From positions 62,001 through 126,000 of the forward strand of contig NZ_MJUX01000008.1 in assembly GCF_001927245.1 (NCBI RefSeq): a DNA stretch of 64,000 nucleotides. Reading direction: 5' to 3'. Shown here in pieces: positions 1 through 64,000 of this stretch. Both the position numbers and the translations under genes were made by a program. The notes below the pieces were generated by a model. It saw only the letters and a program-made list of their open reading frames with translations, did not search any database and had not been told where the DNA came from. Origin of the DNA: Acuticoccus yangtzensis (GTDB lineage Bacteria > Pseudomonadota > Alphaproteobacteria > Rhizobiales > Amorphaceae). The stretch's first letter is position 1, and the number at the start of each line of letters is the position of its first letter.

Positions 1-1064
1 TGCTCCACCAGGCGCAGCGCGTTGCCGCGGAACACCAGAAGCGCCTCGCCGATGCGGCGGATCTCGCCCGACCCGCCGATGGTGGGGAGTTCGTTGAGGT
101 CGCCTTTGGACAGCGCGCTGAGGGTGCCGATCGCAGTCTCGAGCGGGGCGAAGGCGCGGCGCAGGAAGACGTAGAGCGCGCCGATGAGCACGAGACCGGC
201 GACGGCGATGGCGGCGATACCGGTCTGCTCCAGGCCGCGGCTCGCCGACAGGCTCAGCGTCGCGTCCCGCAGGGTGACGAGCTGCCCGGCGGGCGGGCCG
301 CCGAGGTCGGGCACGGGGACGCCCGCGGCGAAATAGAGCCGGTCACCGAGGGCGATGATCTCGGCATCGGCGGTGCGGTGCGGCAGAGCGGGGTCGGCGG
401 CGTCGTAGAGGGCGGGGTCGGTGCCGGTCACCATGCGGCCGCGCAGGGAGACGAGGTAGCTCGGCTCGCCGAGGCGGGTGCTGAGGTCTTCCAGCACGGT
501 CAAAGCATCGACCATCAGCGCGACGATGACGGGCGGGCCGCTGCCGCGCGCGGCGACGCTGCTGCCGACGACGACGTAGCGCGTGGACGTCTCCTGCCGC
601 AGTCCGCCGGGTGCGCCGGCTTCGGCGGGATCGGTCCCGGCGGTGCCAGAGGCCACCGCGTCGCCCAGTTCCTGCATCGCGGCGAGTTCGGTCGGGCCGA
701 AGATGGGGCGCGTGCGGAAGGTCGGCACGTTGGAGGCGAGGATGTCGCCGTCGATGGAGAGGAGCTGCACCGTTTCGCCGCCGGTGAGGAGGTCGGCGGA
801 TTCGGCGACCACCTTCTCCATCGCGTCGGCGGCGGCGGAGGGGGCGCTGCTGACGCGCAAGGCGAAGAGGTCGGCCTGAGCGCTGAGATCCTCGGCACGG
901 TCGGCGACGAGACTTTCCCAAAGCGATTGCTGCCCGGCGATGGCGATGTCGGCGAGCTGCGCCTCGGTCTGGCGGGTGCGCAGGGATCCGAGGGCGATGA
1001 GGGCGGCCACCATCAGCACCAGCGCCAAGGAGAGGAGAAGGGTGATGCGGTTGCGCAGGAGCAT
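1..1064 (-). CDS. HAMP-domain membrane sensor, C-terminal part outside the window
   Basis: The frame opens with ATG at 1064 and stays open to base 1, giving about 354 residues; the C-terminus lies beyond the left edge. Seen: an N-terminal membrane helix (residues about 8-25), a periplasmic region of about 240 residues with the ending LSIDGDILASN that resembles a Cache-like strand pair, a second helix near residues 285-305, and then a HAMP domain ending GEIRRIGEALLVFRGNALR, a form common in alphaproteobacterial receptors. The output domain is not visible. Its start overlaps the stop of the upstream sensor-MFS gene by one base (TGATG), so it is the third gene of that transcription unit. Because STAS and GHKL partner-switch proteins lie at 8413-9178 without a phosphatase, a PP2C/SpoIIE output is my first guess; a chemoreceptor, histidine kinase or nucleotide cyclase is also possible. 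Confidence 0.8.
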   Translation of the reverse strand, partial: MLLRNRITLLLSLALVLMVAALIALGSLRTRQTEAQLADIAIAGQQSLWESLVADRAEDLSAQADLFALRVSSAPSAAADAMEKVVAESADLLTGGETVQLLSIDGDILASNVPTFRTRPIFGPTELAAMQELGDAVASGTAGTDPAEAGAPGGLRQETSTRYVVVGSSVAARGSGPPVIVALMVDALTVLEDLSTRLGEPSYLVSLRGRMVTGTDPALYDAADPALPHRTADAEIIALGDRLYFAAGVPVPDLGGPPAGQLVTLRDATLSLSASRGLEQTGIAAIAVAGLVLIGALYVFLRRAFAPLETAIGTLSALSKGDLNELPTIGGSGEIRRIGEALLVFRGNALRLVE

Positions 1065-3040
1065 CAGCGGGCCCATCCCAGCGCGTGGGTGACGGCGGCC
1101 AGGACGGCGAGGCCCGCCAGCGCGGTTGCCGCGATGGCGGCGAGGGCGAGGCCCGCCCCCGGCTGAACCATGTCGGCCGCATGGAGGGCGCCCGCCGCCA
1201 CCCCGCCGACGCCGATGGCGATGGCCGAAGACGGCACGAAGGCGCGTGCGCCGAGCGCGAAGGCGACGATCCCGAACCCCAGCCCGGCGAGCACGCTGAC
1301 CGCCGGTTGCAGCACATCGACGCCGACTGCCGCGGCGGCGGGAACGAGCCCGGCCCCGGCGAGAACGGCGGCCGCGGCGACGAGGCCCCCGGCCGGCGCG
1401 GGCAGCCGCCAGCGCAGCAGCACCGGCACGAAGGAGGCCGCCCCGGCGAGGCCGAAGTTCAGCGCCATCTCGGCATAGCGTTCGCGCAGGACGGTGCCCG
1501 CCAGGGAGACATCGGCCCAGGCGAAGAGGGCGAGGCTGGCGGCAAGAAGGGCCAGAACGTCGGCAGGGGAGAGGCGCAGGGCGGGCGGCACCGGCCTGCG
1601 GCGCTGTGGCAAACGCGGCGCCCCCGCGGTGGACGCGACGGCGAGCAGCGCGGCCAGCACCCCCAGCGTGGCGAAGGCGGCCCGGCGCCCTTCCGCCTCG
1701 GCGAGCAGGCCGCCGATCATCGGCCCCGCGGCGGCGGCGCCGAGCAGCACGATGGCCCCGCGCCACGGCAGGCGCCGTCCGGCCCCCTCAGTCGCCAGCA
1801 CCGACCACACCGCGAACCAGCCGCAGAAGGCTGCGAAGGTGACGGTGGCGGTGAACACCCGGTAGTCGCGGATGACGTAGACGGCGGCGTAGGCGGCCGC
1901 GGCCATCAGCATGGCGGCGAAGGTCGCGGGCTTGGACCAGCGCCCCGCCAGGAGCGCGGCGAGGATCACGCCGAGGATCGCGCCAATCGTCTCGGCGGTG
2001 ACGGCGAAGGCAACGGCGACCTCGGCGAAGGGGTCGTTGCCGATCCGGTCGTAAGCGAAGTTGGCGATGAGCGGGCGGGTGGCGGCGATGACGGTGAGCG
2101 CGGCCGCCGGCCACCAGACGAGGCCGATATGGCGCAGCCGCCCGCGCCGGGTTTCGAGGCGCAGGCCCTCAAGCGCGCCCAGCGCATCGCCGACGCGCTG
2201 GCGCACGGCGGCCGACCCGTCCACCGCCTTGATCTCCTCCACCAGCGCCTGAATGCGCCGGTAGGTGAGCTGGATCGGCGTCACCGCACGGGCGAGCGCG
2301 TCGGCCACCGGCGGCAGAACACCGGCCGGCGTCAGGCCGCGGATGACGAAATGGCCGCGCGCTGCGGCATGGAGCATGGCGGCGGTGCGCACGGTGGGAA
2401 GGTCGACCCGCTCCAGCCGGACGATGCGCACCGCGAGCCCGACGAGGATGCCGGCGAGCAGGGCGACGGCCGCGGCGGAGGCGGCGATTGCCCGCATCAC
2501 CCCCGCGTGGGTGGCGCTGGATGCCTGGGCGATGACGCTGCCGATCGCCGCGCCCTCCCCGTCTCCGGTCCCGCCCTCTCCTTCGCCGGTCCCGCCCGCA
2601 GGCGCCATGATCGGCGCGCGGGCGTGCGGCCGGTCGAGCAGCGCATCGCCGGAGCGGGACGAGAAGAGCAGCCGCTCCTGTCGGTCGAGGATGGCGATGC
2701 CGTCCACCTCGGGCGCGAAGCCGAGGATTTCGGACAGGTAGTCGTCCACCCCCCGCATCGCGCCGAGGGGAATGCCGAGGCCGACGGCGCGCGACAGGTC
2801 GGCGGCGACGGACTGGGCGACGGTGGCGGCGACGTCGGACGATTTGACGTCGAGGTCGGCGAGGACGGGCGGCATCGCGACGATGACGGCCACATAGGAC
2901 GCGAGGCCGACGAAGAGCGCCGTCAGCAGCCCGGCGAGCGCCGCGATGCGGTCTGACGCCACGGATCCGCTGACATAGCGGCCGCGGCGGAGGGTCACGC
3001 GCGGGCCCGCCACCGGAGGGCGGGGATCAAAGCTCTGCAT
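1064..3040 (-). CDS. Periplasmic sensor domain fused to an MFS-like membrane bundle (left arm)
   Basis: 658 residues. The ATG at 3040 is chosen because the first helix follows it directly; the frame is open further upstream but only across the preceding gene. Order: helix at about 35-58; periplasmic region (about 60-180) with GLGIPLGAMRGVDD and then a strand pair ending RLLFSS; second helix near 190-215; a HAMP/coiled-coil-like linker (about 215-310); then a hydrophobic bundle of 10-12 helices to the C-terminus. The bundle looks like a diverged major facilitator fold, with few of the conserved MFS loop motifs. It overlaps the small sensor gene upstream by 14 bases and the HAMP gene downstream by one base, so the three are co-transcribed. 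The counterpart at 4631-6622 has the same architecture. Sensing plus signal transfer, rather than plain transport, is my inference; I know of no characterised member. Confidence 0.75.
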   Translation of the reverse strand: MQSFDPRPPVAGPRVTLRRGRYVSGSVASDRIAALAGLLTALFVGLASYVAVIVAMPPVLADLDVKSSDVAATVAQSVAADLSRAVGLGIPLGAMRGVDDYLSEILGFAPEVDGIAILDRQERLLFSSRSGDALLDRPHARAPIMAPAGGTGEGEGGTGDGEGAAIGSVIAQASSATHAGVMRAIAASAAAVALLAGILVGLAVRIVRLERVDLPTVRTAAMLHAAARGHFVIRGLTPAGVLPPVADALARAVTPIQLTYRRIQALVEEIKAVDGSAAVRQRVGDALGALEGLRLETRRGRLRHIGLVWWPAAALTVIAATRPLIANFAYDRIGNDPFAEVAVAFAVTAETIGAILGVILAALLAGRWSKPATFAAMLMAAAAYAAVYVIRDYRVFTATVTFAAFCGWFAVWSVLATEGAGRRLPWRGAIVLLGAAAAGPMIGGLLAEAEGRRAAFATLGVLAALLAVASTAGAPRLPQRRRPVPPALRLSPADVLALLAASLALFAWADVSLAGTVLRERYAEMALNFGLAGAASFVPVLLRWRLPAPAGGLVAAAAVLAGAGLVPAAAAVGVDVLQPAVSVLAGLGFGIVAFALGARAFVPSSAIAIGVGGVAAGALHAADMVQPGAGLALAAIAATALAGLAVLAAVTHALGWAR

Positions 3041-3773
3041 CGAGCCGCCTGAGGTCACGCTGCACGCGCTCCACCCGCGCTTCGGTGTCGCCCATGCCGG
3101 AGATGGCGGCGTTGGCGGCGATGCCGAGCGCACCGCGCGGCGGCTCGATCGGCGCACGGGCGCGCACGCTGGCACCCGTCGCGGCGATCCAGCGGTTGGT
3201 GCGGCTATAGATGACGAGGCCGAGACCGAGGCCCGCCGCCGCAACCGCCACCAGAACCAGCGCGGCACCGCTGATCAACGTTCCCATGCGCGACAAAGGC
3301 GGAGCCAGCCGCTCGGCGTCGACGATGATGGCGACCCATCCTTCGCGCTGGCCGAAGTCGTTGCTGAGCGGTTCGCCGAAGGTCACCGTCTCGCGCTCGC
3401 TGGCGCGCCACATGCCGCGGGAGGTCGCCGCCGCATCGGCCCAGGCGGGCGGCACGGGCTCGCCCACGGCGCCGCGGTCGGTGGAAAAGAGCGTCACGCC
3501 GGTGAGGCTGATGACGTCGGCGGCGAGAACGTCGGGCGCCGAGGCGACGGCGCTTTCCAGGATGGTATCGACCTGCTGCAGTTCGGCGAGTGGCAGGCCG
3601 AGTTGCAGGTTCAGCTCCACTGTGCGGGTGATGCCGGACAGCAGGAACTCGAGCTCCGCGGCGCTGAGGCCCGCGTCGGCCCGCTCGACCACGCGGGCGG
3701 AGACGAGCAAAAAGCCGAGTGCCGCCAGGACGGGCACGATCGCACACAAGAGAAGGCCGCCGGTCCGTCCCAT
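3027..3773 (-). CDS. Small two-helix periplasmic sensor without output domain (left arm)
   Basis: 248 residues. Seen: helix at about 6-25, a periplasmic stretch of about 140 residues with LQLGLPLAELQQVD followed by a strand pair ending VTLFSTD, a second helix at about 165-190, then only about 55 cytoplasmic residues ending in a charged helix (EARVERVQRDLRRLDAEL). There is no kinase, cyclase, GGDEF, phosphatase or receptor signalling domain. The sensor region resembles single-Cache-type domains of alphaproteobacterial receptors. It is the first gene of the leftward unit and sits back to back with its paralogue at 3932-4627 across 158 bases. A role as ligand-binding partner of the sensor-MFS protein with which it overlaps is inferred. 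Confidence 0.7.
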   Translation of the reverse strand: MGRTGGLLLCAIVPVLAALGFLLVSARVVERADAGLSAAELEFLLSGITRTVELNLQLGLPLAELQQVDTILESAVASAPDVLAADVISLTGVTLFSTDRGAVGEPVPPAWADAAATSRGMWRASERETVTFGEPLSNDFGQREGWVAIIVDAERLAPPLSRMGTLISGAALVLVAVAAAGLGLGLVIYSRTNRWIAATGASVRARAPIEPPRGALGIAANAAISGMGDTEARVERVQRDLRRLDAEL

Positions 3774-3931
3774 GAGTCTAACAAATGTGGCAGAATGGCG
3801 TGAAGTTCGGCGGCGGGACCTTGGCGTGTGGCGCGTCAGTCTTCAAAGTTGCCTCGCCCATAAGCATTGACAGTGATCGGTCCTTCGACGATGCGACACC
3901 ATGTTCCGCCATTTCGACTGCGAAGGACGTC
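3774..3931. promoter_or_regulatory. Divergent promoter region between the two sensor arms
   Basis: This 158-base gap is the only space between the two divergent units and must hold both promoters. On the plus strand TTGACA at 3867-3872 is a perfect -35 hexamer, but the sequence 17 bases on (GATGCG) is a poor -10, so the assignment is weak. A good ribosome site GAAGGA (3922-3927) precedes the ATG at 3932. No convincing inverted repeat was found. Confidence 0.35.
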
Positions 3932-4627
3932 ATGCGAAAGCTCAGTCTGACGTTGCTGGCCGCGCTGATCCCTCTGGTTGCGGCGTCGCTCGCACTCGGA
4001 AGCTACCTGAACTATGCTGGGGTCCGCCACAATTACCTTGAACTCGTTGGCGCGCGCATGTCCACCGTCGCACGGCGCATGGCGAACGATGCGGAGGTTG
4101 CGATGTCGCTCGGCGTGCCGCTCGCCAGCCAGGACGTGATGAACACCGCGCTGGAACGCGAGGCCGAGGCGGACCCGATGATTCTCTCGGTCGACGTGGT
4201 GGCGGACGGGGGGCGCGTGCTCTTCTCCAGCGACCCCGCCCGGCGCGACACGGCCGAACCCGCCGCCGACCCTGCGGCCATCCGCCACGAGGTGCCGATC
4301 GCCAGCGCGTTCGGCACGCGCGAGGGGGCCGCGGTCGTGCGGACCTCAAACGCGGCGGTCGAGGGCGCGCTGGGCGACATGGGCCGCAGCATCCTGTGGC
4401 TGTCGCTCGCGGCGACGCTTCTCGGCATTCTCGTCGTCGCCGGTGCGGTGGCGATGAGCGTGCGCGCCTTGTGGCAACGGCTGACGGCGCGCGGCCCCAC
4501 CGTGTCCGGCGCCATGGTGCCGGAGGAGACCCGCGCCGCCTTCGCTTCGATCGACGCCGAACACAGCGCCATCGCCCTGCGGCTCGGCCAGAAACGCGGC
4601 GCCGCAATCCCCGGCCGGGGGGCCTGA
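3932..4627 (+). CDS. Small two-helix periplasmic sensor without output domain (right arm)
   Basis: 231 residues, starting at the ATG at 3932, which has GAAGGA five bases upstream and leads directly into the first helix (MRKLSLTLLAALIPLV). The periplasmic part carries MSLGVPLASQDVMN and then a strand pair ending GRVLFSSD, matching the left-arm protein in layout and motif. A second helix lies at about 155-178, followed by a tail of about 50 residues with no recognisable output domain. Its stop is three bases before the start of the sensor-MFS gene, so the two are translationally close. This repeats the small sensor then sensor-MFS order of the opposite arm, which indicates an inverted duplication or long co-evolution. 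Function unknown; binding of a periplasmic ligand or of the binding protein at 6628-7647 is inferred. Confidence 0.72.
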   Translation: MRKLSLTLLAALIPLVAASLALGSYLNYAGVRHNYLELVGARMSTVARRMANDAEVAMSLGVPLASQDVMNTALEREAEADPMILSVDVVADGGRVLFSSDPARRDTAEPAADPAAIRHEVPIASAFGTREGAAVVRTSNAAVEGALGDMGRSILWLSLAATLLGILVVAGAVAMSVRALWQRLTARGPTVSGAMVPEETRAAFASIDAEHSAIALRLGQKRGAAIPGRGA

Positions 4628-4630
4628 GCG

Positions 4631-6622
4631 ATGCGGCGTTTCGACGGTGTTCTTCTCGTCTTCGTCACCGGGGTGCTCATCCTGGGGCTGGCGGCGATCT
4701 CGTGGCAGACCATCCGCAGTGCCGAGCGACTGCTGCTTCCCGCGCTCGACCAGAACGCGCGCACCCTCGCTCGCTCCGTCTCCGGCCTCGTCGGCCAGGC
4801 GGGCGATTACGGCATCCCGCTCGACCGCCTCGTGCGCGCCGAGGACGTGCTCGACGCGGGGCTCGCCGAGAACCCCGAATTCGCCTTCATCGAGATCGTC
4901 GACGGCGCGGGGCTGGTGGTCGCCAGCGCAACCAACCACGAGTTCGACCTCGACGGGATCGACCCGGAGCGGATCGAGACGGTGCGCGCGCCGATCCTCA
5001 TCGGCGGCGCGGAGGTGGGCGCCGTCATCGTCGGCACGCCCGACCTCGTCGCCCGGTTGATGGTGCGCGAATTGTGGCTCGACGTGGCTGTTCTCCTCAT
5101 CGTCGCCGTCCTGGTGGCGTTGGAGCTCGTCTCCTTCGCCTTCTCGCAGGCGTCGGCGTTGATGCTGCGGGGCCTCGCCCAACGGCTTTCGGCGCTGTGG
5201 CGGGGGGATTTCCGGCCGCATCTGCCGCTGAAGGGGTCCGGCACCATCGCCCAGGAGGTCGAGGCGGTGGACAGCGAGATCGACCGCGTGCGGGCCGAAC
5301 ACGAGACGCTGCGCCTCGCCGCCGAGGCGAAGGGCGACCACGAGGCGCTGGCCCAGCTCGCGCGGATCGACAAGACCCACAAGCTGAGCGGCCGGCGCTA
5401 CGAAACGCCGGTCGGACTGGTGGCGGTGCGTGCCCCGGTCTTCCTCTTCTACTTCGCCGAGGAGCTGACGCGCCCCTTCCTGCCGAGCTACATCGAGCGC
5501 ATGGCGGTGCCGGTCGCCGGCCTCTCGGTCGAGTTCCTGATCGCGCTGCCGATCACCATCTTCATGGCCATCATGGCGCTCGGCCAGCCGGTGCTGAACG
5601 TGTGGACGGAGCGGTTCGGGCGCTCGCGGTCGATCCGGCTCGGCGCGCTGGCGGCCGTGCTCGGCTTCCTCGCCACCGCCTTCGCGGGGACGATGGAGAC
5701 GCTGATCGCGGCGCGTGCGCTCACCGCTGTCGGATTCGCGGTGGTGTTCGTGGCGGCGCAGGGCTTCATCGTCGACCGTACGGGCGCCGACAACAGGGCG
5801 CGCGGGATGAGCCTCTTCGTCTCCGCCATCATGGCGGCGATGCTGTGCGGCCCGCCCATCGGCGGCATCATCGCCGACCGGCTCGGCCCCAGCCCCACCT
5901 TCCTCGTCTCTGCGGCGATGGCGCTCATCGCCTACATCTGCGCCGTCGTCGCCCTTCCGGCGGACGCGGGACGGGGCACGGTGGCCGCCAAGCCCGCAGC
6001 GCGCCTCAGGGACTGCGCCATCGTCCTCACCAAGCCGGCCATCTTCCTCCTGATGGTCGCCTGCGCCTTCCCGGCCAAGATGATCCTCATCGGCATCGCC
6101 TTCTATTACATCCCGCTCGAGATGTCGGCGACGTTCGAGCCGTCCACCATCGGCCGCGTCTTGATGCTCTACGGCCTCGTCATGCTGCTCGTCGTCCCGG
6201 CCATCTCCGCCTTCTCGGACACGAAGGGCAAACGGGTGCCCTACGTCGTCCTCGGCGGGGTGATGTCGGGCCTTGCGGTGGCACACCTCTTCCTGTGGCC
6301 GGCGCCGTGGGGCGCGGCGTTGTTCGTAATCCAGACCGGCATCGCGCAGGGGCTGTCGACCACGCCGCAATCGGCGCTCGTCGGCGAGCTCGGCCGGCGA
6401 TACTTCCCGCAGCTTTCCGAAGGCGGCGTCTACGGCGTTTTCCGGCTGGTGGAGCGGTCGGGCAACGCGGCCGGGCCGGCGATCTTCGCGGCCGTGTGGG
6501 CCGCCACATCGGCCGAGGTCGCGATCCTCTTCATGGGCTTCGTGCTCATCGCCGGGGCGCTCCTCTTCGGCATCGCCATGTTGGCGGCGCCGCCGCGCCC
6601 CGCCCTCCTGCCCAGCGAGTGA
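4631..6622 (+). CDS. Periplasmic sensor domain fused to an MFS transporter bundle (right arm)
   Basis: 663 residues. Order: helix at 5-27; periplasmic domain with DYGIPLDRLVRAEDVLD and the following EIVDGAGLVVAS; second helix at about 145-175; HAMP-like linker and helical segment (about 175-255); then a clear MFS bundle from about residue 260. The loop GQPVLNVWTERFGRSRSIRL fits the position of MFS motif A between helices 2 and 3, and GPPIGGIIADRLG fits the family's helix 5-6 region. About 12 helices can be counted in the MFS part. The next gene begins five bases after the stop. The MFS half is much closer to a real transporter than the left-arm paralogue, so this one may transport or bind a small molecule while signalling. 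Which output it drives cannot be seen from the sequence. Confidence 0.8.
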   Translation: MRRFDGVLLVFVTGVLILGLAAISWQTIRSAERLLLPALDQNARTLARSVSGLVGQAGDYGIPLDRLVRAEDVLDAGLAENPEFAFIEIVDGAGLVVASATNHEFDLDGIDPERIETVRAPILIGGAEVGAVIVGTPDLVARLMVRELWLDVAVLLIVAVLVALELVSFAFSQASALMLRGLAQRLSALWRGDFRPHLPLKGSGTIAQEVEAVDSEIDRVRAEHETLRLAAEAKGDHEALAQLARIDKTHKLSGRRYETPVGLVAVRAPVFLFYFAEELTRPFLPSYIERMAVPVAGLSVEFLIALPITIFMAIMALGQPVLNVWTERFGRSRSIRLGALAAVLGFLATAFAGTMETLIAARALTAVGFAVVFVAAQGFIVDRTGADNRARGMSLFVSAIMAAMLCGPPIGGIIADRLGPSPTFLVSAAMALIAYICAVVALPADAGRGTVAAKPAARLRDCAIVLTKPAIFLLMVACAFPAKMILIGIAFYYIPLEMSATFEPSTIGRVLMLYGLVMLLVVPAISAFSDTKGKRVPYVVLGGVMSGLAVAHLFLWPAPWGAALFVIQTGIAQGLSTTPQSALVGELGRRYFPQLSEGGVYGVFRLVERSGNAAGPAIFAAVWAATSAEVAILFMGFVLIAGALLFGIAMLAAPPRPALLPSE

Positions 6623-6627
6623 GTGCC

Positions 6628-7647
6628 ATGACGCTGACACGACGCAACGCCCTCATCCTCGGCGCAGGCGCACTCGGCGCAAGCGCCCTTGCCGCCCCTT
6701 TCGTGGGCCGCGCCCGGGCGCAGGGCCGCTACCGCATCGCGCAGATCCTCTATCGCGGCGAGACGCAGGTGGAGGCCGGCTTTCGCGACTATCTGGAACA
6801 ACGCGGCGTCGACGCCGAACTGATCGTCTTCAACGCGGAGCTCGACCCGTCGCGGGTGCCGGGCATCGTCGAAGAGGTGAAGGCGCTGGCGCCGGACCTC
6901 GTCTATTCCTGGGGAACGCCCAACACGATCGCCACCTTCGGGCGCGCGGCGGACGTCGACCCCGCCGTCAACATCACCGAGCTGCCGGGCGTCTTCACCA
7001 TGGTGTCGGCCCCGGTGGAGTCGGGCCTCGTCCCCTCCCTCGCCTCGTCGGGCCGCAACATCACCGGCACCAGCCACGTGGTCCCGCCCGAGCCGCAGCT
7101 GAGGGCGATGCAGTCCTACAAGCCCTTCACCCGGCTCGGCGTGCTCTACACGCCGAACGAGCCGAACTCAGCCGCCATCGTCGGCCGGGTGAAGGAGGTG
7201 GGTGAGGAGATGGGCTTCACCGTCGCCGAGCGGCTCTTCCCCATCGGCGCGGACGGCAAGCCGGACGGCTCCGTCGCCGCCGAGCTGGTGGAGGAATTGG
7301 GCGCGGAGGGCTCGGAATGGCTCTATTACCTGCCCGACACGTTCCTCCTCCTCCAGATGGAGCGGGTCACGCCGACGGCGACGCGCCTCGGCATCCCCGG
7401 CTTCTCGGCGGTGGAGACGATGCAGACGGATGCGCTCATCAGCCTCGTCAGCCGGTACTACTCGGTGGGCCAGCTCACGGGCTACAAGGCGGAGCAGATC
7501 CTCGTCGAAGGCCGCGACCCGGCCTCGATCCCGATCGAAACGCTGCAACGCTTCGCCCTCATCATCAACATGAAGATGGCCAAAGCGATGGAACTCTACC
7601 CCCCGCTCGCCATGCTGAACTACGCCAACATCTTGAGGGACGAGTGA
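6628..7647 (+). CDS. ABC-type substrate-binding protein, Tat-exported (ABC_sub_bind family)
   Basis: 339 residues. The N-terminus [19 protein letters not shown] carries a twin-arginine motif and a cleavage site after residue 31 (GRARA), so the mature protein is probably exported folded. The mature part ([20 protein letters not shown]..., then [20 protein letters not shown] and [19 protein letters not shown]) is typical of the periplasmic binding family of TrpX/YtqB-like proteins (Pfam ABC_sub_bind), with two Rossmann-like lobes. No permease or ATPase gene is present nearby, so an uptake role is unsupported. The gene sits five bases after a sensor-MFS gene and overlaps the next gene by four bases. 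By context it probably presents a small ligand to the sensor proteins; this is inference. Confidence 0.82.
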
Positions 7648-8429
7648 AGGTCCGGGTCGATCTGCCGCCGCCCATCGCCCCCGCCCTCAGGATGCTGACG
7701 GCGGCGGACGTGCCGGAGATCTACGACGTGCACTGCCGCGTGCTGGCGGCGCTGCCGGCGCTGAACCTCGTGCGGCGGGACACGCCGGACGTGTTCCACG
7801 CGATGCTGGAAACCGGAGGGGCGATCACCGGGCTGATGCACGAGGGCGAGATCATCGCCTACGGCATGGTGCGGCCGGAGATGGACGCGCATGGCGAGGA
7901 CGACGGAGACCGTCCCGGCTTCGGCGACCACATCGCGCCGGACGAAAGCCTCTTCGTGCTCGACGGGTCGGCGGTGCGGCCGGACCACTGGTCGCGCGGC
8001 CTGCAGCGCACTTTGATCACGGCGCGGATCGCCCATGCCCGGCGGCGCGGCGCGGACCATACGGTGTGCACCGCGGCGCCGAACAACGTGCCGTCGATGC
8101 GCAACCTCACCAAGGAGGGGTTTCGCATCGTGCGCGCCACCAAGAAGGCGTACGGGATGCGCTATCTCTTGTGGCGCCCTGTCGCGGACCCGGCGCCGCC
8201 GCGACCTGAGGACGGGGAATGGCGCCCCGCGCGCGACACCGGCGGGGCCAATGCGCTGTTCGCGCGGGGGTCGTTCGCGTTCGATGCCATCCGCGGCGGG
8301 GATCAGGCCGAGGCCTTCCTGCGCTTCACCCCGCCGGCCGACGGCGCGGCCTGGGACATTGCCAAGCAGGACGACGCGGCGGAGCTATTAGGCGAAGCGG
8401 CCGAGCCGGAACTCAGCGCGCCGAGCTGA
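7644..8429 (+). CDS. GNAT-family N-acetyltransferase
   Basis: 261 residues, read from the GTG at 7644 that overlaps the previous stop (GTGA) and is preceded by GAGGGA. The GNAT core is clear: a strand, then [19 protein letters not shown] (acetyl-CoA pyrophosphate loop plus helix), then [19 protein letters not shown], the usual second half of the fold. The substrate is unknown. About 80 extra C-terminal residues follow the fold and end in an acidic tail. It is the last gene of the rightward sensor unit and its last 17 bases overlap the 3' end of the convergent STAS gene, so transcription of the two may interfere. An acetyltransferase in a sensor/partner-switch island may modify a ligand or a protein of the pathway; nothing in the sequence decides this. 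Confidence 0.8.
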
Positions 8430-8757
8430 CCGCCTCGTCGCGGCTGTCGCGGACCTCGAACAGGCGCAGGAATCCCGTCACCTCGAACACGTCGCGCACC
8501 GAGGGCTGCATGCCGCACAGCACGAACTCGCCCTTGGCGGCCTTGATCTGCTTGCCGGCCATCAGGATCACGCGCAGGCCCGCGCTCGAAATATAGTGGG
8601 TGTCGGTCAGGTCCATCACGACGCGGGTCGCACCGTCCTGGATCCGCCCGATGACGGTCGACTGCAGCGTCTTCGCCGTGTTGGAATCCACCCGCCCGGT
8701 GCACACGAAGACGGTGACGCCCTCCGCACTCTCGAGCTCGATCGTCAGATCGCTCAC
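8413..8757 (-). CDS. STAS-domain anti-sigma factor antagonist
   Basis: 114 residues, a single STAS domain. The phosphorylation loop reads [14 protein letters not shown] (residues 52-65); Ser58 aligns with the phosphorylated serine of SpoIIAA/RsbV. Proteins of this family bind an anti-sigma-type kinase when unphosphorylated and release it when phosphorylated by that kinase; a PP2C phosphatase restores binding. The gene lies four bases downstream of the GHKL kinase gene, the usual pairing. No sigma factor and no complete phosphatase are visible in the window. The 3' end overlaps the convergent GNAT gene by 17 bases. Confidence 0.9.
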
Positions 8758-8761
8758 ACGC

Positions 8762-9178
8762 TCAGCCTTCCTCTATCGTCAGTTCGAATGTGAGGACGTT
8801 CTCCGTCCCCTGGCGTTCATAAACGGGGTTCTGCGCCATCTGGCGTACGATGTGGAGGCCGAGCCCGCCGATCGGCCTGTCGTCGATGGAGGCGTCGAGG
8901 TCCGGCGCCTCGTGCAGCAGCGGGTTGAAGGCTGAGCCGTTGTCGCGCACGGCGGCGTGCACGGCCCCGCCGCGCAGTTCGGCGCGCACGGACACCTTCG
9001 CGCCGTCGGGTCCGGCGCCGTATTGGATGGCGTTGGTCACCAGCTCTTCCAGGAGAAGGTTGAGCGTCATCACCGTTTTCATGGGAAGGCCCTCAGCGTC
9101 GCCGAAGGCCTCCACCGCATCGAGCAGGCCGGTCAGGTCGTCGGCATCGGTGAGGGTGAAGGCGACGGCGGCGACCAT
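8762..9178 (-). CDS. Anti-sigma-factor-type serine kinase (RsbW/SpoIIAB-like GHKL ATPase)
   Basis: 138 residues. The Bergerat ATP fold is intact: N-box NLLLEELVTNAIQYG (with E and N), G1 box DNGSAFNP, and G2 box GGLGLHIVR. It is the short, soluble form typical of anti-sigma factors and of switch kinases that control other targets. It is followed by the STAS gene after four bases, and the pair forms its own two-gene unit. In related systems the kinase holds a sigma factor, an anti-anti-sigma protein or an enzyme; the target here is not visible. Its position next to the sensor island, convergent with it, suggests the sensors act through this switch. Confidence 0.9.
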   Translation of the reverse strand: MVAAVAFTLTDADDLTGLLDAVEAFGDAEGLPMKTVMTLNLLLEELVTNAIQYGAGPDGAKVSVRAELRGGAVHAAVRDNGSAFNPLLHEAPDLDASIDDRPIGGLGLHIVRQMAQNPVYERQGTENVLTFELTIEEG

Positions 9179-9230
9179 GGCGGCTCAGCCTTGCCGCGCA
9201 GAGACGGGCGCACGGGGCCGGGCGGAGCGC

Positions 9231-9428
9231 TCAGTCGTCATTCGGCGTCTCGTCGCGCCCGCCGTCTTCCTCGACGACGGGAACGCGGTAGTGGCCGCCG
9301 AGCCAGCGATGAAGGTCGACGTCGGCGCAGCGTTTGGAGCAGAAGGGCCGCGCCTCGATGGTGGCGGGCTTGCCGCAGACGGGGCACGGCTTTGCCGGGC
9401 GTGGGCCGAACGGGTCGTGCGCGGTCAT
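9231..9428 (-). CDS. yacG: DNA gyrase inhibitor YacG
   Basis: 65 residues with the zinc-binding pattern CPVCGKPA then [15 protein letters not shown], i.e. CxxC and CxxxC, diagnostic of YacG. In Escherichia coli the protein binds GyrB and blocks DNA binding by gyrase. The start codon overlaps the stop of maf (ATGA), so it is the last gene of the hisD-infA-maf unit, a common alphaproteobacterial order. The C-terminal tail after residue 50 is acidic ([15 protein letters not shown]), which fits the disordered gyrase-binding tail. Confidence 0.93.
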
Positions 9429-10072
9429 GACACGGCCTCGCCGGGTGCGGTCGCGGCGATCGTCTCGGCCTCGCGGCTGAAGCCGGTGCCGGTCAAAAGC
9501 TGCTGCGTTTCGTAGAGCGGGAGGCCGACGACGCCGCTATAGGAGCCGACCACGTGCGACACGAAGGCGGCCGCGCGGCCCTGGATGGCATAGCCGCCCG
9601 CCTTTCCGTCCCACTCGCCGCTGGTGAGATAGTCGGCGATCTCGCGGTCGGACAGGCGCTTCATGGCGACGCGGGTTTCCACCAGCCGCTCGCGCATCTT
9701 GCCGCGGGCGATGACCACGACGGCGGTATAGACCTTGTGATTGCGGCCCGACAGCGCCTTCAGGCACGCCTCGGCCACATCATAGGATTCGGCTTTGGGC
9801 AGGATGCGCCGCCCCACGGCGACGACCGTGTCGGCCGCCAGCACGTAGGTTTCACGCGGGTTCAGCGTGGCGCGCGCCCGATCGAACGCCACTTCCGCCT
9901 TCTCGCGGGCGAGGCGCAGGGCATAGGTGTTCGGCCGCTCCTTCTTCAGCGGCGTCTCGTCCACGTCCGCCGGCGAGATGTGGTCCGGCACGATGCCGAT
10001 CTGCTCCAGAAGCGCCAGGCGGCGCGGAGAGCCGGAAGCCAGGACCAGAACAGACTTGCGCGTGCGCGCCAT
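9425..10072 (-). CDS. maf: Maf-family nucleotide pyrophosphatase
   Basis: 215 residues. The N-terminal signature [17 protein letters not shown], then [17 protein letters not shown] and [13 protein letters not shown] are the conserved Maf motifs. Maf-like enzymes hydrolyse nucleoside triphosphates, often dTTP/UTP or modified nucleotides, to monophosphates. Which subfamily (YhdE- or YceF-like) is not certain from the sequence alone. It starts four bases after infA and overlaps yacG by four bases. Confidence 0.93.
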
Positions 10073-10076
10073 CAGA

Positions 10077-10295
10077 TCACTTATAGCGATATGTGATGCG
10101 ACCTTTGGTCAGGTCGTACGGCGTCATCTCGACCAGCACGCGGTCGCCCGCCAGGACACGAATGCGGTTCTTGCGCATCCGCCCCGCGGTGTGGGCAATG
10201 ATCTCGTGGTCGTTCTCAAGTTTGACGCGAAACGTCGCGTTCGGCAGGAGCTCGGTCACTTGACCCGGAAACTCCAACACTTCCTCTTTCGCCAT
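10077..10295 (-). CDS. infA: Translation initiation factor IF-1
   Basis: 72 residues, the normal length. Starts [20 protein letters not shown] and contains [20 protein letters not shown] and the ending [11 protein letters not shown], all standard for the single OB-fold IF-1. It binds the ribosomal A site during initiation. The 112 bases upstream separate it from the phosphatase gene, so it may have its own promoter; downstream maf follows after four bases. Confidence 0.98.
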
Positions 10296-10407
10296 TGAGG
10301 CCCTTTAACGTTGTTCAACATTGGCCCGGTGCGCGGCACCAGGCTCCGGTGAGTGGTGATACAGCCATTTTTGGTCCCTGTCCCCTCCTATAGCCGCATC
10401 GGAGAGG

Positions 10408-10839
10408 TCAAGGGTTCGCAAACAGTTCGTTGACTTGCCGATTTAGTGCATCACGCACCGATCGGTAGCTGTCCATGATCTGCTCGCGCGATCCGGTCGC
10501 GCCGGAGGGATCGAGCGTCGGCCAGTAGACGACCTCGAAGCTCTGCGTGCGCGCCATCTCGAGGACGTGGTGATGCGCCTCGGGCGCCAGGGTGACCACG
10601 AGATCGAAGGAGGTGTCGTGCAACTCCTCCAGCGAACGCGGCTTGCGCTTGGAGATGTCGAGCCCGGACTCGGCCATGACGGCCACCGCGAAGGGGTCCG
10701 CCTGCCCGGTCTCCAGTCCCGCCGACCTGATATATGTGGTCGGCGCGGCGCGGCGTGCAAGCGCGGCCGCCATCGGTGAGCGGATCGCGTTGTGGCGGCA
10801 CACGAACAGGACGGCGGTGGGCGACAGCACCCCGCTCAC
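10408..10839 (-). CDS. Low-molecular-weight protein tyrosine phosphatase / arsenate-reductase-like protein
   Basis: 143 residues. The active-site loop [12 protein letters not shown] keeps the C-x5-R-S pattern (Cys14, Arg20, Ser21). The late aspartate loop [12 protein letters not shown] supplies the usual general acid. Genes of this family are a fixed member of the hisD-infA block in Rhizobiales, where they are usually labelled LMW-PTP or arsenate reductase; the physiological substrate is not known. The extra second cysteine pair of thioredoxin-coupled ArsC is absent, which argues for phosphatase activity. It overlaps the UPF0262 gene by four bases. Confidence 0.88.
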
Positions 10840-11318
10840 CCTTTGAAGTGCAGCGCGCAGATCAGCGTGAACAGCCGGCGTGCGGTGTCGTGGTCGACCT
10901 CGATCTTTCCCGCGAGCCGCTCGGCGAGGAGGCGGGAGCCTTCGTCGTGTACGCCGCGGCGGCCCATGTCGATTGCCTCGATCTGCGCCGGGGCGGCGGT
11001 GCGGATCGCCGAGAAGTAGCTCTCGCAGATCAGGAAATAGTCCTTCACCACCTTCCGCAGCGGGGTGAGCGAGAGGAGATGGGACATGAGATGGTCCCCC
11101 GCCTCGCTCTGGATGGTGAAGACGAGGCGGTTCTCCTGGATCGACAGAACGAGCCGATACGGCCCCTCTCCCACCCCGGCCGGGCGGAAGACGTTGTCCT
11201 CGAGCAGATCGTAGACCGCGACCGCGCGCTCGTGCTCCACGTCGGGCGAGCCGCGGTCGATCGACGCCTCGTCCAGCGTGATGGCGATGAGGCGGCCGGT
11301 ATCGGCGGGATCGCTCAT
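10836..11318 (-). CDS. UPF0262 family protein
   Basis: 160 residues matching the alphaproteobacterial UPF0262 family, including [19 protein letters not shown] and [20 protein letters not shown]. No signal peptide, membrane helix or catalytic motif is evident. It lies ten bases after hisD and overlaps the phosphatase gene by four bases; this order is strongly conserved in related bacteria. The function of the family is unknown. Confidence 0.92.
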
Positions 11319-11328
11319 CGGCCGCGGG

Positions 11329-12621
11329 TCATGTGTTGCCGAGCCGGCGGGCGATCGACAGGCGGTGCGCGTCGAGCCCTTCGGAGGCGGCGAGCGTCAT
11401 CGCCGGGCCGGCCAGCCGGTCCAGCGCCTCGCGGGTGAGGCCGAGAAGCGTCGTGCGCTTCAGGAAGTCGAACACCGAGAGGCCGGAGGAGAACCGCGCC
11501 GAGCGGCTCGTCGGCAGGACGTGGTTCGGCCCGGCCACATAGTCGCCGATCGCTTCGGGCGTCATGGTGCCGAGGAAGATGGCGCCGGCATGGGTCACCT
11601 TGTCCGCCAGCGCATCGGGGTCGGCGACGGCGAGTTCCAGGTGTTCGGGCGCCAGACGGTCGACCAGGCGCGCCGCCTCGTCGAGGTCCGCGACGAGGAT
11701 GATGGCGCCGTGGTCGCGCCAGCTCGCCGTGGCGACGGCCTGGCGCGGCAGCTCTTTCAGCTGGGCCTCGACCGCCTCGGCGACCTCCGCCGCAAGCTCG
11801 CGGTCGGCGGTGATGAGGATCGACTGGGCCACCTCGTCGTGCTCCGCCTGGGCGAGCAGGTCGGCGGCGATCACGTCCGGCCGCGCGGTCGCGTCCGCGA
11901 CGACGACGACCTCAGACGGCCCGGCCACCATGTCGATGCCGACGGCACCGAACACCTGCCGCTTGGCCGCGGCCACATAGGCGTTGCCGGGGCCGACGAT
12001 CTTGTCGACCGGGGCGATGGTCTCGGTGCCGTAGGCGAGCGCGGCGACCGCCTGCGCCCCGCCGACGCGGTAGATCTCGGTCACGCCGGCGATGTCGGCG
12101 GCGGCGAGAACCACCGGCTCGAGGTGCCCGTCCGGCGCCGGAACGGTCATGACGAGGCGCGAGACGCCCGCGACCTTGGCCGGAACCGCGTTCATGAGGA
12201 GCGAGGACGGATAGGCCGCGCGCCCGCCCGGAACATAGAGCCCGGCCGAGGAGAGAGGCGACCAGCGCCAGCCGAGCGTCGCCCCTGCTTCGTCGGTGTA
12301 GCGCTCGTCGTCCGGCATCTGCCGGGCGTGGAAGGTGGCGATGCGGTCGGCGGCGAACTTCAGCGCGTCGATCACGTCCGGCGCGACCTTCGCCTTCGCG
12401 GCGGCGACCTCCTCGGCGGTGACGGCCATCGGCGTGCGGGTGACGTCCACCCGGTCGAACTTCGCGGTGTATTCGGCCACGGCGGCGTCGCCACGGGCGC
12501 GCACGTCGGCGATCACGGCGTCGACCACGGCGGTGACGTCGGCGGAGAATTCGCGCTGGTCGGCCATGAGGGCGGCGAAATCGTCCGCGAAGGTGGGGGC
12601 GGTGGTATCGAGCGTGCGCAT
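11329..12621 (-). CDS. hisD: Histidinol dehydrogenase
   Basis: 430 residues, the normal length. Catalyses the last two steps of histidine synthesis, oxidising L-histidinol to L-histidine with NAD and zinc. Seen: [20 protein letters not shown], the family signature [20 protein letters not shown], and the catalytic ELAPEHLE-like segment ([11 protein letters not shown] with the Glu-His pair). The ATG at 12621 overlaps the stop of the DUF2948 gene by one base; the frame is open upstream but only across that gene. Co-location with DUF2948 and UPF0262 is characteristic of alphaproteobacteria. Confidence 0.97.
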
Positions 12622-13082
12622 CAGCGGCCGATCACGTGCTTGGGCCGCATGGAGGCGCCCCAGGCGCCGCCGAGGTCGGCGAGTTGGGCCTCGATGCACT
12701 CCACATCGAGACGGATGGTGACGTCGCCCGCGCAGGCGATGGTGATGGTGCCGGCCGCCTCCCCCTCGCCCGCGGGCTGGAAGACCACGGCCAGCAGCGA
12801 CAGCACGCTTTCCTGATCCGTCGGCGCGACGCCGGAGACCTGGGCGCGGTTGACACGCGCGAAGGACAGCACCGCACGGCGCCGCTCGTCGCTGCCGCGG
12901 GTCTTGCGGTCGGCGGTCACCTCCCAGGCGAAGCGGTTCATGGGGATGGCGAAATGGCCGTCCGCCGACGACCACCGGATGTCCGCCACCTTCGCCACGG
13001 CGTCCTGCACGTGTGCCGACACGACAGCGAGGTCCTCATCGTCGAGCGCGAACATCTTCACGGGGCGCGGGAGCGTCGTCAT
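12621..13082 (-). CDS. DUF2948 family protein
   Basis: 153 residues. Matches the alphaproteobacterial DUF2948 family found next to hisD, with LDDEDLAVVSAHVQDAV near the start, the middle RWSSADGHFAIPMNRFAWE, and the end GASMRPKHVIGR. No membrane helix or known catalytic motif is visible. It is the first gene of the hisD-to-yacG unit, 119 bases after murA, and overlaps hisD by one base. Function unknown; close coupling with hisD suggests a link to histidine synthesis but that is only context. Confidence 0.9.
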   Translation of the reverse strand: MTTLPRPVKMFALDDEDLAVVSAHVQDAVAKVADIRWSSADGHFAIPMNRFAWEVTADRKTRGSDERRRAVLSFARVNRAQVSGVAPTDQESVLSLLAVVFQPAGEGEAAGTITIACAGDVTIRLDVECIEAQLADLGGAWGASMRPKHVIGR

Positions 13083-13201
13083 CTATGGCAATGTCTTCAA
13101 ATGGTGGACGTCACGCCACCCTATAGCGGCGTTCGCGCGGCGGCGCGACCCTTGGCATCGACGCCGCGGGCCTCTCCTGCGCCGCGCGCTCCTCCGGCGG
13201 C

Positions 13202-14491
13202 TCAGCTCGAGACGCGCTCGATCTGTGCGCCGCAGCGGGACAGCTTCTGCTCCAGCCGCTCGAACCCGCGGTCGAGGTGGTAGATGCGGCTCACCTCGGT
13301 CTCGCCCTCGGCCGCGAGCCCGGCGATCACCAGCGACACCGACGCGCGTAGGTCCGTCGCCATCACCGGCGCGCCCTTCAGCTTCGGCACGCCCTTGATG
13401 GTCGCGGTCTGGCCGTTCAGCGAGATGTCGGCGCCGAGGCGGGCCAGCTCCTGCACGTGCATGAAGCGGTTCTCGAAGATCGTCTCTGTGACGTGGCTCG
13501 TCCCCTTGCCCGCACACATGACGGCCATGAACTGGGCCTGCAGGTCGGTCGGGAAACCGGGATAGGGCTCGGTCTCGGCGTCCACCGCGACGATGCCGTG
13601 GCCGTTGCGGCGCACGCGCAGGCCGCGGTTGGTCACGTCGATCTCGGCACCTGCGGCGCGCATCAGCTCGATCGGCCGTTCAAGATGGTCGGCGGTGGCG
13701 CCCTCGAGCGTCACGTCGCCGCCCGCCATGGCGGTCGCCAGCGCGTAGGTGCCGGTCTCGATGCGGTCCGGCAGCACCTTGTGGCGGGCACCATAAAGGC
13801 GCGGCACACCCTCGATGTGGATGGTCCCGTTGCCCTCGCCCTCGATCTTCGCGCCCATCTGCTTCAGGCACTCGGCGAGGTCGACGATCTCCGGCTCGCG
13901 CGCGGCGTTCTCGATCACCGTTTCGCCGCGTGCCAGCGTCGCGGCCATCAGCAGCGTGTGGGTGGCGCCGACGGACGGCTTCGGCAGACGCACGCGGCCG
14001 CCGACGAGCCCCGCCTTGGCGCGGGCGACGACGTAGCCGCGGTCGATGTCGATCTCCGCGCCGAGCTGACGCAGACCGTCGATGAAGAAGTCGACCGGGC
14101 GGGTGCCGATGGCGCAGCCCCCCGGCAGCGACACGCGCGCCTCACCCATGCGGGCGAGCAGCGGGCCGATGACCCAGAACGAGGCACGCATGGTCGACAC
14201 CAGCTCGTAAGGCGCGGTGGTATCGACGATGGCGCGGGCGGTGAGGTCGACGGTCTGGCCGGTGAGCTGATCCTCGCCGACGCGCTTGCCCTGGAAGGCG
14301 GTGTCCACGCCGTGGTTGGCGAGGATGTGGAACAGCTTCTGCACGTCCGCCAGGCGCGGGACGTTCTGCAGGGTCAGCGTCTCGTCGGTCAGGAGCGAGG
14401 CGATCATGAGGGGAAGGGCGGCGTTTTTCGCGCCGGAAATGGGGATAGACCCCTCCAGCGGTGCGCCCCCGGTGATGCGGATGCGGTCCAT
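13202..14491 (-). CDS. murA: UDP-N-acetylglucosamine 1-carboxyvinyltransferase
   Basis: 429 residues. Transfers enolpyruvate from phosphoenolpyruvate to UDP-GlcNAc, the first committed step of peptidoglycan synthesis in the cytoplasm. Seen: [10 protein letters not shown] with the catalytic Lys22, and the loop [18 protein letters not shown] with Cys126, the residue attacked by fosfomycin; a Cys-to-Asp resistance variant is therefore absent. The six-fold repeated beta-alpha units are recognisable throughout. It is separated from the DUF2948-hisD unit by 119 bases but points the same way, so co-transcription is possible. Confidence 0.98.
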
Positions 14492-14675
14492 ACGTCACTC
14501 CCTTACGCCACGCCGAATCGAAACAATGCACCGGATTAAACCGGTCGACGATTAACCTTGGCTAAGGGAGGGCAAAGAGCCGATCAACCGGCATTCCGGA
14601 GCCGCACGCGAGGCGCATCGTGATCGCACAATCTCTGCGACATTTGCGCCACAGCGCCCGTTCCGGTTGCCGGCA

Positions 14676-16652
14676 TCAGTTCAACAGCGCCGGACGCATC
14701 ATCGGCACGTCCTCGTGCTCCTCCCGCTCGGCGGAGGGCGCGCTTTGGATATAAGAGCCGACATTGTCGAGCGGCATGGGCCGGCCGCACAGGAAGCCCT
14801 GCAGCTCGTCATAACCGGCTTGGCAGGCGAAGGTGCGCTGCATCTCCGTCTCGATCCCCTCGGCGGTGACGCGCAGGTTCATCGCCCCGCTCATGGCACT
14901 GATGGTGCGCAGGACCTCGCCCACCTGCTCGCTCTCCTCCAGCGACATGAAGCAGGAGCGGTCCACCTTCAGCTTGTCGAACGGGAACTTCCAGAGGTAG
15001 CTGAGGCTGGAATAGCCGGTGCCGAAATCGTCCATCACGATGCGCACGCCGAGGTCTTTCAGCCGGTGAAGCTGCTCGGCCACGGGGCCCGGCTCGGCGA
15101 TGAAGAGGCTCTCGGTGATCTCCAGCTCCAGCCGCTCCGCCGCGAGGCCGGAGAGAGCGAGTGCGCTTTCCACAACGGTGACGAGATCCTCGCGGAACTG
15201 CTGCGGCGACAGATTGACGGCGACGGACAGGCTCTGCGGCCAGGCGGCGGCGGTGCGGCAGGCCTCGTTCAGCACCCATTGGCCGAGGCGCGGGGTGAGG
15301 CCCATCTCCTCGGCGATGGGGATGAACTTGCCGGGCGAGATGTAGCCGCTGTCCCCGTCTTTCAGCCGCAGCAGCGCCTCGAAGCCCAGCAGCGCACCGG
15401 AATCGGCGGCATGAAGGGGCTGATAGTGCAGCTCGAACTCCTCGTTCTCCAGCGCGCGGCGCAGCATCACGCGCAAGGTGTTGCGGGTCTTCAGCTCGCC
15501 GTCCATGCCGACCTCGAAGACCACGCTCTGATTCCGGCCGGCGCTCTTGGCGCGGTAGACGGCGGCATCGGCGCAATTTTGGAGTTCGGACGGCATCGTC
15601 GCGTGTTCGGGTGCGAGAGCAACGCCGATGCTGAGCGTCACCGAAACCGGAACCTCGCCGAGATCGCGCACCGCGCGGGCGGCCTCCAGCATGCGCTCGG
15701 ACAGGAAGGCCGCGTCCTCGCGCGTTTCGACGTTGCGTTGGATCACCGCGAACTCGTCGCCGCCGAGCCGGGCGACCAGGTCGTCATCCCCCGCACAGTC
15801 GGCGATGCGGGCGGCGATGACCCGCAGAAGCTGATCGCCCGCGTCGTGGCCGAGACTGTCGTTGACCGACTTGAAGCCGTCGAGGTCGATCATGTGAAGG
15901 GCGATGCCGCTGGTGCCCTGCGGCGCGGCCAGATCGCGGTCGAGCGCGGCCAGAAAGCGGTTGCGGTTGGCGATGCCGGTCAGCGCGTCGTTGTGGGCGA
16001 GGTGATGGATGCGGTCCGAGTCGCGGCGCTGACGGGTGATGAGGAAGGCGTTGACCCCCGTCGCGGTGAGCCCGACGATGCCGAGGAAGGCGAGGAGCGC
16101 CACCGCGGTGCGCATGGTGGACAGGAAATCCGCCCGCGCGGCGGTGATGTCGAGCTCCATCCGCAGCGCCCCCACCAGCGTGCCGCCGCGCATGACGGGG
16201 GCGAACAGGTCGGCGAGGTAGCGCCCGCCATCGTCCGCCGCGTGGTGGGAATGAAGGCGCCATTCACCCGCCGACAAAGGTTCCAGATAGGTGCGGTCGA
16301 ACGGCGCCGCCGGTGCCGCCCCGGCGATGGCGTGGACGAAGCGGCCGTCCGGCGTGAAGAGGTCGATGCGGGTAATGCCGTTTCGGGTGAAGCTCTGCGA
16401 CAGCGACGCGAGTATCTCCCGCTCGACGGGCCGCCCGGCCAGCAGCGCGTCGATGATGGGTGCTTCGGCGAGAGCCGGCGCCCAGCGCTCGCTGGAATTC
16501 AGAACGATCCGGTCCAGCCCGTCGCCGAGGAAGACGAGCGCGCGATAGGCGCCGAACCCGAAGGCGCAGGCGATGAGAACGGCCGCAACGCTGTTCAAGA
16601 TGAAGATCTTGCGGAAGCCCCGCTCGGCTCGGGAAGACCCGGACAGTGGCAT
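14676..16652 (-). CDS. Membrane-bound GGDEF-EAL cyclic-di-GMP enzyme
   Basis: 658 residues. Order: helix at about 17-38; periplasmic sensor (about 40-165) with GITRIDLFTPDGRFVHAI; helix near 180-205; GGDEF domain with RLGGDEFAV near residue 296 intact; EAL domain with FEALLRL near residue 424 intact, followed by DDFGTGYSSLSYL, LKVDRSCF and RVTAEGIET, the metal- and loop-6 residues of active phosphodiesterases. The last 30 residues are acidic and disordered. Both cyclase and phosphodiesterase could be active, or the GGDEF may act as a GTP sensor for the EAL domain. It stands alone, 184 bases from murA, and may link periplasmic signals to adhesion or polysaccharide output. Confidence 0.95.
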   Translation of the reverse strand: MPLSGSSRAERGFRKIFILNSVAAVLIACAFGFGAYRALVFLGDGLDRIVLNSSERWAPALAEAPIIDALLAGRPVEREILASLSQSFTRNGITRIDLFTPDGRFVHAIAGAAPAAPFDRTYLEPLSAGEWRLHSHHAADDGGRYLADLFAPVMRGGTLVGALRMELDITAARADFLSTMRTAVALLAFLGIVGLTATGVNAFLITRQRRDSDRIHHLAHNDALTGIANRNRFLAALDRDLAAPQGTSGIALHMIDLDGFKSVNDSLGHDAGDQLLRVIAARIADCAGDDDLVARLGGDEFAVIQRNVETREDAAFLSERMLEAARAVRDLGEVPVSVTLSIGVALAPEHATMPSELQNCADAAVYRAKSAGRNQSVVFEVGMDGELKTRNTLRVMLRRALENEEFELHYQPLHAADSGALLGFEALLRLKDGDSGYISPGKFIPIAEEMGLTPRLGQWVLNEACRTAAAWPQSLSVAVNLSPQQFREDLVTVVESALALSGLAAERLELEITESLFIAEPGPVAEQLHRLKDLGVRIVMDDFGTGYSSLSYLWKFPFDKLKVDRSCFMSLEESEQVGEVLRTISAMSGAMNLRVTAEGIETEMQRTFACQAGYDELQGFLCGRPMPLDNVGSYIQSAPSAEREEHEDVPMMRPALLN

Positions 16653-16775
16653 CGACGCCTCGCACCCTTTGTGACGGATGCAGGAAAAGCCAAGTCGCTG
16701 GGGTGACGCTTGCCGGACCGTCGCAGGTGGTCCCGCTACGGCCGAAGGCGGGCGGACGCACCGAGGCGGGACGGC

Positions 16776-17378
16776 TCAGCGGGCGGCCGCAGGTGTGAGG
16801 CAGGCGGCGACGCTGTCCGCGCCGATCGCCTGCAGCGTCCGCGGCGGTTCCGGCGCGTCGCCGAGCGGATTGAAGGCGAAGGCGAAGTTGCCGACGTCCC
16901 ACCAGCGGCCGAACTTGTGGCCTGCGCGCGGGTCAGTCCCGCTGAGGCGGAACCCCACCGCCTCGTGCAGCGCGACGCTGGCCGCGTTGGGCAGCGTGAT
17001 GCCGGCGAAGGCGCTCTGGTAGCCTTGGCGCGTGAGGATCGCGAAGAGGGCGCGGTAGAGTGCCGCACCCGTCCCGCGGCGTCGCCCCGCCTCGCCGACA
17101 TAGACGCTGACGGCCACCGACCAGCGATAGGCCGCACGCGGACGATAGGCCGACGCGTAGGCGTAGCCTGCAACGCCCGCCTCCCCCACCGCGACGAGAT
17201 AGGGGAAAGGCCCCAGCGTTGCTTCGATACGGCGCCCGATTTCGGCAGCGTCCGGCGCGACCTCCTCGAACGAGATCGCGGTCGTCTCGACGATGGGGGC
17301 GTAGATCGCGGCGATTGCGGCCGCATCGTCCGGCGCGGCGAGGCGGATGGTGCAAGCCGGCGCGGCCGCGGTGCTCAA
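16776..17378 (-). CDS. GNAT-family acetyltransferase, phosphinothricin-acetyltransferase-like
   Basis: 200 residues if started at the TTG at 17378, which overlaps the HPr stop and has GGGGAG a few bases upstream; no ATG exists near the natural N-terminus of the domain. The fold begins CTIRLAAPDDAAAIAAIYAPIV and ETTAISFEE, typical of Pat/Bar and YncA-like N-acetyltransferases, with the acetyl-CoA loop VYVGEAGRRRGTGAALYRAL and the end ALHEAVGFRLSGT. Substrates in this group are amino-acid analogues such as methionine sulfoximine; the true one here is unknown. It trails the PTS operon and is probably co-transcribed with it. Confidence 0.85.
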   Translation of the reverse strand: MSTAAAPACTIRLAAPDDAAAIAAIYAPIVETTAISFEEVAPDAAEIGRRIEATLGPFPYLVAVGEAGVAGYAYASAYRPRAAYRWSVAVSVYVGEAGRRRGTGAALYRALFAILTRQGYQSAFAGITLPNAASVALHEAVGFRLSGTDPRAGHKFGRWWDVGNFAFAFNPLGDAPEPPRTLQAIGADSVAACLTPAAAR

Positions 17379-17683
17379 TCGCGCTCCCCGAAGCCGTCCG
17401 TGATCAGCGCGGTGAGGGCGTCGGCCGCCGCGTCCGCCTCCGGCCCGGTGACGATCAGCGAGATGGCGCTGCCGCACGGGGCGCCCAGCATGAGGAGGCC
17501 CATGATGGACCGCCCGTCGACGCTTTGGCCGTCGCGCGACACCGCCACGTCGGCGCGGAAGAATTCCAGCTCGCGCACGAACTTGGCGGCGGCGCGCGCA
17601 TGGAGGCCGCGCCGATTGACGAGCGTCAATGTCAGGCGGCGCGGCTCGGCGGCCCCGCCACCCGCCGCGTCATCCCCGCTCAT
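17375..17683 (-). CDS. HPr-family phosphocarrier protein
   Basis: 102 residues. The phosphorylated histidine lies in NRRGLHARAAAKF (His28) and the regulatory serine in DGRSIMGLLML (Ser59, equal to Ser46 of standard HPr). An extra 15-residue N-terminus is present. With EIIA-Man and HprK it forms the incomplete, regulatory phosphotransferase system typical of alphaproteobacteria, which lacks sugar permeases. Phosphate reaches HPr from a PtsP-type EI encoded elsewhere; HprK phosphorylates Ser59. It overlaps the EIIA stop by four bases. Confidence 0.95.
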   Translation of the reverse strand: MSGDDAAGGGAAEPRRLTLTLVNRRGLHARAAAKFVRELEFFRADVAVSRDGQSVDGRSIMGLLMLGAPCGSAISLIVTGPEADAAADALTALITDGFGERD

Positions 17684-18081
17684 TGGCCCGAGAGGACGTG
17701 GGAGGCGACGCTGATATATTTGATGCCCGCGTCCCGCGCGGCGTCCACCGCCTCTTTCAGCGGCATCGTCGCGCGGGCGGAGGACAGTTTGACCAGCATC
17801 GGCAGGTTCACGCCGGCGATCACTTCGATCGAGCCCTGCGGCATCACCGAGATGGCGAGGTTGGAGGGGGTGCCGCCGAACATGTCGGTCAGGATGACGA
17901 CGCCTTGGCCGCGATCGACGCGGGCCACCGCCTCGACGATGTCGGCACGGCGCTGCTCGATGTCGTCGTCGGGCTCGATCGAGATCGGCTCCACAGCGTC
18001 CTGGACGCCAACGACATGCTCCAAAGCCGAACGCAGCTCTTGAGCCAGCCGGCCATGCGTGACGAGCACCAATCCGATCAA
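17680..18081 (-). CDS. PTS EIIA component of the mannose family
   Basis: 133 residues. The phosphorylated His9 lies in VTHGRLAQEL, and the conserved loop TDMFGGTPSN follows. No EIIB, EIIC or EIID gene is nearby, so the protein is regulatory: in relatives it accepts phosphate from HPr and influences ChvG/ChvI, metabolism or polyhydroxybutyrate. The gene lies 39 bases after hprK and overlaps HPr by four bases. Confidence 0.95.
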   Translation of the reverse strand: MIGLVLVTHGRLAQELRSALEHVVGVQDAVEPISIEPDDDIEQRRADIVEAVARVDRGQGVVILTDMFGGTPSNLAISVMPQGSIEVIAGVNLPMLVKLSSARATMPLKEAVDAARDAGIKYISVASHVLSGQ

Positions 18082-18120
18082 AACGCTCCCTCCCCCGGCA
18101 CACGGCCCGCCAGGTCCGCT

Positions 18121-18687
18121 TTATGAAGGCGGACGTTGTGGCGCTCGTGTGGGGTCCGTCAAGCCATCGGCGGCGAGTTGGGATGCCACCGCGAGCACCG
18201 ACAGGGGCGTCGTGCGCTGCGAAAGGCACAGTGCGGGCAGGGTGATGCCCTCCAAGGTGCGCCGTTCCGCACCGATTTCTGGCATGCGCGGCGGATCGAC
18301 CGCGAGGTCGACGAGGAGGCTGAGGCGCACCGCCGCAAGGTGGCGCACCGGGACGATGCCGACCTCGCGCACCTCGACGAGGCCGGCGATCCTGCGGGGC
18401 GTGCGGGCGATGAGGCGGCCGTTCAGCGCGGCGAGGCGGACGCGGTCGTCGGCGACGAGGCGGGCGAAGAGGCCGCGCCCGGTGAAGTGGGCGACGAGGG
18501 CGCGCGCGAGGGCACTCTTTCCGGCGCCGGACGCCCCGGTGATGAGGACGCCGTCGCCGCCGAGGGCGACCGCCGAGGCGTGGACGGTCGGTCCCTCCCA
18601 GACCGGCTCGTGCCCCGCTTGGGCGTGCGGGTGCGCCGCCGCTGCAGCCGGGTGCGCCGCCGGCCGCGGCGAGGACGTTGCGCTCAC
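18121..18687 (-). CDS. hprK: HPr kinase/phosphorylase, short alphaproteobacterial form
   Basis: 188 residues, containing only the catalytic C-terminal part of the Gram-positive enzyme. Walker A is GASGAGKSAL (residues 51-60). The region LVADDRVRL and the segment VEVREVGIVPV correspond to the HprK catalytic core and signature. The first 28 residues are an Ala/His/Pro-rich extension unlikely to be structured. It phosphorylates HPr at serine and may reverse the reaction. The start overlaps the chvG stop by four bases, which is the standard order in Rhizobiales. Confidence 0.92.
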   Translation of the reverse strand: MSATSSPRPAAHPAAAAAHPHAQAGHEPVWEGPTVHASAVALGGDGVLITGASGAGKSALARALVAHFTGRGLFARLVADDRVRLAALNGRLIARTPRRIAGLVEVREVGIVPVRHLAAVRLSLLVDLAVDPPRMPEIGAERRTLEGITLPALCLSQRTTPLSVLAVASQLAADGLTDPTRAPQRPPS

Positions 18688-20357
18688 GGGGCGATGGGCA
18701 GGCGCACCGTGAAGCGGGCCCCTTCGGTCACCCGGCGCGGGTCCAGCGTCGTCTGGTAGCGGTTCTCGGCGAAGATCTCGCCGCCGTGCGCCTCGACGAT
18801 CTGGCGGCAGATGGCGAGGCCGAGGCCGGAATTGTTGCCGAACCCCTTGTCGGCGGGACGATCCGTATAGAACCGCTCGAAGATCCGCTCGATGGCCGAT
18901 TCGTCGATCCCCGGCCCCTCGTCCTCCACGGTGATCTCGGCAAAGTCGGAGAAGTTGCGCGCGTTGACCATCACGACCCCGCCCTCGGGCGAGAAGGAGC
19001 GCGCATTCTCCACGAGGTTGGTGAAGACCTGGCCGAGGCGGCTGTCGTTGCCCTGAATGGAGACCGTCGCATCCCGGCTCGCCCAGTTGAGCTTCACCGT
19101 GATGTCCTGCGGCGCGGCGATCTCGTTCTGCGTGTCGACGATGGTGCGCAGCAGCGTGTGAAGGTCCACCATCTCGAAGCGGTAACGGTTCAGTTCGGCG
19201 TCGAGCTTGGAGGCGGCGGAGATGTCGGTGATGAGCCGGTCGAGCCGGTTCACGTCGTGGGCGATGACGGCGAGCAGGCGGTCGCGCGCCGACTCGGTGC
19301 GGGCCTGTGGCAGGACTTCGATGGCGCTGCGCAGCGAGGTGAGCGGGTTCTTCAGCTCGTGCGCGACCTCCGCGGCGAAGGCGTCGATGGCGTCGATCCG
19401 GTTATAGAGGGCGAGCGTCATCTCGTGCAGGACGCGGGACAGGTCGCCGATCTCGCCCGGCTGGTTGAGGGCGGGAATGGGTGTGTTGACGCTGCCGCGC
19501 TTGATGTACTCGGCGGCTCTGGCGAGGCGGGTGAGCGGCCGGGCGATGGTGGCCGCCAGGATCAGGGACAGGACGATGGCGATGATGCCGGCGATGAGGA
19601 AGCCGAGCACGATGGCCGCCTCCTGCTCCATGACCGGCCCGGCGATCTGCCCGCGGGCGCTGACGAGCCGCAGTGCGCCGATGACCTGGCCCGTATCGGC
19701 GAGCACCGGAACGGCGATGGCGACCACGTCGTCACCATCGGCCCGCACGCCGTAGCGCACCGTCTTCACCCCGCCGAGGGCGGCCAGCACTTCGCGCAGC
19801 GTGCCCTGGCTGCCGAGGCTGGCGGGGCGCTGGGTTCGGCCGCCGCCGACCACGTCGCGCCAGCGCGCGGCGAATCCGGCGGCCGGCTCGAGCACACGCA
19901 CAAGGTCGTTGCGGCTCTCGCGCCCGGTGCGGTCGGCGTCGGCGCTGTCGGCGATCAGCATGCCGTTGAGGCCGAAGAGCTGGGCTCTCGTCGGTGCGCC
20001 CTGGAGCGCGCGGGCGATCAGGATATCGACGTTGGGGCCGGTTTCGGGCGCGCCGGCTTCGGGCGAGACCCCGGTAAGGATCGGCGCGACGATCGCCGGC
20101 TCGCTGTCCAAGGTGCTGATGACGCTGTCGGCCTGGACGATGAGGCCGTCGAGCACGGATCCGGCGATCCGCGTCGACATATCGGCCTGATGAAGGGTCG
20201 CATAGAGGAGCAGGGCGAGGCCGGCGATCTTGAGCACCGCCACCTTGAGAGCGAGGCGGGTGACGCCGATGGTCTTCCACGAGAAGCTGCGCGCGCGTGG
20301 AGGCAGGGAGATCCCCTCTGCCCCGGACACGCCCGGAAACCTCTCGCTGATGTTCAT
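18684..20357 (-). CDS. chvG: Sensor histidine kinase ChvG (ExoS/BvrS family)
   Basis: 557 residues from the ATG at 20357. I prefer it to the ATG 42 bases upstream because GAGGG precedes it and the upstream one has no ribosome site. Order: helix at about 35-58, a periplasmic domain of about 200 residues, helix near 240-262, HAMP, then the HisKA phosphoacceptor FAAEVAHELKNPLTSLRSA, the N-box and the G1/G2 boxes (VEDEGPGIDES, GNNSGLGLAICRQI). In Agrobacterium and Brucella this kinase responds to acid or host envelope signals, usually antagonised by ExoR. No exoR gene is nearby. It lies downstream of chvI and overlaps hprK by four bases. Confidence 0.95.
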   Translation of the reverse strand: MNISERFPGVSGAEGISLPPRARSFSWKTIGVTRLALKVAVLKIAGLALLLYATLHQADMSTRIAGSVLDGLIVQADSVISTLDSEPAIVAPILTGVSPEAGAPETGPNVDILIARALQGAPTRAQLFGLNGMLIADSADADRTGRESRNDLVRVLEPAAGFAARWRDVVGGGRTQRPASLGSQGTLREVLAALGGVKTVRYGVRADGDDVVAIAVPVLADTGQVIGALRLVSARGQIAGPVMEQEAAIVLGFLIAGIIAIVLSLILAATIARPLTRLARAAEYIKRGSVNTPIPALNQPGEIGDLSRVLHEMTLALYNRIDAIDAFAAEVAHELKNPLTSLRSAIEVLPQARTESARDRLLAVIAHDVNRLDRLITDISAASKLDAELNRYRFEMVDLHTLLRTIVDTQNEIAAPQDITVKLNWASRDATVSIQGNDSRLGQVFTNLVENARSFSPEGGVVMVNARNFSDFAEITVEDEGPGIDESAIERIFERFYTDRPADKGFGNNSGLGLAICRQIVEAHGGEIFAENRYQTTLDPRRVTEGARFTVRLPIAP

Positions 20358-20418
20358 GTCACCCTCGGCGATGGCCTCGGCTTGATAATGGAACCCCATT
20401 CGCAGAAGGGAAGACGAC

Positions 20419-21114
20419 TTATTCGTCTTTCAGGCGATAGCCTGCGCCGTAGAGGGTCTCGATCCTGTCGAAGTTGTCGTCGACCTGGCGGAATTTCTTG
20501 CGCAGGCGCTTGATGTGACTGTCGATGGTGCGGTCGTCGACATAGACGTGGTCGCCATAGGCGGCGTCCATCAGCGCGTTGCGGCTCTTGACGACGCCGG
20601 GGCGCTGGGCGAGCGACAGGAGGATCATGAACTCCGTCACCGTCAGCACGATGGACTGGCCCTGCCAGGTCGTGGTGTGGCGCTCGGTATCCATGACGAG
20701 GGGGCCGCGCTCCAGCACGGTGTGCGTCGCCCGCTCGCCCTCCGACCGGAGGGCGTTGGTGCGGCGCAGGACCGCACGGATCCGCTCCACGAGGAGGCGC
20801 TGCGAGAACGGCTTGGTGATGAAGTCGTCGGCCCCCATGCGCAGGCCGAACAGCTCGTCGATCTCATCATCCTTCGAGGTCAGGATGATGACGGGGAGGT
20901 CGGATTCGCGGCGCAGGCAGCGCAGCAGCTCGAGCCCGTCGAGACGGGGCATCTTCACGTCGAGCACCGCAAGGTCCGGCGGCGACTTGGTCAGACCGTC
21001 GAGACCACTTGCGCCGTCGGTATAGGTCGTTACGTCAAATCCCTCGTTCTCCAGCGCGATGGACACGCTGGTCAGAATGTTCCGATCATCGTCGATGAGG
21101 GCGATCTGCGTCAT
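20419..21114 (-). CDS. chvI: Response regulator ChvI (OmpR family)
   Basis: 231 residues from the ATG at 21114; the N-terminus [18 protein letters not shown] matches the family start exactly, while an ATG 39 bases upstream would add a non-homologous extension. Receiver domain with the acidic pocket Asp8-Asp10, phosphoacceptor Asp52 in [10 protein letters not shown], and the switch segment [10 protein letters not shown]; OmpR-type winged helix with [19 protein letters not shown]. In relatives it activates succinoglycan, flagellar, type VI and acid-response genes. It is the first gene of the chvI-chvG-hprK-EIIA-HPr unit and diverges from the gene at 21256. Confidence 0.97.
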
Positions 21115-21255
21115 ATCGTACCGAGCTTTCTCCTTGCCACGATACTGGCTCATTCGTGCTTAACGCAACTTGCGAGGGAATTGTGGCAACATTGGTGTGA
21201 ATGACAAAAGTTTGAGGAACAATAGCAAAATCGCAATGTCCGACAGGGGCTGACC
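21115..21255. promoter_or_regulatory. Divergent promoter region of chvI and the HugZ-like gene
   Basis: 141 bases, clearly richer in A+T than the flanking genes. It must contain the promoter of the chvI operon on the minus strand and that of the HugZ-like gene on the plus strand. Short T- and A-rich stretches around 21185-21235 are present, but I could not assign -35/-10 pairs with confidence. Confidence 0.35.
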
Positions 21256-22014
21256 ATGTTCGATCCGACCGCCGCCGCACGCATGGCGCGCAGACTCATC
21301 CACACATCGCGCGATGCGGCCTTGGGCACGCTCGATGCGGAAGGATATCCTCACACGTCGCATGTCGCCGTGGCAACATTAACCGACGGCTCAACAGTCA
21401 TTCTGATCTCCAATCTTGCATTACATACGCAAAATCTGAAGAACGACAAGCGCGCATCGCTCCTGTTCGTCAGTCCCGACGTCGACGGGGACACGAATAC
21501 GCGAGCCCGCGTGACGGTAACCGGCACGATCGTTCCGGTGGACGACCCTAAAGAGGCAAAGGACCGCTTCCTTCGCCGCCACCCTGACGCCACAATGTAT
21601 GCCGATTTCGCGGACTTCGGGTTCTACAAATGCAACCCCGAGACGGCCCATATCGTGGCCGGATTTGGCCGCATCACGGACCTTGAGGCGGCGGACCTCC
21701 TCTCACCGGCCGATGCGGTGCCGGCGATCGCGGCGATGGATTCCGGCGCCTGCGAGCACATGAACGAGGACCATCGCGACGCGCTGAAGCTGATGGCCGA
21801 GGTCCTGGAAGGCGGCCCCGAGGGGGATTGGACGGCGGTCGCCGTCGACCCGCTGGGCATCGACATCGTCCGCCCCGCCGACGCGGCGATGACCGAGCGC
21901 GCGGTGCGGGTTGAATTCGACGCACCCGCTGCGACCAGCACCGCGGTGCGGATGGCGCTGGTGGCGCTCACCAAGCGCGCCCGTGCGCAATCCGGCACGG
22001 CCGCCCCCGCCTGA
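21256..22014 (+). CDS. HugZ-like pyridoxamine-5'-phosphate-oxidase-fold protein with DUF2470
   Basis: 252 residues. The N-terminal split-barrel flavin-binding fold reads RDAALGTLDAEGYPHTSHVAV and NLALHTQNLKNDKRASLLF, typical of the HugZ/HutZ heme-utilisation group. The C-terminal DUF2470-type domain is marked by CEHMNEDHRDALKLMAEVL. Members bind heme or flavin; some degrade heme, others are putative reductases. The gene stands alone, divergent from chvI. No heme uptake genes are near, so a direct heme role is not certain. Confidence 0.85.
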   Translation: MFDPTAAARMARRLIHTSRDAALGTLDAEGYPHTSHVAVATLTDGSTVILISNLALHTQNLKNDKRASLLFVSPDVDGDTNTRARVTVTGTIVPVDDPKEAKDRFLRRHPDATMYADFADFGFYKCNPETAHIVAGFGRITDLEAADLLSPADAVPAIAAMDSGACEHMNEDHRDALKLMAEVLEGGPEGDWTAVAVDPLGIDIVRPADAAMTERAVRVEFDAPAATSTAVRMALVALTKRARAQSGTAAPA

Positions 22015-22083
22015 AACGGACGCGATGCCCTTCCGACCGCCGCCGAGCATGACCGATCAGAAGGGGCGGATCAGAAGGGCCGG

Positions 22084-22674
22084 TCAGAAGGGAAAGACGA
22101 GGTAGACGACCAGCAGGCCGACGAACCCGGTGGCGATGCCGAGCGCGATGAGAAGACCGTCGCGCACCGCGAGGCCGAGGCCGATGACGAGCAGCGACAA
22201 GCCGGCCGGGAACGCCCCGAACGGCACCACCGCCAGCGGATACATCGACAGCGACACCACGACACCGGAGAGCGCGACCAGCTGAAGGAAGGGCGGACGG
22301 AGGAAAAACTTCATCCGCGGTCCTACATAGCGGGAGATGCGCTCTGCCCGCGGGCGGATCGAATCGAGGGACGAGACCAGCTTGTCGCGCGGCATCGCCT
22401 GGCGGCCGATGATGTTCGGGATCCAGATCCGCTGCGAGGCGAAGAGGAGCTGGACCGAGAGGATCAGCATGATGGTGCCCGTGAGGACGCTCATGCCGGG
22501 GATTGCGCCGGTCGGGAGGATCGCGATCAGGGAGACGATGATGAAGAGCGGTCCGAAGGCCCGGCGGCCGATCGCCTCCACCAATTCGTCGACGGACACC
22601 TCGTCTCCGTCGGTCTTCTCCTTGATCCGGTCGATCAGGCCCACGAGATCTTCCGTGCTATCGTTGTTCGCCAT
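22084..22674 (-). CDS. ExoD-family membrane protein
   Basis: 196 residues from the ATG at 22674. The family pattern is clear: EVSVDELVEAIGRRAFGPLF followed by helices, LPTGAIPGMSVLTG, a loop RIWIPNIIGRQAMPRDKL, and two or three more C-terminal helices ending YLVFPF. ExoD of Sinorhizobium meliloti affects exopolysaccharide production and alkali tolerance; the biochemical role is unknown. It is convergent with the HugZ-like gene and divergent from the XdhC-like gene 102 bases away. Confidence 0.9.
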   Translation of the reverse strand: MANNDSTEDLVGLIDRIKEKTDGDEVSVDELVEAIGRRAFGPLFIIVSLIAILPTGAIPGMSVLTGTIMLILSVQLLFASQRIWIPNIIGRQAMPRDKLVSSLDSIRPRAERISRYVGPRMKFFLRPPFLQLVALSGVVVSLSMYPLAVVPFGAFPAGLSLLVIGLGLAVRDGLLIALGIATGFVGLLVVYLVFPF

Positions 22675-22776
22675 GTTGCCCGTGCGTTGCAAAATGTTGC
22701 GGCAGGGGAATAACCGACAAGTGCCATGGTCGTTCGGGCCGACCGAAGGAGTTTTTGGCGACATGAGGAGAATCCG

Positions 22777-23112
22777 ATGACCGATGATCCGCTTGACGTG
22801 GCGGAGCGCTGGGCCAAGGAAGGCCGGCGCGTCGCCCTCGCGACCGTGGTCGACACCTGGGGATCGGCGCCGCGCCCCGTCGGCAGCCACCTCGTCATCG
22901 ACGGGGAAGGCGCGTTCGAGGGCTCGGTGTCCGGCGGCTGCGTGGAAGGCGCCGTGATCGCCGAGGCGGTGGAGATCGCCGCCGGTGCGCCGGCCAAGTT
23001 GCTGGAATTCGGCGTGGCCGACGAGACCGCGTGGGAGGTGGGCCTCTCCTGCGGCGGCACCATCCGCATCTTCGTCGAGCCTCTGGCGGCAGGTGAAGGA
23101 GCGGCGGCATGA
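22777..23112 (+). CDS. XdhC/CoxI-family protein, N-terminal domain only
   Basis: 111 residues from the ATG at 22777, with GAGGAG upstream. Contains the CoxI signature GSVSGGCVEGAVI and the cysteine segment GLSCGGTIRIFVEPL. Proteins of this family help insert or sulfurate the molybdenum cofactor of xanthine dehydrogenase and CO dehydrogenase. Here the usual two-domain protein is split: this gene holds the first half and the next the second, with a four-base overlap. The likely client is the enzyme at 46808-50487. Confidence 0.9.
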   Translation: MTDDPLDVAERWAKEGRRVALATVVDTWGSAPRPVGSHLVIDGEGAFEGSVSGGCVEGAVIAEAVEIAAGAPAKLLEFGVADETAWEVGLSCGGTIRIFVEPLAAGEGAAA

Positions 23113-23810
23113 AGCTGTCCGACCTGAAGGCCGTCAACGCTGCACGCACGGAGCGGCGGCTTTGCGCCGTCATCACCCCGCTCGACGGGTCCGAGGGGCG
23201 GGTCGTCTTCGCCGCCGATGCCGCGTCCGACCCGCTCGCCGGCGTACTCGCGCGGCGCTTCGCCTCCGGCACCTCGGGGCGCGAGGCGGAGGCGGGCGTC
23301 TTCGTGCGCATCCACCGCCCGTCGCCGCGGCTCGTCGTCATCGGCGCCGTGCATGTCACACAGGCCCTCGCGCCGATGGCCGAGGCGGTGGGGTTCGAGG
23401 TGACGATCATCGACCCGCGCGGCGCCTTCGCCACCGAGGAGCGCTTCGGCGCCTTCGACTTCCACGCCGAGTGGCCGGACGACGCGCTGATGAAGCTCGA
23501 CGCGGAGACCGCCGTCGTCACGTTGACGCACGATCCGAAGATCGACGACATCGCGCTTCTGGCGGCGATGAAGGCGGATTGCTTCTATATCGGCGCGCTG
23601 GGGAGCCGGAAGACCCACGCGAAACGGATCGACCGGATGACCGCCGCCGGGGTGTCCGAGGCGGACATGTCGCGCATTCACGCGCCGATCGGCCTTGCGA
23701 TCGGCGCCGCCTCGCCGCCGGAAATCGCCGTTTCGGTGCTGGCCGAGGTGATCGCCGCGCTGCGCGGGGCCGAGACGAAGGCCGCCGCGCCGGAAAGACG
23801 CGCCGCATGA
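23109..23810 (+). CDS. XdhC/CoxI-family protein, C-terminal (Rossmann) domain
   Basis: 233 residues. The Rossmann segment RLVVIGAVHVTQALAPMAEA, then EVTIIDPRGAFATEERF, VVTLTHDPKIDD and YIGALGSRKTHAKRIDR are the hallmarks of the XdhC C-terminal domain. The first 70 residues form an extra domain. It overlaps both neighbours by four bases (ATGA type), so the three maturation genes form one tightly coupled unit. In CO dehydrogenase and xanthine dehydrogenase systems these proteins carry or sulfurate the cofactor before insertion. Confidence 0.9.
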   Translation: MKLSDLKAVNAARTERRLCAVITPLDGSEGRVVFAADAASDPLAGVLARRFASGTSGREAEAGVFVRIHRPSPRLVVIGAVHVTQALAPMAEAVGFEVTIIDPRGAFATEERFGAFDFHAEWPDDALMKLDAETAVVTLTHDPKIDDIALLAAMKADCFYIGALGSRKTHAKRIDRMTAAGVSEADMSRIHAPIGLAIGAASPPEIAVSVLAEVIAALRGAETKAAAPERRAA

Positions 23811-25399
23811 AGTTCGGGCCCGTTCCGGTGAGCGAGGCGGAGGGGGCGATCCTCGCCCACTCGCAGCGCCTCGCGGACCGCGTGTTCAAGAAGGGCCGCC
23901 GCCTCAGCGCCGACGACGCCGCCGCACTGGCCGCCTCCGGCCTCACCGAGGTGACGGTGGCGCGCCTTGCGCCGGACGACGTCCACGAGGACGCGGCGGC
24001 GGCGGCGCTGGCGGGCGCTGTCGGCGGGCCCGGGGTTCGCGTCGACGCGGCCGACACGGGGCGAGCCAACATCTTCGCCGAGGAGGGCGGGCTGGTTCAG
24101 GTCGATGCCGCCGCCGTCAATGCGCTGAACGCCGTCGACCCGGCGCTGACGCTGGCCACCCTCCCCCGCTTCGAGCGCGTGGCGGCGGGGCGCATGGTGG
24201 GCACGGTGAAGGTGATCCCCTTCGCCGTCCGCCAGGGCAGCCTGGACGCGGCGATGGGCCATGTTCCGGCGCCGATCCTTTCCGTCGCGCCGTGGCGGGT
24301 GAAGCGGGTGGCGGCGCTCTCCACCATCCTGCCGACGTTGAAGGACAGCGTGGTGGAGAAGACGATCCGCACCTTCGAGGCGCGGCTGGCCGGAACCGGC
24401 GCCGATGTCGTCGGCCACACACGCGCCCCGCACGAGCCGGCGGCGCTCGCCAAGGCGCTCTCCGCCGCCGTGGAAGGGGCCGAGCTCGCCGTGGTCTTCG
24501 CCGCGTCGGCGGTGGTGGACGAGGACGACGTGATCCCCGATGCGATCCGCCGCGCGGGCGGCCGGGTGGAGCGGTTCGGCATGCCCGTCGACCCCGGCAA
24601 CCTCCTCGTGCTGGGCGAGGTGGCGGGGCGGCCCGTCATCGGCGCGCCGGGTTGCGCGCGCTCGCCCAAGGCGAACGGTTTCGACTGGGTGCTGGAGCGC
24701 CTGGTGGCCGGGCTGAAGGTGACCGGCGAGGAGATCGCCGCGATGGGCGTCGGGGGATTGCTGATGGAAACGGCGGCACGCCCGCATCCGCGCCGCGGGC
24801 GCGGCACGGCGGGCAAGACGGCGGCGGTGGTTCTGGCGGCCGGCCGGTCCTCGCGCATGGGGTCCAACAAGCTGGTGGCCGATGTCGCCGGGGTGCCGAT
24901 GGTGCGGCGCGTCGCCGCGACGGCGGTCGCCTCGCGCGCCGATGCGGTCGTGGTGGTCACCGGGCACGAGCCGGACCGTGTCGCCGCCGCGCTGGACGGC
25001 CTGCCGGTGACGATCGTCCACAACCCGCACTTCGCCGAGGGTCTGTCCACGTCGCTGCGCGTCGGTCTCGGCGCGCTGGCGGACGATGTGGAGGCGGCGC
25101 TGATCCTGCTCGGCGACATGCCGCTGGTTACGCCGGAGGCCTGCGACAAGGTGCTGGCGGGGCTTGCCGAGCCGGACGCCTGGGTGGCGATCGCGACCGC
25201 GGGCGGGGCGCGCGGCAATCCCGTCGCCTGGTCGCGCCGCCTGTTTCCCGAGCTGCGCGCCACCGAGGGCGACGCCGGCGGCCGAGCTCTCCTGTCGCGC
25301 TACGCCGAGCACGTGACGATGGTCGAGATCGGCGCAGCCGGCGCCATGGACGCCGACACCCCCGAAGCGCTCGAGGCGGTGCGCGGCGCCGCCACCTGA
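23807..25399 (+). CDS. Molybdopterin-binding domain fused to MobA/MocA-like nucleotidyltransferase
   Basis: 530 residues. The N-terminal half (to about 320) is a MoeA/MogA-type molybdopterin-binding domain with GRRLSADDAAALAASGL and later IGAPGCARSPKANGFDWVL. The C-terminal part is a nucleotidyltransferase with AAVVLAAGRSSRMGSNKLV, GDMPLV and the end AAGAMDADTPE. It would attach CMP (MocA) or GMP (MobA) to molybdopterin; for xanthine-dehydrogenase-type enzymes the cytosine form is expected. The fusion is a known architecture. It overlaps the XdhC C-domain gene by four bases. The start ATG at 23807 is set by that overlap; the frame is open far upstream only because of high G+C. Confidence 0.9.
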   Translation: MKFGPVPVSEAEGAILAHSQRLADRVFKKGRRLSADDAAALAASGLTEVTVARLAPDDVHEDAAAAALAGAVGGPGVRVDAADTGRANIFAEEGGLVQVDAAAVNALNAVDPALTLATLPRFERVAAGRMVGTVKVIPFAVRQGSLDAAMGHVPAPILSVAPWRVKRVAALSTILPTLKDSVVEKTIRTFEARLAGTGADVVGHTRAPHEPAALAKALSAAVEGAELAVVFAASAVVDEDDVIPDAIRRAGGRVERFGMPVDPGNLLVLGEVAGRPVIGAPGCARSPKANGFDWVLERLVAGLKVTGEEIAAMGVGGLLMETAARPHPRRGRGTAGKTAAVVLAAGRSSRMGSNKLVADVAGVPMVRRVAATAVASRADAVVVVTGHEPDRVAAALDGLPVTIVHNPHFAEGLSTSLRVGLGALADDVEAALILLGDMPLVTPEACDKVLAGLAEPDAWVAIATAGGARGNPVAWSRRLFPELRATEGDAGGRALLSRYAEHVTMVEIGAAGAMDADTPEALEAVRGAAT

Positions 25400-25436
25400 G
25401 GGCGCCGGCCGCCCGCCGCAGAGAGACGAGCGCCCC

Positions 25437-26174
25437 CTACCCAACCTCACGCGGGGCGGGTTCGATCCCGCCGCGGTGCTGCAGGTAGCGCGCAACGGTC
25501 CAGCAGCCGATCGCCCAGGCGGCGCCGGCGGTCCAGCCGGCCGCCACGTCCGTCGGCCAGTGGACGCCGAGATAGACGCGGCTCATCCCGACCGCGATGG
25601 CCACGAAGGCCGCCAGCGCCATGACGTAGATCTTCACCGGCCGCTCGGCCTGGGTGCTGGCGAAGACGGTGGCGAGGGTGAGGTAGGTCACCGCCGACAG
25701 CATCGAGTGGCCGGAGGGAAAGCTCGCCGAGAAGACCTCCACACCGTGCGGCACGAGGTCGGGGCGCGGCCGGTCGAACAGCGCCTTGAAGGAGGAGGAG
25801 ACGATCGCCCCGCCGATCACCGCGGCGGCGACGAACAGCATCGTGCGGCCCTTCTTCATCAGCCACAGAAGGCCGCACACCGCCAGCGTGACGAAGGTGA
25901 CGATGGCGATGCCCCCGAGGGCGGTGAAGTCCCGCGCCATCTCCTCCACCCAGAGCGGGCCGACCGGGTCGGCGAGGTCGCCGGAGTTGCGCAGCGACAG
26001 GAGGACGAAGGAGTCGAAGGCGTGGGTCTCGCCCTCCAGCATCTCGCCCGCGAGGCCGAAGAAGGCCCACACGCAGCCGACCACCACCAGCGCCCCGGCC
26101 AGCACCTTCAGCTCCACATAGCGCCTCAGCGCATCCACCCGCCGCACCGCCTCCGCGATCATCCGTCCCTCCAT
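25437..26174 (-). CDS. PAP2-family membrane phosphatase
   Basis: 245 residues with about six helices. The three phosphatase motifs are intact: KALFDRPRPD, PSGHS, and SRVYLGVHWPTD. Such enzymes dephosphorylate phosphatidic acid, phosphatidylglycerol phosphate or undecaprenyl pyrophosphate on the outer face of the inner membrane. The substrate cannot be decided here. A second ATG four codons in is an equally good start. The gene ends 37 bases from the convergent nucleotidyltransferase gene and diverges from gyrB. Confidence 0.92.
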   Translation of the reverse strand: MEGRMIAEAVRRVDALRRYVELKVLAGALVVVGCVWAFFGLAGEMLEGETHAFDSFVLLSLRNSGDLADPVGPLWVEEMARDFTALGGIAIVTFVTLAVCGLLWLMKKGRTMLFVAAAVIGGAIVSSSFKALFDRPRPDLVPHGVEVFSASFPSGHSMLSAVTYLTLATVFASTQAERPVKIYVMALAAFVAIAVGMSRVYLGVHWPTDVAAGWTAGAAWAIGCWTVARYLQHRGGIEPAPREVG

Positions 26175-26199
26175 CCGGCTTTCCTGAACCCAAGATTAG

Positions 26200-28776
<2,577 letters not shown>

Positions 28777-28940
28777 GGCGTTCATTCGCACGATGCGGAT
28801 GAACGAAAACGTCCTCGTGAACATTGATGATGGCTGTGATCGTTCAAACCGCGTTCAGAACGGTCACGTTAGGGTCTATGCATAGATCACCGGTCCGGTT
28901 GTGTTGACCGCTCCGGGTCATACAGTCAGGAGGGAGTGTA

Positions 28941-29546
28941 ATGATCCTTCAGAAAATTCAACGGACCGGTGCAATTGCCGGCCTCTGTGCTGCGATGGCG
29001 ATGACGGTTCCGACCGTGGCCTCCGCAGCTCAACTGCCGGATGCGGCGACGACGTGGACCGGAGGCCCGAAGCTTGCGGCGCCGATGGAAACGGCCGCGA
29101 TGGCTTTGCCGGAAGGGACGATCGAGGTCGCGCAGACCCCGGCCCAGCTTCAGCGGCGCAATCGCGAGCTGCGCCAGAACAACCGCAAACTGCGCAACCG
29201 CAACCAGACGCAGCGGCGCGCGGCCTACAATGCCGGCCGCCGTCACGGCTATCCGCCGCGCGTCTACCACAACAACCGCTGGTATTATCGCCGTGGCGAC
29301 CGCTACTACGACAACACCGGCGCGATCCTGGCGACGGGTGTGATCGCCGGTGCGGCGGGTCTGATCGCCGGCAGCGCGATCGCCGGGGCTTCGCAGCCGA
29401 CGGTGGTGTATCAGCAGCCGGCCTACGCGCAGCCGTACACCGCAGAGTGGTACCGCCAGTGCGATCTAAAGTATAACTCCTTCCGGGCGAGCGACGGCAC
29501 CTACCTCGGATATGACGGGTATCGGCACACCTGCCGCCTTCCCTGA
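28941..29546 (+). CDS. BA14K-family secreted protein
   Basis: 201 residues. A signal peptide ends near ASA at residue 29. The middle is rich in Arg, Asn and Gln (RRNRELRQNNRKLRNRNQTQ), followed by a Tyr-rich HGYPPRVYHNNRWYYRRGD segment and a glycine-rich helix. The C-terminus EWYRQCDLKYNSFRASDGTY then LGYDGYRHTC matches the BA14K domain, first described as an immunoreactive Brucella protein with lectin-like activity. Two cysteines fit a disulfide in that domain. The gene stands alone and ends with a strong terminator. Confidence 0.9.
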   Translation: MILQKIQRTGAIAGLCAAMAMTVPTVASAAQLPDAATTWTGGPKLAAPMETAAMALPEGTIEVAQTPAQLQRRNRELRQNNRKLRNRNQTQRRAAYNAGRRHGYPPRVYHNNRWYYRRGDRYYDNTGAILATGVIAGAAGLIAGSAIAGASQPTVVYQQPAYAQPYTAEWYRQCDLKYNSFRASDGTYLGYDGYRHTCRLP

Positions 29547-29569
29547 ACCCACTAATTTTCGCGTCTCAA

Positions 29570-29598
29570 GGTCGGCTTTCGAGCCGGCCTTTTTCTTT
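29570..29598 (+). terminator. Rho-independent terminator after the BA14K gene
   Basis: An 8-bp stem GGTCGGCT / AGCCGGCC (with one G-T pair) around the tetraloop TTCG is followed by TTTTTCTTTT. It starts 24 bases after the stop codon. Confidence 0.9.
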
Positions 29599-29678
29599 TG
29601 CGCAGCGTTTAGAAGTTTGCAATTGCAGCTACATTTAAATCTATCCACGGTTGCTGTGGATTAACCGTTGAAACCTAA

Positions 29679-29758
29679 GCTCAATCAAAGTACGGTAAAA
29701 ACAATCAAAAGTGGATTGAGCCCATTGCACGGAAACGCCGTATATACTAAAACGTGCA
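29679..29758. promoter_or_regulatory. Inverted repeats upstream of the ArsR-type gene
   Basis: Two perfect inverted repeats lie in this A+T-rich stretch: GCTCAATC (29679-29686) with GATTGAGC (29714-29721), and TGCACG (29726-29731) with CGTGCA (29753-29758). The second brackets TATACT, a good -10-like hexamer. ArsR-type repressors often bind inverted repeats over their own promoter, so autoregulation is plausible. Confidence 0.4.
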
Positions 29759-29790
29759 TATCGCAACCGAAGCGAGAGGATGAAGTTGCA

Positions 29791-30117
29791 ATGTCCGGTA
29801 CGAATGAACTGCTCGCGGTGTTTGCCGCCCTGTCAGACGAGACCCGTTTTGCCATCGTCAACCGCCTTCTGGATGATGGCGAGCTTCCGGTCGGTGCCAT
29901 CGCCGCACCGTTCAGCGTCACCCCTCCGGCCATCTCGCGTCACCTGCGTGTGCTCGAGACCGCCGGCCTGGTCGAACGGCGGATCGACCGTCAACGCCGC
30001 ATGATCCGCGTCCGCCCCGAGGCCCTCGACATTATCGGGGACTGGCTCGGCCAGCGCATCACCATTCTTCCGGAGCGTCCGGCGACCGGCGCCCGTCCCC
30101 TGGCGATGCATGCCTGA
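29791..30117 (+). CDS. ArsR-family winged-helix transcriptional regulator
   Basis: 108 residues from the ATG at 29791, preceded by GAGAGGA ten bases away. The fold reads [20 protein letters not shown], then [20 protein letters not shown] as recognition helices, then [19 protein letters not shown] as the wing. No cysteine metal-binding motif is present, so it is not a classical arsenic or cadmium sensor. No adjacent target gene points the same way. It resembles the SdpR/YgaV-like non-metal branch. The end of the gene is followed by a long gene-free stretch with a tandem array. Confidence 0.92.
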
Positions 30118-30645
30118 CGGCGCCCGGCGCTGACCGGTTCCGCCCGCGGCGGGTTGGTCATCAGGAGCGTCTCCCACCAGCGCACCGTGGGTGACCTTTT
30201 CTGAACCCCAACCCGACGGAAGGACAAAAGCGGAACTCACGTCATCGCCGGGATCGTCGACCCATCGTCGATGCTAGGCTCTCACGTCCCCGGTCATGTC
30301 CCGGCCTCGCCGGACAGGCTGACGGACCGACGCTTCCAAGCCGAATGCCGCGTCCGCGCGAATGCCGTGTCCGCGCGAGTGCCGTGTCCTCGCGAATGCC
30401 GTGCCCTCGCGAATGTCGTGCCCTCGCGAATGTGGTGTCCTCGCGAATGGCGTGCGCTCGCGGCGAGCACGCCGCGACCAACAGCCGCTGCGCCACCCCA
30501 CGCAAGCCGCTCTATTCGCCAACTCAGCCGCGGCGCAGGACGAAACCGCTGCATATTGCGCAGCGCAGGTCCCGCGCCGTAGCCACCCGGCCCGACTTCG
30601 GACAGCCGAAGCCGGAGCCGCACCTCGTGGTCCAGGTTTAGTGCC
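30118..30645. other. Gene-free stretch between the ArsR-type gene and transaldolase
   Basis: 528 bases with no convincing gene on either strand. It contains a 17-bp tandem array (30343-30461). Open frames crossing the array are periodic translations of the repeat in different frames and have no coding signs. The remainder shows no promoter, tRNA or terminator that I can support. Confidence 0.6.
30343..30461. repeat. 17-bp tandem repeat, seven copies
   Basis: Units begin at 30343, 30360, 30377, 30394, 30411, 30428 and 30445, each close to GAATGCCGTGTCCTCGC. The copies differ at two to four positions and the period is exactly 17 bases throughout. As 17 is not a multiple of three the array is unlikely to be coding. 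Confidence 0.93.
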
Positions 30646-31302
30646 TCAGAGGATCGACTGCCCCGTCGCCTTCCAGTCCGCCAGGAACTGCTCGAGCCCC
30701 TTGTCCGTCAGCGGATGGTGGATCAGCTTCGACAGGATCGCCGGCGGGATGGTCGCCACGTCCGCCCCCGCGATCGCCGCCATCTGCACATGGTTCGTCG
30801 TGCGGATCGACGCGGCGAGGATCTCCGTCGAAAGATCGTCGTAGTTGTCGTAGATCGCGCGGATCTCCTCGATCAGCTTCATGCCGTCGAGGCCCATATC
30901 ATCCAGCCGGCCGATGAAGGGCGAAATGAACGTCGCCCCCGCCTTCGCCGCCAGCAGCGCCTGGGCGGACGAGAAACAAAGCGTCACATTCACCATGTGG
31001 CCGTCGCCCGTCAGCGCGCGGCACGCCTTCAGCCCGTCCCACGTCAGCGGCAGCTTGATGGCGATGTTCGGCGCGATCTCGGCGAGCTTGCGCCCCTCGG
31101 CGATCATCCCGTCCTTGTCCACCGCCGTCACCTCGGCGCTCACGGGGCCGTCCACGATGGCGGCGATCTCGGCGATCACGTCCAGCATCGGCCGCCCCGC
31201 CTTCTTGATCAGCGAGGGATTGGTTGTCACACCGTCCAGCATGCCGGTTTCGGCGAGGGTCTCGATCTCGCTGACATCGGCTGTGTCGACAAAGAATTGC
31301 AT
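30646..31302 (-). CDS. Transaldolase of the small (TalC/FSA-type) family
   Basis: 218 residues from the ATG at 31302 ([14 protein letters not shown]). The family segments [29 protein letters not shown] (with the Schiff-base lysine) and [14 protein letters not shown] are present. The short form matches TalC/MipB, which acts as transaldolase in the pentose phosphate pathway; a few relatives are fructose-6-phosphate aldolases, and the motif context does not exclude that. It diverges from priA with 53 bases between the starts. Confidence 0.93.
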
Positions 31303-31355
31303 CTGCGCTTCTCCCAAGGCACGTCTTGACGCCTCTCTACAGGATCGCGCCCGCA

Positions 31356-33488
31356 ATGACAGCCGCACGGATCTCGGTGCTGCTCCCCCATCGCCTCGGT
31401 CTGCTCACCTATGTTGCAGACGAACCCTACGCCCCCGGCGATGTCGTCGCGGTGCCCCTCGGCGCGCGCACCGTGGTGGGCGTGGTGTGGGACGACGCGC
31501 CGGACGCCACGATCGACGCCGCGCGCCTCAAACCCGTGAAGGGCCTCGCCAGCCGCATTCGCCTGACGCACGAGATGCGCGCCTTCGTCGACTTCCTCGC
31601 CCGCTACACCATGAGCGAGCGCGGCGCGGTGCTGAAGATGGTGCTCAGGAACGGCGAGGGCCTCGCCGACCCTCCCCCCCTCACCGCCCTCGCCCTCACC
31701 GGCACGGAGCCCGACCGCTGGACCCCCGCGCGCCAGAAGGTTCGCGACGCGCTCGGCGAGGGCCCCCTGCCGCGGCGCGACCTCACCGCCCGCTCAGGCG
31801 CGTCGGCCGCCGTCATCACCGGGCTTCTGAAGGCCGGCATCCTCGCCGAGATCGAGGTGGCGCCGCCGCCCCACCCCCGCCCCGTCCCGGAGGTGCCCAC
31901 CCTCTCCGCCGACCAGGCCGCCGCCGCCGCCGAGCTCACCGGCGACGGCTTCAAGGTCACGCTGCTGGAGGGCGTCACCGGGTCCGGCAAGACCGAGGTC
32001 TATTTCGAGGCGATCGCCGCCGCGCTGAAAGCCGGGCGCCAGGTGCTGGTGATGATGCCTGAGATCGCCCTCACGCCGATGGTGACGGCCCGCCTCACCC
32101 GCCGCTTCGGCGAGGTGCCGGAGGAGTGGCACTCCGAGCGCCCGGTCGCCGCCCGCGTCGCCCTGTGGCGCGATGCGGCGCGCGGCGAGGCGAAGATCGT
32201 CGTCGGCGCGCGATCGGCACTGTTCCTGCCCTTCGCCGATCTCGGCCTCATCGTGGTGGACGAGGAGCACGACCCGAGCTTCAAGCAGGAGGACGGAGTG
32301 ATCTACAACGCGCGCGACATGGCGGTGGCGCGCGCCCATGCGGCCGGGATCCCGGTGGTGCTCGCCTCCGCCACACCGTCGGTGGAAACGCGCATCAACG
32401 TCGAGCAGGGGCGCTACCACCGCGTCCTTCTGCCGGCGCGCCACAGCGGCACGGAGCTTCCCGCAATCGGCGCGGTGGACCTGCGCCGGGCGGCGCCGCC
32501 GCGGGGCGAATGGCTGTCGCCGCCGGTGCGCCGCGCGGTCACCGAGGCGCTGGAGGCGGGCGAGCAGGCGCTCCTCTTCCTCAACCGGCGCGGCTATGCC
32601 CCGCTCACCGTCTGCCGCAATTGCGGCCACCGCTTCCACTGCCCCAACTGCTCCGCCTCGCTGGTCGACCACCGCTTTCGCGCCCGCCTCGTCTGCCACC
32701 ATTGCGGCCACGACGAGCCGCGCCCCACCGGCTGCCCCGCCTGCAACGCCACCGACAGCCTCGTGCCCTGCGGCCCCGGCGTGGAGCGTGTCGAGGAGGA
32801 GGCGCGCACGCTGTGGCCGCACGCACGGGTGGAGGTGCTCTCCTCCGACCTCTCCGGCGGCGCGGCGGCCCTCGCCGAGGCGCTCGGCCGGGTGGAGCGG
32901 GGCGAGCGCGACATCATCGTCGGCACCCAGCTCGTCGCCAAAGGGTTCACCTTCCCGCGCCTGCAATTCGTCGCGGTGGTGGACGCCGATCTCGGCCTCG
33001 AGAACGGCGACCCGCGCGCCGCCGAGCGCACGTTTCAGCTTCTGACGCAGGTGACGGGGCGCGCCGGCCGCGTCCACGCCGGCGGGCGCGCCCTGCTGCA
33101 GACCCACGCGCCGGACCACCCGGTCATCCGCGCCATGGTGTTGGGCGACGGCGAGGCCTTCTACCGCGAGGAAACCGAGGCGCGGCGTGACGGCGGCCTG
33201 CCCCCGTTCCAGCGGCTCGCCTCGGTGATCGTCTCCGCGCCGGACCGGGCGGAGGCGCACGCCCACGCCGTCGCCCTCGCCCGTACGGCGCCGATGGACG
33301 GCGTGGAAGTTCTCGGTCCCGCCGAGGCGCCGCTCGCGATCCTGCGCGGGCGGCACAGGTTTCGGCTGCTCGTGCGTGCACCGCGCACTGCGCCGCTGCA
33401 GTCGATCATGGCCGACTGGCTCGCCAAGGTGCCGGTTCAGGGGCCGCTGCGCCGCGCGGTCGACATCGACCCCCAGTCTTTCCTTTAG
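31356..33488 (+). CDS. priA: Primosomal protein N' (replication restart helicase)
   Basis: 710 residues from the ATG at 31356. Seen: the 3'-end DNA-binding domain at the N-terminus, Walker [15 protein letters not shown] (about 206), Walker [15 protein letters not shown] with [14 protein letters not shown], and the zinc module with [13 protein letters not shown] and CHHCGHDE...GCPAC, giving eight cysteines. [12 protein letters not shown] belongs to the second helicase lobe. It reloads the replisome at stalled forks. The sequence is complete with all key residues. Confidence 0.97.
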
Positions 33489-33494
33489 CCGCCC

Positions 33495-34391
33495 TCACCC
33501 CACGGGGAAGGCGTGGTCCCAGGCGATCGGCACGAAGCGATAGGCCGCGCCCTCGGCGGCGATGTGGCCGATGCCGGGGAACGGCAGATGCATACCGGCC
33601 ACCAATGTTCCCGCACCGGCGACCTCCGCCAAGATCTTGCGCCGGGTGGCCACGGCCTGCGCACCGTCGATGTCGAACAGCACTTGGGCGTCGGGAAAGG
33701 CGAGCTGCACCGGGCCGATGTGAACGATATCGCCCCAGATGAGGAGTTCCGCCTCCCCGTCCGTCACGCGAAATCCGGTGTGACCGGGCGTGTGTCCGGG
33801 AAGGCTCACGGCCGCGACCCCCTCCTCCACCGGACCATCGGCGGTGATCGGCGACATCCGGCCCTCGTAGGCCGCGATCGACGCGGTGATGAGGTCGACG
33901 GTCTCGCGCCGCGAGTCGGGCACGTCGCTCGATCCGGTCCAGAAGGCGAGCTCGGCGTCCGCCACCTTCAGCGTGGCCCGCGGGAAGCGCGCCTCGCCCG
34001 AAGGCAGCGTCAAGGCGCCGATATGGTCGCGGTGCAGATGCGTGATCAAAATGGTGTCGACGTCGCCGGGCGTGACGCCGGCGGCCTCCATCACCTGCGG
34101 CATGCGGCCGATCAGCGGCCCCATGGACGGCGTTCCCCCGGCGTCCACGAGGATGGTCCGCCCGCCGCGCTGCAGCAGATAGGTGTTGACCGAGCCCGGA
34201 TAGCGATCTGTCGGCAGAAAATTCGCACGGAGGATCCCGGTGAAGTCGGCCTCGGCGACATCGGGAACGAGGCCGGGGCCCATTCCCATGCCGCCGTCCG
34301 CCAACGCGGTGACGGTCCACCCGCCGACGGCGATGCGGTGGAAGCCGGGAGACTGCTGCAAGGGCGCGGTGGTCTGAGCGTCGGTCGGCAT
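33495..34391 (-). CDS. Metallo-beta-lactamase-fold hydrolase, cytoplasmic paralogue
   Basis: 298 residues. The metal motif THLHRDHIGAL gives HxHxDH; later ligands lie in LPGHTPGHTGF and the GDIVH region. The start PGFHRIAVGGWTVTALADGG is shared with its neighbour at 34481-35461, which however has a Tat signal; this one lacks a signal peptide. The GHTPGHTG form is seen in quorum-quenching lactonases and related hydrolases, but the substrate is unknown. It lies 89 bases after its paralogue and is probably co-transcribed. It is convergent with priA, six bases away. Confidence 0.9.
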   Translation of the reverse strand: MPTDAQTTAPLQQSPGFHRIAVGGWTVTALADGGMGMGPGLVPDVAEADFTGILRANFLPTDRYPGSVNTYLLQRGGRTILVDAGGTPSMGPLIGRMPQVMEAAGVTPGDVDTILITHLHRDHIGALTLPSGEARFPRATLKVADAELAFWTGSSDVPDSRRETVDLITASIAAYEGRMSPITADGPVEEGVAAVSLPGHTPGHTGFRVTDGEAELLIWGDIVHIGPVQLAFPDAQVLFDIDGAQAVATRRKILAEVAGAGTLVAGMHLPFPGIGHIAAEGAAYRFVPIAWDHAFPVG

Positions 34392-34480
34392 GGGGCCTCA
34401 CGTAGGTTGCAGGGCGGCCGCGAAACCGCCCTGCGTCTGAGCTGAAATTCGGCGTTGACCCGCCGATAACACGGCAGCCG

Positions 34481-35461
34481 TCAGATGGTGTACTGCCAGG
34501 GGGCGGGGACCAGGCGATACCCGTCGCCGTCGCGGGACAAGTGGCCGAAGCCCGGGAACGGCAGGTGCATGCCGGCCACCATGATCCGCTCCTCGGCCAC
34601 CTCTTCCATGATGCGCTGGCGCGTGGCGACGGCCTCCTCCGGCGTCACGTCGAAGCCGATATAGACCTCCGGCGAGGGGAGCTGCAGCGGCGCGGCGTGG
34701 ATGATGTCGCCCCAGATGAGGAGCTCCTCCCCGCCGCCGGAAATGCGGAAGCCGGTGTGGCCGGGCGTGTGGCCGTAGAGCGCCACAGGCTCCACTCCGT
34801 CGATCACCGCGCCACCCTCGGCGAAGGTCGTGAGGCGCCCCTCGTATGCGGCTTGAACGCCCTGAACCGCGGCGACCGTGCCCCGCTGCGGCTCCGGGAT
34901 CGCATCGGCTTGGGCGGGATCGGTCCAGAACGACAGCTCACGCTCGGCGACGATCACCTGCGCGTTGGGGAAGACGGCCGCGCCGTCCGGAGCGACGAGA
35001 CCGCCGATGTGGTCGCCATGCATGTGCGTCAGAAGAACCGTCTCGACGTCCTCCGGCGCCACGCCGGCCGCCGCCATGTTCTCCGGCAGCTTACCCAGCG
35101 ACGGGCCCATTCCGCCGGCCGCGCCGGTGTCGATGAGGATGGTGCGCCCGCCCTGCTGCAGCATGAAGGCGTTGACCGCGGCGGGCACGGCCTCCGGCGG
35201 CAGGAAGGCATCCTCCAGAAGGGCGGCGAAATCCTCCTCGCTGAGTTCGGGGAAGAGGCGCGCGGGCATCGGGAAGCCGCCGTCGGACAGCGCGGTGACG
35301 ACCCAGTCGCCGAGCGTGAATCTACGGAAGGCGGGGGCCTGGGCGATGGCCGCGGCGCCGCCGGTGGCGGACGTCTGTGCGCGCGCCAGGGAGAGCGGGA
35401 ACGCGGCGGCGGTGCCCGCGAGCGCGGCGCCCCCCAAGAGATGGCGGCGATTGATGGTCAT
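34481..35461 (-). CDS. Metallo-beta-lactamase-fold hydrolase with Tat signal
   Basis: 326 residues from the ATG at 35461, with GAGGAG nine bases upstream. The leader MTINRRHLLGGAALAGTAAA carries the twin-arginine motif and a cleavage site after LARA (residue 28), so the enzyme is exported folded. The metal ligands lie in THMHGDHIGGL and YGHTPGHTGF, and GDIIH supplies the bridging aspartate. It shares the whole fold and many segments (NAFMLQQGGRTILIDTG, VAGMHLPFPGFGHL) with the next gene. A periplasmic and a cytoplasmic copy side by side suggests a compartmental split of the same chemistry; the substrate is unknown. Confidence 0.92.
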   Translation of the reverse strand: MTINRRHLLGGAALAGTAAAFPLSLARAQTSATGGAAAIAQAPAFRRFTLGDWVVTALSDGGFPMPARLFPELSEEDFAALLEDAFLPPEAVPAAVNAFMLQQGGRTILIDTGAAGGMGPSLGKLPENMAAAGVAPEDVETVLLTHMHGDHIGGLVAPDGAAVFPNAQVIVAERELSFWTDPAQADAIPEPQRGTVAAVQGVQAAYEGRLTTFAEGGAVIDGVEPVALYGHTPGHTGFRISGGGEELLIWGDIIHAAPLQLPSPEVYIGFDVTPEEAVATRQRIMEEVAEERIMVAGMHLPFPGFGHLSRDGDGYRLVPAPWQYTI

Positions 35462-35721
35462 GGGGATGCTCCTCATGTGCGGCCCGCCGGTCGGGATGGG
35501 GGCCTCGTTCGCAAGCGAGTTAGGCCGCGCATGCGCGAACGCAACCTTTGGAGAGGTGATGTTGCGCAAAAGATCGCGCGCCCCTGCCCGGCCGGCGAAC
35601 CGGGTCCCGCGCGGCACACCGGGTCCGCTCGCCCGTCCGGTCCTGCGCCCCCGTGGGCGGCCGGGCCCCCATGCGCGCGGATCCGTTGAAGTTTGCGGCC
35701 TCGTTGTCCACATCCTGGGGC

Positions 35722-35907
35722 ATGACAGACGATGCTCCCCCCCTGAGCGAGGCCGCCAAGCGCGCCCTCGCCGAGGCCGAGGCGCGGCGCAAGGCCGCGG
35801 CCGAGGCCGACGCCGACCCGCGCCCGCCCGAGGAAGGCGGCCGCGCCGGGCCAGAACCAGTGCGCTATGGCGATTGGGAGGTGAAAGGCATCGCCACCGA
35901 CTTTTGA
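35722..35907 (+). CDS. Succinate dehydrogenase assembly factor 4 (DUF1674)
   Basis: 61 residues from the ATG at 35722. The C-terminus GPEPVRYGDWEVKGIATDF matches the DUF1674/SdhAF4 family exactly; the N-terminal half is charged (EAAKRALAEAEARRKAAAEA). SdhAF4 binds flavinylated SdhA and protects it until SdhB joins. A lone sdhB lies at 42385-43164. The gene is divergent from the Tat metallohydrolase with 260 bases between. Confidence 0.9.
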   Translation: MTDDAPPLSEAAKRALAEAEARRKAAAEADADPRPPEEGGRAGPEPVRYGDWEVKGIATDF

Positions 35908-36017
35908 CGCGGTGGCGCGCGGCTGATCCGCTGGCGCGCGGCGCATCGAGTGTCGCGCGAGCCGCCTGCCTGCGCACGGCGCGGTGCGGCGAGCGATGCC
36001 GCCGCACCGGCCAACGG

Positions 36018-36461
36018 TTACCAGGAGCCGGTATTTTCCATCGACGACCACGGCTCGGCCGGGGCGAGGCTGTCGCCCTTCTGCAGAAGCTCGATGGAAA
36101 TCTCGTCCGGCGATTTGACGAAGGCCATGCGCCCGTCGCGCGGCGGACGGTTGATCGTCACCCCGCCGTCCATCAGCCGCTGACACGTTGCGTAGATGTC
36201 GTCGACCCGGAAGGCGAGATGGCCGAAATTGCGGCCGCCCGCATAGGCTTCGGGATCCCAGTTATAAGTCAGTTCGAGCATCGGCGCTTTGTCGTCGCTC
36301 GAAGCGCGGCCGACATCATCGGGCGCGGCGAGGAAGATCAGCGTATAGCGGCCTTGTTCGCTGTCCATCCGGCGGATTTCGCGCAGGCCGAGCTTGTTAC
36401 AATAAAAATCGAGGGACGCGTCGACGTCCGTGATCCGAACCATGGTGTGGAGGTATTGCAT
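36018..36461 (-). CDS. gloA: Lactoylglutathione lyase (glyoxalase I family)
   Basis: 147 residues. The two beta-alpha-beta-beta-beta modules are visible: [20 protein letters not shown] and [18 protein letters not shown], with LELTYNW and ISIELLQK supplying the metal glutamates. It converts the methylglyoxal-glutathione adduct to lactoylglutathione. The length fits the short nickel-type bacterial enzyme. It is not part of an obvious operon. Confidence 0.92.
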
Positions 36462-36547
36462 GGGGACTCCGCTAGAATCGTTCCCCTCATTCTAGTCCAC
36501 TCTTCCCCGAGACCAACGCCTAACCGGCCGGGGATGCGCCGTTCGCC

Positions 36548-37015
36548 TTAACGAACGACGCAGGTCTGGGTGCGGCAGGTGGGCGACACGGTGCCCCGCG
36601 CCGGCGCGACGGTGGCGCGCGACCAATACCGCTCTTTCACCGGGTGATGGCCGAGCGTTCCGCGCACGGTGTGGCCGCAGCGAACGCCGCACTCGCGGCC
36701 GACGCGGATGGTCTCGGCCGCCACGATTCCATCGCTGTACACGACATCCTGGCGCACGAAGGTGGCCTGCGCCACCTCGTAGGACTGGTCGAGGGGCATC
36801 ACGTCGCTGCGCAATTGCGGCATATTGTATTCAGGCAGCGCGGGTTGCATCGCGGCCTGCGCCTGGCGGTCCGGATCAGCGGAGGCTCCGGACAAAGTCG
36901 TGATCACAATTGCAGCAGCAATAGTTAACGCGGTCGAGGCAACTCCCACCAGTTTGTGAAGAAACTCAAGATGACGGCTACGTTGATAACTCACTTTCAG
37001 CAACCCATGCTCCAT
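36548..37015 (-). CDS. Hypothetical secreted or membrane-anchored small protein with cysteine pairs
   Basis: 155 residues if the ATG at 37015 is used; ATGs further up cannot be excluded and the ribosome site is weak. A basic N-terminus (LLKVSYQRSRHLEFLHKL) is followed by a helix VGVASTALTIAAAIVITTL and a possible signal cleavage GASA|D. The C-terminal half has four cysteines in ECGVRCG and TCRTQTC. I do not recognise the family. It may be an exported protein with two disulfides. The neighbours are unrelated. Confidence 0.6.
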   Translation of the reverse strand: MEHGLLKVSYQRSRHLEFLHKLVGVASTALTIAAAIVITTLSGASADPDRQAQAAMQPALPEYNMPQLRSDVMPLDQSYEVAQATFVRQDVVYSDGIVAAETIRVGRECGVRCGHTVRGTLGHHPVKERYWSRATVAPARGTVSPTCRTQTCVVR

Positions 37016-37130
37016 CACACTACGCGCCCTGAGGCGCACGTACGTTCGCTCAATCCGGTTTCGTGACGATGCAGCCAATTCCGACATTTGAAACGTTCGC
37101 ACCTGGGAAGGTATACGATCGCGGCTTGGC

Positions 37131-37146
37131 AACGGTTGAGACCGTT
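37131..37146. promoter_or_regulatory. Perfect inverted repeat, possible operator
   Basis: AACGGT and ACCGTT separated by TGAG form a perfect 6-bp inverted repeat upstream of the gene starting at 37015. No T-run follows, so it is not a terminator. Confidence 0.3.
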
Positions 37147-37260
37147 ATTTGGTTTATTTCGCCCCAATTGCAACGGGGTCGTTTTTATAAGCTGGATTAA
37201 GGCATTTTTAAGTCTGCCGCCTGCCACAATCCTAGGATTATTTGCCGGGCGGCAGAGACG

Positions 37261-37297
37261 AAAAAGCGGCCGGACTCGGTGAAAGTCGGCCGCTTTC
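37261..37297 (-). terminator. Rho-independent terminator after the SH3-domain gene
   Basis: On the minus strand AAAGCGGCCGACT pairs with AGTC-C-GGCCGCTTT (one bulged C) around the loop TTCACCG and is followed by TTTTTC. It begins about 45 bases after the stop at 37342. Confidence 0.88.
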
Positions 37298-37341
37298 AGC
37301 CTCTTGCGGAGCCGGCGGCTCCGCATCGATGGCGCGTTCGA

Positions 37342-38007
37342 TCAGTTCATAACGTAGACGACATGCCGGTTTTCCGGCTCCACCAGCACAGGCGTGCCGT
37401 TGATGTTGACATAACGGTAAGGCGAGTCCGGGACCTCGTAGAGGACAACGTCGGCCGGGACGCCGACACCGACCATGACCTCACCGTCCAGATAAACCGG
37501 CTCAACGGGGTGTTCGGTCACGTAAACAACCGTACTATCAGCCACATGGAACGTGTCGGAGCCGCGCACGGCACCCTGTTCCACACCCTCGGCCAGGCCG
37601 CCGACGCCGCCCGAGACGACACCGACCGTTCCGCCGATCAGAGCGCCGGTCACCGCACCCGCGGTGTTGCCGATCGCATCCACCGTCTCCGCAGCGATCT
37701 CCGGCAGCAGGCCGCGCCGCTCGGTCACGACGACGGTGTCACCGGTATCCGCAGCGACCGTCAAATATTGGGCGAAGGAATAGCCGGTTTTCCCAGCATA
37801 CTCGACCTGGCACCACGTCGTATCGGCGACGCAACCGTCGATCGCCACACTGGAGCCAGCAGGGATCGTGTCGATCACAGCGTAGTTGCTGCCCGGGCCG
37901 GCGCGCATGTTGAGATCCGTGGTGACGGATCCTGCGGACTGAGCAAATGCGGCGGCGGGGATCAGCGCCGCGCCGGTCAGGGCGGCGCGCAATGCTGCTT
38001 TCTTCAT
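37342..38007 (-). CDS. Secreted SH3-domain protein with DUF1236-like tail
   Basis: 221 residues from the ATG at 38007, preceded by the perfect ribosome site AGGAGG. The signal peptide ends at AFA (residue 22). The bacterial SH3 domain reads LNMRAGPGSNYAVIDTIPAG and then WCQVEYAGKTGYSFAQYL. A glycine/valine-rich hydrophobic middle (about 110-145) follows, and the end (VPDSPYRYVNINGTPVLVEP) resembles DUF1236. Such proteins are common and abundant in Rhizobiales envelopes; the target is probably cell-wall or surface polymer. Confidence 0.87.
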   Translation of the reverse strand: MKKAALRAALTGAALIPAAAFAQSAGSVTTDLNMRAGPGSNYAVIDTIPAGSSVAIDGCVADTTWCQVEYAGKTGYSFAQYLTVAADTGDTVVVTERRGLLPEIAAETVDAIGNTAGAVTGALIGGTVGVVSGGVGGLAEGVEQGAVRGSDTFHVADSTVVYVTEHPVEPVYLDGEVMVGVGVPADVVLYEVPDSPYRYVNINGTPVLVEPENRHVVYVMN

Positions 38008-38190
38008 GGTATCCTCCTGTGGACGCCCAACCAACACGGGGAAGCCGGCGGCAGTTCCACCGGAGTCAGGAATTTGTGCAAGCGTGAAGCGCCACGATTC
38101 CGTTCGGTTACGCCACGAGTTTGCATCTGTTATGCGCAAAATGTAGAGCGTTGTGCGGGGACGTCGGCCCCCGGGACGGTCACTGCTCGG

Positions 38191-38748
38191 TCACGGCTCG
38201 AGCTCGGTGTCCCAATAGAGGAAGTCGAGCCAGCTTTCATGCAGGTAGTTGGGCGGGAAGAGGCGCCCGTTGTTGTGCAGGTCCTGCACCGTCGGCCGGA
38301 AGGGGTCCTGACGTGGGAACATCTCGGCCGCGCGGCAGCTCTTGTTGCCTTTGCGCAGATTGCAGGGCGAGCAGGCGGTGATCACGTTGTCCCACGTCGT
38401 CAGCCCGCCGCGTGAGCGGGGGACGAGGTGGTCGAAGGTCAGATCCTCGATCGACCCGCAATATTGACACTCGAACCGGTCCCGCAGGAAGACGTTGAAG
38501 CGGGTGAAGGCCGGGAAGCGTGCGGGCCGGATGTAGGTCTTGAGCGAGACCACCGAGGGAAGGCGCATCCGGAAGGACGGGCTGCGCACCTCGTGTGAAT
38601 ATTCGGAGACGATGTTCACCCGGTCCAGGAACACCGCCTTGATGGCGTCCTGCCAGGACCACAACGACAATGGATAATAGCTGAGCGGCCTGTAGTCCGC
38701 GTTGAGCACCAGTGTGGGGTGCGCATCGGGATGAACCGCTATGCCCAT
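38191..38748 (-). CDS. HNH endonuclease
   Basis: 185 residues. The HNH core carries FECQYCGSIEDLTFDHLVPR then GGLTTWDNVITACSPCNLRKG, with two CxxC pairs and the DH, N and H positions. The N-terminus VLNADYRPLSYYPLSLWSWQ and the end HNNGRLFPPNYLHESWLDFL place it in the widespread chromosomal HNH group of unknown role, found in most Rhizobiales and not tied to a phage or restriction cluster. Confidence 0.92.
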   Translation of the reverse strand: MGIAVHPDAHPTLVLNADYRPLSYYPLSLWSWQDAIKAVFLDRVNIVSEYSHEVRSPSFRMRLPSVVSLKTYIRPARFPAFTRFNVFLRDRFECQYCGSIEDLTFDHLVPRSRGGLTTWDNVITACSPCNLRKGNKSCRAAEMFPRQDPFRPTVQDLHNNGRLFPPNYLHESWLDFLYWDTELEP

Positions 38749-38846
38749 CCTATCTCGTCCGTCGTGATCGAGTGAGGTGTCTCATAACGCCCTTATCGTG
38801 CTCCAACGTGACGCCAATGTGAAGCCTATTCGCACGTCAGCGGCAC

Positions 38847-39488
38847 TTATGAACCTTTCGACAGGTGGATCTTCAGATGCGCCGCCGCCATCGCCAATCC
38901 GTCCGGGTCGATGCCGTGGCCGACCCCCGGCCGGAAGTGCCATTCCACCGGGATTCCCGCCTCCCCCAGCGCCTGCGAGGCCTGAAGCGTGAAGGCCGCA
39001 GGAAGGACCTCGTCATGGGTTCCGTGCACCAGAAGCGTGGGCGCCGGCTTCAGCCCCTCCCCGTCCGCACCGGCGCACAGCCCCGAGAAGCCGACCACCG
39101 CCGCCAGCGCCCGCGGCCGCCTGTAGCCGACGTGGAGCGCCATCATCGTCCCCTGGCTGAAGCCGACCAGGGCGAGCCGGCCCTCGTCCAGATTGTAGCG
39201 GGCGAGCTCCGCGTCGATGAACCGGTCGAGGCTCGGCGCAGCGGCGACGACGCCGCGCTTATATTCGGTGGGGTCGCGCATCGTCAGCGGGAACCACTCG
39301 CGCCCGCCGTGCGGTGTGAGGCCGGGCGCGTCGGGCGAGAGGAAGAGCGTGTCCGGAAGCGGGCCGGCGAAATGGTCGGCGAGGCCGATGAGGTCGGACC
39401 CGTCCGCCCCGTAGCCGTGGACGAAGACGACGATGGACCGCGGCGGCTTGCCGGAACGCGGCGGCCTGCGGGGACCTGAGAGTGTCAA
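38847..39488 (-). CDS. Carboxylesterase/phospholipase of the alpha/beta-hydrolase fold
   Basis: 213 residues from the TTG at 39488, which overlaps the stop of the glycosylase gene (TTGA); the family start LTLSGP matches that choice. Oxyanion segment VVFVHGYGADGSDLIGLA; nucleophile GFSQGTMMALH with serine in GxSxG; late acid THDEVLPA; catalytic histidine in GVGHGIDPDGL. This is the YpfH/carboxylesterase 2 group, acting on short-chain or aryl esters. The physiological substrate is unknown. Confidence 0.9.
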   Translation of the reverse strand: MTLSGPRRPPRSGKPPRSIVVFVHGYGADGSDLIGLADHFAGPLPDTLFLSPDAPGLTPHGGREWFPLTMRDPTEYKRGVVAAAPSLDRFIDAELARYNLDEGRLALVGFSQGTMMALHVGYRRPRALAAVVGFSGLCAGADGEGLKPAPTLLVHGTHDEVLPAAFTLQASQALGEAGIPVEWHFRPGVGHGIDPDGLAMAAAHLKIHLSKGS

Positions 39489-40147
39489 AGCGGTGCGCCC
39501 TCCGGGACGGTGGTGGGGCCCTGCGCCACCGGGCGCAGGGTACGGTAAAAGGCCCACATCAGCCGCGCCGCCACCGAGCGGTCGGGCGACCAGATGAGCG
39601 CCATCGCGTCGAGCGCGGCAGGCGCTGGCTCGGCCGGAAGGCCCAGCACGTGCGCCGCCGCCCGCCTCACGGCAAGGTCGCCGACGGGGAAGATGTCGGG
39701 ATGGCCGGCGCAGAACATCAAGTAGAGGTCCGCGCTCCAGCGGCCGATGCCGCGAATGGATTCCAGCGCCGTGCGGGCCTCCTCCGCCGAGCGCTCGGCG
39801 AGGGTGTCGAGGTCGAGCCCCGCCGCCACCGCCTCCGCCACCGCGCGGAAGGTGGCCGCCTTCTGACGCGACAGCCCGGCCGCCCGCAGCGCCGCCTCGT
39901 CCGCCGCCAGCACGGTCGCCGCCGACAAGGGGTGGAAGGTCGCCGCGACGCGCGCATAGACCGCGGCCGCCGACTGGGTCGACAATTGCTGCCCGGCGAC
40001 GATCCGGCACAGGCCAGCGAAGTCGCCAGGCAGGAGGCGCAGGGGAACGTGGTCCACCGTCGCCCACGCCGCGGCAAGACGCGGATCGCGCGCGGCAAGT
40101 CGCCTCAGCGCCGCCTCCACGTCTCTCTCGTTGCGGATCGGTTCCAT
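39485..40147 (-). CDS. DNA-3-methyladenine glycosylase (AlkA-like)
   Basis: 220 residues with the HhH-GPD superfamily features: helix-hairpin-helix LESIRGIGRWSAD (128-140) and the catalytic aspartate in FPVGDLAVRRA (Asp157). The segment IVAGQQLSTQSAAAVYARV is typical of the family. It removes alkylated purines from DNA in base-excision repair. The N-terminal beta domain of E. coli AlkA is missing, as in the short Mag1-like forms. It overlaps the esterase gene by four bases. Confidence 0.92.
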   Translation of the reverse strand: MEPIRNERDVEAALRRLAARDPRLAAAWATVDHVPLRLLPGDFAGLCRIVAGQQLSTQSAAAVYARVAATFHPLSAATVLAADEAALRAAGLSRQKAATFRAVAEAVAAGLDLDTLAERSAEEARTALESIRGIGRWSADLYLMFCAGHPDIFPVGDLAVRRAAAHVLGLPAEPAPAALDAMALIWSPDRSVAARLMWAFYRTLRPVAQGPTTVPEGAPL

Positions 40148-40225
40148 ACGTTTCGACGTTTACAGCGGGCGGCCGGAGGCGCAAGCCAGGGGCCGACGCG
40201 GACTTCAGATCGACACACCGGAACC

Positions 40226-41125
40226 ATGCTGCGCTTTGCCCCCAGCCCCAACGGACCGCTCCACATGGGCCATGCGCTGAGCGCTCTTGCCAACGAGGCC
40301 ATGAGCGCGGCGACGGGGCTCGGCGTGCAACTGCGCATGGAGGACATCGACCGGAGCCGCTGCCGCCCCGAGTTCGAGACGCAGATCCTGCAGGATATGG
40401 ACTGGCTCGGCATCGAATGGGTCCCGCCGCTGCGCCGCCAGAGCGCGCGTTTTCCACGCTATATTGACGCACTGGACCGGCTGAAGTCCGACGGGGTCGT
40501 CTACCCCTCCTTCGCCACGCGGCGCGAGATCGCCGTCCACGCGCGCGCCGAACGCACCCCGCTCGACCCCGACGGGGCGCCCCGGTTCGCCGGCGACGCG
40601 GCCATCATCGGCGCCGCCGAAGCCAAGGAACGCGCCGCCACGGGCGCCCCGGCCGCCTGGCGGCTCGACATGGCGCGCGCCGTCGCCCTCGTCGGCCGGC
40701 CGGCCTGGTGCGAGACCGGCCCCGCTGGCGACGGACGCGCCCGCGCCCATGTCGACCCGGCGCTCTGGGGCGACGTGGTGCTCGCCCGCAAGGAGACGCC
40801 GACGAGCTACCACCTCTCCGTGGTGGTGGACGACGCTGCCGACGGGATCACCCGCATCGTGCGCGGGGCCGACCTCTTCGCGGCGACCGCCGTCCACCGC
40901 GTGCTGCAATGCCTGCTCGGCCTGCCGGAGCCGCTCTATCACCACCACGGCCTCGTGCTGGGCGAGGACGGGCGCAAATTGTCGAAGTCGAACGGTGCCC
41001 TCTCGCTGGGGGCGATGCGCCAGGCCGGATGGAGCGCCGACGCGCTGCGCCGCGAGGCACGCCGCCGCGAAACGCCGCCGGATCGGATCGTCGCCGCGTC
41101 TTTATGCGGCGCCGGCGAGGCGTGA
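40226..41125 (+). CDS. gluQ: Glutamyl-Q tRNA(Asp) synthetase
   Basis: 299 residues from the ATG at 40226. The class I signatures are visible: HIGH-type PNGPLHMGHALSAL and KMSKS-type GRKLSKSNGA. The anticodon-binding part of GluRS is missing, which defines GluQ-RS; the enzyme attaches glutamate to the queuosine base of tRNA(Asp). The zinc-binding CxC pair of the E. coli enzyme is replaced by YPSFATRREI with no cysteine, so the metal site is lost. It diverges from the glycosylase gene. Confidence 0.92.
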   Translation: MLRFAPSPNGPLHMGHALSALANEAMSAATGLGVQLRMEDIDRSRCRPEFETQILQDMDWLGIEWVPPLRRQSARFPRYIDALDRLKSDGVVYPSFATRREIAVHARAERTPLDPDGAPRFAGDAAIIGAAEAKERAATGAPAAWRLDMARAVALVGRPAWCETGPAGDGRARAHVDPALWGDVVLARKETPTSYHLSVVVDDAADGITRIVRGADLFAATAVHRVLQCLLGLPEPLYHHHGLVLGEDGRKLSKSNGALSLGAMRQAGWSADALRREARRRETPPDRIVAASLCGAGEA

Positions 41126-41202
41126 CGAGCGGCATCGGCGGGGCCGGCCGCCGGGCGCCCCCGTCAGCCGCGCCGTTTCGCCGCCGCCTCAGCCGGCCAG
41201 CC

Positions 41203-42159
41203 TCAGCCGACCAGCATCAGCCAGAACGAGAAGGTCGCGATGGACCCCGCCGTGGTCAGCGTGATGGTGTTGGCCGACAGGGCGAGCCCCGTCCGGAAGC
41301 GTGCGGCGATGAGGTAGGCGTTTACCCCCGTCGGACAGGCCGCCGCTACGACGAGAACCGCAACCGGCAGGGGCGGCAGACCGACGATGTAGGTCCCCGA
41401 TAGATAGACGATCCCTGGCAGCAGCATCAGCTTGGCGAGGCCCAGCACCACCGCCGGGGCGACGTTGCCGCTGAGGCCGAAGCGCGGCAAGCTCATCCCC
41501 AGCGCGACGAGGGCGAGCGGAATGCCCGTCTCGGCCAGCCCGTCGACCAGGCGGCGCGGGATCCCGGTGACCGGCAGCCCCGTCAGGCGGATCGCCACGC
41601 CGATCAGGATGCCGATGATCAGCGGATTGCGCAGCAACTGCCGCACCACGCGGGCGATCGCGGGCAGGATGCGCACCCGCCCGGCCGCCGACCCGTCCCG
41701 CAGCTCGGCGATTTCGATCAGCGCAGCCGAGATGAACATCATGAACGGCAGGTGCACCGCGATCAGCATGAAGATCGTCACCAGCCCCTCCTCGCCGAAG
41801 GCCTGGGTGACCAGCGGCACACCGACCATCACGAGATTGGAGAAGGAGGAGGACATGCCGCCGATGACGCCCGCCCGCGCATCGCGCTTGAAGACGCGTT
41901 CGGTGAGGCCGATGCCGATGCCGATGTGCACGATGACGGCGGAAAAGTAGGTGCCCCAGAAGGGCCAGGGCGAGATCTGCGGAAACTCCATCGTCCCGAT
42001 CGCCCGGATGAAGAGGAGCGGGATGCACAGCGTGAAGACGAAGTTCGACAGGTGGTCGGCGGTCTCGTCCTTCAGCCAGCCCAGCTTGATGGTGAGCGCA
42101 CCGATGGCGATGAAGCCGAAGACCGGCAGGACCGTCGCAAGGAGGTCGGCAAAGGCCAC
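41203..42159 (-). CDS. AEC-family (auxin-efflux-carrier-type) permease
   Basis: 318 residues with about ten helices in two halves, starting LLATVLPVFGFIAIGALTIK. The family segments LGMSLPRFGL and CPTGVNAYLIAARF are present in the second half. Bacterial AEC proteins transport malonate, malate or similar carboxylates. Nothing in the neighbourhood tells the substrate. It lies 225 bases after sdhB and may be transcribed with it. Confidence 0.92.
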   Translation of the reverse strand: MAFADLLATVLPVFGFIAIGALTIKLGWLKDETADHLSNFVFTLCIPLLFIRAIGTMEFPQISPWPFWGTYFSAVIVHIGIGIGLTERVFKRDARAGVIGGMSSSFSNLVMVGVPLVTQAFGEEGLVTIFMLIAVHLPFMMFISAALIEIAELRDGSAAGRVRILPAIARVVRQLLRNPLIIGILIGVAIRLTGLPVTGIPRRLVDGLAETGIPLALVALGMSLPRFGLSGNVAPAVVLGLAKLMLLPGIVYLSGTYIVGLPPLPVAVLVVAAACPTGVNAYLIAARFRTGLALSANTITLTTAGSIATFSFWLMLVG

Positions 42160-42384
42160 GGCTACCGGCTAGCCGCGGGACGCGCCCGCCGGGACCGGCA
42201 GGGCGAAAGGGTCGGACAATGGCCGCCGCGGCCTGCGCCGTGACGGTGCGGCCCGGACGGCGGCCACGCGGGGCGCCGGGTCGTCGGCCGGCGCCACCGG
42301 ACCGGCGGCCGCGCGGCCGGCCGGGAAGGCTGCGCCCGAAGTCGTGCGGCCCGCGGCCTCAACCATGGGGGCGCAGATCATGCC

Positions 42385-43164
42385 TCAGACGCGGCGCTCC
42401 ACCATAAGCGCCTTGATCTCGGCGATCGCCTCGGCGGGGTTCAGCCCCTTTGGGCAGGCGTTGGCGCAGTTCATGATGGTGTGGCAGCGATAGAGGCGGA
42501 ACGGATCTTCCAGATTGTCGAGCCGCTCGCCGGTCTTCTCGTCGCGGCTGTCGACGATCCAGCGGTGCGCCTGGAGCAGCGCGGCCGGGCCGAGATAGCG
42601 GTCGCCATTCCACCAGTAGGACGGGCAGGAGGTGGTGCAGCAGGCGCACAGGATGCACTCGTAGAGGCCGTTCAGCTTCTCACGGTCCTGGTGGCTTTGG
42701 CGCCATTCCTTCTGCGGCTGGGGGGTATCGGTCTGCAGCCAGGGCTGGATCTCGCGCAGCTGGGCGTAGAAGTTGGTGAGGTCCGGCACCAGGTCGCGCA
42801 CCACCGGCATGTGCGGCAGCGGGTAGAGCACCACCGGCCCGTCGACCTCGTCCATACCCGTGGTGCAGGCGAGGTGGTTGCGGCCGTTGATGTTCATCGA
42901 GCACGAGCCGCAGATCCCCTCGCGGCAGGACCGACGGAAGACCAAAGTCGGATCGATCTTGTTCTTGATGTAAAGAAGCCCGTCGAGGATCATGGGGCCG
43001 CAATCATCGGTGTCGACGAAGTAGGTGTCGAGGCGGGGGTTCTCGTCCCCCTCCTCCTGCCAGCGATAGACGCGGAATTCGCGCACGTTCGCGGCGCCGT
43101 TCGGCTTGGGCCACGTCTTGCCGGTCTTGATGCGGGAATTCTGCGGAAGCGTTAGCTGGACCAT
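42385..43164 (-). CDS. sdhB: Succinate dehydrogenase iron-sulfur subunit
   Basis: 259 residues from the ATG at 43164. The [2Fe-2S] cluster motif [22 protein letters not shown], split here as CREGICGSC plus the late C, and the [4Fe-4S]/[3Fe-4S] ligands [17 protein letters not shown] and [17 protein letters not shown] are complete. It transfers electrons from SdhA flavin to quinone. Unusually no sdhC, sdhD or sdhA is adjacent on either side: a methyltransferase gene lies upstream and a permease downstream. The assembly factor SdhAF4 is encoded 6.5 kb away. Confidence 0.96.
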
Positions 43165-43287
43165 GTTGTCACTCTCGTCGGGCTGCAAGCCACCTCGGCA
43201 TAACCGATCGGAGCGCGGTCCGCGTTAGGGACCGAACCCAGGTCGGGCGGGAGCGCCGGGCCACCGCCGGACAGTACCGGCCGCCGG

Positions 43288-44028
43288 TCAGGCGCGGACG
43301 AGCATCGCGTTCTCGTCCGTTTCTCCAGCTAGCACATATCCTCTCTGGAACAACTCTGAAAGACAGTCCGTCGACCAGTTGTCGCGGTGCATCGTCTCAA
43401 TCACCAGCGCCCGCGGCCACATCGCGGGGCTCGTCGATTCCAGGAACGGGATCAAGACCTCAGGCTCGAAGCCCTCGACATCGACCTTCATGCCCGCCGC
43501 CGGTCCCACGAGGAGGTCCACCAGAGGACGCACCTCCACCTCGGTCTTGTCTCGCGCATTCTCGATCTCGATCAGCGACGACGCGCCGGCATTGCGGCTT
43601 TCATAAAGCGTCATGCGCCCGCTCGGCCCGACCGCCTCGGGACACACCGTGACGCGGTCGCGCATGAAGTTGGCGGCGATGTTCGTCTCGAGGCGCGAGC
43701 GCAGCCGGTCGAGCGGCTCGAACGCCTGCGCTCGCAGTCCCGGAACGGCATCGAGGAGGGTGATCGTGAAAAGGCCGATATTTGCCCCGACATCCACGAA
43801 GAGATCGCCGCGCTTCAGGTGCTTGGCGAGGAAGTCGCGCTCCTCCGGCTCGTCCAGCCGGCGCTTGTACCAAATGTCGAAATCGACCTTGTTGTCCCGC
43901 GGGATGACATACCATGTCAGCCCCTCGATCCTCAGCGTGATGAGCCCCGTCGGCGCATTTTGCTTGAAGAACTTGCGCAGCGGCTCCTTGATGAGCGGCG
44001 CACGGCGGATGAAGCGCGGGATCACCAC
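43288..44028 (-). CDS. FkbM-family methyltransferase
   Basis: 246 residues from the GTG at 44028, preceded by AAGGAG; GTG at 44025 is equally possible. The SAM-binding site GDLFVDVGANIGLFTITLL is clear, followed by AQAFEPLDRLRSRLETNI and later MKVDVEGFEPEVLIPFLE, the FkbM signature. These enzymes O-methylate sugars or small molecules, and many act on surface polysaccharides. The frame is open far upstream, but only across the recombinase gene. Confidence 0.88.
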   Translation of the reverse strand: MVIPRFIRRAPLIKEPLRKFFKQNAPTGLITLRIEGLTWYVIPRDNKVDFDIWYKRRLDEPEERDFLAKHLKRGDLFVDVGANIGLFTITLLDAVPGLRAQAFEPLDRLRSRLETNIAANFMRDRVTVCPEAVGPSGRMTLYESRNAGASSLIEIENARDKTEVEVRPLVDLLVGPAAGMKVDVEGFEPEVLIPFLESTSPAMWPRALVIETMHRDNWSTDCLSELFQRGYVLAGETDENAMLVRA

Positions 44029-44083
44029 CGCCTCTCTCCTTGCGGTTGGGGTGACGGCCGCCGAGGCGGCGTGGGAGCGCCCA

Positions 44084-45061
44084 TCAGCGGACGGCCCGCG
44101 GGTGGGCGTCCCGCCAGGCGGTGAGAAGCGCGCGATCGTCCACCGCCGTGTAGACCTGTGTGGTCGACAGGCGGGCATGACCGAGCAGCGTCTGGATCGC
44201 ACGCAGGTCGCCCCCTTGGGCCAGGATGTGGCTGGCGAAGGCGTGGCGCAGCGCGTGCGGCGTCGCCGTGTCGGGCAGGCCGAGGGCGTGGCGCCAGCTC
44301 TCCACCGCGCGCTGCACCATGCGCGGTGACAGGCGCCCGCCCTTCTCGCCCCGGAAGAACGGACCCGTGGTGAGCGCGAAGGGCGCGGCCTCGCGGTATC
44401 GGGATACCATAGCAGCGACCTTCGGCACCACCGGAACGTCACGCTCCTTGCCGCCCTTGCCGCGGATCCTGAGCCGGGTCAGCGGCTCGCCGACGTCCTC
44501 CACGTCGAGCCCGGTCGCCTCGCCGACGCGCAGGCCGCAACCATAGAGGAGGGACAGAACCGCCGCGTCACGCACCGAGGTCCAGTCCGTGCCCGGCTCC
44601 AGCATGGCGAGCGCCTCACGCACCGGCACCGGGCGCGGCAGTCCCCGCGGCTTGGCCGGTGCCGACACCGCCCGCACCGCCGCCGCGTTGACGCCGTGGT
44701 GACGCTCGAAATGGCCCATCATCGTGCGTACCGCGGCGAGCGCCCGGCCGAGCGAGCGCGCCGACAGACCGTCCCGCCGCCGCGCCGCCAGAAAAGCCCG
44801 CACGTCCGCAGGGGTGAGCGCCGACAGCGCCGCGAGATCGGGCGCACCGCCGAGGTGAACGGCGAGGAAGGAGAGGAAGGCGCGCGTGTCGTGCTCGTAG
44901 GCCGTGGCGGTGTTGGAGGCGAGACCGCGCTCGGCAGTCAGCCCCGCCAGCCACGCCGCCCGCAGCTTCGCCACTCCCGGCTCCATGAAGCACGGCGCCC
45001 CCGCGGGTGCGGCAAGGCCGAGCGGATCCGCACTGGAATTATCGGGCGGTAAAATGTCCAT
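44084..45061 (-). CDS. xerC: Tyrosine recombinase XerC
   Basis: 325 residues from the ATG at 45061. The N-terminal core-binding domain includes LASNTATAYEHDTRAFLSFL. The catalytic set is intact: Arg in LLYGCGLRVGEATGL, Lys in IRGKGGKERDVP, His-Arg in PHALRHAFASH, His in LLGHARLSTTQ and Tyr in VYTAV. With XerD it resolves chromosome dimers at dif. A phage integrase is less likely since no prophage genes are near. Confidence 0.93.
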   Translation of the reverse strand: MDILPPDNSSADPLGLAAPAGAPCFMEPGVAKLRAAWLAGLTAERGLASNTATAYEHDTRAFLSFLAVHLGGAPDLAALSALTPADVRAFLAARRRDGLSARSLGRALAAVRTMMGHFERHHGVNAAAVRAVSAPAKPRGLPRPVPVREALAMLEPGTDWTSVRDAAVLSLLYGCGLRVGEATGLDVEDVGEPLTRLRIRGKGGKERDVPVVPKVAAMVSRYREAAPFALTTGPFFRGEKGGRLSPRMVQRAVESWRHALGLPDTATPHALRHAFASHILAQGGDLRAIQTLLGHARLSTTQVYTAVDDRALLTAWRDAHPRAVR

Positions 45062-45160
45062 GCGCGCACATAACACACAGCGCGTTGCGACAATCCCAGC
45101 GCGATCGGTAAATTTTACGTATGCGCACTGCGCCGAAACCGTCGCTCCGCTGCCGCCTCT

Positions 45161-45661
45161 TCAGGCCCAGCGGGCGCGGGCGGCATCGTCGGTTTCCTTG
45201 GCGTCCACCCAGTCGCCGACGGTACCGTCCACCAGGTGCTCGCGCTTCCAGAAGGGCGCGTCGGTCTTCAGGAAATCCATGACGAAGCGGACCGCGTCGA
45301 AGGCCGCGTCGCGGTGGTTCGATCCCGCGGCGACGAGGACGATCGGCTCGCCCACCGCGACGAGCCCCGTGCGGTGCACGACCATCAGCTCTGACAGCGG
45401 CCAGCGGGTCCGCGCCCGGTCCATGATGCGGCCGATCTCCGCCTCGGCCATTCCGGGATAATGTTCCAGCTCCAGCGCGTGAAGCCGGCCTTTCTCGCCC
45501 CGGCAGCGGCCGATGAAGACGGCGAGCGCGCCGGTGTCGTCCCCCGCCCCCATCGCGGCGAGCCACGCCTCGGTGTCGAGCGGTTCGGCGATGATGGTGA
45601 CGGGCGCCGGGCGCGCGGGCACCGGATAGGCGGTCGCGGGGCGTGAGGGCGAGGCGTCCAC
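45161..45661 (-). CDS. moaE: Molybdopterin synthase catalytic subunit
   Basis: 166 residues from the GTG at 45661, two bases after the moaD stop. The family segments GALAVFIGRCRGEKGRLHALE, EHYPGMAEAEIGRIM, HRTGLVAVGEPIVLVAA, HRDAAFDAVRFVMDFLKTDAPFWK with the catalytic lysines are complete. It converts cyclic pyranopterin monophosphate to molybdopterin with MoaD. This supplies the cofactor for the hydroxylase encoded at 46808-50487. Confidence 0.95.
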   Translation of the reverse strand: MDASPSRPATAYPVPARPAPVTIIAEPLDTEAWLAAMGAGDDTGALAVFIGRCRGEKGRLHALELEHYPGMAEAEIGRIMDRARTRWPLSELMVVHRTGLVAVGEPIVLVAAGSNHRDAAFDAVRFVMDFLKTDAPFWKREHLVDGTVGDWVDAKETDDAARARWA

Positions 45662-45663
45662 GC

Positions 45664-45915
45664 TCAGCCGCCGGTCATCGGCGGGAACAGGGCAACTTCG
45701 CGCGCGGCGGTCACCGGCGCATCGTGCGTCGCGTGCTGCTGGTCTATGGCGACGCGGATGAAGCGGTCCCGCTCCAGCGCGTGGGCATATCCCTCTCCGC
45801 GGCCCTTCAGCCACACGATGAGGTCGCCCGCCGTCGCCACGCCGTCCGGCAGCGTGATCTCCTCCTCCGGCACGCCGATGCGTTCGCGCACCCAGGCGAA
45901 GTACTTAACCTTCAT
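45664..45915 (-). CDS. moaD: Molybdopterin synthase sulfur-carrier subunit
   Basis: 83 residues from the ATG at 45915. A ubiquitin-like fold starting MKVKYFAWVRERIGVPEEEI and ending in the required Gly-Gly (FPPMTGG), which is thiocarboxylated by MoeB. The start lies 11 bases inside the end of pgsA, so the two are translationally coupled. The pgsA-moaD-moaE order is common in Rhizobiales. Confidence 0.95.
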   Translation of the reverse strand: MKVKYFAWVRERIGVPEEEITLPDGVATAGDLIVWLKGRGEGYAHALERDRFIRVAIDQQHATHDAPVTAAREVALFPPMTGG

Positions 45916-46462
45916 GCGTCCCCCAATTGTGACGCGTGCCCCACACATATTGGGCACCGCTGATCACCGTCATCGCCGTCGCGATCCACAAAACGACAAG
46001 CCCGGCCCAGTTCGCAACCACCGGGAAGGGCATCAACGGTCCAGCGATGAGAACGCCGAGCGCCACGAGCTGCACCGTGGTCTTCCATTTGGCGAGCATC
46101 GAGGCCGGAACAACCACCTCCTTGGAGGCCAGATGCTCGCGCAGCCCCGCGATCGCCGTCTCGCGCGTCAAAATGAGCGCCGCGGCGAAGGCGTGGAAGC
46201 CGAAGATGGCCCCGTTGGCGCACAGCATGACGAGGACGACGCTCACCAGCATCTTGTCGGCGATGGAATCCAGCATGCGCCCGAATGCGGTGGTCTGGTT
46301 CCACGCCCGGGCGAGGTAGCCGTCCAGAAAGTCGGTCAGGGCGGCGAGAATGAAGAGGATCAGCGCGAACGTCTGATAGGCCCCGAACGGCCAGACCAGC
46401 GCCCCGGCGATGATCAAGACGGCAAGGCATCGGAACGTGGTCAGGAGCGTCGGAATATTCAT
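45905..46462 (-). CDS. pgsA: CDP-diacylglycerol-glycerol-3-phosphate 3-phosphatidyltransferase
   Basis: 185 residues. The CDP-alcohol phosphotransferase motif is intact as TDFLDGYLARAWNQTTAFGR then MLDSIADK, i.e. D-G-x2-A-R-x8-G-x3-D-x3-D. Five or six helices follow. It makes phosphatidylglycerol phosphate for phosphatidylglycerol and cardiolipin. It overlaps moaD by 11 bases. Confidence 0.96.
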   Translation of the reverse strand: MNIPTLLTTFRCLAVLIIAGALVWPFGAYQTFALILFILAALTDFLDGYLARAWNQTTAFGRMLDSIADKMLVSVVLVMLCANGAIFGFHAFAAALILTRETAIAGLREHLASKEVVVPASMLAKWKTTVQLVALGVLIAGPLMPFPVVANWAGLVVLWIATAMTVISGAQYVWGTRHNWGTHEG

Positions 46463-46807
46463 GCTGTGATCTAGGATGATTTGAGCCGCGGTTCAAAGAC
46501 CCAAACGTTTCGCACGCCCCACCTGTTTCGCGGCGCGGTGTCCCGGCCCGGCTCGCCATCCCGTTCGCCGCCGCCCCGTCGGCCGCCGATCGGCCTCGAT
46601 CCGCCCGCTCATTGTGGGCGCGAGGTGTTTCAATGCTGTTCCAATTCCGAAGAGGACGCGACAGGATGGACTTGTTGCGGGGCCGGAACCGGCCGCACTC
46701 TGGTCGGACGAGGTCCGCACCAGACGGCTCCACCTGACCGCGGACCAACAAGACGAAATCGCGCGCCGCGCGCCAAGAACGCGCCGTGATGACAGGGAGA
46801 ATGACGC
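46463..46807. other. Divergent intergenic region between pgsA and the hydroxylase operon
   Basis: 345 bases with no convincing gene. It must contain the promoter of the pgsA unit (minus strand) and of the molybdenum hydroxylase operon (plus strand). A ribosome site GGGAG lies just before the plus-strand ATG at 46808. I could not assign promoter hexamers or an operator with confidence. Confidence 0.5.
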
Positions 46808-47302
<495 letters not shown>

Positions 47303-47316
47303 TCGAGGGGGAAAGC

Positions 47317-49677
<2,361 letters not shown>

Positions 49678-49689
49678 GGGGACCCGTCC

Positions 49690-50487
49690 ATGTACAATAC
49701 GACCTATTATGCCGCGACGAGCCTCGCCGACGCCGCCGCCAAGATCGCGGCCGACGGGGACGCCAAGTTCCTCTCCGGCGGGCAAACCCTGCTCGCCACG
49801 ATGAAGCAGCGCCTCGCCGCGCCGACGATGCTGATCGACCTCACCAAGCTGCCGGAGCTGAAGGGGATTTCGGTCGAGGGTGACCGGCTCGTCATCGGCG
49901 CGGCCACCAAGCACGCTCAGGTGGCGTCCGACGCGACGGTGAAGGGGGCCATCCCCTCGCTGGCGGGACTGGCCGCCACCATCGGCGACCCCGCGGTGCG
50001 CAACATGGGCACCATGGGCGGGTCGCTCGCCAACAACGACCCGGCGGCGGACTATCCCGCGGCGGCGATGGCGCTGGACGCCATCATCACCACCAGCAAG
50101 GGCGAGTATAAGGCGACCGACTTCTTCACCGGCATCTTCGAGACGGCGCTCGACGAGGACGAGATCATCGTGAAGATCTCCTACGAGATCCCGAAGAAGG
50201 CGGCCTACGAGAAGTTCCGCAACCCGGCCTCGCGCTATTCCCTGTGCTCGGTGTTCGCGGCGGAGGTCTCGGGCGGACCGCGCATCGCCGTCACCGGATC
50301 GGGCAACGAGGGCGTCTTCCGCGTGCCCGCGATGGAAGAGGCGCTCACGCGTGGCTGGACGGCCGACGCCGTCACCTCGGTGAAGATCGACCCCGAGACG
50401 ATGCTGTCCGACATGCATGGTTCGGCCGAGTATCGCGCTCATCTCGTCGCGGTGCTTGCCGGGCGCGCCGTCGCCAAGGCCGGCTGA
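49690..50487 (+). CDS. Medium FAD-binding subunit of a CO-dehydrogenase-like hydroxylase
   Basis: 265 residues. FAD-binding motifs are LSGGQTLLATMKQRL, the GAATKHAQV stretch and TIGDPAVRNMGTMGGSLANN. The C-terminal CO_deh_flav_C domain follows. It passes electrons from the iron-sulfur clusters to the acceptor. It is the last gene of the S-L-M unit; no CoxD-like AAA ATPase, CoxE or CoxG follows, unlike form I CO dehydrogenase clusters. Confidence 0.95.
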   Translation: MYNTTYYAATSLADAAAKIAADGDAKFLSGGQTLLATMKQRLAAPTMLIDLTKLPELKGISVEGDRLVIGAATKHAQVASDATVKGAIPSLAGLAATIGDPAVRNMGTMGGSLANNDPAADYPAAAMALDAIITTSKGEYKATDFFTGIFETALDEDEIIVKISYEIPKKAAYEKFRNPASRYSLCSVFAAEVSGGPRIAVTGSGNEGVFRVPAMEEALTRGWTADAVTSVKIDPETMLSDMHGSAEYRAHLVAVLAGRAVAKAG

Positions 50488-50586
50488 TCCGCGTGCGGAC
50501 GGGGCTCGGCGCCCCGTCCGCCTTGCTCTTCTCGCTATGGTGCGGGCAGGTCGGGTAGGGCCGCGCCGCCCGGACCTCTCGTGGCC

Positions 50587-50773
50587 GAGCGCCGACGAAA
50601 CGGGCGGCTCGCATCCGTCAGGCGGCGGCTTCGTCCGTCAAGCGCCGGGCGCCGGCAAGCGGTCGGCTCGCGGGCCATCAGGCGGCGTTCTCGTCCGTCA
50701 GGCAGCGGCTGCGGTCGACAGGGCGCCGGCGAAGCGGTCGGGCCGGGGGCCGTCAGGCGGCAGCTTCGTCCGT
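50587..50773. repeat. Imperfect tandem repeat of about 60-73 bp, three copies
   Basis: Bases 50581-50640 and 50641-50700 align without gaps over most of their length (shared GTCGGCTCGC... and TCAGGCGGC... TCTCGTCCGTCA-type segments). A third copy aligns from about 50721 to 50773, offset by 13 inserted bases. The third copy contains the last codons and the stop of the regulator gene at 50753; the other two copies lie downstream of the stop and repeat it. Confidence 0.8.
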
Positions 50774-51736
50774 TTCCCACTCGGTCGCCGGCATGTCGTT
50801 TCGGGTGAGGCCGAGGCGCTTCATCTTGCGGTGAAGCGTTGCGCGGCTGGTGCCCAGAAGGCGTGCTGCGGCCGACACATTGCCCGACGTCTTCATCAAC
50901 GCGGCCCGCAGTGCGCGCCTCTCGGCCGAGGTGAAGTCCGCCGCGGTCCCCTCCTCGCCCTCCAACAGGTCCGAGGCAAGGCGGCCGCTCTTGATCCACG
51001 CATCGTCGATGTCGAACAGGCGGCGGGCGGCGCTGCTGGCACCCAGCACCACATCGTCCCCGTCCACCGCGAGAAGGCCGTGGCGCGGCCCGTTCCCCGG
51101 AACCATGATGATGCGCGCTTTGGCGAACGCGCTGCGGAACAGCGTCGTCTCGATCTGCGCGGCGGCCTCGCGCGCGGCATGCAGATAGATGTTGAGGACG
51201 GGCGTCGTCATGTCGTCGCGCGCCGACGAGATGTCGAGCGCACCGACGATGCGGCCGCGATGATCGCTGATCGGCGCCGTGGCGCAGGACAGCTTGGTGT
51301 TCATCGTCAAAAAGTGCAGGTCGCGGAAGATGCTGACGGGTCGCGTCTCGGCCAGCGCCGTGCCGATGCCGTTGGTGCCGGCGCTACGCTCGTCCCACAG
51401 CGCGCCGGGGGCGAGACCGCAGCTCTCGAAATCGTCGGCATCCCCCGCGCGGCCGCGGCGTTCCAGCGCGAGGCCGCTCTCGTCGGTCAACACGAGACAG
51501 CAGCCGGCGCGGCCGAACGTCTCGAACAGGCGGTCCAGCTCGCCGCGGGCGGCGTTCATGAGCGGGGCGGCACGCTCCAAAGCCCGGCGCAATTGGACGG
51601 CTTCCAGCCGCGGCGGCGTGCGTTCCCCGTCCGGGTCCAGCCCATGAAGGGTGATGCACCGGCGCCATGACGTCGCATAAGCTGCATGGTGATCGCTCGC
51701 AGTCACGGCGGCCCACACGCGCTCTGCGTGTTTCAT
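50753..51736 (-). CDS. GAF-domain and Fis-type HTH regulator without AAA+ domain (AcoR-like)
   Basis: 327 residues from the ATG at 51736 (ribosome site GGGAGG). The N-terminal region YATSWRRCITLHGLDP and the GAF domain with ERSAGTNGIGTALAE match AcoR-type activators. The C-terminus KTSGNVSAAARLLGTSRATL and HRKMKRLG is a Fis-type helix-turn-helix. The sigma-54 AAA+ domain with GAFTGA and Walker motifs, normally between them, is absent; the linker is only about 70 residues. Such short forms probably act without sigma-54. It is convergent with the hydroxylase operon and may regulate it or the nearby polysaccharide genes. Confidence 0.9.
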   Translation of the reverse strand: MKHAERVWAAVTASDHHAAYATSWRRCITLHGLDPDGERTPPRLEAVQLRRALERAAPLMNAARGELDRLFETFGRAGCCLVLTDESGLALERRGRAGDADDFESCGLAPGALWDERSAGTNGIGTALAETRPVSIFRDLHFLTMNTKLSCATAPISDHRGRIVGALDISSARDDMTTPVLNIYLHAAREAAAQIETTLFRSAFAKARIIMVPGNGPRHGLLAVDGDDVVLGASSAARRLFDIDDAWIKSGRLASDLLEGEEGTAADFTSAERRALRAALMKTSGNVSAAARLLGTSRATLHRKMKRLGLTRNDMPATEWETDEAAA

Positions 51737-51998
51737 GGTCGTCCTCCCTTCCGGAATGGCCGGTTCGGCGGCCCTGTCGGACAAGGGGCGCACCGCCCTG
51801 CCCTGTTCTAATGCATGGCAGCTCTGCGCCAACATGCCATCGCCAGTCAGAACGCAACACCGGCGCAAAGTCCAGAGTCATTATAAATGAAATTGTAGTC
51901 TGGGTTCGGCCCGCTCGCGGACGAAAGCCTGGCGGCCAGGGCCGGAAAGGCCGCTTGATGGCCTCGCCAGCGGCGGTGGGCCGCAGCGAGGCTGGCTC

Positions 51999-54050
51999 TC
52001 AGCTGCGGATCAGCACCGTCGCCAGCGGCAGGCTGGGGCCGACGAAGCGCAACGTCTGCACGGTGTCGACGAGGTCGCGGTGGCTGGTGAAGCCGGCGCG
52101 TGCGGCGATCGCCACAGCCTCGGCCTCGGCGGCGAGCGCCTGCGCATCCGGCCGTTCGACGATCGGCGGCAGGTTGATGATGACGACGTCGAACCGGCGG
52201 TAGAGCGCGTCGACCAGCGAACCCATCGCCTTGGAGCGGTAGAGCGACGGGTCCGTCTGCTTGCCGGCGGCGAGATAGTTGAGCGGTGTCGCCCGGTCGA
52301 CCTGCAACGCGGCGTCCACCTCGCCGCCCAGCATCACGAGGTCGGACACGCCGAACTCGTTCGAGCCGCCGAGCCGCTCGTGAACCGTCGGGTCGTTGAA
52401 GTTGGCGTCGACGAGGACGGTGGCATCGCCCGCCACCGCGCACGCCTGGGCGAGCGCTGTGATGAGATCGGCGTGGCCGACATCGTTGTCCGGTGCGGTC
52501 ATGGCGATGATGGTCGGATCGCGCCCGCCTTGCCGCAGCACCAATGCGGCGCGCAGATGCGTGATCGCCTCCGCGAAGGCGGCGTTGCGGCGGCGTCCGG
52601 CGAGCCCCGCCAGCACACCGCGCGAGGACGGCACCGGCGGCACCACGGCGAGAGGGGCGATGCCGACGGTGCGGGTGATGTCGCCGCGCGTCCTGATGCG
52701 CTGGTCGATGAGGGCGATGCCGAGGACGAGGGCGAAGGCCGCCGCCCCCGCCAGGATGCCGCCGCCCGCCACGACGAGCGCGCGGTTCGGCCCGGACGGC
52801 GAGCCCGGCGGCACCGCGGCGGCGACGATGCGCCCGTCCGGCCGCTCCAGTCCGGCGACGCCCTGCACCTCGCGGTAGCGGTTCAGCAATGTCTCGTAGA
52901 CGCGCTGCGCGGCGTCCACCTCGCGCTCCAGGCGGCGCAGCTCGATCTCGGCGCCACGCTGGGCGCTCAGTTGTTCGCGCAGCGCGTCCGCCTCGCGCTC
53001 CAGCGAGGCCACCCGCTCGGCCTCGGCGCCGACCGAGGTGGAGAGGGAATTGACGATCTTGTCCGTCTCGGTGGCGATGTCGGCCTGGATCGCCTCCAGC
53101 GCCTCGCGCGCCTGGATCACCCGCGGGTGGCTCGGCCGGTAGAGCGCGTCGAGCTCGGACAGAGCCCGCTGCTGGATCGTCGCCTGGGCGCGCAGCTCCT
53201 GGATCAGCGGCGAGGTGACGACCTGGGGCAGCACCTCGCCCCCGGCGCGGGTCTGGTCGGCGGCGGCGCGGGCCTGGGCCAGCGCCCCTTGCGCGCGCAC
53301 CAGCTCCTCGTTGAGGTCGGCAAGCTGCTCGGCGATGATCGTCGTCCCCGCCCCTTCGGTGATGCGGCTCTGGGCGCGGAAGTCCTCCACCGCCTGCTCG
53401 CGCATGTCGAGGTCGGCGCGCAGCTCGCCGAGGCGCTGGGAGATCTGCGAGATGGAATCGGTCGCCTGATCGCGCTGGGCGGCGATGTCGAGGCTGAGAT
53501 ATTGCCGCATCACCGCGTTGACGATGCTGGCGACGAATACGGGGTTCGCGCCCTCGTAGGCGACCTCGACCACGTAGGACCGGCCGGTCGGGCGCACGAC
53601 CAGTTTGTCCTGCAGGTCGCTGATGATTTCCGCGCGCGCCGATTCGCGGCCCGCCACGGTGCCGCCCGGGGCCGTGGCGGCACGGAGCGCCGGGTTGGCG
53701 GCCGAAAATTCCAGCGCCAGCTCGTCCACCACGCGCTCCAGAACGGCGTAGGAGCGGATCACCTGAACCTCGGTCTCGGTGATCGTTTCCGGCGGGACGT
53801 AGCCGGAGCTCACCTGCTGGCGCGGCAGCAGGCTTTCCTGGCCGGGGTCGATCTCGACGAGGCCGCTGGCGGAATAGACGTTGGGAAGGCGCCCGGCGAG
53901 GACGGCCGCGGCAATCACCCCGGCGGCCATCACCGTCATGACGAGCCACTTATATTGCCAGAAGGCTTCGGCCAGCCAGATGATCGGCGCCAGCGGATTG
54001 GGGCCGGCCCCCGCGGGCTGGCCTTCGTTTGTGGTCTCCACGGTGCTCAC
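51999..54050 (-). CDS. Wzc/ExoP-like chain-length protein with degenerate kinase domain
   Basis: 683 residues. A Wzz-type N-terminal domain begins with helix WLVMTVMAAGVIAAAVLAG (about 35-55); long coiled-coil stretches fill residues 170-430; a second helix lies near 440-460. The C-terminal domain has the BY-kinase fold, but Walker A is IIAMTAPDNDVGHADLI, lacking the G-K-S/T, Walker B is VVIINLPP instead of IIDTPP, and there is no C-terminal tyrosine cluster. The Walker A' segment VLVDANFNDPTVHERL persists. It is probably a pseudo-kinase that controls chain length and export with the Wza-type lipoprotein. It lies 10 bases after the flippase gene. Confidence 0.9.
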   Translation of the reverse strand: MSTVETTNEGQPAGAGPNPLAPIIWLAEAFWQYKWLVMTVMAAGVIAAAVLAGRLPNVYSASGLVEIDPGQESLLPRQQVSSGYVPPETITETEVQVIRSYAVLERVVDELALEFSAANPALRAATAPGGTVAGRESARAEIISDLQDKLVVRPTGRSYVVEVAYEGANPVFVASIVNAVMRQYLSLDIAAQRDQATDSISQISQRLGELRADLDMREQAVEDFRAQSRITEGAGTTIIAEQLADLNEELVRAQGALAQARAAADQTRAGGEVLPQVVTSPLIQELRAQATIQQRALSELDALYRPSHPRVIQAREALEAIQADIATETDKIVNSLSTSVGAEAERVASLEREADALREQLSAQRGAEIELRRLEREVDAAQRVYETLLNRYREVQGVAGLERPDGRIVAAAVPPGSPSGPNRALVVAGGGILAGAAAFALVLGIALIDQRIRTRGDITRTVGIAPLAVVPPVPSSRGVLAGLAGRRRNAAFAEAITHLRAALVLRQGGRDPTIIAMTAPDNDVGHADLITALAQACAVAGDATVLVDANFNDPTVHERLGGSNEFGVSDLVMLGGEVDAALQVDRATPLNYLAAGKQTDPSLYRSKAMGSLVDALYRRFDVVIINLPPIVERPDAQALAAEAEAVAIAARAGFTSHRDLVDTVQTLRFVGPSLPLATVLIRS

Positions 54051-54060
54051 GCGCGGGCCT

Positions 54061-55314
54061 CTATGTGGCCGAGGCGGACGAAGAGGCGCCGGCCTGCCGC
54101 CGCCGGGCGAACTCCTTGAGCACGCGCCGCCCCATCAACGTTGCCGTGAAGATGTAGCCGAGCCCCGCCCCGAACAGCGTCGCCTGCGGTCCCACGAACA
54201 GGGCGAGCAGCACCACCGCGCTGACCGTGACGAGGGCGCCGGTGATGACGGCGAGCGAATCGTCCCGGTAGCGGCCGAGTGTCGTCAACATGAGTGCCAG
54301 TACGACGACCGGCACTTGCAGGGCATTGATCAGCGTCCACACTCGCACCACGGGCAGCATGTTCTCATACTTGCCCGCGTAGATGTACGTTTCGATGAGC
54401 GGCCACGCCAGCGTGACAACCAGAAGGTTCACAACATAAAGCCCGACGAGGGCCACCGCGGAGACCGCACAGAACCGAACGAAGCCCTTCATGTCTCCGG
54501 ATTCGCGCATGGCGGCGACGAAGGGGCGGGCGAACGCCTTCCATGCCAGAACCAGCATGACGAGGTGGCGCAGGATGAGATTGCCGGCGAAGATCCCCGC
54601 CAGAACCGCCGGTCCATAGAGGATGCTGATGGTGAAGACGAAGGCCCGGTTCTGAAGTTCCGACGCGGCCACCGCGACCACCGTCCACCGGCTGTCGCGC
54701 CAGATGGCGGCATAGCCCTTCAGCGTCCGGCGCAGGCGCACCGCGGGCGGGCGGTCCAGCAGGGCAAGGCCGCTGGCGGCGGCGATGGCGGCCGGCGCCG
54801 ACAGGAACAGGAAGAGTGGCAGCAGGGTGAGTCGGCCGGTGACGACGAGCGCGGCGACGGTGGCGAGGGCGAGCACGGAATAGACCGTGTCCATCGCCAA
54901 GGCGGCGCCGAACTTGGCGCGGCTCTGGGCGAGGAAGCGCACCGCATAATAGGCGAGGAAGGTCGCCGCGAAGAGCGCCTGGGCCGGGGCGAGCCACGAC
55001 ACCGCCCCGTTGGCGAGACTGACCCCCAGAAGCATGACGACCGCGCCCACCGCCACGAACAGGGCGGCGAAGGCGGCCACCTGCCGTTCCAGCACGTAGC
55101 GGCGGCGGTTGGCCGGGTCGTAGGCGACACGCACCGACAGCGGCAGGCCGATCATCGCGTCCTGAAAGCCGACCATCACCATCAGGAGGGCCTGCCAGAG
55201 GACGAACGTGCCGTAGTCCTCGGCCGAGGCGAATCGCACCAGGGCGAGCTGAAGGGCGAGATTGAACGCGGCGACGACACCCTGGTCGATCAGCGGCAGC
55301 GCATAGCGCTTCAT
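54061..55314 (-). CDS. Wzx-type polysaccharide flippase
   Basis: 417 residues with about 12 helices, starting YALPLIDQGVVAAFNLALQL, and the family segment RFASAEDYGTFVLWQALLMV. Members of the polysaccharide transporter family move lipid-linked repeat units across the inner membrane. It is 10 bases before the Wzc-like gene on the same strand and divergent from the polymerase gene. Confidence 0.88.
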   Translation of the reverse strand: MKRYALPLIDQGVVAAFNLALQLALVRFASAEDYGTFVLWQALLMVMVGFQDAMIGLPLSVRVAYDPANRRRYVLERQVAAFAALFVAVGAVVMLLGVSLANGAVSWLAPAQALFAATFLAYYAVRFLAQSRAKFGAALAMDTVYSVLALATVAALVVTGRLTLLPLFLFLSAPAAIAAASGLALLDRPPAVRLRRTLKGYAAIWRDSRWTVVAVAASELQNRAFVFTISILYGPAVLAGIFAGNLILRHLVMLVLAWKAFARPFVAAMRESGDMKGFVRFCAVSAVALVGLYVVNLLVVTLAWPLIETYIYAGKYENMLPVVRVWTLINALQVPVVVLALMLTTLGRYRDDSLAVITGALVTVSAVVLLALFVGPQATLFGAGLGYIFTATLMGRRVLKEFARRRQAGASSSASAT

Positions 55315-55622
55315 CGGCTGCCCCCACGCATCGGCTGCATCCCGGAGTGAACGAGGCGGCGCCTGTCGGGGCAGGCCGGCCTGGCGAAAGTCCGGTAGGG
55401 CACGAAAGGTCGGCTCACGTCTGGGGTGGGAAGCGGGAGGCGTGCTAACGTGTTGTGGTGCCTTGCGATGCGTGTGGCAAGCCCGCCCTCCCGCGCTCCC
55501 CCGGTCGATGACCCGCCGTTCGGGGCATCACGCGGCGCGGCATTGGCGTATAAGATTGCCGAAAGGGACCGGCGCGGCCGAACGCGGCGTGCGGGGCGCA
55601 TGACGACGGCACAGGGGGCGGC
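55315..55622. other. Divergent intergenic region of the polysaccharide cluster
   Basis: 308 bases between the flippase start (minus) and the polymerase start (plus). No convincing gene. It must hold the promoters of both halves of the cluster; I could not assign hexamers or an inverted repeat with confidence. Confidence 0.5.
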
Positions 55623-56954
55623 GTGGCAACGGGAACATGGCTCGACGATCTGACGCCGGACCGCGAAACGCGGAACAGGCAGCGCGCCGCGCTCGGCAAC
55701 GTGATCGTCCTGTGGGCCGGACGGCTGTTGATGGCCGCGGTCTTCTTCGTCGTCTTCGTGGGGTTCCACCCGCTGTCGCGCGATCTCACCGGCGGGGCGA
55801 GCGGCAACATTCAGCGCCAGCTCTCGTTCATCTCGCTCGCCCTCATCGCCATGCCGATCATTCTGATGCGCTGGGGCCAGGCGCTGCGCACGGTCGCCGG
55901 GGCGTGGCACCTGTGGCTCGTCCTCGCCGCCCTCGGCGCCACCGCCCTCTGGTCCAACTTTCCCGACGTGACGGTGCGCCGTCTCATCCTCATGATGATC
56001 ATCGCCGTCGTCGGCCTCGGCCTCGCCGTCTCGCTCAACCGCCCGCGCGACTACATGATCGCCATCGGCTGCGGCTTCGGGTTCATCCTGGCGTTCGACA
56101 TGGTGCTGGCCGTCGCCATGCCGAGCTTCGCCTACGATGCGCTCGGCCTCGCCGGCCTGCATCCCCAGAAGAATGTCGCAGGGATGGCCGGGCTGATGTT
56201 CGTGTCGATCTTTGTGTCGCTGCTGTTCGGTCTGCGCCACCCCGCCGCGTTCTGGACGGTGGCGTTCATGCTGGTCCTGTCGCTGGTCTTCCTGTTTCTC
56301 ACCAATTCGAAGACCTCGCTCGGCATCGCCCTCATCAGCGCGGTGATTGCGGCACCGGCCTTCGCGCTGGCCCACCGCGGCCTCGTCTTCGCCAGCATGC
56401 TGGGTCTCGGCCTGGTGGTCGCGGTCGGCATCGTCGTCTTCGCCACGGGCACATTTCACCTTTCGGGTGCCGACTGGGCGGAGATGACCACGGGCGATCC
56501 GACCTTCACCGGGCGCGATCAGATCTGGGCCGCATCGGTTCAGGAGATCGCCAAGGCGCCCCTGCTGGGGCACGGCTTCGGTGCGGTGTGGTCGATGTTA
56601 CCGCTGTTTCACCCGCTGGGTCAGTACGTTGGTTTCTGGACGGACTCTTACGATACGCTTCTGGCCATCAACCAATCCCACAATGGCTACCTCGACCTCT
56701 TGATGCACGGAGGCCTGTTCCTTTTTGTCATTGTGATGATTTTTATCCTGAAGATCATCAAAACGATGATCCAAACCTTCCGCTCGACCGACCGGTGGGC
56801 GATTGCCGGCAACGTCTTCGTCGGGACTTTCTTGCTGAATACGCTGCTTAACAATATGATGGAGTCGACAATCTTCTTCCCTGATGGTCTTCTCGGGACG
56901 TTCCTCATCCTCGTCGCGCTGGCGCAAGTCAGTTGGAGTAAGCACCGAATTTGA
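55623..56954 (+). CDS. Wzy/O-antigen-ligase-type membrane polymerase
   Basis: 443 residues from the GTG at 55623. About 11-12 helices with the long periplasmic loop typical of Wzy_C/WaaL proteins (GRDQIWAASVQEIAKAPLLG then HGFGAVWSM, and NQSHNGYLDLLMHGGLF, with the conserved histidine). It would polymerise repeat units delivered by the flippase. A few late stretches are A+T-richer than the surroundings, which hints at older transfer of this gene. Confidence 0.88.
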   Translation: MATGTWLDDLTPDRETRNRQRAALGNVIVLWAGRLLMAAVFFVVFVGFHPLSRDLTGGASGNIQRQLSFISLALIAMPIILMRWGQALRTVAGAWHLWLVLAALGATALWSNFPDVTVRRLILMMIIAVVGLGLAVSLNRPRDYMIAIGCGFGFILAFDMVLAVAMPSFAYDALGLAGLHPQKNVAGMAGLMFVSIFVSLLFGLRHPAAFWTVAFMLVLSLVFLFLTNSKTSLGIALISAVIAAPAFALAHRGLVFASMLGLGLVVAVGIVVFATGTFHLSGADWAEMTTGDPTFTGRDQIWAASVQEIAKAPLLGHGFGAVWSMLPLFHPLGQYVGFWTDSYDTLLAINQSHNGYLDLLMHGGLFLFVIVMIFILKIIKTMIQTFRSTDRWAIAGNVFVGTFLLNTLLNNMMESTIFFPDGLLGTFLILVALAQVSWSKHRI

Positions 56955-57105
56955 TCTAAGCCATTGTGACTGAATGACATCACGGGTAATTTTCCCGGAC
57001 CTGATGCATGGCTAAATCACACAGGCATTAAATATCACCGATTGAAAGACCCGCCCGCCGTGCATATCAAGCGACCTGAATTGGGCAGAACCTAGGCCAG
57101 AAGCC

Positions 57106-58683
57106 ATGAGCGTGCGCGCTGATGACATCGACCCCGAAGCGACCGCGCTGGCAGGCCCCCTGCCACACGGTTCCGCCGCGCCTTCACGCCGGGATGGTGC
57201 GATAGGAATGAAAGGCGGTCGCAGAACCGGCGCCGATGTGGACCATGGGCCGCCGCCCCGGCTCGATGCACCGCCGCCGCGGCACGATCTCCTCGTCGTC
57301 AAGAACATCGACCGCGCGCTGCGGATCGCCGACCCGCTGCTGATGTTCATCAGCGGCCTCGTCGTCGCCAATATCATGCTGGGCGAGCGCAACGTGATCG
57401 AACACGTGATCGTCTCGCTCAGCGCCTCGCTCCTCCTGTCCCAGGTGCTGAAGCAGACGAAGGTGTACGACACGCCGTCCCACCTCTTCCGCATTTCGGT
57501 GCTGTTGCAGCTCAGCCGGGCGCTGCTCTTCACCTTCGTCGCGGTCATCGCCGTCGCCTTCCTGATGGAGGCGCGCGACTATACGCGCGATTGGGTGCTG
57601 GTCTGGATGGCGAGTGCCGCCGTCGGCATCGCCGGGTTCCGCCTGGCCGTCATCATCGCCGCCCGCTCGGCGCTGGAGAACGGGCGGCTGCAGCAGAAGA
57701 TCGCCGTCTATGGCGGGGACGAGAAGGGCGCCACCGTCCTCAATCACCTCCTGTCCATGTCGGACGCGCGCTACCGCGTGGTCGGCTTCTACGACGACCG
57801 TTCCGCCCGTGTTCCGGACCAGATCAAGGGCATCCACTATCTCGGCGGGATGGAGGAGCTGACCGAGGCCGTCCAGCGCGGCAAGGTCGACGAGGTGATC
57901 CTCGCCCTGCCGCTGGCCCCGGTGGACCGGGTGGACGAGCTCATCAACCGCCTCGCCTCCTACGACGTCACCGTCTACTTCTCTCCCGACCCGGTGCTGT
58001 GGCAGTTCTTCGATCGCCCGTTCGAGACGATCGGCGGCGCGCCCATGCTGCTCGCACTCGATTCGCCGATCCACGGCTGGGGCGCCGTCGCCAAGTTCAT
58101 CGAGGATCGGCTGATCGCAGCGGTGCTCCTCGTCCTCGCGTCGCCGCTGCTGGCGCTGGCGGCGTTGGCCGTGAGGCTCGATTCCGGCGGCCCCGTCTTC
58201 TTTCGCCAGCCGCGCCGGGGGTGGAACGGCGCCCTGTTCGACATCTACAAATTCCGCACCATGCGTACCGACATGGCCGACTTCGCCGGCGCCCGTCAGG
58301 CGACCCGCGACGACCCGCGCGTCACCCGCGTGGGACGGATCCTCAGGCGCACGTCGATCGATGAACTACCCCAGCTCTTCAACGTGTTGAATGGCGACAT
58401 GAGCCTCGTCGGGCCCCGCCCCCATGCGCTCGGCACCCGCGCCGAGGGCAAGCCCTTCGAAGAGGCGGTGGCCCACTATATGCGCCGCTACCGTGTGAAA
58501 CCCGGCATCACCGGCTGGGCCCAGGTAAACGGCTGGCGCGGCGAGACCGACACCAACCAGAAGCTCCACGCGCGCGTGCGCTACGATATCGAATATATCG
58601 AGAATTGGAGCTTCTGGCTGGACATCTACATTCTCGTCATCACGCCCTTCACGCTGATCTTCCGCTCCAAGAACGCCTACTGA
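57106..58683 (+). CDS. Undecaprenyl-phosphate sugar phosphotransferase (WcaJ/ExoY type)
   Basis: 525 residues. The N-terminal 70 are hydrophilic and Pro-rich. Four helices (about 75-175) and a Rossmann-like domain (about 180-270) follow, then helix 335-355 and the catalytic domain with YKFRTMRTDMADFAGARQAT, RRTSIDELPQLFNVLNGDMS, LVGPRPHA and KPGITGWAQVNGWRG. It starts repeat-unit assembly by transferring hexose-1-phosphate to undecaprenyl phosphate. It lies 151 bases after the polymerase gene. Confidence 0.95.
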   Translation: MSVRADDIDPEATALAGPLPHGSAAPSRRDGAIGMKGGRRTGADVDHGPPPRLDAPPPRHDLLVVKNIDRALRIADPLLMFISGLVVANIMLGERNVIEHVIVSLSASLLLSQVLKQTKVYDTPSHLFRISVLLQLSRALLFTFVAVIAVAFLMEARDYTRDWVLVWMASAAVGIAGFRLAVIIAARSALENGRLQQKIAVYGGDEKGATVLNHLLSMSDARYRVVGFYDDRSARVPDQIKGIHYLGGMEELTEAVQRGKVDEVILALPLAPVDRVDELINRLASYDVTVYFSPDPVLWQFFDRPFETIGGAPMLLALDSPIHGWGAVAKFIEDRLIAAVLLVLASPLLALAALAVRLDSGGPVFFRQPRRGWNGALFDIYKFRTMRTDMADFAGARQATRDDPRVTRVGRILRRTSIDELPQLFNVLNGDMSLVGPRPHALGTRAEGKPFEEAVAHYMRRYRVKPGITGWAQVNGWRGETDTNQKLHARVRYDIEYIENWSFWLDIYILVITPFTLIFRSKNAY

Positions 58684-58793
58684 GCGCGGCTACGGCGGCC
58701 AAACCGTGGGCAAGTCCCCGCGCGCGGCCCCGGTTAAGGAAACGCTAACCATAGCGGCACAACCCTCCGACGAGCTTCCGGGTGGGACCTTTC

Positions 58794-59603
58794 ATGCGCC
58801 GCATCGCCGCCATCGCCATTCTCTTTGCCCTGTCGGCGTGCGCCACCGAGGGGACCGCGCCATGCCCGGCAGGCGGCGCCCCCTCCCCCTGCCCGGTATA
58901 CAAATCGCCGGACGATGCCGCGCTCGCCCCGTCCTGCAGCCCCTGCGGCGGGCCGATCCCGCTCGCCGACCCGTTCCCGGTGCCGCGCGGCTTCCAGCCG
59001 TGGGCGGAGGGGTTCGAGGGGCCGATGCGCTTCGTCGTCGGCGATCAGCTCCAGATCAACCTGCCCTTCTATGCCGACGAGAACACCACCACCCTCGTCG
59101 CGCCGGACGGCAACGTCTATGTCGGCCTCATCGGCTCGGTGCGCGCCGTCGACCGCACCCCCGGCGAGCTCGCAGCGGAGCTGAAGCAGCGCTATTCCCG
59201 CTATCTGCGCTTCCCGGACGTTGGCGTGATCCCCACCGCGTTCGAGAGCCGGCAGGTGTTCATCGGCGGCGAAGTGGAGGAGCCGGGGGCGTTGCAGCTC
59301 GTCGGCCCGACCGGCGCGCTGGAGGCCGTCTTCCAGGCCGGCGGCTTCACCGATCTCGCCTACATGAAGAACGTCGTTCTGATCCGCCGTGGCCCGAACG
59401 ATTTGCCGATGATGCGCTTCCTGGACCTGAAGTCGTTCGCCAACGACGGGACGCCGACCGAGAACACGCTGCTCAAGCCCTTCGACATCATCTATGTGCC
59501 GAAGAGTCCGATCGCGAAGATCAATCAATTCGTCGAGCAGTATATTGAGGGGGTCGTTCCCTTCAACCAGAGCTTCAGCTACGTTATCTTCAACCAGAAC
59601 TGA
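58794..59603 (+). CDS. Wza-type polysaccharide export lipoprotein
   Basis: 269 residues from the ATG at 58794. A lipobox LSAC at residues 13-16 makes Cys16 the lipidated residue. The Poly_export segment MRFVVGDQLQINLPFYADEN and the SLBB-type repeats with RQVFIGGEVEEPGALQLVG and NDLPMMRFLDLKSFANDG follow. The protein lacks the C-terminal amphipathic helix that forms the outer-membrane pore of Wza, so another protein may supply it. It lies 16 bases before the GT2 gene. Confidence 0.9.
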   Translation: MRRIAAIAILFALSACATEGTAPCPAGGAPSPCPVYKSPDDAALAPSCSPCGGPIPLADPFPVPRGFQPWAEGFEGPMRFVVGDQLQINLPFYADENTTTLVAPDGNVYVGLIGSVRAVDRTPGELAAELKQRYSRYLRFPDVGVIPTAFESRQVFIGGEVEEPGALQLVGPTGALEAVFQAGGFTDLAYMKNVVLIRRGPNDLPMMRFLDLKSFANDGTPTENTLLKPFDIIYVPKSPIAKINQFVEQYIEGVVPFNQSFSYVIFNQN

Positions 59604-59619
59604 CGGCGGGCGCGCAGCG

Positions 59620-60570
59620 GTGCTGATCACCATTCTCATCCCGACGCGCAACAGGCCCCGCCCGCTGGCCCGCGCGCTGGCCAGCGTCGCCGCACTGACC
59701 GTCCCCGAAGGCGCCGCGGTGGAGGTGCTGGTCGCCGACAATTCGGCCGACTTCAACGCCCGGACGGTGGTGGAGGAGGCTGCTCCCCCCTTCTCTGTCA
59801 CGACCATCCACGTGCCTCGGCCGGGGGTCGCGACGGTGCGCAATGCGGGCGTCGCGGCGGCAAAGGGCGACCTCGTCGCCTTCCTCGACGACGATTGCGA
59901 GGCCGATCCCGGCTGGCTGGCCGCGCAGGTGGCCACATTGGCCGCGACCGGGGCGGACGGCAGCTTCGGCCCGCGGATCGCGCGCATCGCAGAGGACGGC
60001 CCACGAGGTGGGGCGGCGGGCGCGCCTGACGCCGCGCTCATCGCCAGCACCTATTCGCGCGATCTTCATCTTGCGGACGGCGCTGACGTGACGGACCGCG
60101 ATGCCCACCTGCCGCTGCCGGGTGCGGTCTTCTTGGCCGCCCGCTGCCTGGCGATGCGGCCCGGCCCGTTCGATCCGCGGCTCGATTCCATCGGCGCCGA
60201 GGATGTGCTTCTCTTTCGCCAGCTTCGCGAGGCGGGGCGGCGTTTCGTTTGGTCGCCGGGCGCGCGGGTGGTGGAGGAGATCCCGGCCGCGCGGGCCAAT
60301 CCGTCCTTCGTGATGCGCCGGCGCTACGTGTCCGGTCAGCACAGGTGCATCGTGCCGATGATGCTGGAGCCGCCACGCCGGGGTGAAATGCTGGGCCACA
60401 TGCTGAAGGGGGGCGCAGCGCTGGCGGTTGCGGCGCCGCTCGCGCTGGCCGGGCGCGGGCTCACCGGGCGCTGGCCCGAACGCGCGACCGGGTTGACGAT
60501 GAGCGGCCTCGGCAAGTTGACCTGGTGGCGCAGAAACGGCCCGGCTCTATATGGCCAAGGGCATCGCTAG
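59620..60570 (+). CDS. GT2 family glycosyltransferase
   Basis: 316 residues from the GTG at 59620. The GT-A fold begins LITILIPTRNRPRPLARALA, and the nucleotide-binding site is VAFLDDDCEADPGWLAAQV with DDD. The acceptor region with GAEDVLLFRQLREAG carries the conserved ED-type base. The C-terminus ends in a hydrophobic helix (GGAALAVAAPLALA). It probably adds a sugar to the repeat unit started by the WcaJ-type enzyme. The sugar is unknown. It lies 16 bases after the Wza-type gene. Confidence 0.92.
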   Translation: MLITILIPTRNRPRPLARALASVAALTVPEGAAVEVLVADNSADFNARTVVEEAAPPFSVTTIHVPRPGVATVRNAGVAAAKGDLVAFLDDDCEADPGWLAAQVATLAATGADGSFGPRIARIAEDGPRGGAAGAPDAALIASTYSRDLHLADGADVTDRDAHLPLPGAVFLAARCLAMRPGPFDPRLDSIGAEDVLLFRQLREAGRRFVWSPGARVVEEIPAARANPSFVMRRRYVSGQHRCIVPMMLEPPRRGEMLGHMLKGGAALAVAAPLALAGRGLTGRWPERATGLTMSGLGKLTWWRRNGPALYGQGHR

Positions 60571-61094
60571 AACCGTCTGCCGCCGGCAGCTCGCGGCGCC
60601 GCCGGACGACGCACGCTCAGCGGGCCGGGGCGATCGACCGGCCGGGCGATTGGCGGCCCCGGGCGATTGGCGGTTCGGGGCGATCGGCAGCCCGGGGCGA
60701 TCGGCGGTCCGGGCGATCGGTGGTTCGGGGCGATCGGCGGTTCGGGGCGATTGGCGGTCCCGCACGACCGGCAGTCCGGGCGCTCGGCGGTCCCGGAGAT
60801 CGGCGGTCCCGGAGATCGGCGGTCCCGGAGATCGGCGGTCCCGGAGATCGGCGGTCTTGGAGATCGGCGGTCTTGGAGACCGGCCGCGCCGCCTGGCGTC
60901 GAGCCGGGACTGTCGTATTCGGCGGGGTCGTCGAGCCGGCGTTATCAGCGGGCTGGTCGACCCGATGGGTCAGCGCACCGGCCGTTGGCGGGCAGGAACA
61001 GTCGGCAGGCCGGGCGGGCGACGGGATCGACGGTTGTGTGCGATGAGACGGACATGCGGGATGGATCATTGACGAGGCGAACCGGGGACGCGGG
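60571..61094. other. Gene-free stretch with a tandem array
   Basis: 524 bases between the GT2 gene and the long Ala/Pro-rich gene. Half of it is the 16/17-bp array at 60632-60893. No convincing gene, terminator or promoter can be seen; open frames here are periodic translations of the repeat. Confidence 0.6.
60632..60893. repeat. 16/17-bp tandem array, about 16 copies
   Basis: Units begin at 60632, 60648, 60665, 60682, 60699, 60715, 60732, 60749, 60766, 60782, 60798, 60814, 60830, 60846, 60862 and 60878, each close to GATCGGCGGTCCCGGA with an extra base in the 17-bp units (GATCGGCGGTTCGGGGC). The right half has an exact 16-bp period and nearly identical copies, the left half is more diverged. 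Confidence 0.93.
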
Positions 61095-64000
61095 ATGAGC
61101 GGCGACGAGACCGATGAGAAGAGCGTCTCCTCCGGGAGCGCCGTTGCGCCCCGTCCGCCGATGGACGATCCGGACGACCCCACGCTCGGCAGCGGTCTGC
61201 ACTTTGGCTTCAGCCGCTGGACCGTGAGCTATGGCCGGTTGACCTCCGACGACGCGGGCCCTGCGTCTGCCACGTCCGCCGCCGACTCACCCGCCCCCCT
61301 CGCACCGGAACGAACGCCGGCCCACCTTGCCAGCTCCGAGGCGGCGACCCTGGCGCCCCCGCCGCCCACGTCGAACGACCTTGCCGCGCCCGACACGCAC
61401 CGCGCGCAGAACGGTCCCGCGCCAAACCCGTCCGCCCCTGCCGACACATCCGCTCTTCCGAGCCCAGGCTCTACACCGACCGCGAGAGCCACGCCGGATG
61501 CCGACGCCCTGTCGGACGCGGGCGCCGTGCCGGGCCCAGGCGCCACGCCGAGCGCGAACCTCTTGCCGAGCCCGGGCGCCACGCCCAGCCCGGGCGCCAC
61601 GCCGGATGCGAACGCCATTCCGAGCGCGAGCGCTGAGCCGGGCGCAGGCGCCACAACGGGCGGGAGCGCCGTGCCGGGCGCAAGCACCATGCCGGGCGCG
61701 GGCGCCAAGCCGAGCGTGGGCACCATGCCAGACGCAGGCGCCGTGCCGGGCGCAGGTGCTGTGCCGGGCGCAGGTGCTGTGCCGGGCGCAGGTGCCGTGG
61801 CGGGTCCGGCGCACCTTGCGCAGGGGGCCGCCGCGACGCCGCCGCCGGAGCTGATGCCGATACCGCGTGGTTCGCCCGCCCGTTCCGCGATCGCTGCGGG
61901 GACCGCGGAGCAAGTCTCCGCCCCGCCACCTCCGCCCGGCGGCAAGCGGCCCAGCTTGCGCAGCCGCATCCTCGGGCTTCGCCACCGCGCTGAAGATCAG
62001 ACGGCCGCGCAGGTATCGTCGCCCGCCCCATCCGCACCGTCCACCGACCCCACGCAGGGCGATGCGGCAGCGCAAATGGCCGCGCCGTCTCCCGCACCGG
62101 CCGGCATTGCGGCGCCTCCTGCCGAACTCGCCGATCAGCCGAACACGGCAGTTCAACCCTCCACGCTGGAGCGATCGGCGGAGGATGGTCGCGCCGCTCA
62201 GACGCCCGGCCGAACGGTGGAGAACGAGCACGCCGCTCAAGCGCCCGAAGAGGCGGCGGAGACCCTGAATGCCGCACCGGCACCCGCGCCAACGGCAGAC
62301 GCGGGGCCAGAGGAGCGCACGCTGACGCCAGTGGAGCACGGACCCGAGGCGCAGCCGCTCCGACCCGGTGCGGGGGACAGACCCGGCGCACCGGCGCCTG
62401 AGGCTGAGGCTGAGGCTGAGGCTGAGGCTGAGGCTGAGGCTGAGGCTGAGGCTGAGACTGAGAGTAAAGCCGCAGCTCTGGCAACGGTGCCAGGGGCCGA
62501 CCACGGGTCCGCAGCATCGTCGCCCATGCCAACGCAAGACCGCGCCCCGCGGACGCTTGTGTCAGCGTTAAAGGATGAACACGCGGCATTGATCCGCATG
62601 CCGTCCACGAGGATGGGCGCACCCGTTGCACAGGGGGACGAGTCGGCGGCAGCATCGGGGTCAGACGGCACGCCAGACGCGCAGCCAGACTCGGCGCCGC
62701 ATAGTGGCCCGTCTCTCGCCCCGCCTGAGACACCCACAAGCAATGCGGGCGAACCCGCCGTTCAGCCGGACGCGCTCGCCCGATCGCCCGCCCCCGGCCG
62801 AGGCGCTCCCGCAAGTCCATCTTCAGCCAAGCCCGATCCTCATCATGCAACGTCGGAGGATGCGGCGACGGAGCACCTCGCGCAGGCGCAGCTCACCTCC
62901 ACGGCACAGCCTGAGCCAGCGCCGGCAGCGGAGACCGTGATCGAGATCGAAGCCATGCCCACCACTGAGCGTCTCGCCGACCGGGCACCCGCGTCCGAAC
63001 CAGCCGCCGCGCAATCTCCATCGCCCGTATCGGTCTCTCCGGAACGTCCGCACGCCGCGGAATCGCAGGAGGCGGCCCCCTCCCGGCCGGCCCATCAGAT
63101 GGAGGCCCTTTCCGCCGAAGGAGCGGCATCTACTGCCCGTCCCCCCGTCGCGGGGGTGGCGGCATCCGCTCTGGCGGGCGATGCGACGTATACGCCTTCC
63201 GCCGCACAGCCCACGCCGGCGGATCCCGCTGCGTCGGCAGCTCGGTCGGCTTCACCCTCCTTTGAGCCGCCAGTAGGGCCAGCGTCCGCCCCGGCGGGGT
63301 CCCCCAGCGATGCCTCTTTCGCGGCGATGCCCACCCCGGCGGGGCCGTCTGCGGCCGCACCTCGGGCGGCTTCACCCTCACCTGAGCCGCCAGCAGTGCC
63401 AGAGTCCGCGCCGGCCGGGACTCAGATCGATGCCTCTTTCGCGGCGATGCCCGCCCCGGCGGAGCCCTCAGCGGCCGCACCTCAGGCGGCTTCACCGTCA
63501 CCTGAGCCGCCAGCAGTGCCAGAGTCCGAGCCGGCAGGGCCTTCCATTGATGCCCCCTTCGCCGCGGTACCGGCTCCAGGAGTGCCTTCTGCGGTCGTGC
63601 CTCAGGCGGCTGCACCCTCACCTGAGCCGCCGACGGGGCCGGCGTCCGCCCCGGCGGGGCTTCACGTCGATGCCCCTTTGGCGGCGGTACCGGCTCCGGC
63701 GGCGCCTTCTGCGGGCGCACCTCAGGCGGCGTCGCCCGTCGCGGGGGCGCCCGCCGCGGGGGGACGCGTAGTGACGGAGGCTGCGTCACAGAACGCCGGG
63801 GCGGGGACCGCGCCCGGCGAGCCCGTCGCCTGGGCCGCTGCGGCTCAGCCCGATGACACGACCACCGCCGCCACCGGCGCCACGCGCGGACGCGACCGCC
63901 TTCGCCGCGACGCGCCGGATGGGCCGCCGAGTGCGCGCCGGGACGGGCCGTTGCCGCCGCGCCCAAGCCGTCGCACCCGCAGCACCGGCACCGGCACCAT
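61095..64000 (+). CDS. Very long Ala/Pro-rich repetitive protein, incomplete at the right edge
   Basis: At least 968 residues from the ATG at 61095, with no stop before the window ends. The first 50 residues (MSGDETDEKSVSSGSAVAPR and GLHFGFSRWTVSYGRL) are the only non-repetitive part. Then follow a P-G-x-G-A-rich stretch (about 61500-61800), an (Glu-Ala)n stretch at 62401-62454, and 40-residue repeats from 63181. There is no signal peptide or membrane helix, so it starts as a cytosolic, largely disordered protein. Its sequence is not similar to any family I recognise; the C-terminus outside the window may hold the defining domain. It follows the polysaccharide cluster but its role is unknown. 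Confidence 0.75.
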   Translation, partial: MSGDETDEKSVSSGSAVAPRPPMDDPDDPTLGSGLHFGFSRWTVSYGRLTSDDAGPASATSAADSPAPLAPERTPAHLASSEAATLAPPPPTSNDLAAPDTHRAQNGPAPNPSAPADTSALPSPGSTPTARATPDADALSDAGAVPGPGATPSANLLPSPGATPSPGATPDANAIPSASAEPGAGATTGGSAVPGASTMPGAGAKPSVGTMPDAGAVPGAGAVPGAGAVPGAGAVAGPAHLAQGAAATPPPELMPIPRGSPARSAIAAGTAEQVSAPPPPPGGKRPSLRSRILGLRHRAEDQTAAQVSSPAPSAPSTDPTQGDAAAQMAAPSPAPAGIAAPPAELADQPNTAVQPSTLERSAEDGRAAQTPGRTVENEHAAQAPEEAAETLNAAPAPAPTADAGPEERTLTPVEHGPEAQPLRPGAGDRPGAPAPEAEAEAEAEAEAEAEAEAETESKAAALATVPGADHGSAASSPMPTQDRAPRTLVSALKDEHAALIRMPSTRMGAPVAQGDESAAASGSDGTPDAQPDSAPHSGPSLAPPETPTSNAGEPAVQPDALARSPAPGRGAPASPSSAKPDPHHATSEDAATEHLAQAQLTSTAQPEPAPAAETVIEIEAMPTTERLADRAPASEPAAAQSPSPVSVSPERPHAAESQEAAPSRPAHQMEALSAEGAASTARPPVAGVAASALAGDATYTPSAAQPTPADPAASAARSASPSFEPPVGPASAPAGSPSDASFAAMPTPAGPSAAAPRAASPSPEPPAVPESAPAGTQIDASFAAMPAPAEPSAAAPQAASPSPEPPAVPESEPAGPSIDAPFAAVPAPGVPSAVVPQAAAPSPEPPTGPASAPAGLHVDAPLAAVPAPAAPSAGAPQAASPVAGAPAAGGRVVTEAASQNAGAGTAPGEPVAWAAAAQPDDTTTAATGATRGRDRLRRDAPDGPPSARRDGPLPPRPSRRTRSTGTGT
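61500..61803 (+). repeat. 18-bp repeats coding for AVPGAG-type hexapeptides
   Basis: Within the long Ala/Pro-rich gene this segment codes for runs such as AVPGAGAVPGAGAVPGAG with variants (ATPSPGATPDAN). The clearest copies, GCTGTGCCGGGCGCAGGT, recur every 18 bases near 61735-61800. The period keeps the frame. Confidence 0.7.
62401..62454 (+). repeat. Hexanucleotide repeat (AGGCTG)9
   Basis: Nine perfect copies of AGGCTG code for alternating Glu and Ala. The period is six bases, so changes in copy number keep the frame. Confidence 0.95.
63181..63745 (+). repeat. 120-bp (40-residue) direct repeats, about 4.7 copies
   Basis: Copies begin at 63181 (diverged), 63301, 63421, 63541 and 63661 (partial), exactly 120 bases apart. 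Each codes for a variant of DASFAAMPAPAEPSAAAPQA and then ASPSPEPPAVPESAPAG. Confidence 0.9.

What the first reader, a model, noticed from the sequence alone, without database searches (positions are those of the whole stretch)
1..9178. Divergent sensor/MFS island linked to a partner-switch pair: candidate undescribed signalling system
Seen: two outward-reading arms each encode a small two-helix sensor followed by a sensor-MFS fusion. One arm continues into a HAMP sensor, the other into a Tat-exported binding protein and a GNAT enzyme. A STAS antagonist and an RsbW-type kinase lie convergent with the second arm, overlapping it by 17 bases. Known: STAS/GHKL pairs form phosphorylation switches that need a phosphatase. 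Inference: a ligand caught by the binding protein is read by paired sensors and MFS-type membrane proteins and reaches the switch through the truncated HAMP protein.
Basis: partly seen in the sequence, partly recalled or inferred. Interest (0 to 1): 0.85.

Follow-up and report, generated by a model that had tools for sequence, protein, structure and literature searches.

The report
Nutrient-sensing switch built on transporters
A marine bacterium and its relatives carry a conserved gene block in which a binding protein, transporter-like sensors and an on/off protein-phosphorylation switch sit together, probably turning an outside chemical signal into an inside messenger.

Summary
It is the genome's only SpoIIE match, and the island's kinase is its only small RsbW-type match. 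The nine-gene set is conserved in 8 other genomes of the family (in 2 the kinase/STAS pair sits elsewhere) and variants recur across Alphaproteobacteria. The full-length phosphatase occurred in 18 of 397 genomes of the order; all 18 also carry the sensor-MFS gene.

New here is a likely output. A class III nucleotide cyclase is tied to the island in three ways: as an exclusive neighbour of the phosphatase gene (11 of 11 genomes), fused to the RsbW kinase (5 loci, 3 families), or replacing phosphatase, STAS and kinase on the same sensor (2 genomes of one genus).

Best reading: a modular receptor (orphan binding protein, small sensor, sensor-MFS fusion) drives a partner switch that probably controls cyclic-nucleotide synthesis. 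The switch is of a known kind; I found no paper on this input or output. Ligand, interactions and output are inferred.

The parts
1..1064 (-). 5' part of the HAMP-SpoIIE serine phosphatase gene A (whole gene L008:8947-11064, 705 aa; its last 1054 bases lie left of the window)
   Evidence: SpoIIE 1e-46 at residues 512-701, HAMP 6.9e-4 below cut-off; only SpoIIE match in the genome; VGGDF-D, ADVSGKG, TDG-TEA and DD-T invariant in 10 of 10 aligned (motif roles recalled)
1064..3040 (-). second sensor-MFS fusion protein B, divergent, 658 aa
   Evidence: no Pfam hit; profile match to E 99.5%, E-value 7.7e-23, 470 columns; 11 hydropathy peaks, two in the sensor part
3027..3773 (-). small sensor C with two hydropathy peaks, 248 aa
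   Evidence: no Pfam hit; related to D, hhalign 99.0%; found in all 10 loci aligned
3932..4627 (+). small sensor D with two hydropathy peaks, 231 aa
   Evidence: only a sub-threshold DUF7190 match; hhalign 98.0% to the N-terminus of E; found in all 10 loci aligned
4631..6622 (+). sensor-MFS fusion E, 663 aa
   Evidence: MFS_1 3.7e-36 at 271-616; full length in all 10 loci aligned; low-confidence model hints at a WalK-type sensor fold in front and an MFS fold behind
6628..7647 (+). orphan ABC_sub_bind (TrpX-like) binding protein F with a twin-arginine N-terminus, 339 aa
   Evidence: ABC_sub_bind 7.1e-22; TrpX 89 bits, cut-off 390; R5 R6 invariant in 10 (Tat reading recalled, no predictor run); solved relatives 6hni, 3lkv, 3lft
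7644..8429 (+). GNAT N-acetyltransferase G, 261 aa
   Evidence: Acetyltransf_1 2.5e-8; a profile match in 24 of 43 loci
8413..8757 (-). STAS anti-sigma-antagonist-type protein H with YISSAGLR motif, 114 aa
   Evidence: STAS 8.7e-22; motif invariant in 8 of 8 aligned
8762..9178 (-). RsbW-type serine kinase I, 138 aa
   Evidence: HATPase_c_2 5e-20; E45, N49, D79 and G104-G105-x-G107 invariant in 8 of 8 aligned (box roles recalled); only small protein among 16 matches in the genome

Best explanation
The island encodes one signalling pathway. Outside the membrane a Tat-exported orphan binding protein (F) captures a small molecule. It docks on the outer domains of the small sensors (C, D) and of the sensor-MFS proteins (E, B), whose transporter-like bundles act as receptors or transceptors. 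This receptor complex sets the activity of the HAMP-SpoIIE phosphatase (A). A removes phosphate from the conserved serine of the STAS protein (H), which is phosphorylated by the RsbW-type kinase (I). Dephosphorylated H captures I, and I's partner is freed or activated. The most likely partner is a class III nucleotide cyclase, here the PAS-cyclase gene next to A, so the output would be cAMP (or a related cyclic nucleotide). Shown: genes, domains, conserved motifs, linkage, co-occurrence and fusions. Inferred: ligand, docking, direction of control, kinase-cyclase contact, product.
For: Complete set of switch parts with conserved motifs. One SpoIIE match, one small RsbW and one STAS of this type at E <= 1e-5 in the genome, all in the island. 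SpoIIE within the fetched stretch in 29 of 35 genomes, against 0.31 expected. Full-length phosphatase in 18 of 397 order genomes (one, G606, cut by a contig end), all 18 among the 26 with sensor-MFS and none of the other 371. Small sensor in 41 and binding protein in 39 of 43 loci. Cyclase: full-length PAS-cyclase orthologues (703 bits or more; next best 300) in 11 of 397 genomes, all 11 beside the phosphatase gene; RsbW fused behind a cyclase-type domain in 5 loci of 3 families (Pfam on all 5, PF00211 above cut-off in 4 and at 21.0 of 21.9 bits in L081); cyclase in place of SpoIIE on the same sensor, with STAS and RsbW absent from the locus, in 2 genomes of one genus; cyclase in 20 of 35 neighbourhoods against 1.04 expected.
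Against: No interaction, phosphorylation or cyclic-nucleotide measurement exists. 11 of the 29 SpoIIE loci have no cyclase in the fetched stretch (L082, L086, L088, L090, L093, L094, L095, L099, L106, L107, L109). The cyclase-type domain fused to RsbW lacks the adenine-specifying lysine and, in L081, the transition-state asparagine (read by eye, where the program's alignment does not line these stretches up; residue roles recalled), so its product may not be cAMP. It is a different cyclase branch from the PAS-cyclase: no significant blastp match. Six loci of 10 kb or more carry receptor genes with neither SpoIIE nor sensor-cyclase nearby (L087, L091, L097, L108, L110, L111); in L112 (G689) the phosphatase is on another contig. 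G204 and G302, where a cyclase replaces SpoIIE, have 4 and 1 other SpoIIE matches elsewhere. Sampled genomes are related, so counts are not independent. AF2 models were poor (mean pLDDT 51 and 55).
Confidence: 0.55

Rival explanations
1. Classical partner switch: the same receptor and phosphatase feed STAS and RsbW, but RsbW sequesters an unlinked sigma factor. The cyclase is a second, separate response to the same signal.
For: RsbW-type kinases classically bind sigma factors (recalled); for RbaVWY of Rhodobacter capsulatus a sigma target was proposed but no RbaW-sigma contact was found (PMC3999984, passages). 11 of 29 SpoIIE loci have no cyclase nearby.
Against: No sigma factor among ten flanking genes scanned in this genome (nine, the cyclase). 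Kinase-cyclase fusion in 5 loci and replacement of the switch by a cyclase in 2 genomes point to the cyclase as an output of the same pathway. An unlinked sigma factor was not searched for.
Confidence: 0.3
2. Transport operon: binding protein and MFS proteins mainly take up or export a compound; the sensors and the switch only regulate transport or its genes.
For: E keeps a well-formed MFS domain with an invariant GPPIGG stretch and charged residues. NCBIfam (all below cut-off) and Foldseek put it nearest to drug-efflux-type MFS proteins. GNAT and, in relatives, alanine racemase and other enzymes lie beside it.
Against: The binding protein has no ABC permease or ATPase beside it among the genes scanned. 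Related sensor domains occur four times in the island, and the receptor genes travel with phosphatase or cyclase outputs in most loci.
Confidence: 0.12
3. Chance neighbours: unrelated genes that happen to adjoin in this genome.
For: None found.
Against: The set recurs in 8 further genomes of the family and in G013 of another family; expected SpoIIE linkage 0.31 of 35 genomes against 29 observed.
Confidence: 0.01

Closest known systems
Rsb/SpoIIA-type partner-switching systems (RsbU/RsbV/RsbW; RbaY/RbaV/RbaW in Rhodobacter capsulatus, PMC3999984)
   Same: SpoIIE/PP2C phosphatase, STAS protein with SS motif, GHKL serine kinase
   Different: Input is an orphan binding protein plus sensor-MFS receptors; RbaY instead has a REC domain (passages). 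No sigma factor seen among scanned neighbours; a cyclase is linked
SiaABCD of Pseudomonas aeruginosa (listing and starts of abstracts only)
   Same: A phosphatase/phospho-protein module that controls a second-messenger cyclase; A matches the SiaA profile weakly (38 bits, cut-off 700)
   Different: SiaD is a diguanylate cyclase; here the candidate is a class III nucleotide cyclase. That SiaB and SiaC differ from RsbW and STAS is recalled; not compared here
UhpABC, with the MFS protein UhpC as sensor (recalled)
   Same: An MFS protein used as a receptor
   Different: UhpC works with a histidine kinase and has no fused outer sensor domain (recalled)
TrpX/ABC_sub_bind binding proteins (PF04392; 6hni, 3lkv, 3lft)
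   Same: Same family by sequence
   Different: No linked ABC transporter among genes scanned; twin-arginine start; 89 of 390 bits for TrpX

Membership tests
Rsb-type partner-switching system | SpoIIE/PP2C phosphatase with metal-binding motifs | tested here: met
   Pfam 1e-46; motifs invariant in 10 of 10 aligned
Rsb-type partner-switching system | STAS protein with phosphorylatable serine | tested here: met
   Pfam 8.7e-22; YISSAGLR in 8 of 8 aligned; phosphorylation itself not testable here
Rsb-type partner-switching system | RsbW-type GHKL kinase | tested here: met
   HATPase_c_2 5e-20; key residues invariant; below the RsbW and SpoIIAB equivalog cut-offs
Rsb-type partner-switching system | Target sigma factor | tested here: inconclusive
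   None among ten scanned flanking genes; the rest of the genome was not searched
SiaABCD | SiaA phosphatase equivalog | tested here: not met
   38 bits against a cut-off of 700
SiaABCD | Linked diguanylate cyclase partner | tested here: not met
   The linked cyclase is PF00211 class III; no other cyclase among scanned neighbours
TrpXYZ ABC transporter | Linked permease and ATPase | tested here: not met
   None among island and flanking genes scanned
MFS transporter | MFS domain | tested here: met
   E: PF07690 3.7e-36; B only by profile comparison
MFS transporter | Transport activity | not testable with these tools
   needs an assay
Class III nucleotide cyclase (PAS-cyclase neighbour) | Catalytic domain with two metal aspartates and transition-state N/R | tested here: met
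   PF00211 2.2e-16; D181, D225, N306, R310 and K221 invariant in 11 of 11, roles recalled
Class III nucleotide cyclase (domain fused to RsbW in relatives) | Adenine-specifying lysine | tested here: not met
   Not lysine in the five fused proteins, read by eye (sequences; role recalled)

The most novel reading that the evidence does not exclude
A new class of bacterial receptor, a complex of a binding protein with sensor-MFS proteins, is a plug-in input module of Alphaproteobacteria. In many species it drives a partner switch whose RsbW kinase controls a class III nucleotide cyclase directly, making cAMP (or a related nucleotide) the output of a serine-phosphorylation partner switch.
Probability: 0.4. 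Interest if true: 0.87.

Novelty: new variant of a known kind. Interest (0 to 1): 0.7.

Why it matters
It would join three things that I did not find linked in the papers searched: a transporter fold used as receptor, a partner switch, and cyclic-nucleotide synthesis. It offers a testable answer to what RsbW kinases without a linked sigma factor control. Three natural architectures (neighbouring, fused, replaced) make the kinase-cyclase link checkable with simple two-hybrid and cAMP assays.

Tried and rejected
Structure prediction of E and B with four-row alignments gave poor models (mean pLDDT 51.4 and 55.0). Foldseek matches of E are only a hint: C-terminus like MFS proteins (VMAT2 5.8e-4, NorA 1.2e-3), N-terminus like WalK-type sensor domains (TM by target 0.49-0.59 at E 0.08-0.15). 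D has no match among solved structures at E <= 1; GNAT only a weak one.

That the phosphatase's own sensor is a copy of the small sensors was not supported (hhalign 12%). A itself shows no Cache hit at E 0.05; its homologues in G204 and G302 match dCache_3 above cut-off.

The single genome-contig scan returned three loci, all close relatives, so breadth was taken from the genome search, which scored only a few candidates per genome (2 to 4); misses are possible.

Left out of the counts: L031 and L032 (weak MFS-only hits in G026 and G032) and L021 (second hit in G007), all. Three hit genomes of genus g370 (G640, G699, G772) were not fetched; 43 of 46 were. In one search I labelled G055 'f49b' although it belongs to f49, so its family totals (27 and 24) are one too many and the 24-family Poisson figure (9e-7) carries the slip. 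The 35 genomes (G000) were chosen after the loci were seen. They omit eight of the 43 (five under 10 kb), none of which shows a SpoIIE domain or cyclase in its stretch; over all 43 the counts are SpoIIE 29 and cyclase 20. The cyclase profile was built from 12 domains taken from these same loci; fused proteins were checked with Pfam afterwards, but not every ORF of every locus was.

Literature: judged from listings and starts of abstracts, searches showed no paper on this gene set; most subscription papers are not in the library.
Full report
WHERE IT IS. The window is C28:62001-126000 of a 5,043,263-base genome. That is the size given for Acuticoccus yangtzensis JL1095T (PMC5747140, start of abstract seen); close relatives are named Acuticoccus. 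I fetched 10 kb to the left (L008; L008 coordinate = window + 10000).

THE OBSERVATION. All nine genes are present as described. The left-edge HAMP gene continues outside the window as a 705-aa protein ending in a SpoIIE phosphatase domain (1e-46). So the switch is complete: phosphatase (A), STAS (H), kinase (I). Key residues are invariant in the relatives aligned: A 10 of 10, H 8 of 8, I 8 of 8. The genome has one SpoIIE match. Among 16 HATPase_c_2 matches the island's lies in a 140-aa frame, the others in frames of 342 aa or more. There is one STAS of this type at E <= 1e-5. The simplest reading is that these three work with one another.

ANATOMY OF THE INPUT. C and D each have two hydropathy peaks and are related to each other (99.0%); D is related to the N-terminus of E (98.0%). 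E and B are related along sensor and MFS (99.5%). The two divergent arms thus look like a duplication of one sensor / sensor-MFS pair; loci with one sensor-MFS gene exist in other families. F is an ABC_sub_bind protein with an invariant twin arginine and no linked ABC permease or ATPase among genes scanned. That C, D, E and B carry Cache-type domains is inferred from topology and a low-confidence model.

CONSERVATION. 8 other genomes of the family carry the set: complete at the locus in 6; in G004 and G006 H and I are absent there but an I-H pair lies elsewhere. One more member of the genus, G001 (89% complete, 550 contigs), has no match. G013 of another family has all nine, with an alanine racemase between G and H. 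With a profile, a sensor-MFS gene (E <= 1e-40) was found in 21 of 385 genomes sampled from the class and 26 of 397 from the order, 46 distinct genomes; I examined 43. In the fetched stretches: small sensor 41 of 43, binding protein 39, GNAT 24, SpoIIE 29, RsbW 22, STAS 20; five stretches are shorter than 10 kb. In the order sample the full-length phosphatase (own sensor plus SpoIIE) occurs in 18 of 397 genomes (G606 cut by a contig end). All 18 have the sensor-MFS gene and none of the 371 without it do (Fisher 2e-25, ignoring kinship). In G689 the two lie on different contigs. Fifteen more genomes match only the SpoIIE half; two of these, G461 and G746, have the sensor-MFS gene. SpoIIE lies in the stretch in 29 of 35 genomes with counts, against 0.31 expected at random.

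THE OUTPUT. Three architectures tie a class III cyclase to the system. (i) Neighbour: a PAS-cyclase gene (L008:7109-8452; PF00211 2.2e-16, PAS 3.2e-11) is convergent with A, 494 bases away. A search of 397 genomes gives 11 near-full-length matches of 703 bits or more, then a drop to 300 bits. All 11 are genomes with the island (9 of f1, 2 of f216), and in each the gene adjoins A. (ii) Fusion: in L030, L101, L102 (f5), L104 (f14) and L081 (f49) the RsbW domain is the C-terminus of a 550-571-aa protein with a cyclase-type domain before it (L081's PF00211 match, 21.0 bits, is just below the cut-off). None of these five stretches has the separate PAS-cyclase. L084 has an unfused counterpart near a free RsbW. 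(iii) Replacement: in L083 and L085 (one genus) the phosphatase's sensor half is followed by a cyclase instead of SpoIIE. That cyclase resembles the PAS-cyclase (39%, 6e-65). STAS and RsbW are absent from the locus, and those genomes have only weak STAS matches (2e-7 and 2e-8), though other SpoIIE proteins lie elsewhere (4 and 1). L092 has a CHASE2-cyclase nearby. In all, 20 of 35 neighbourhoods hold a cyclase against 1.04 expected; kinship makes these counts non-independent, but eight families are involved.

WHAT SPEAKS AGAINST. 11 of 29 SpoIIE loci have no cyclase in reach. The RsbW-fused cyclase domain is a different branch from the PAS-cyclase and lacks the adenine-specifying lysine (by eye; role recalled). 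Six loci of 10 kb or more carry the receptor without SpoIIE or sensor-cyclase; two of them (L110, L111) have a ParA-like gene next to the GNAT. The receptor may therefore be a general input with several outputs.

HOW IT MOST LIKELY WORKS. See Best explanation. I put about 0.85 on A, H and I forming a working switch fed by these receptors, and about 0.45 on a cyclase being its output here; 0.55 is given for the whole. These are judgements, not computed.

KNOWN OR NEW. The switch is of the Rsb kind by three tested features; the sigma-factor feature is open. It works like SiaABCD in coupling a phosphatase and phospho-protein to a second-messenger cyclase, but is not a member. I found no paper describing this gene set. 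PMC3999984 and PMC8256260 were seen in passages, the SiaABCD papers in a listing only.

Noticed in passing
L030:12578-13705, L081:12772-13974, L087:12517-13638, L100:5970-7088, L101:12763-13920, L102:6101-7237, L103:12777-13898, L104:12849-13892: An alanine racemase gene (Pfam) recurs beside the receptor genes in these 8 loci, in 7 of them between the GNAT and the STAS or RsbW gene; it may hint at an amino-acid ligand.
   Followed up: partly
L082:5674-6663, L086:6949-7917; L094:3521-4531 and 5804-6664; L092:7256-8131, L093:16978-17811, L107:12041-12925: Other loci carry different small-molecule enzymes nearby: ketopantoate hydroxymethyltransferase-like, D-Ala-D-Ala-ligase-like (two copies), formyltransferase.
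   Followed up: partly
L110:6767-7429, L111:12368-13072: In genus g370 the receptor genes and GNAT are followed by a ParA/MipZ-like ATPase gene, with no switch nearby: a possible further output.
   Followed up: no
L084:8626-10548: Protein with TPR-S and class III cyclase domains that clusters with the cyclase-RsbW fusions; product unknown.
   Followed up: partly
L094:6634-9549, L095:14915-17830: 971-aa SpoIIE phosphatases with an extra N-terminal stretch that resembles the sensor-MFS sensors.
   Followed up: no
L008:3242-4399: RTX calcium-binding-repeat protein upstream of the helicase and cyclase genes.
   Followed up: no
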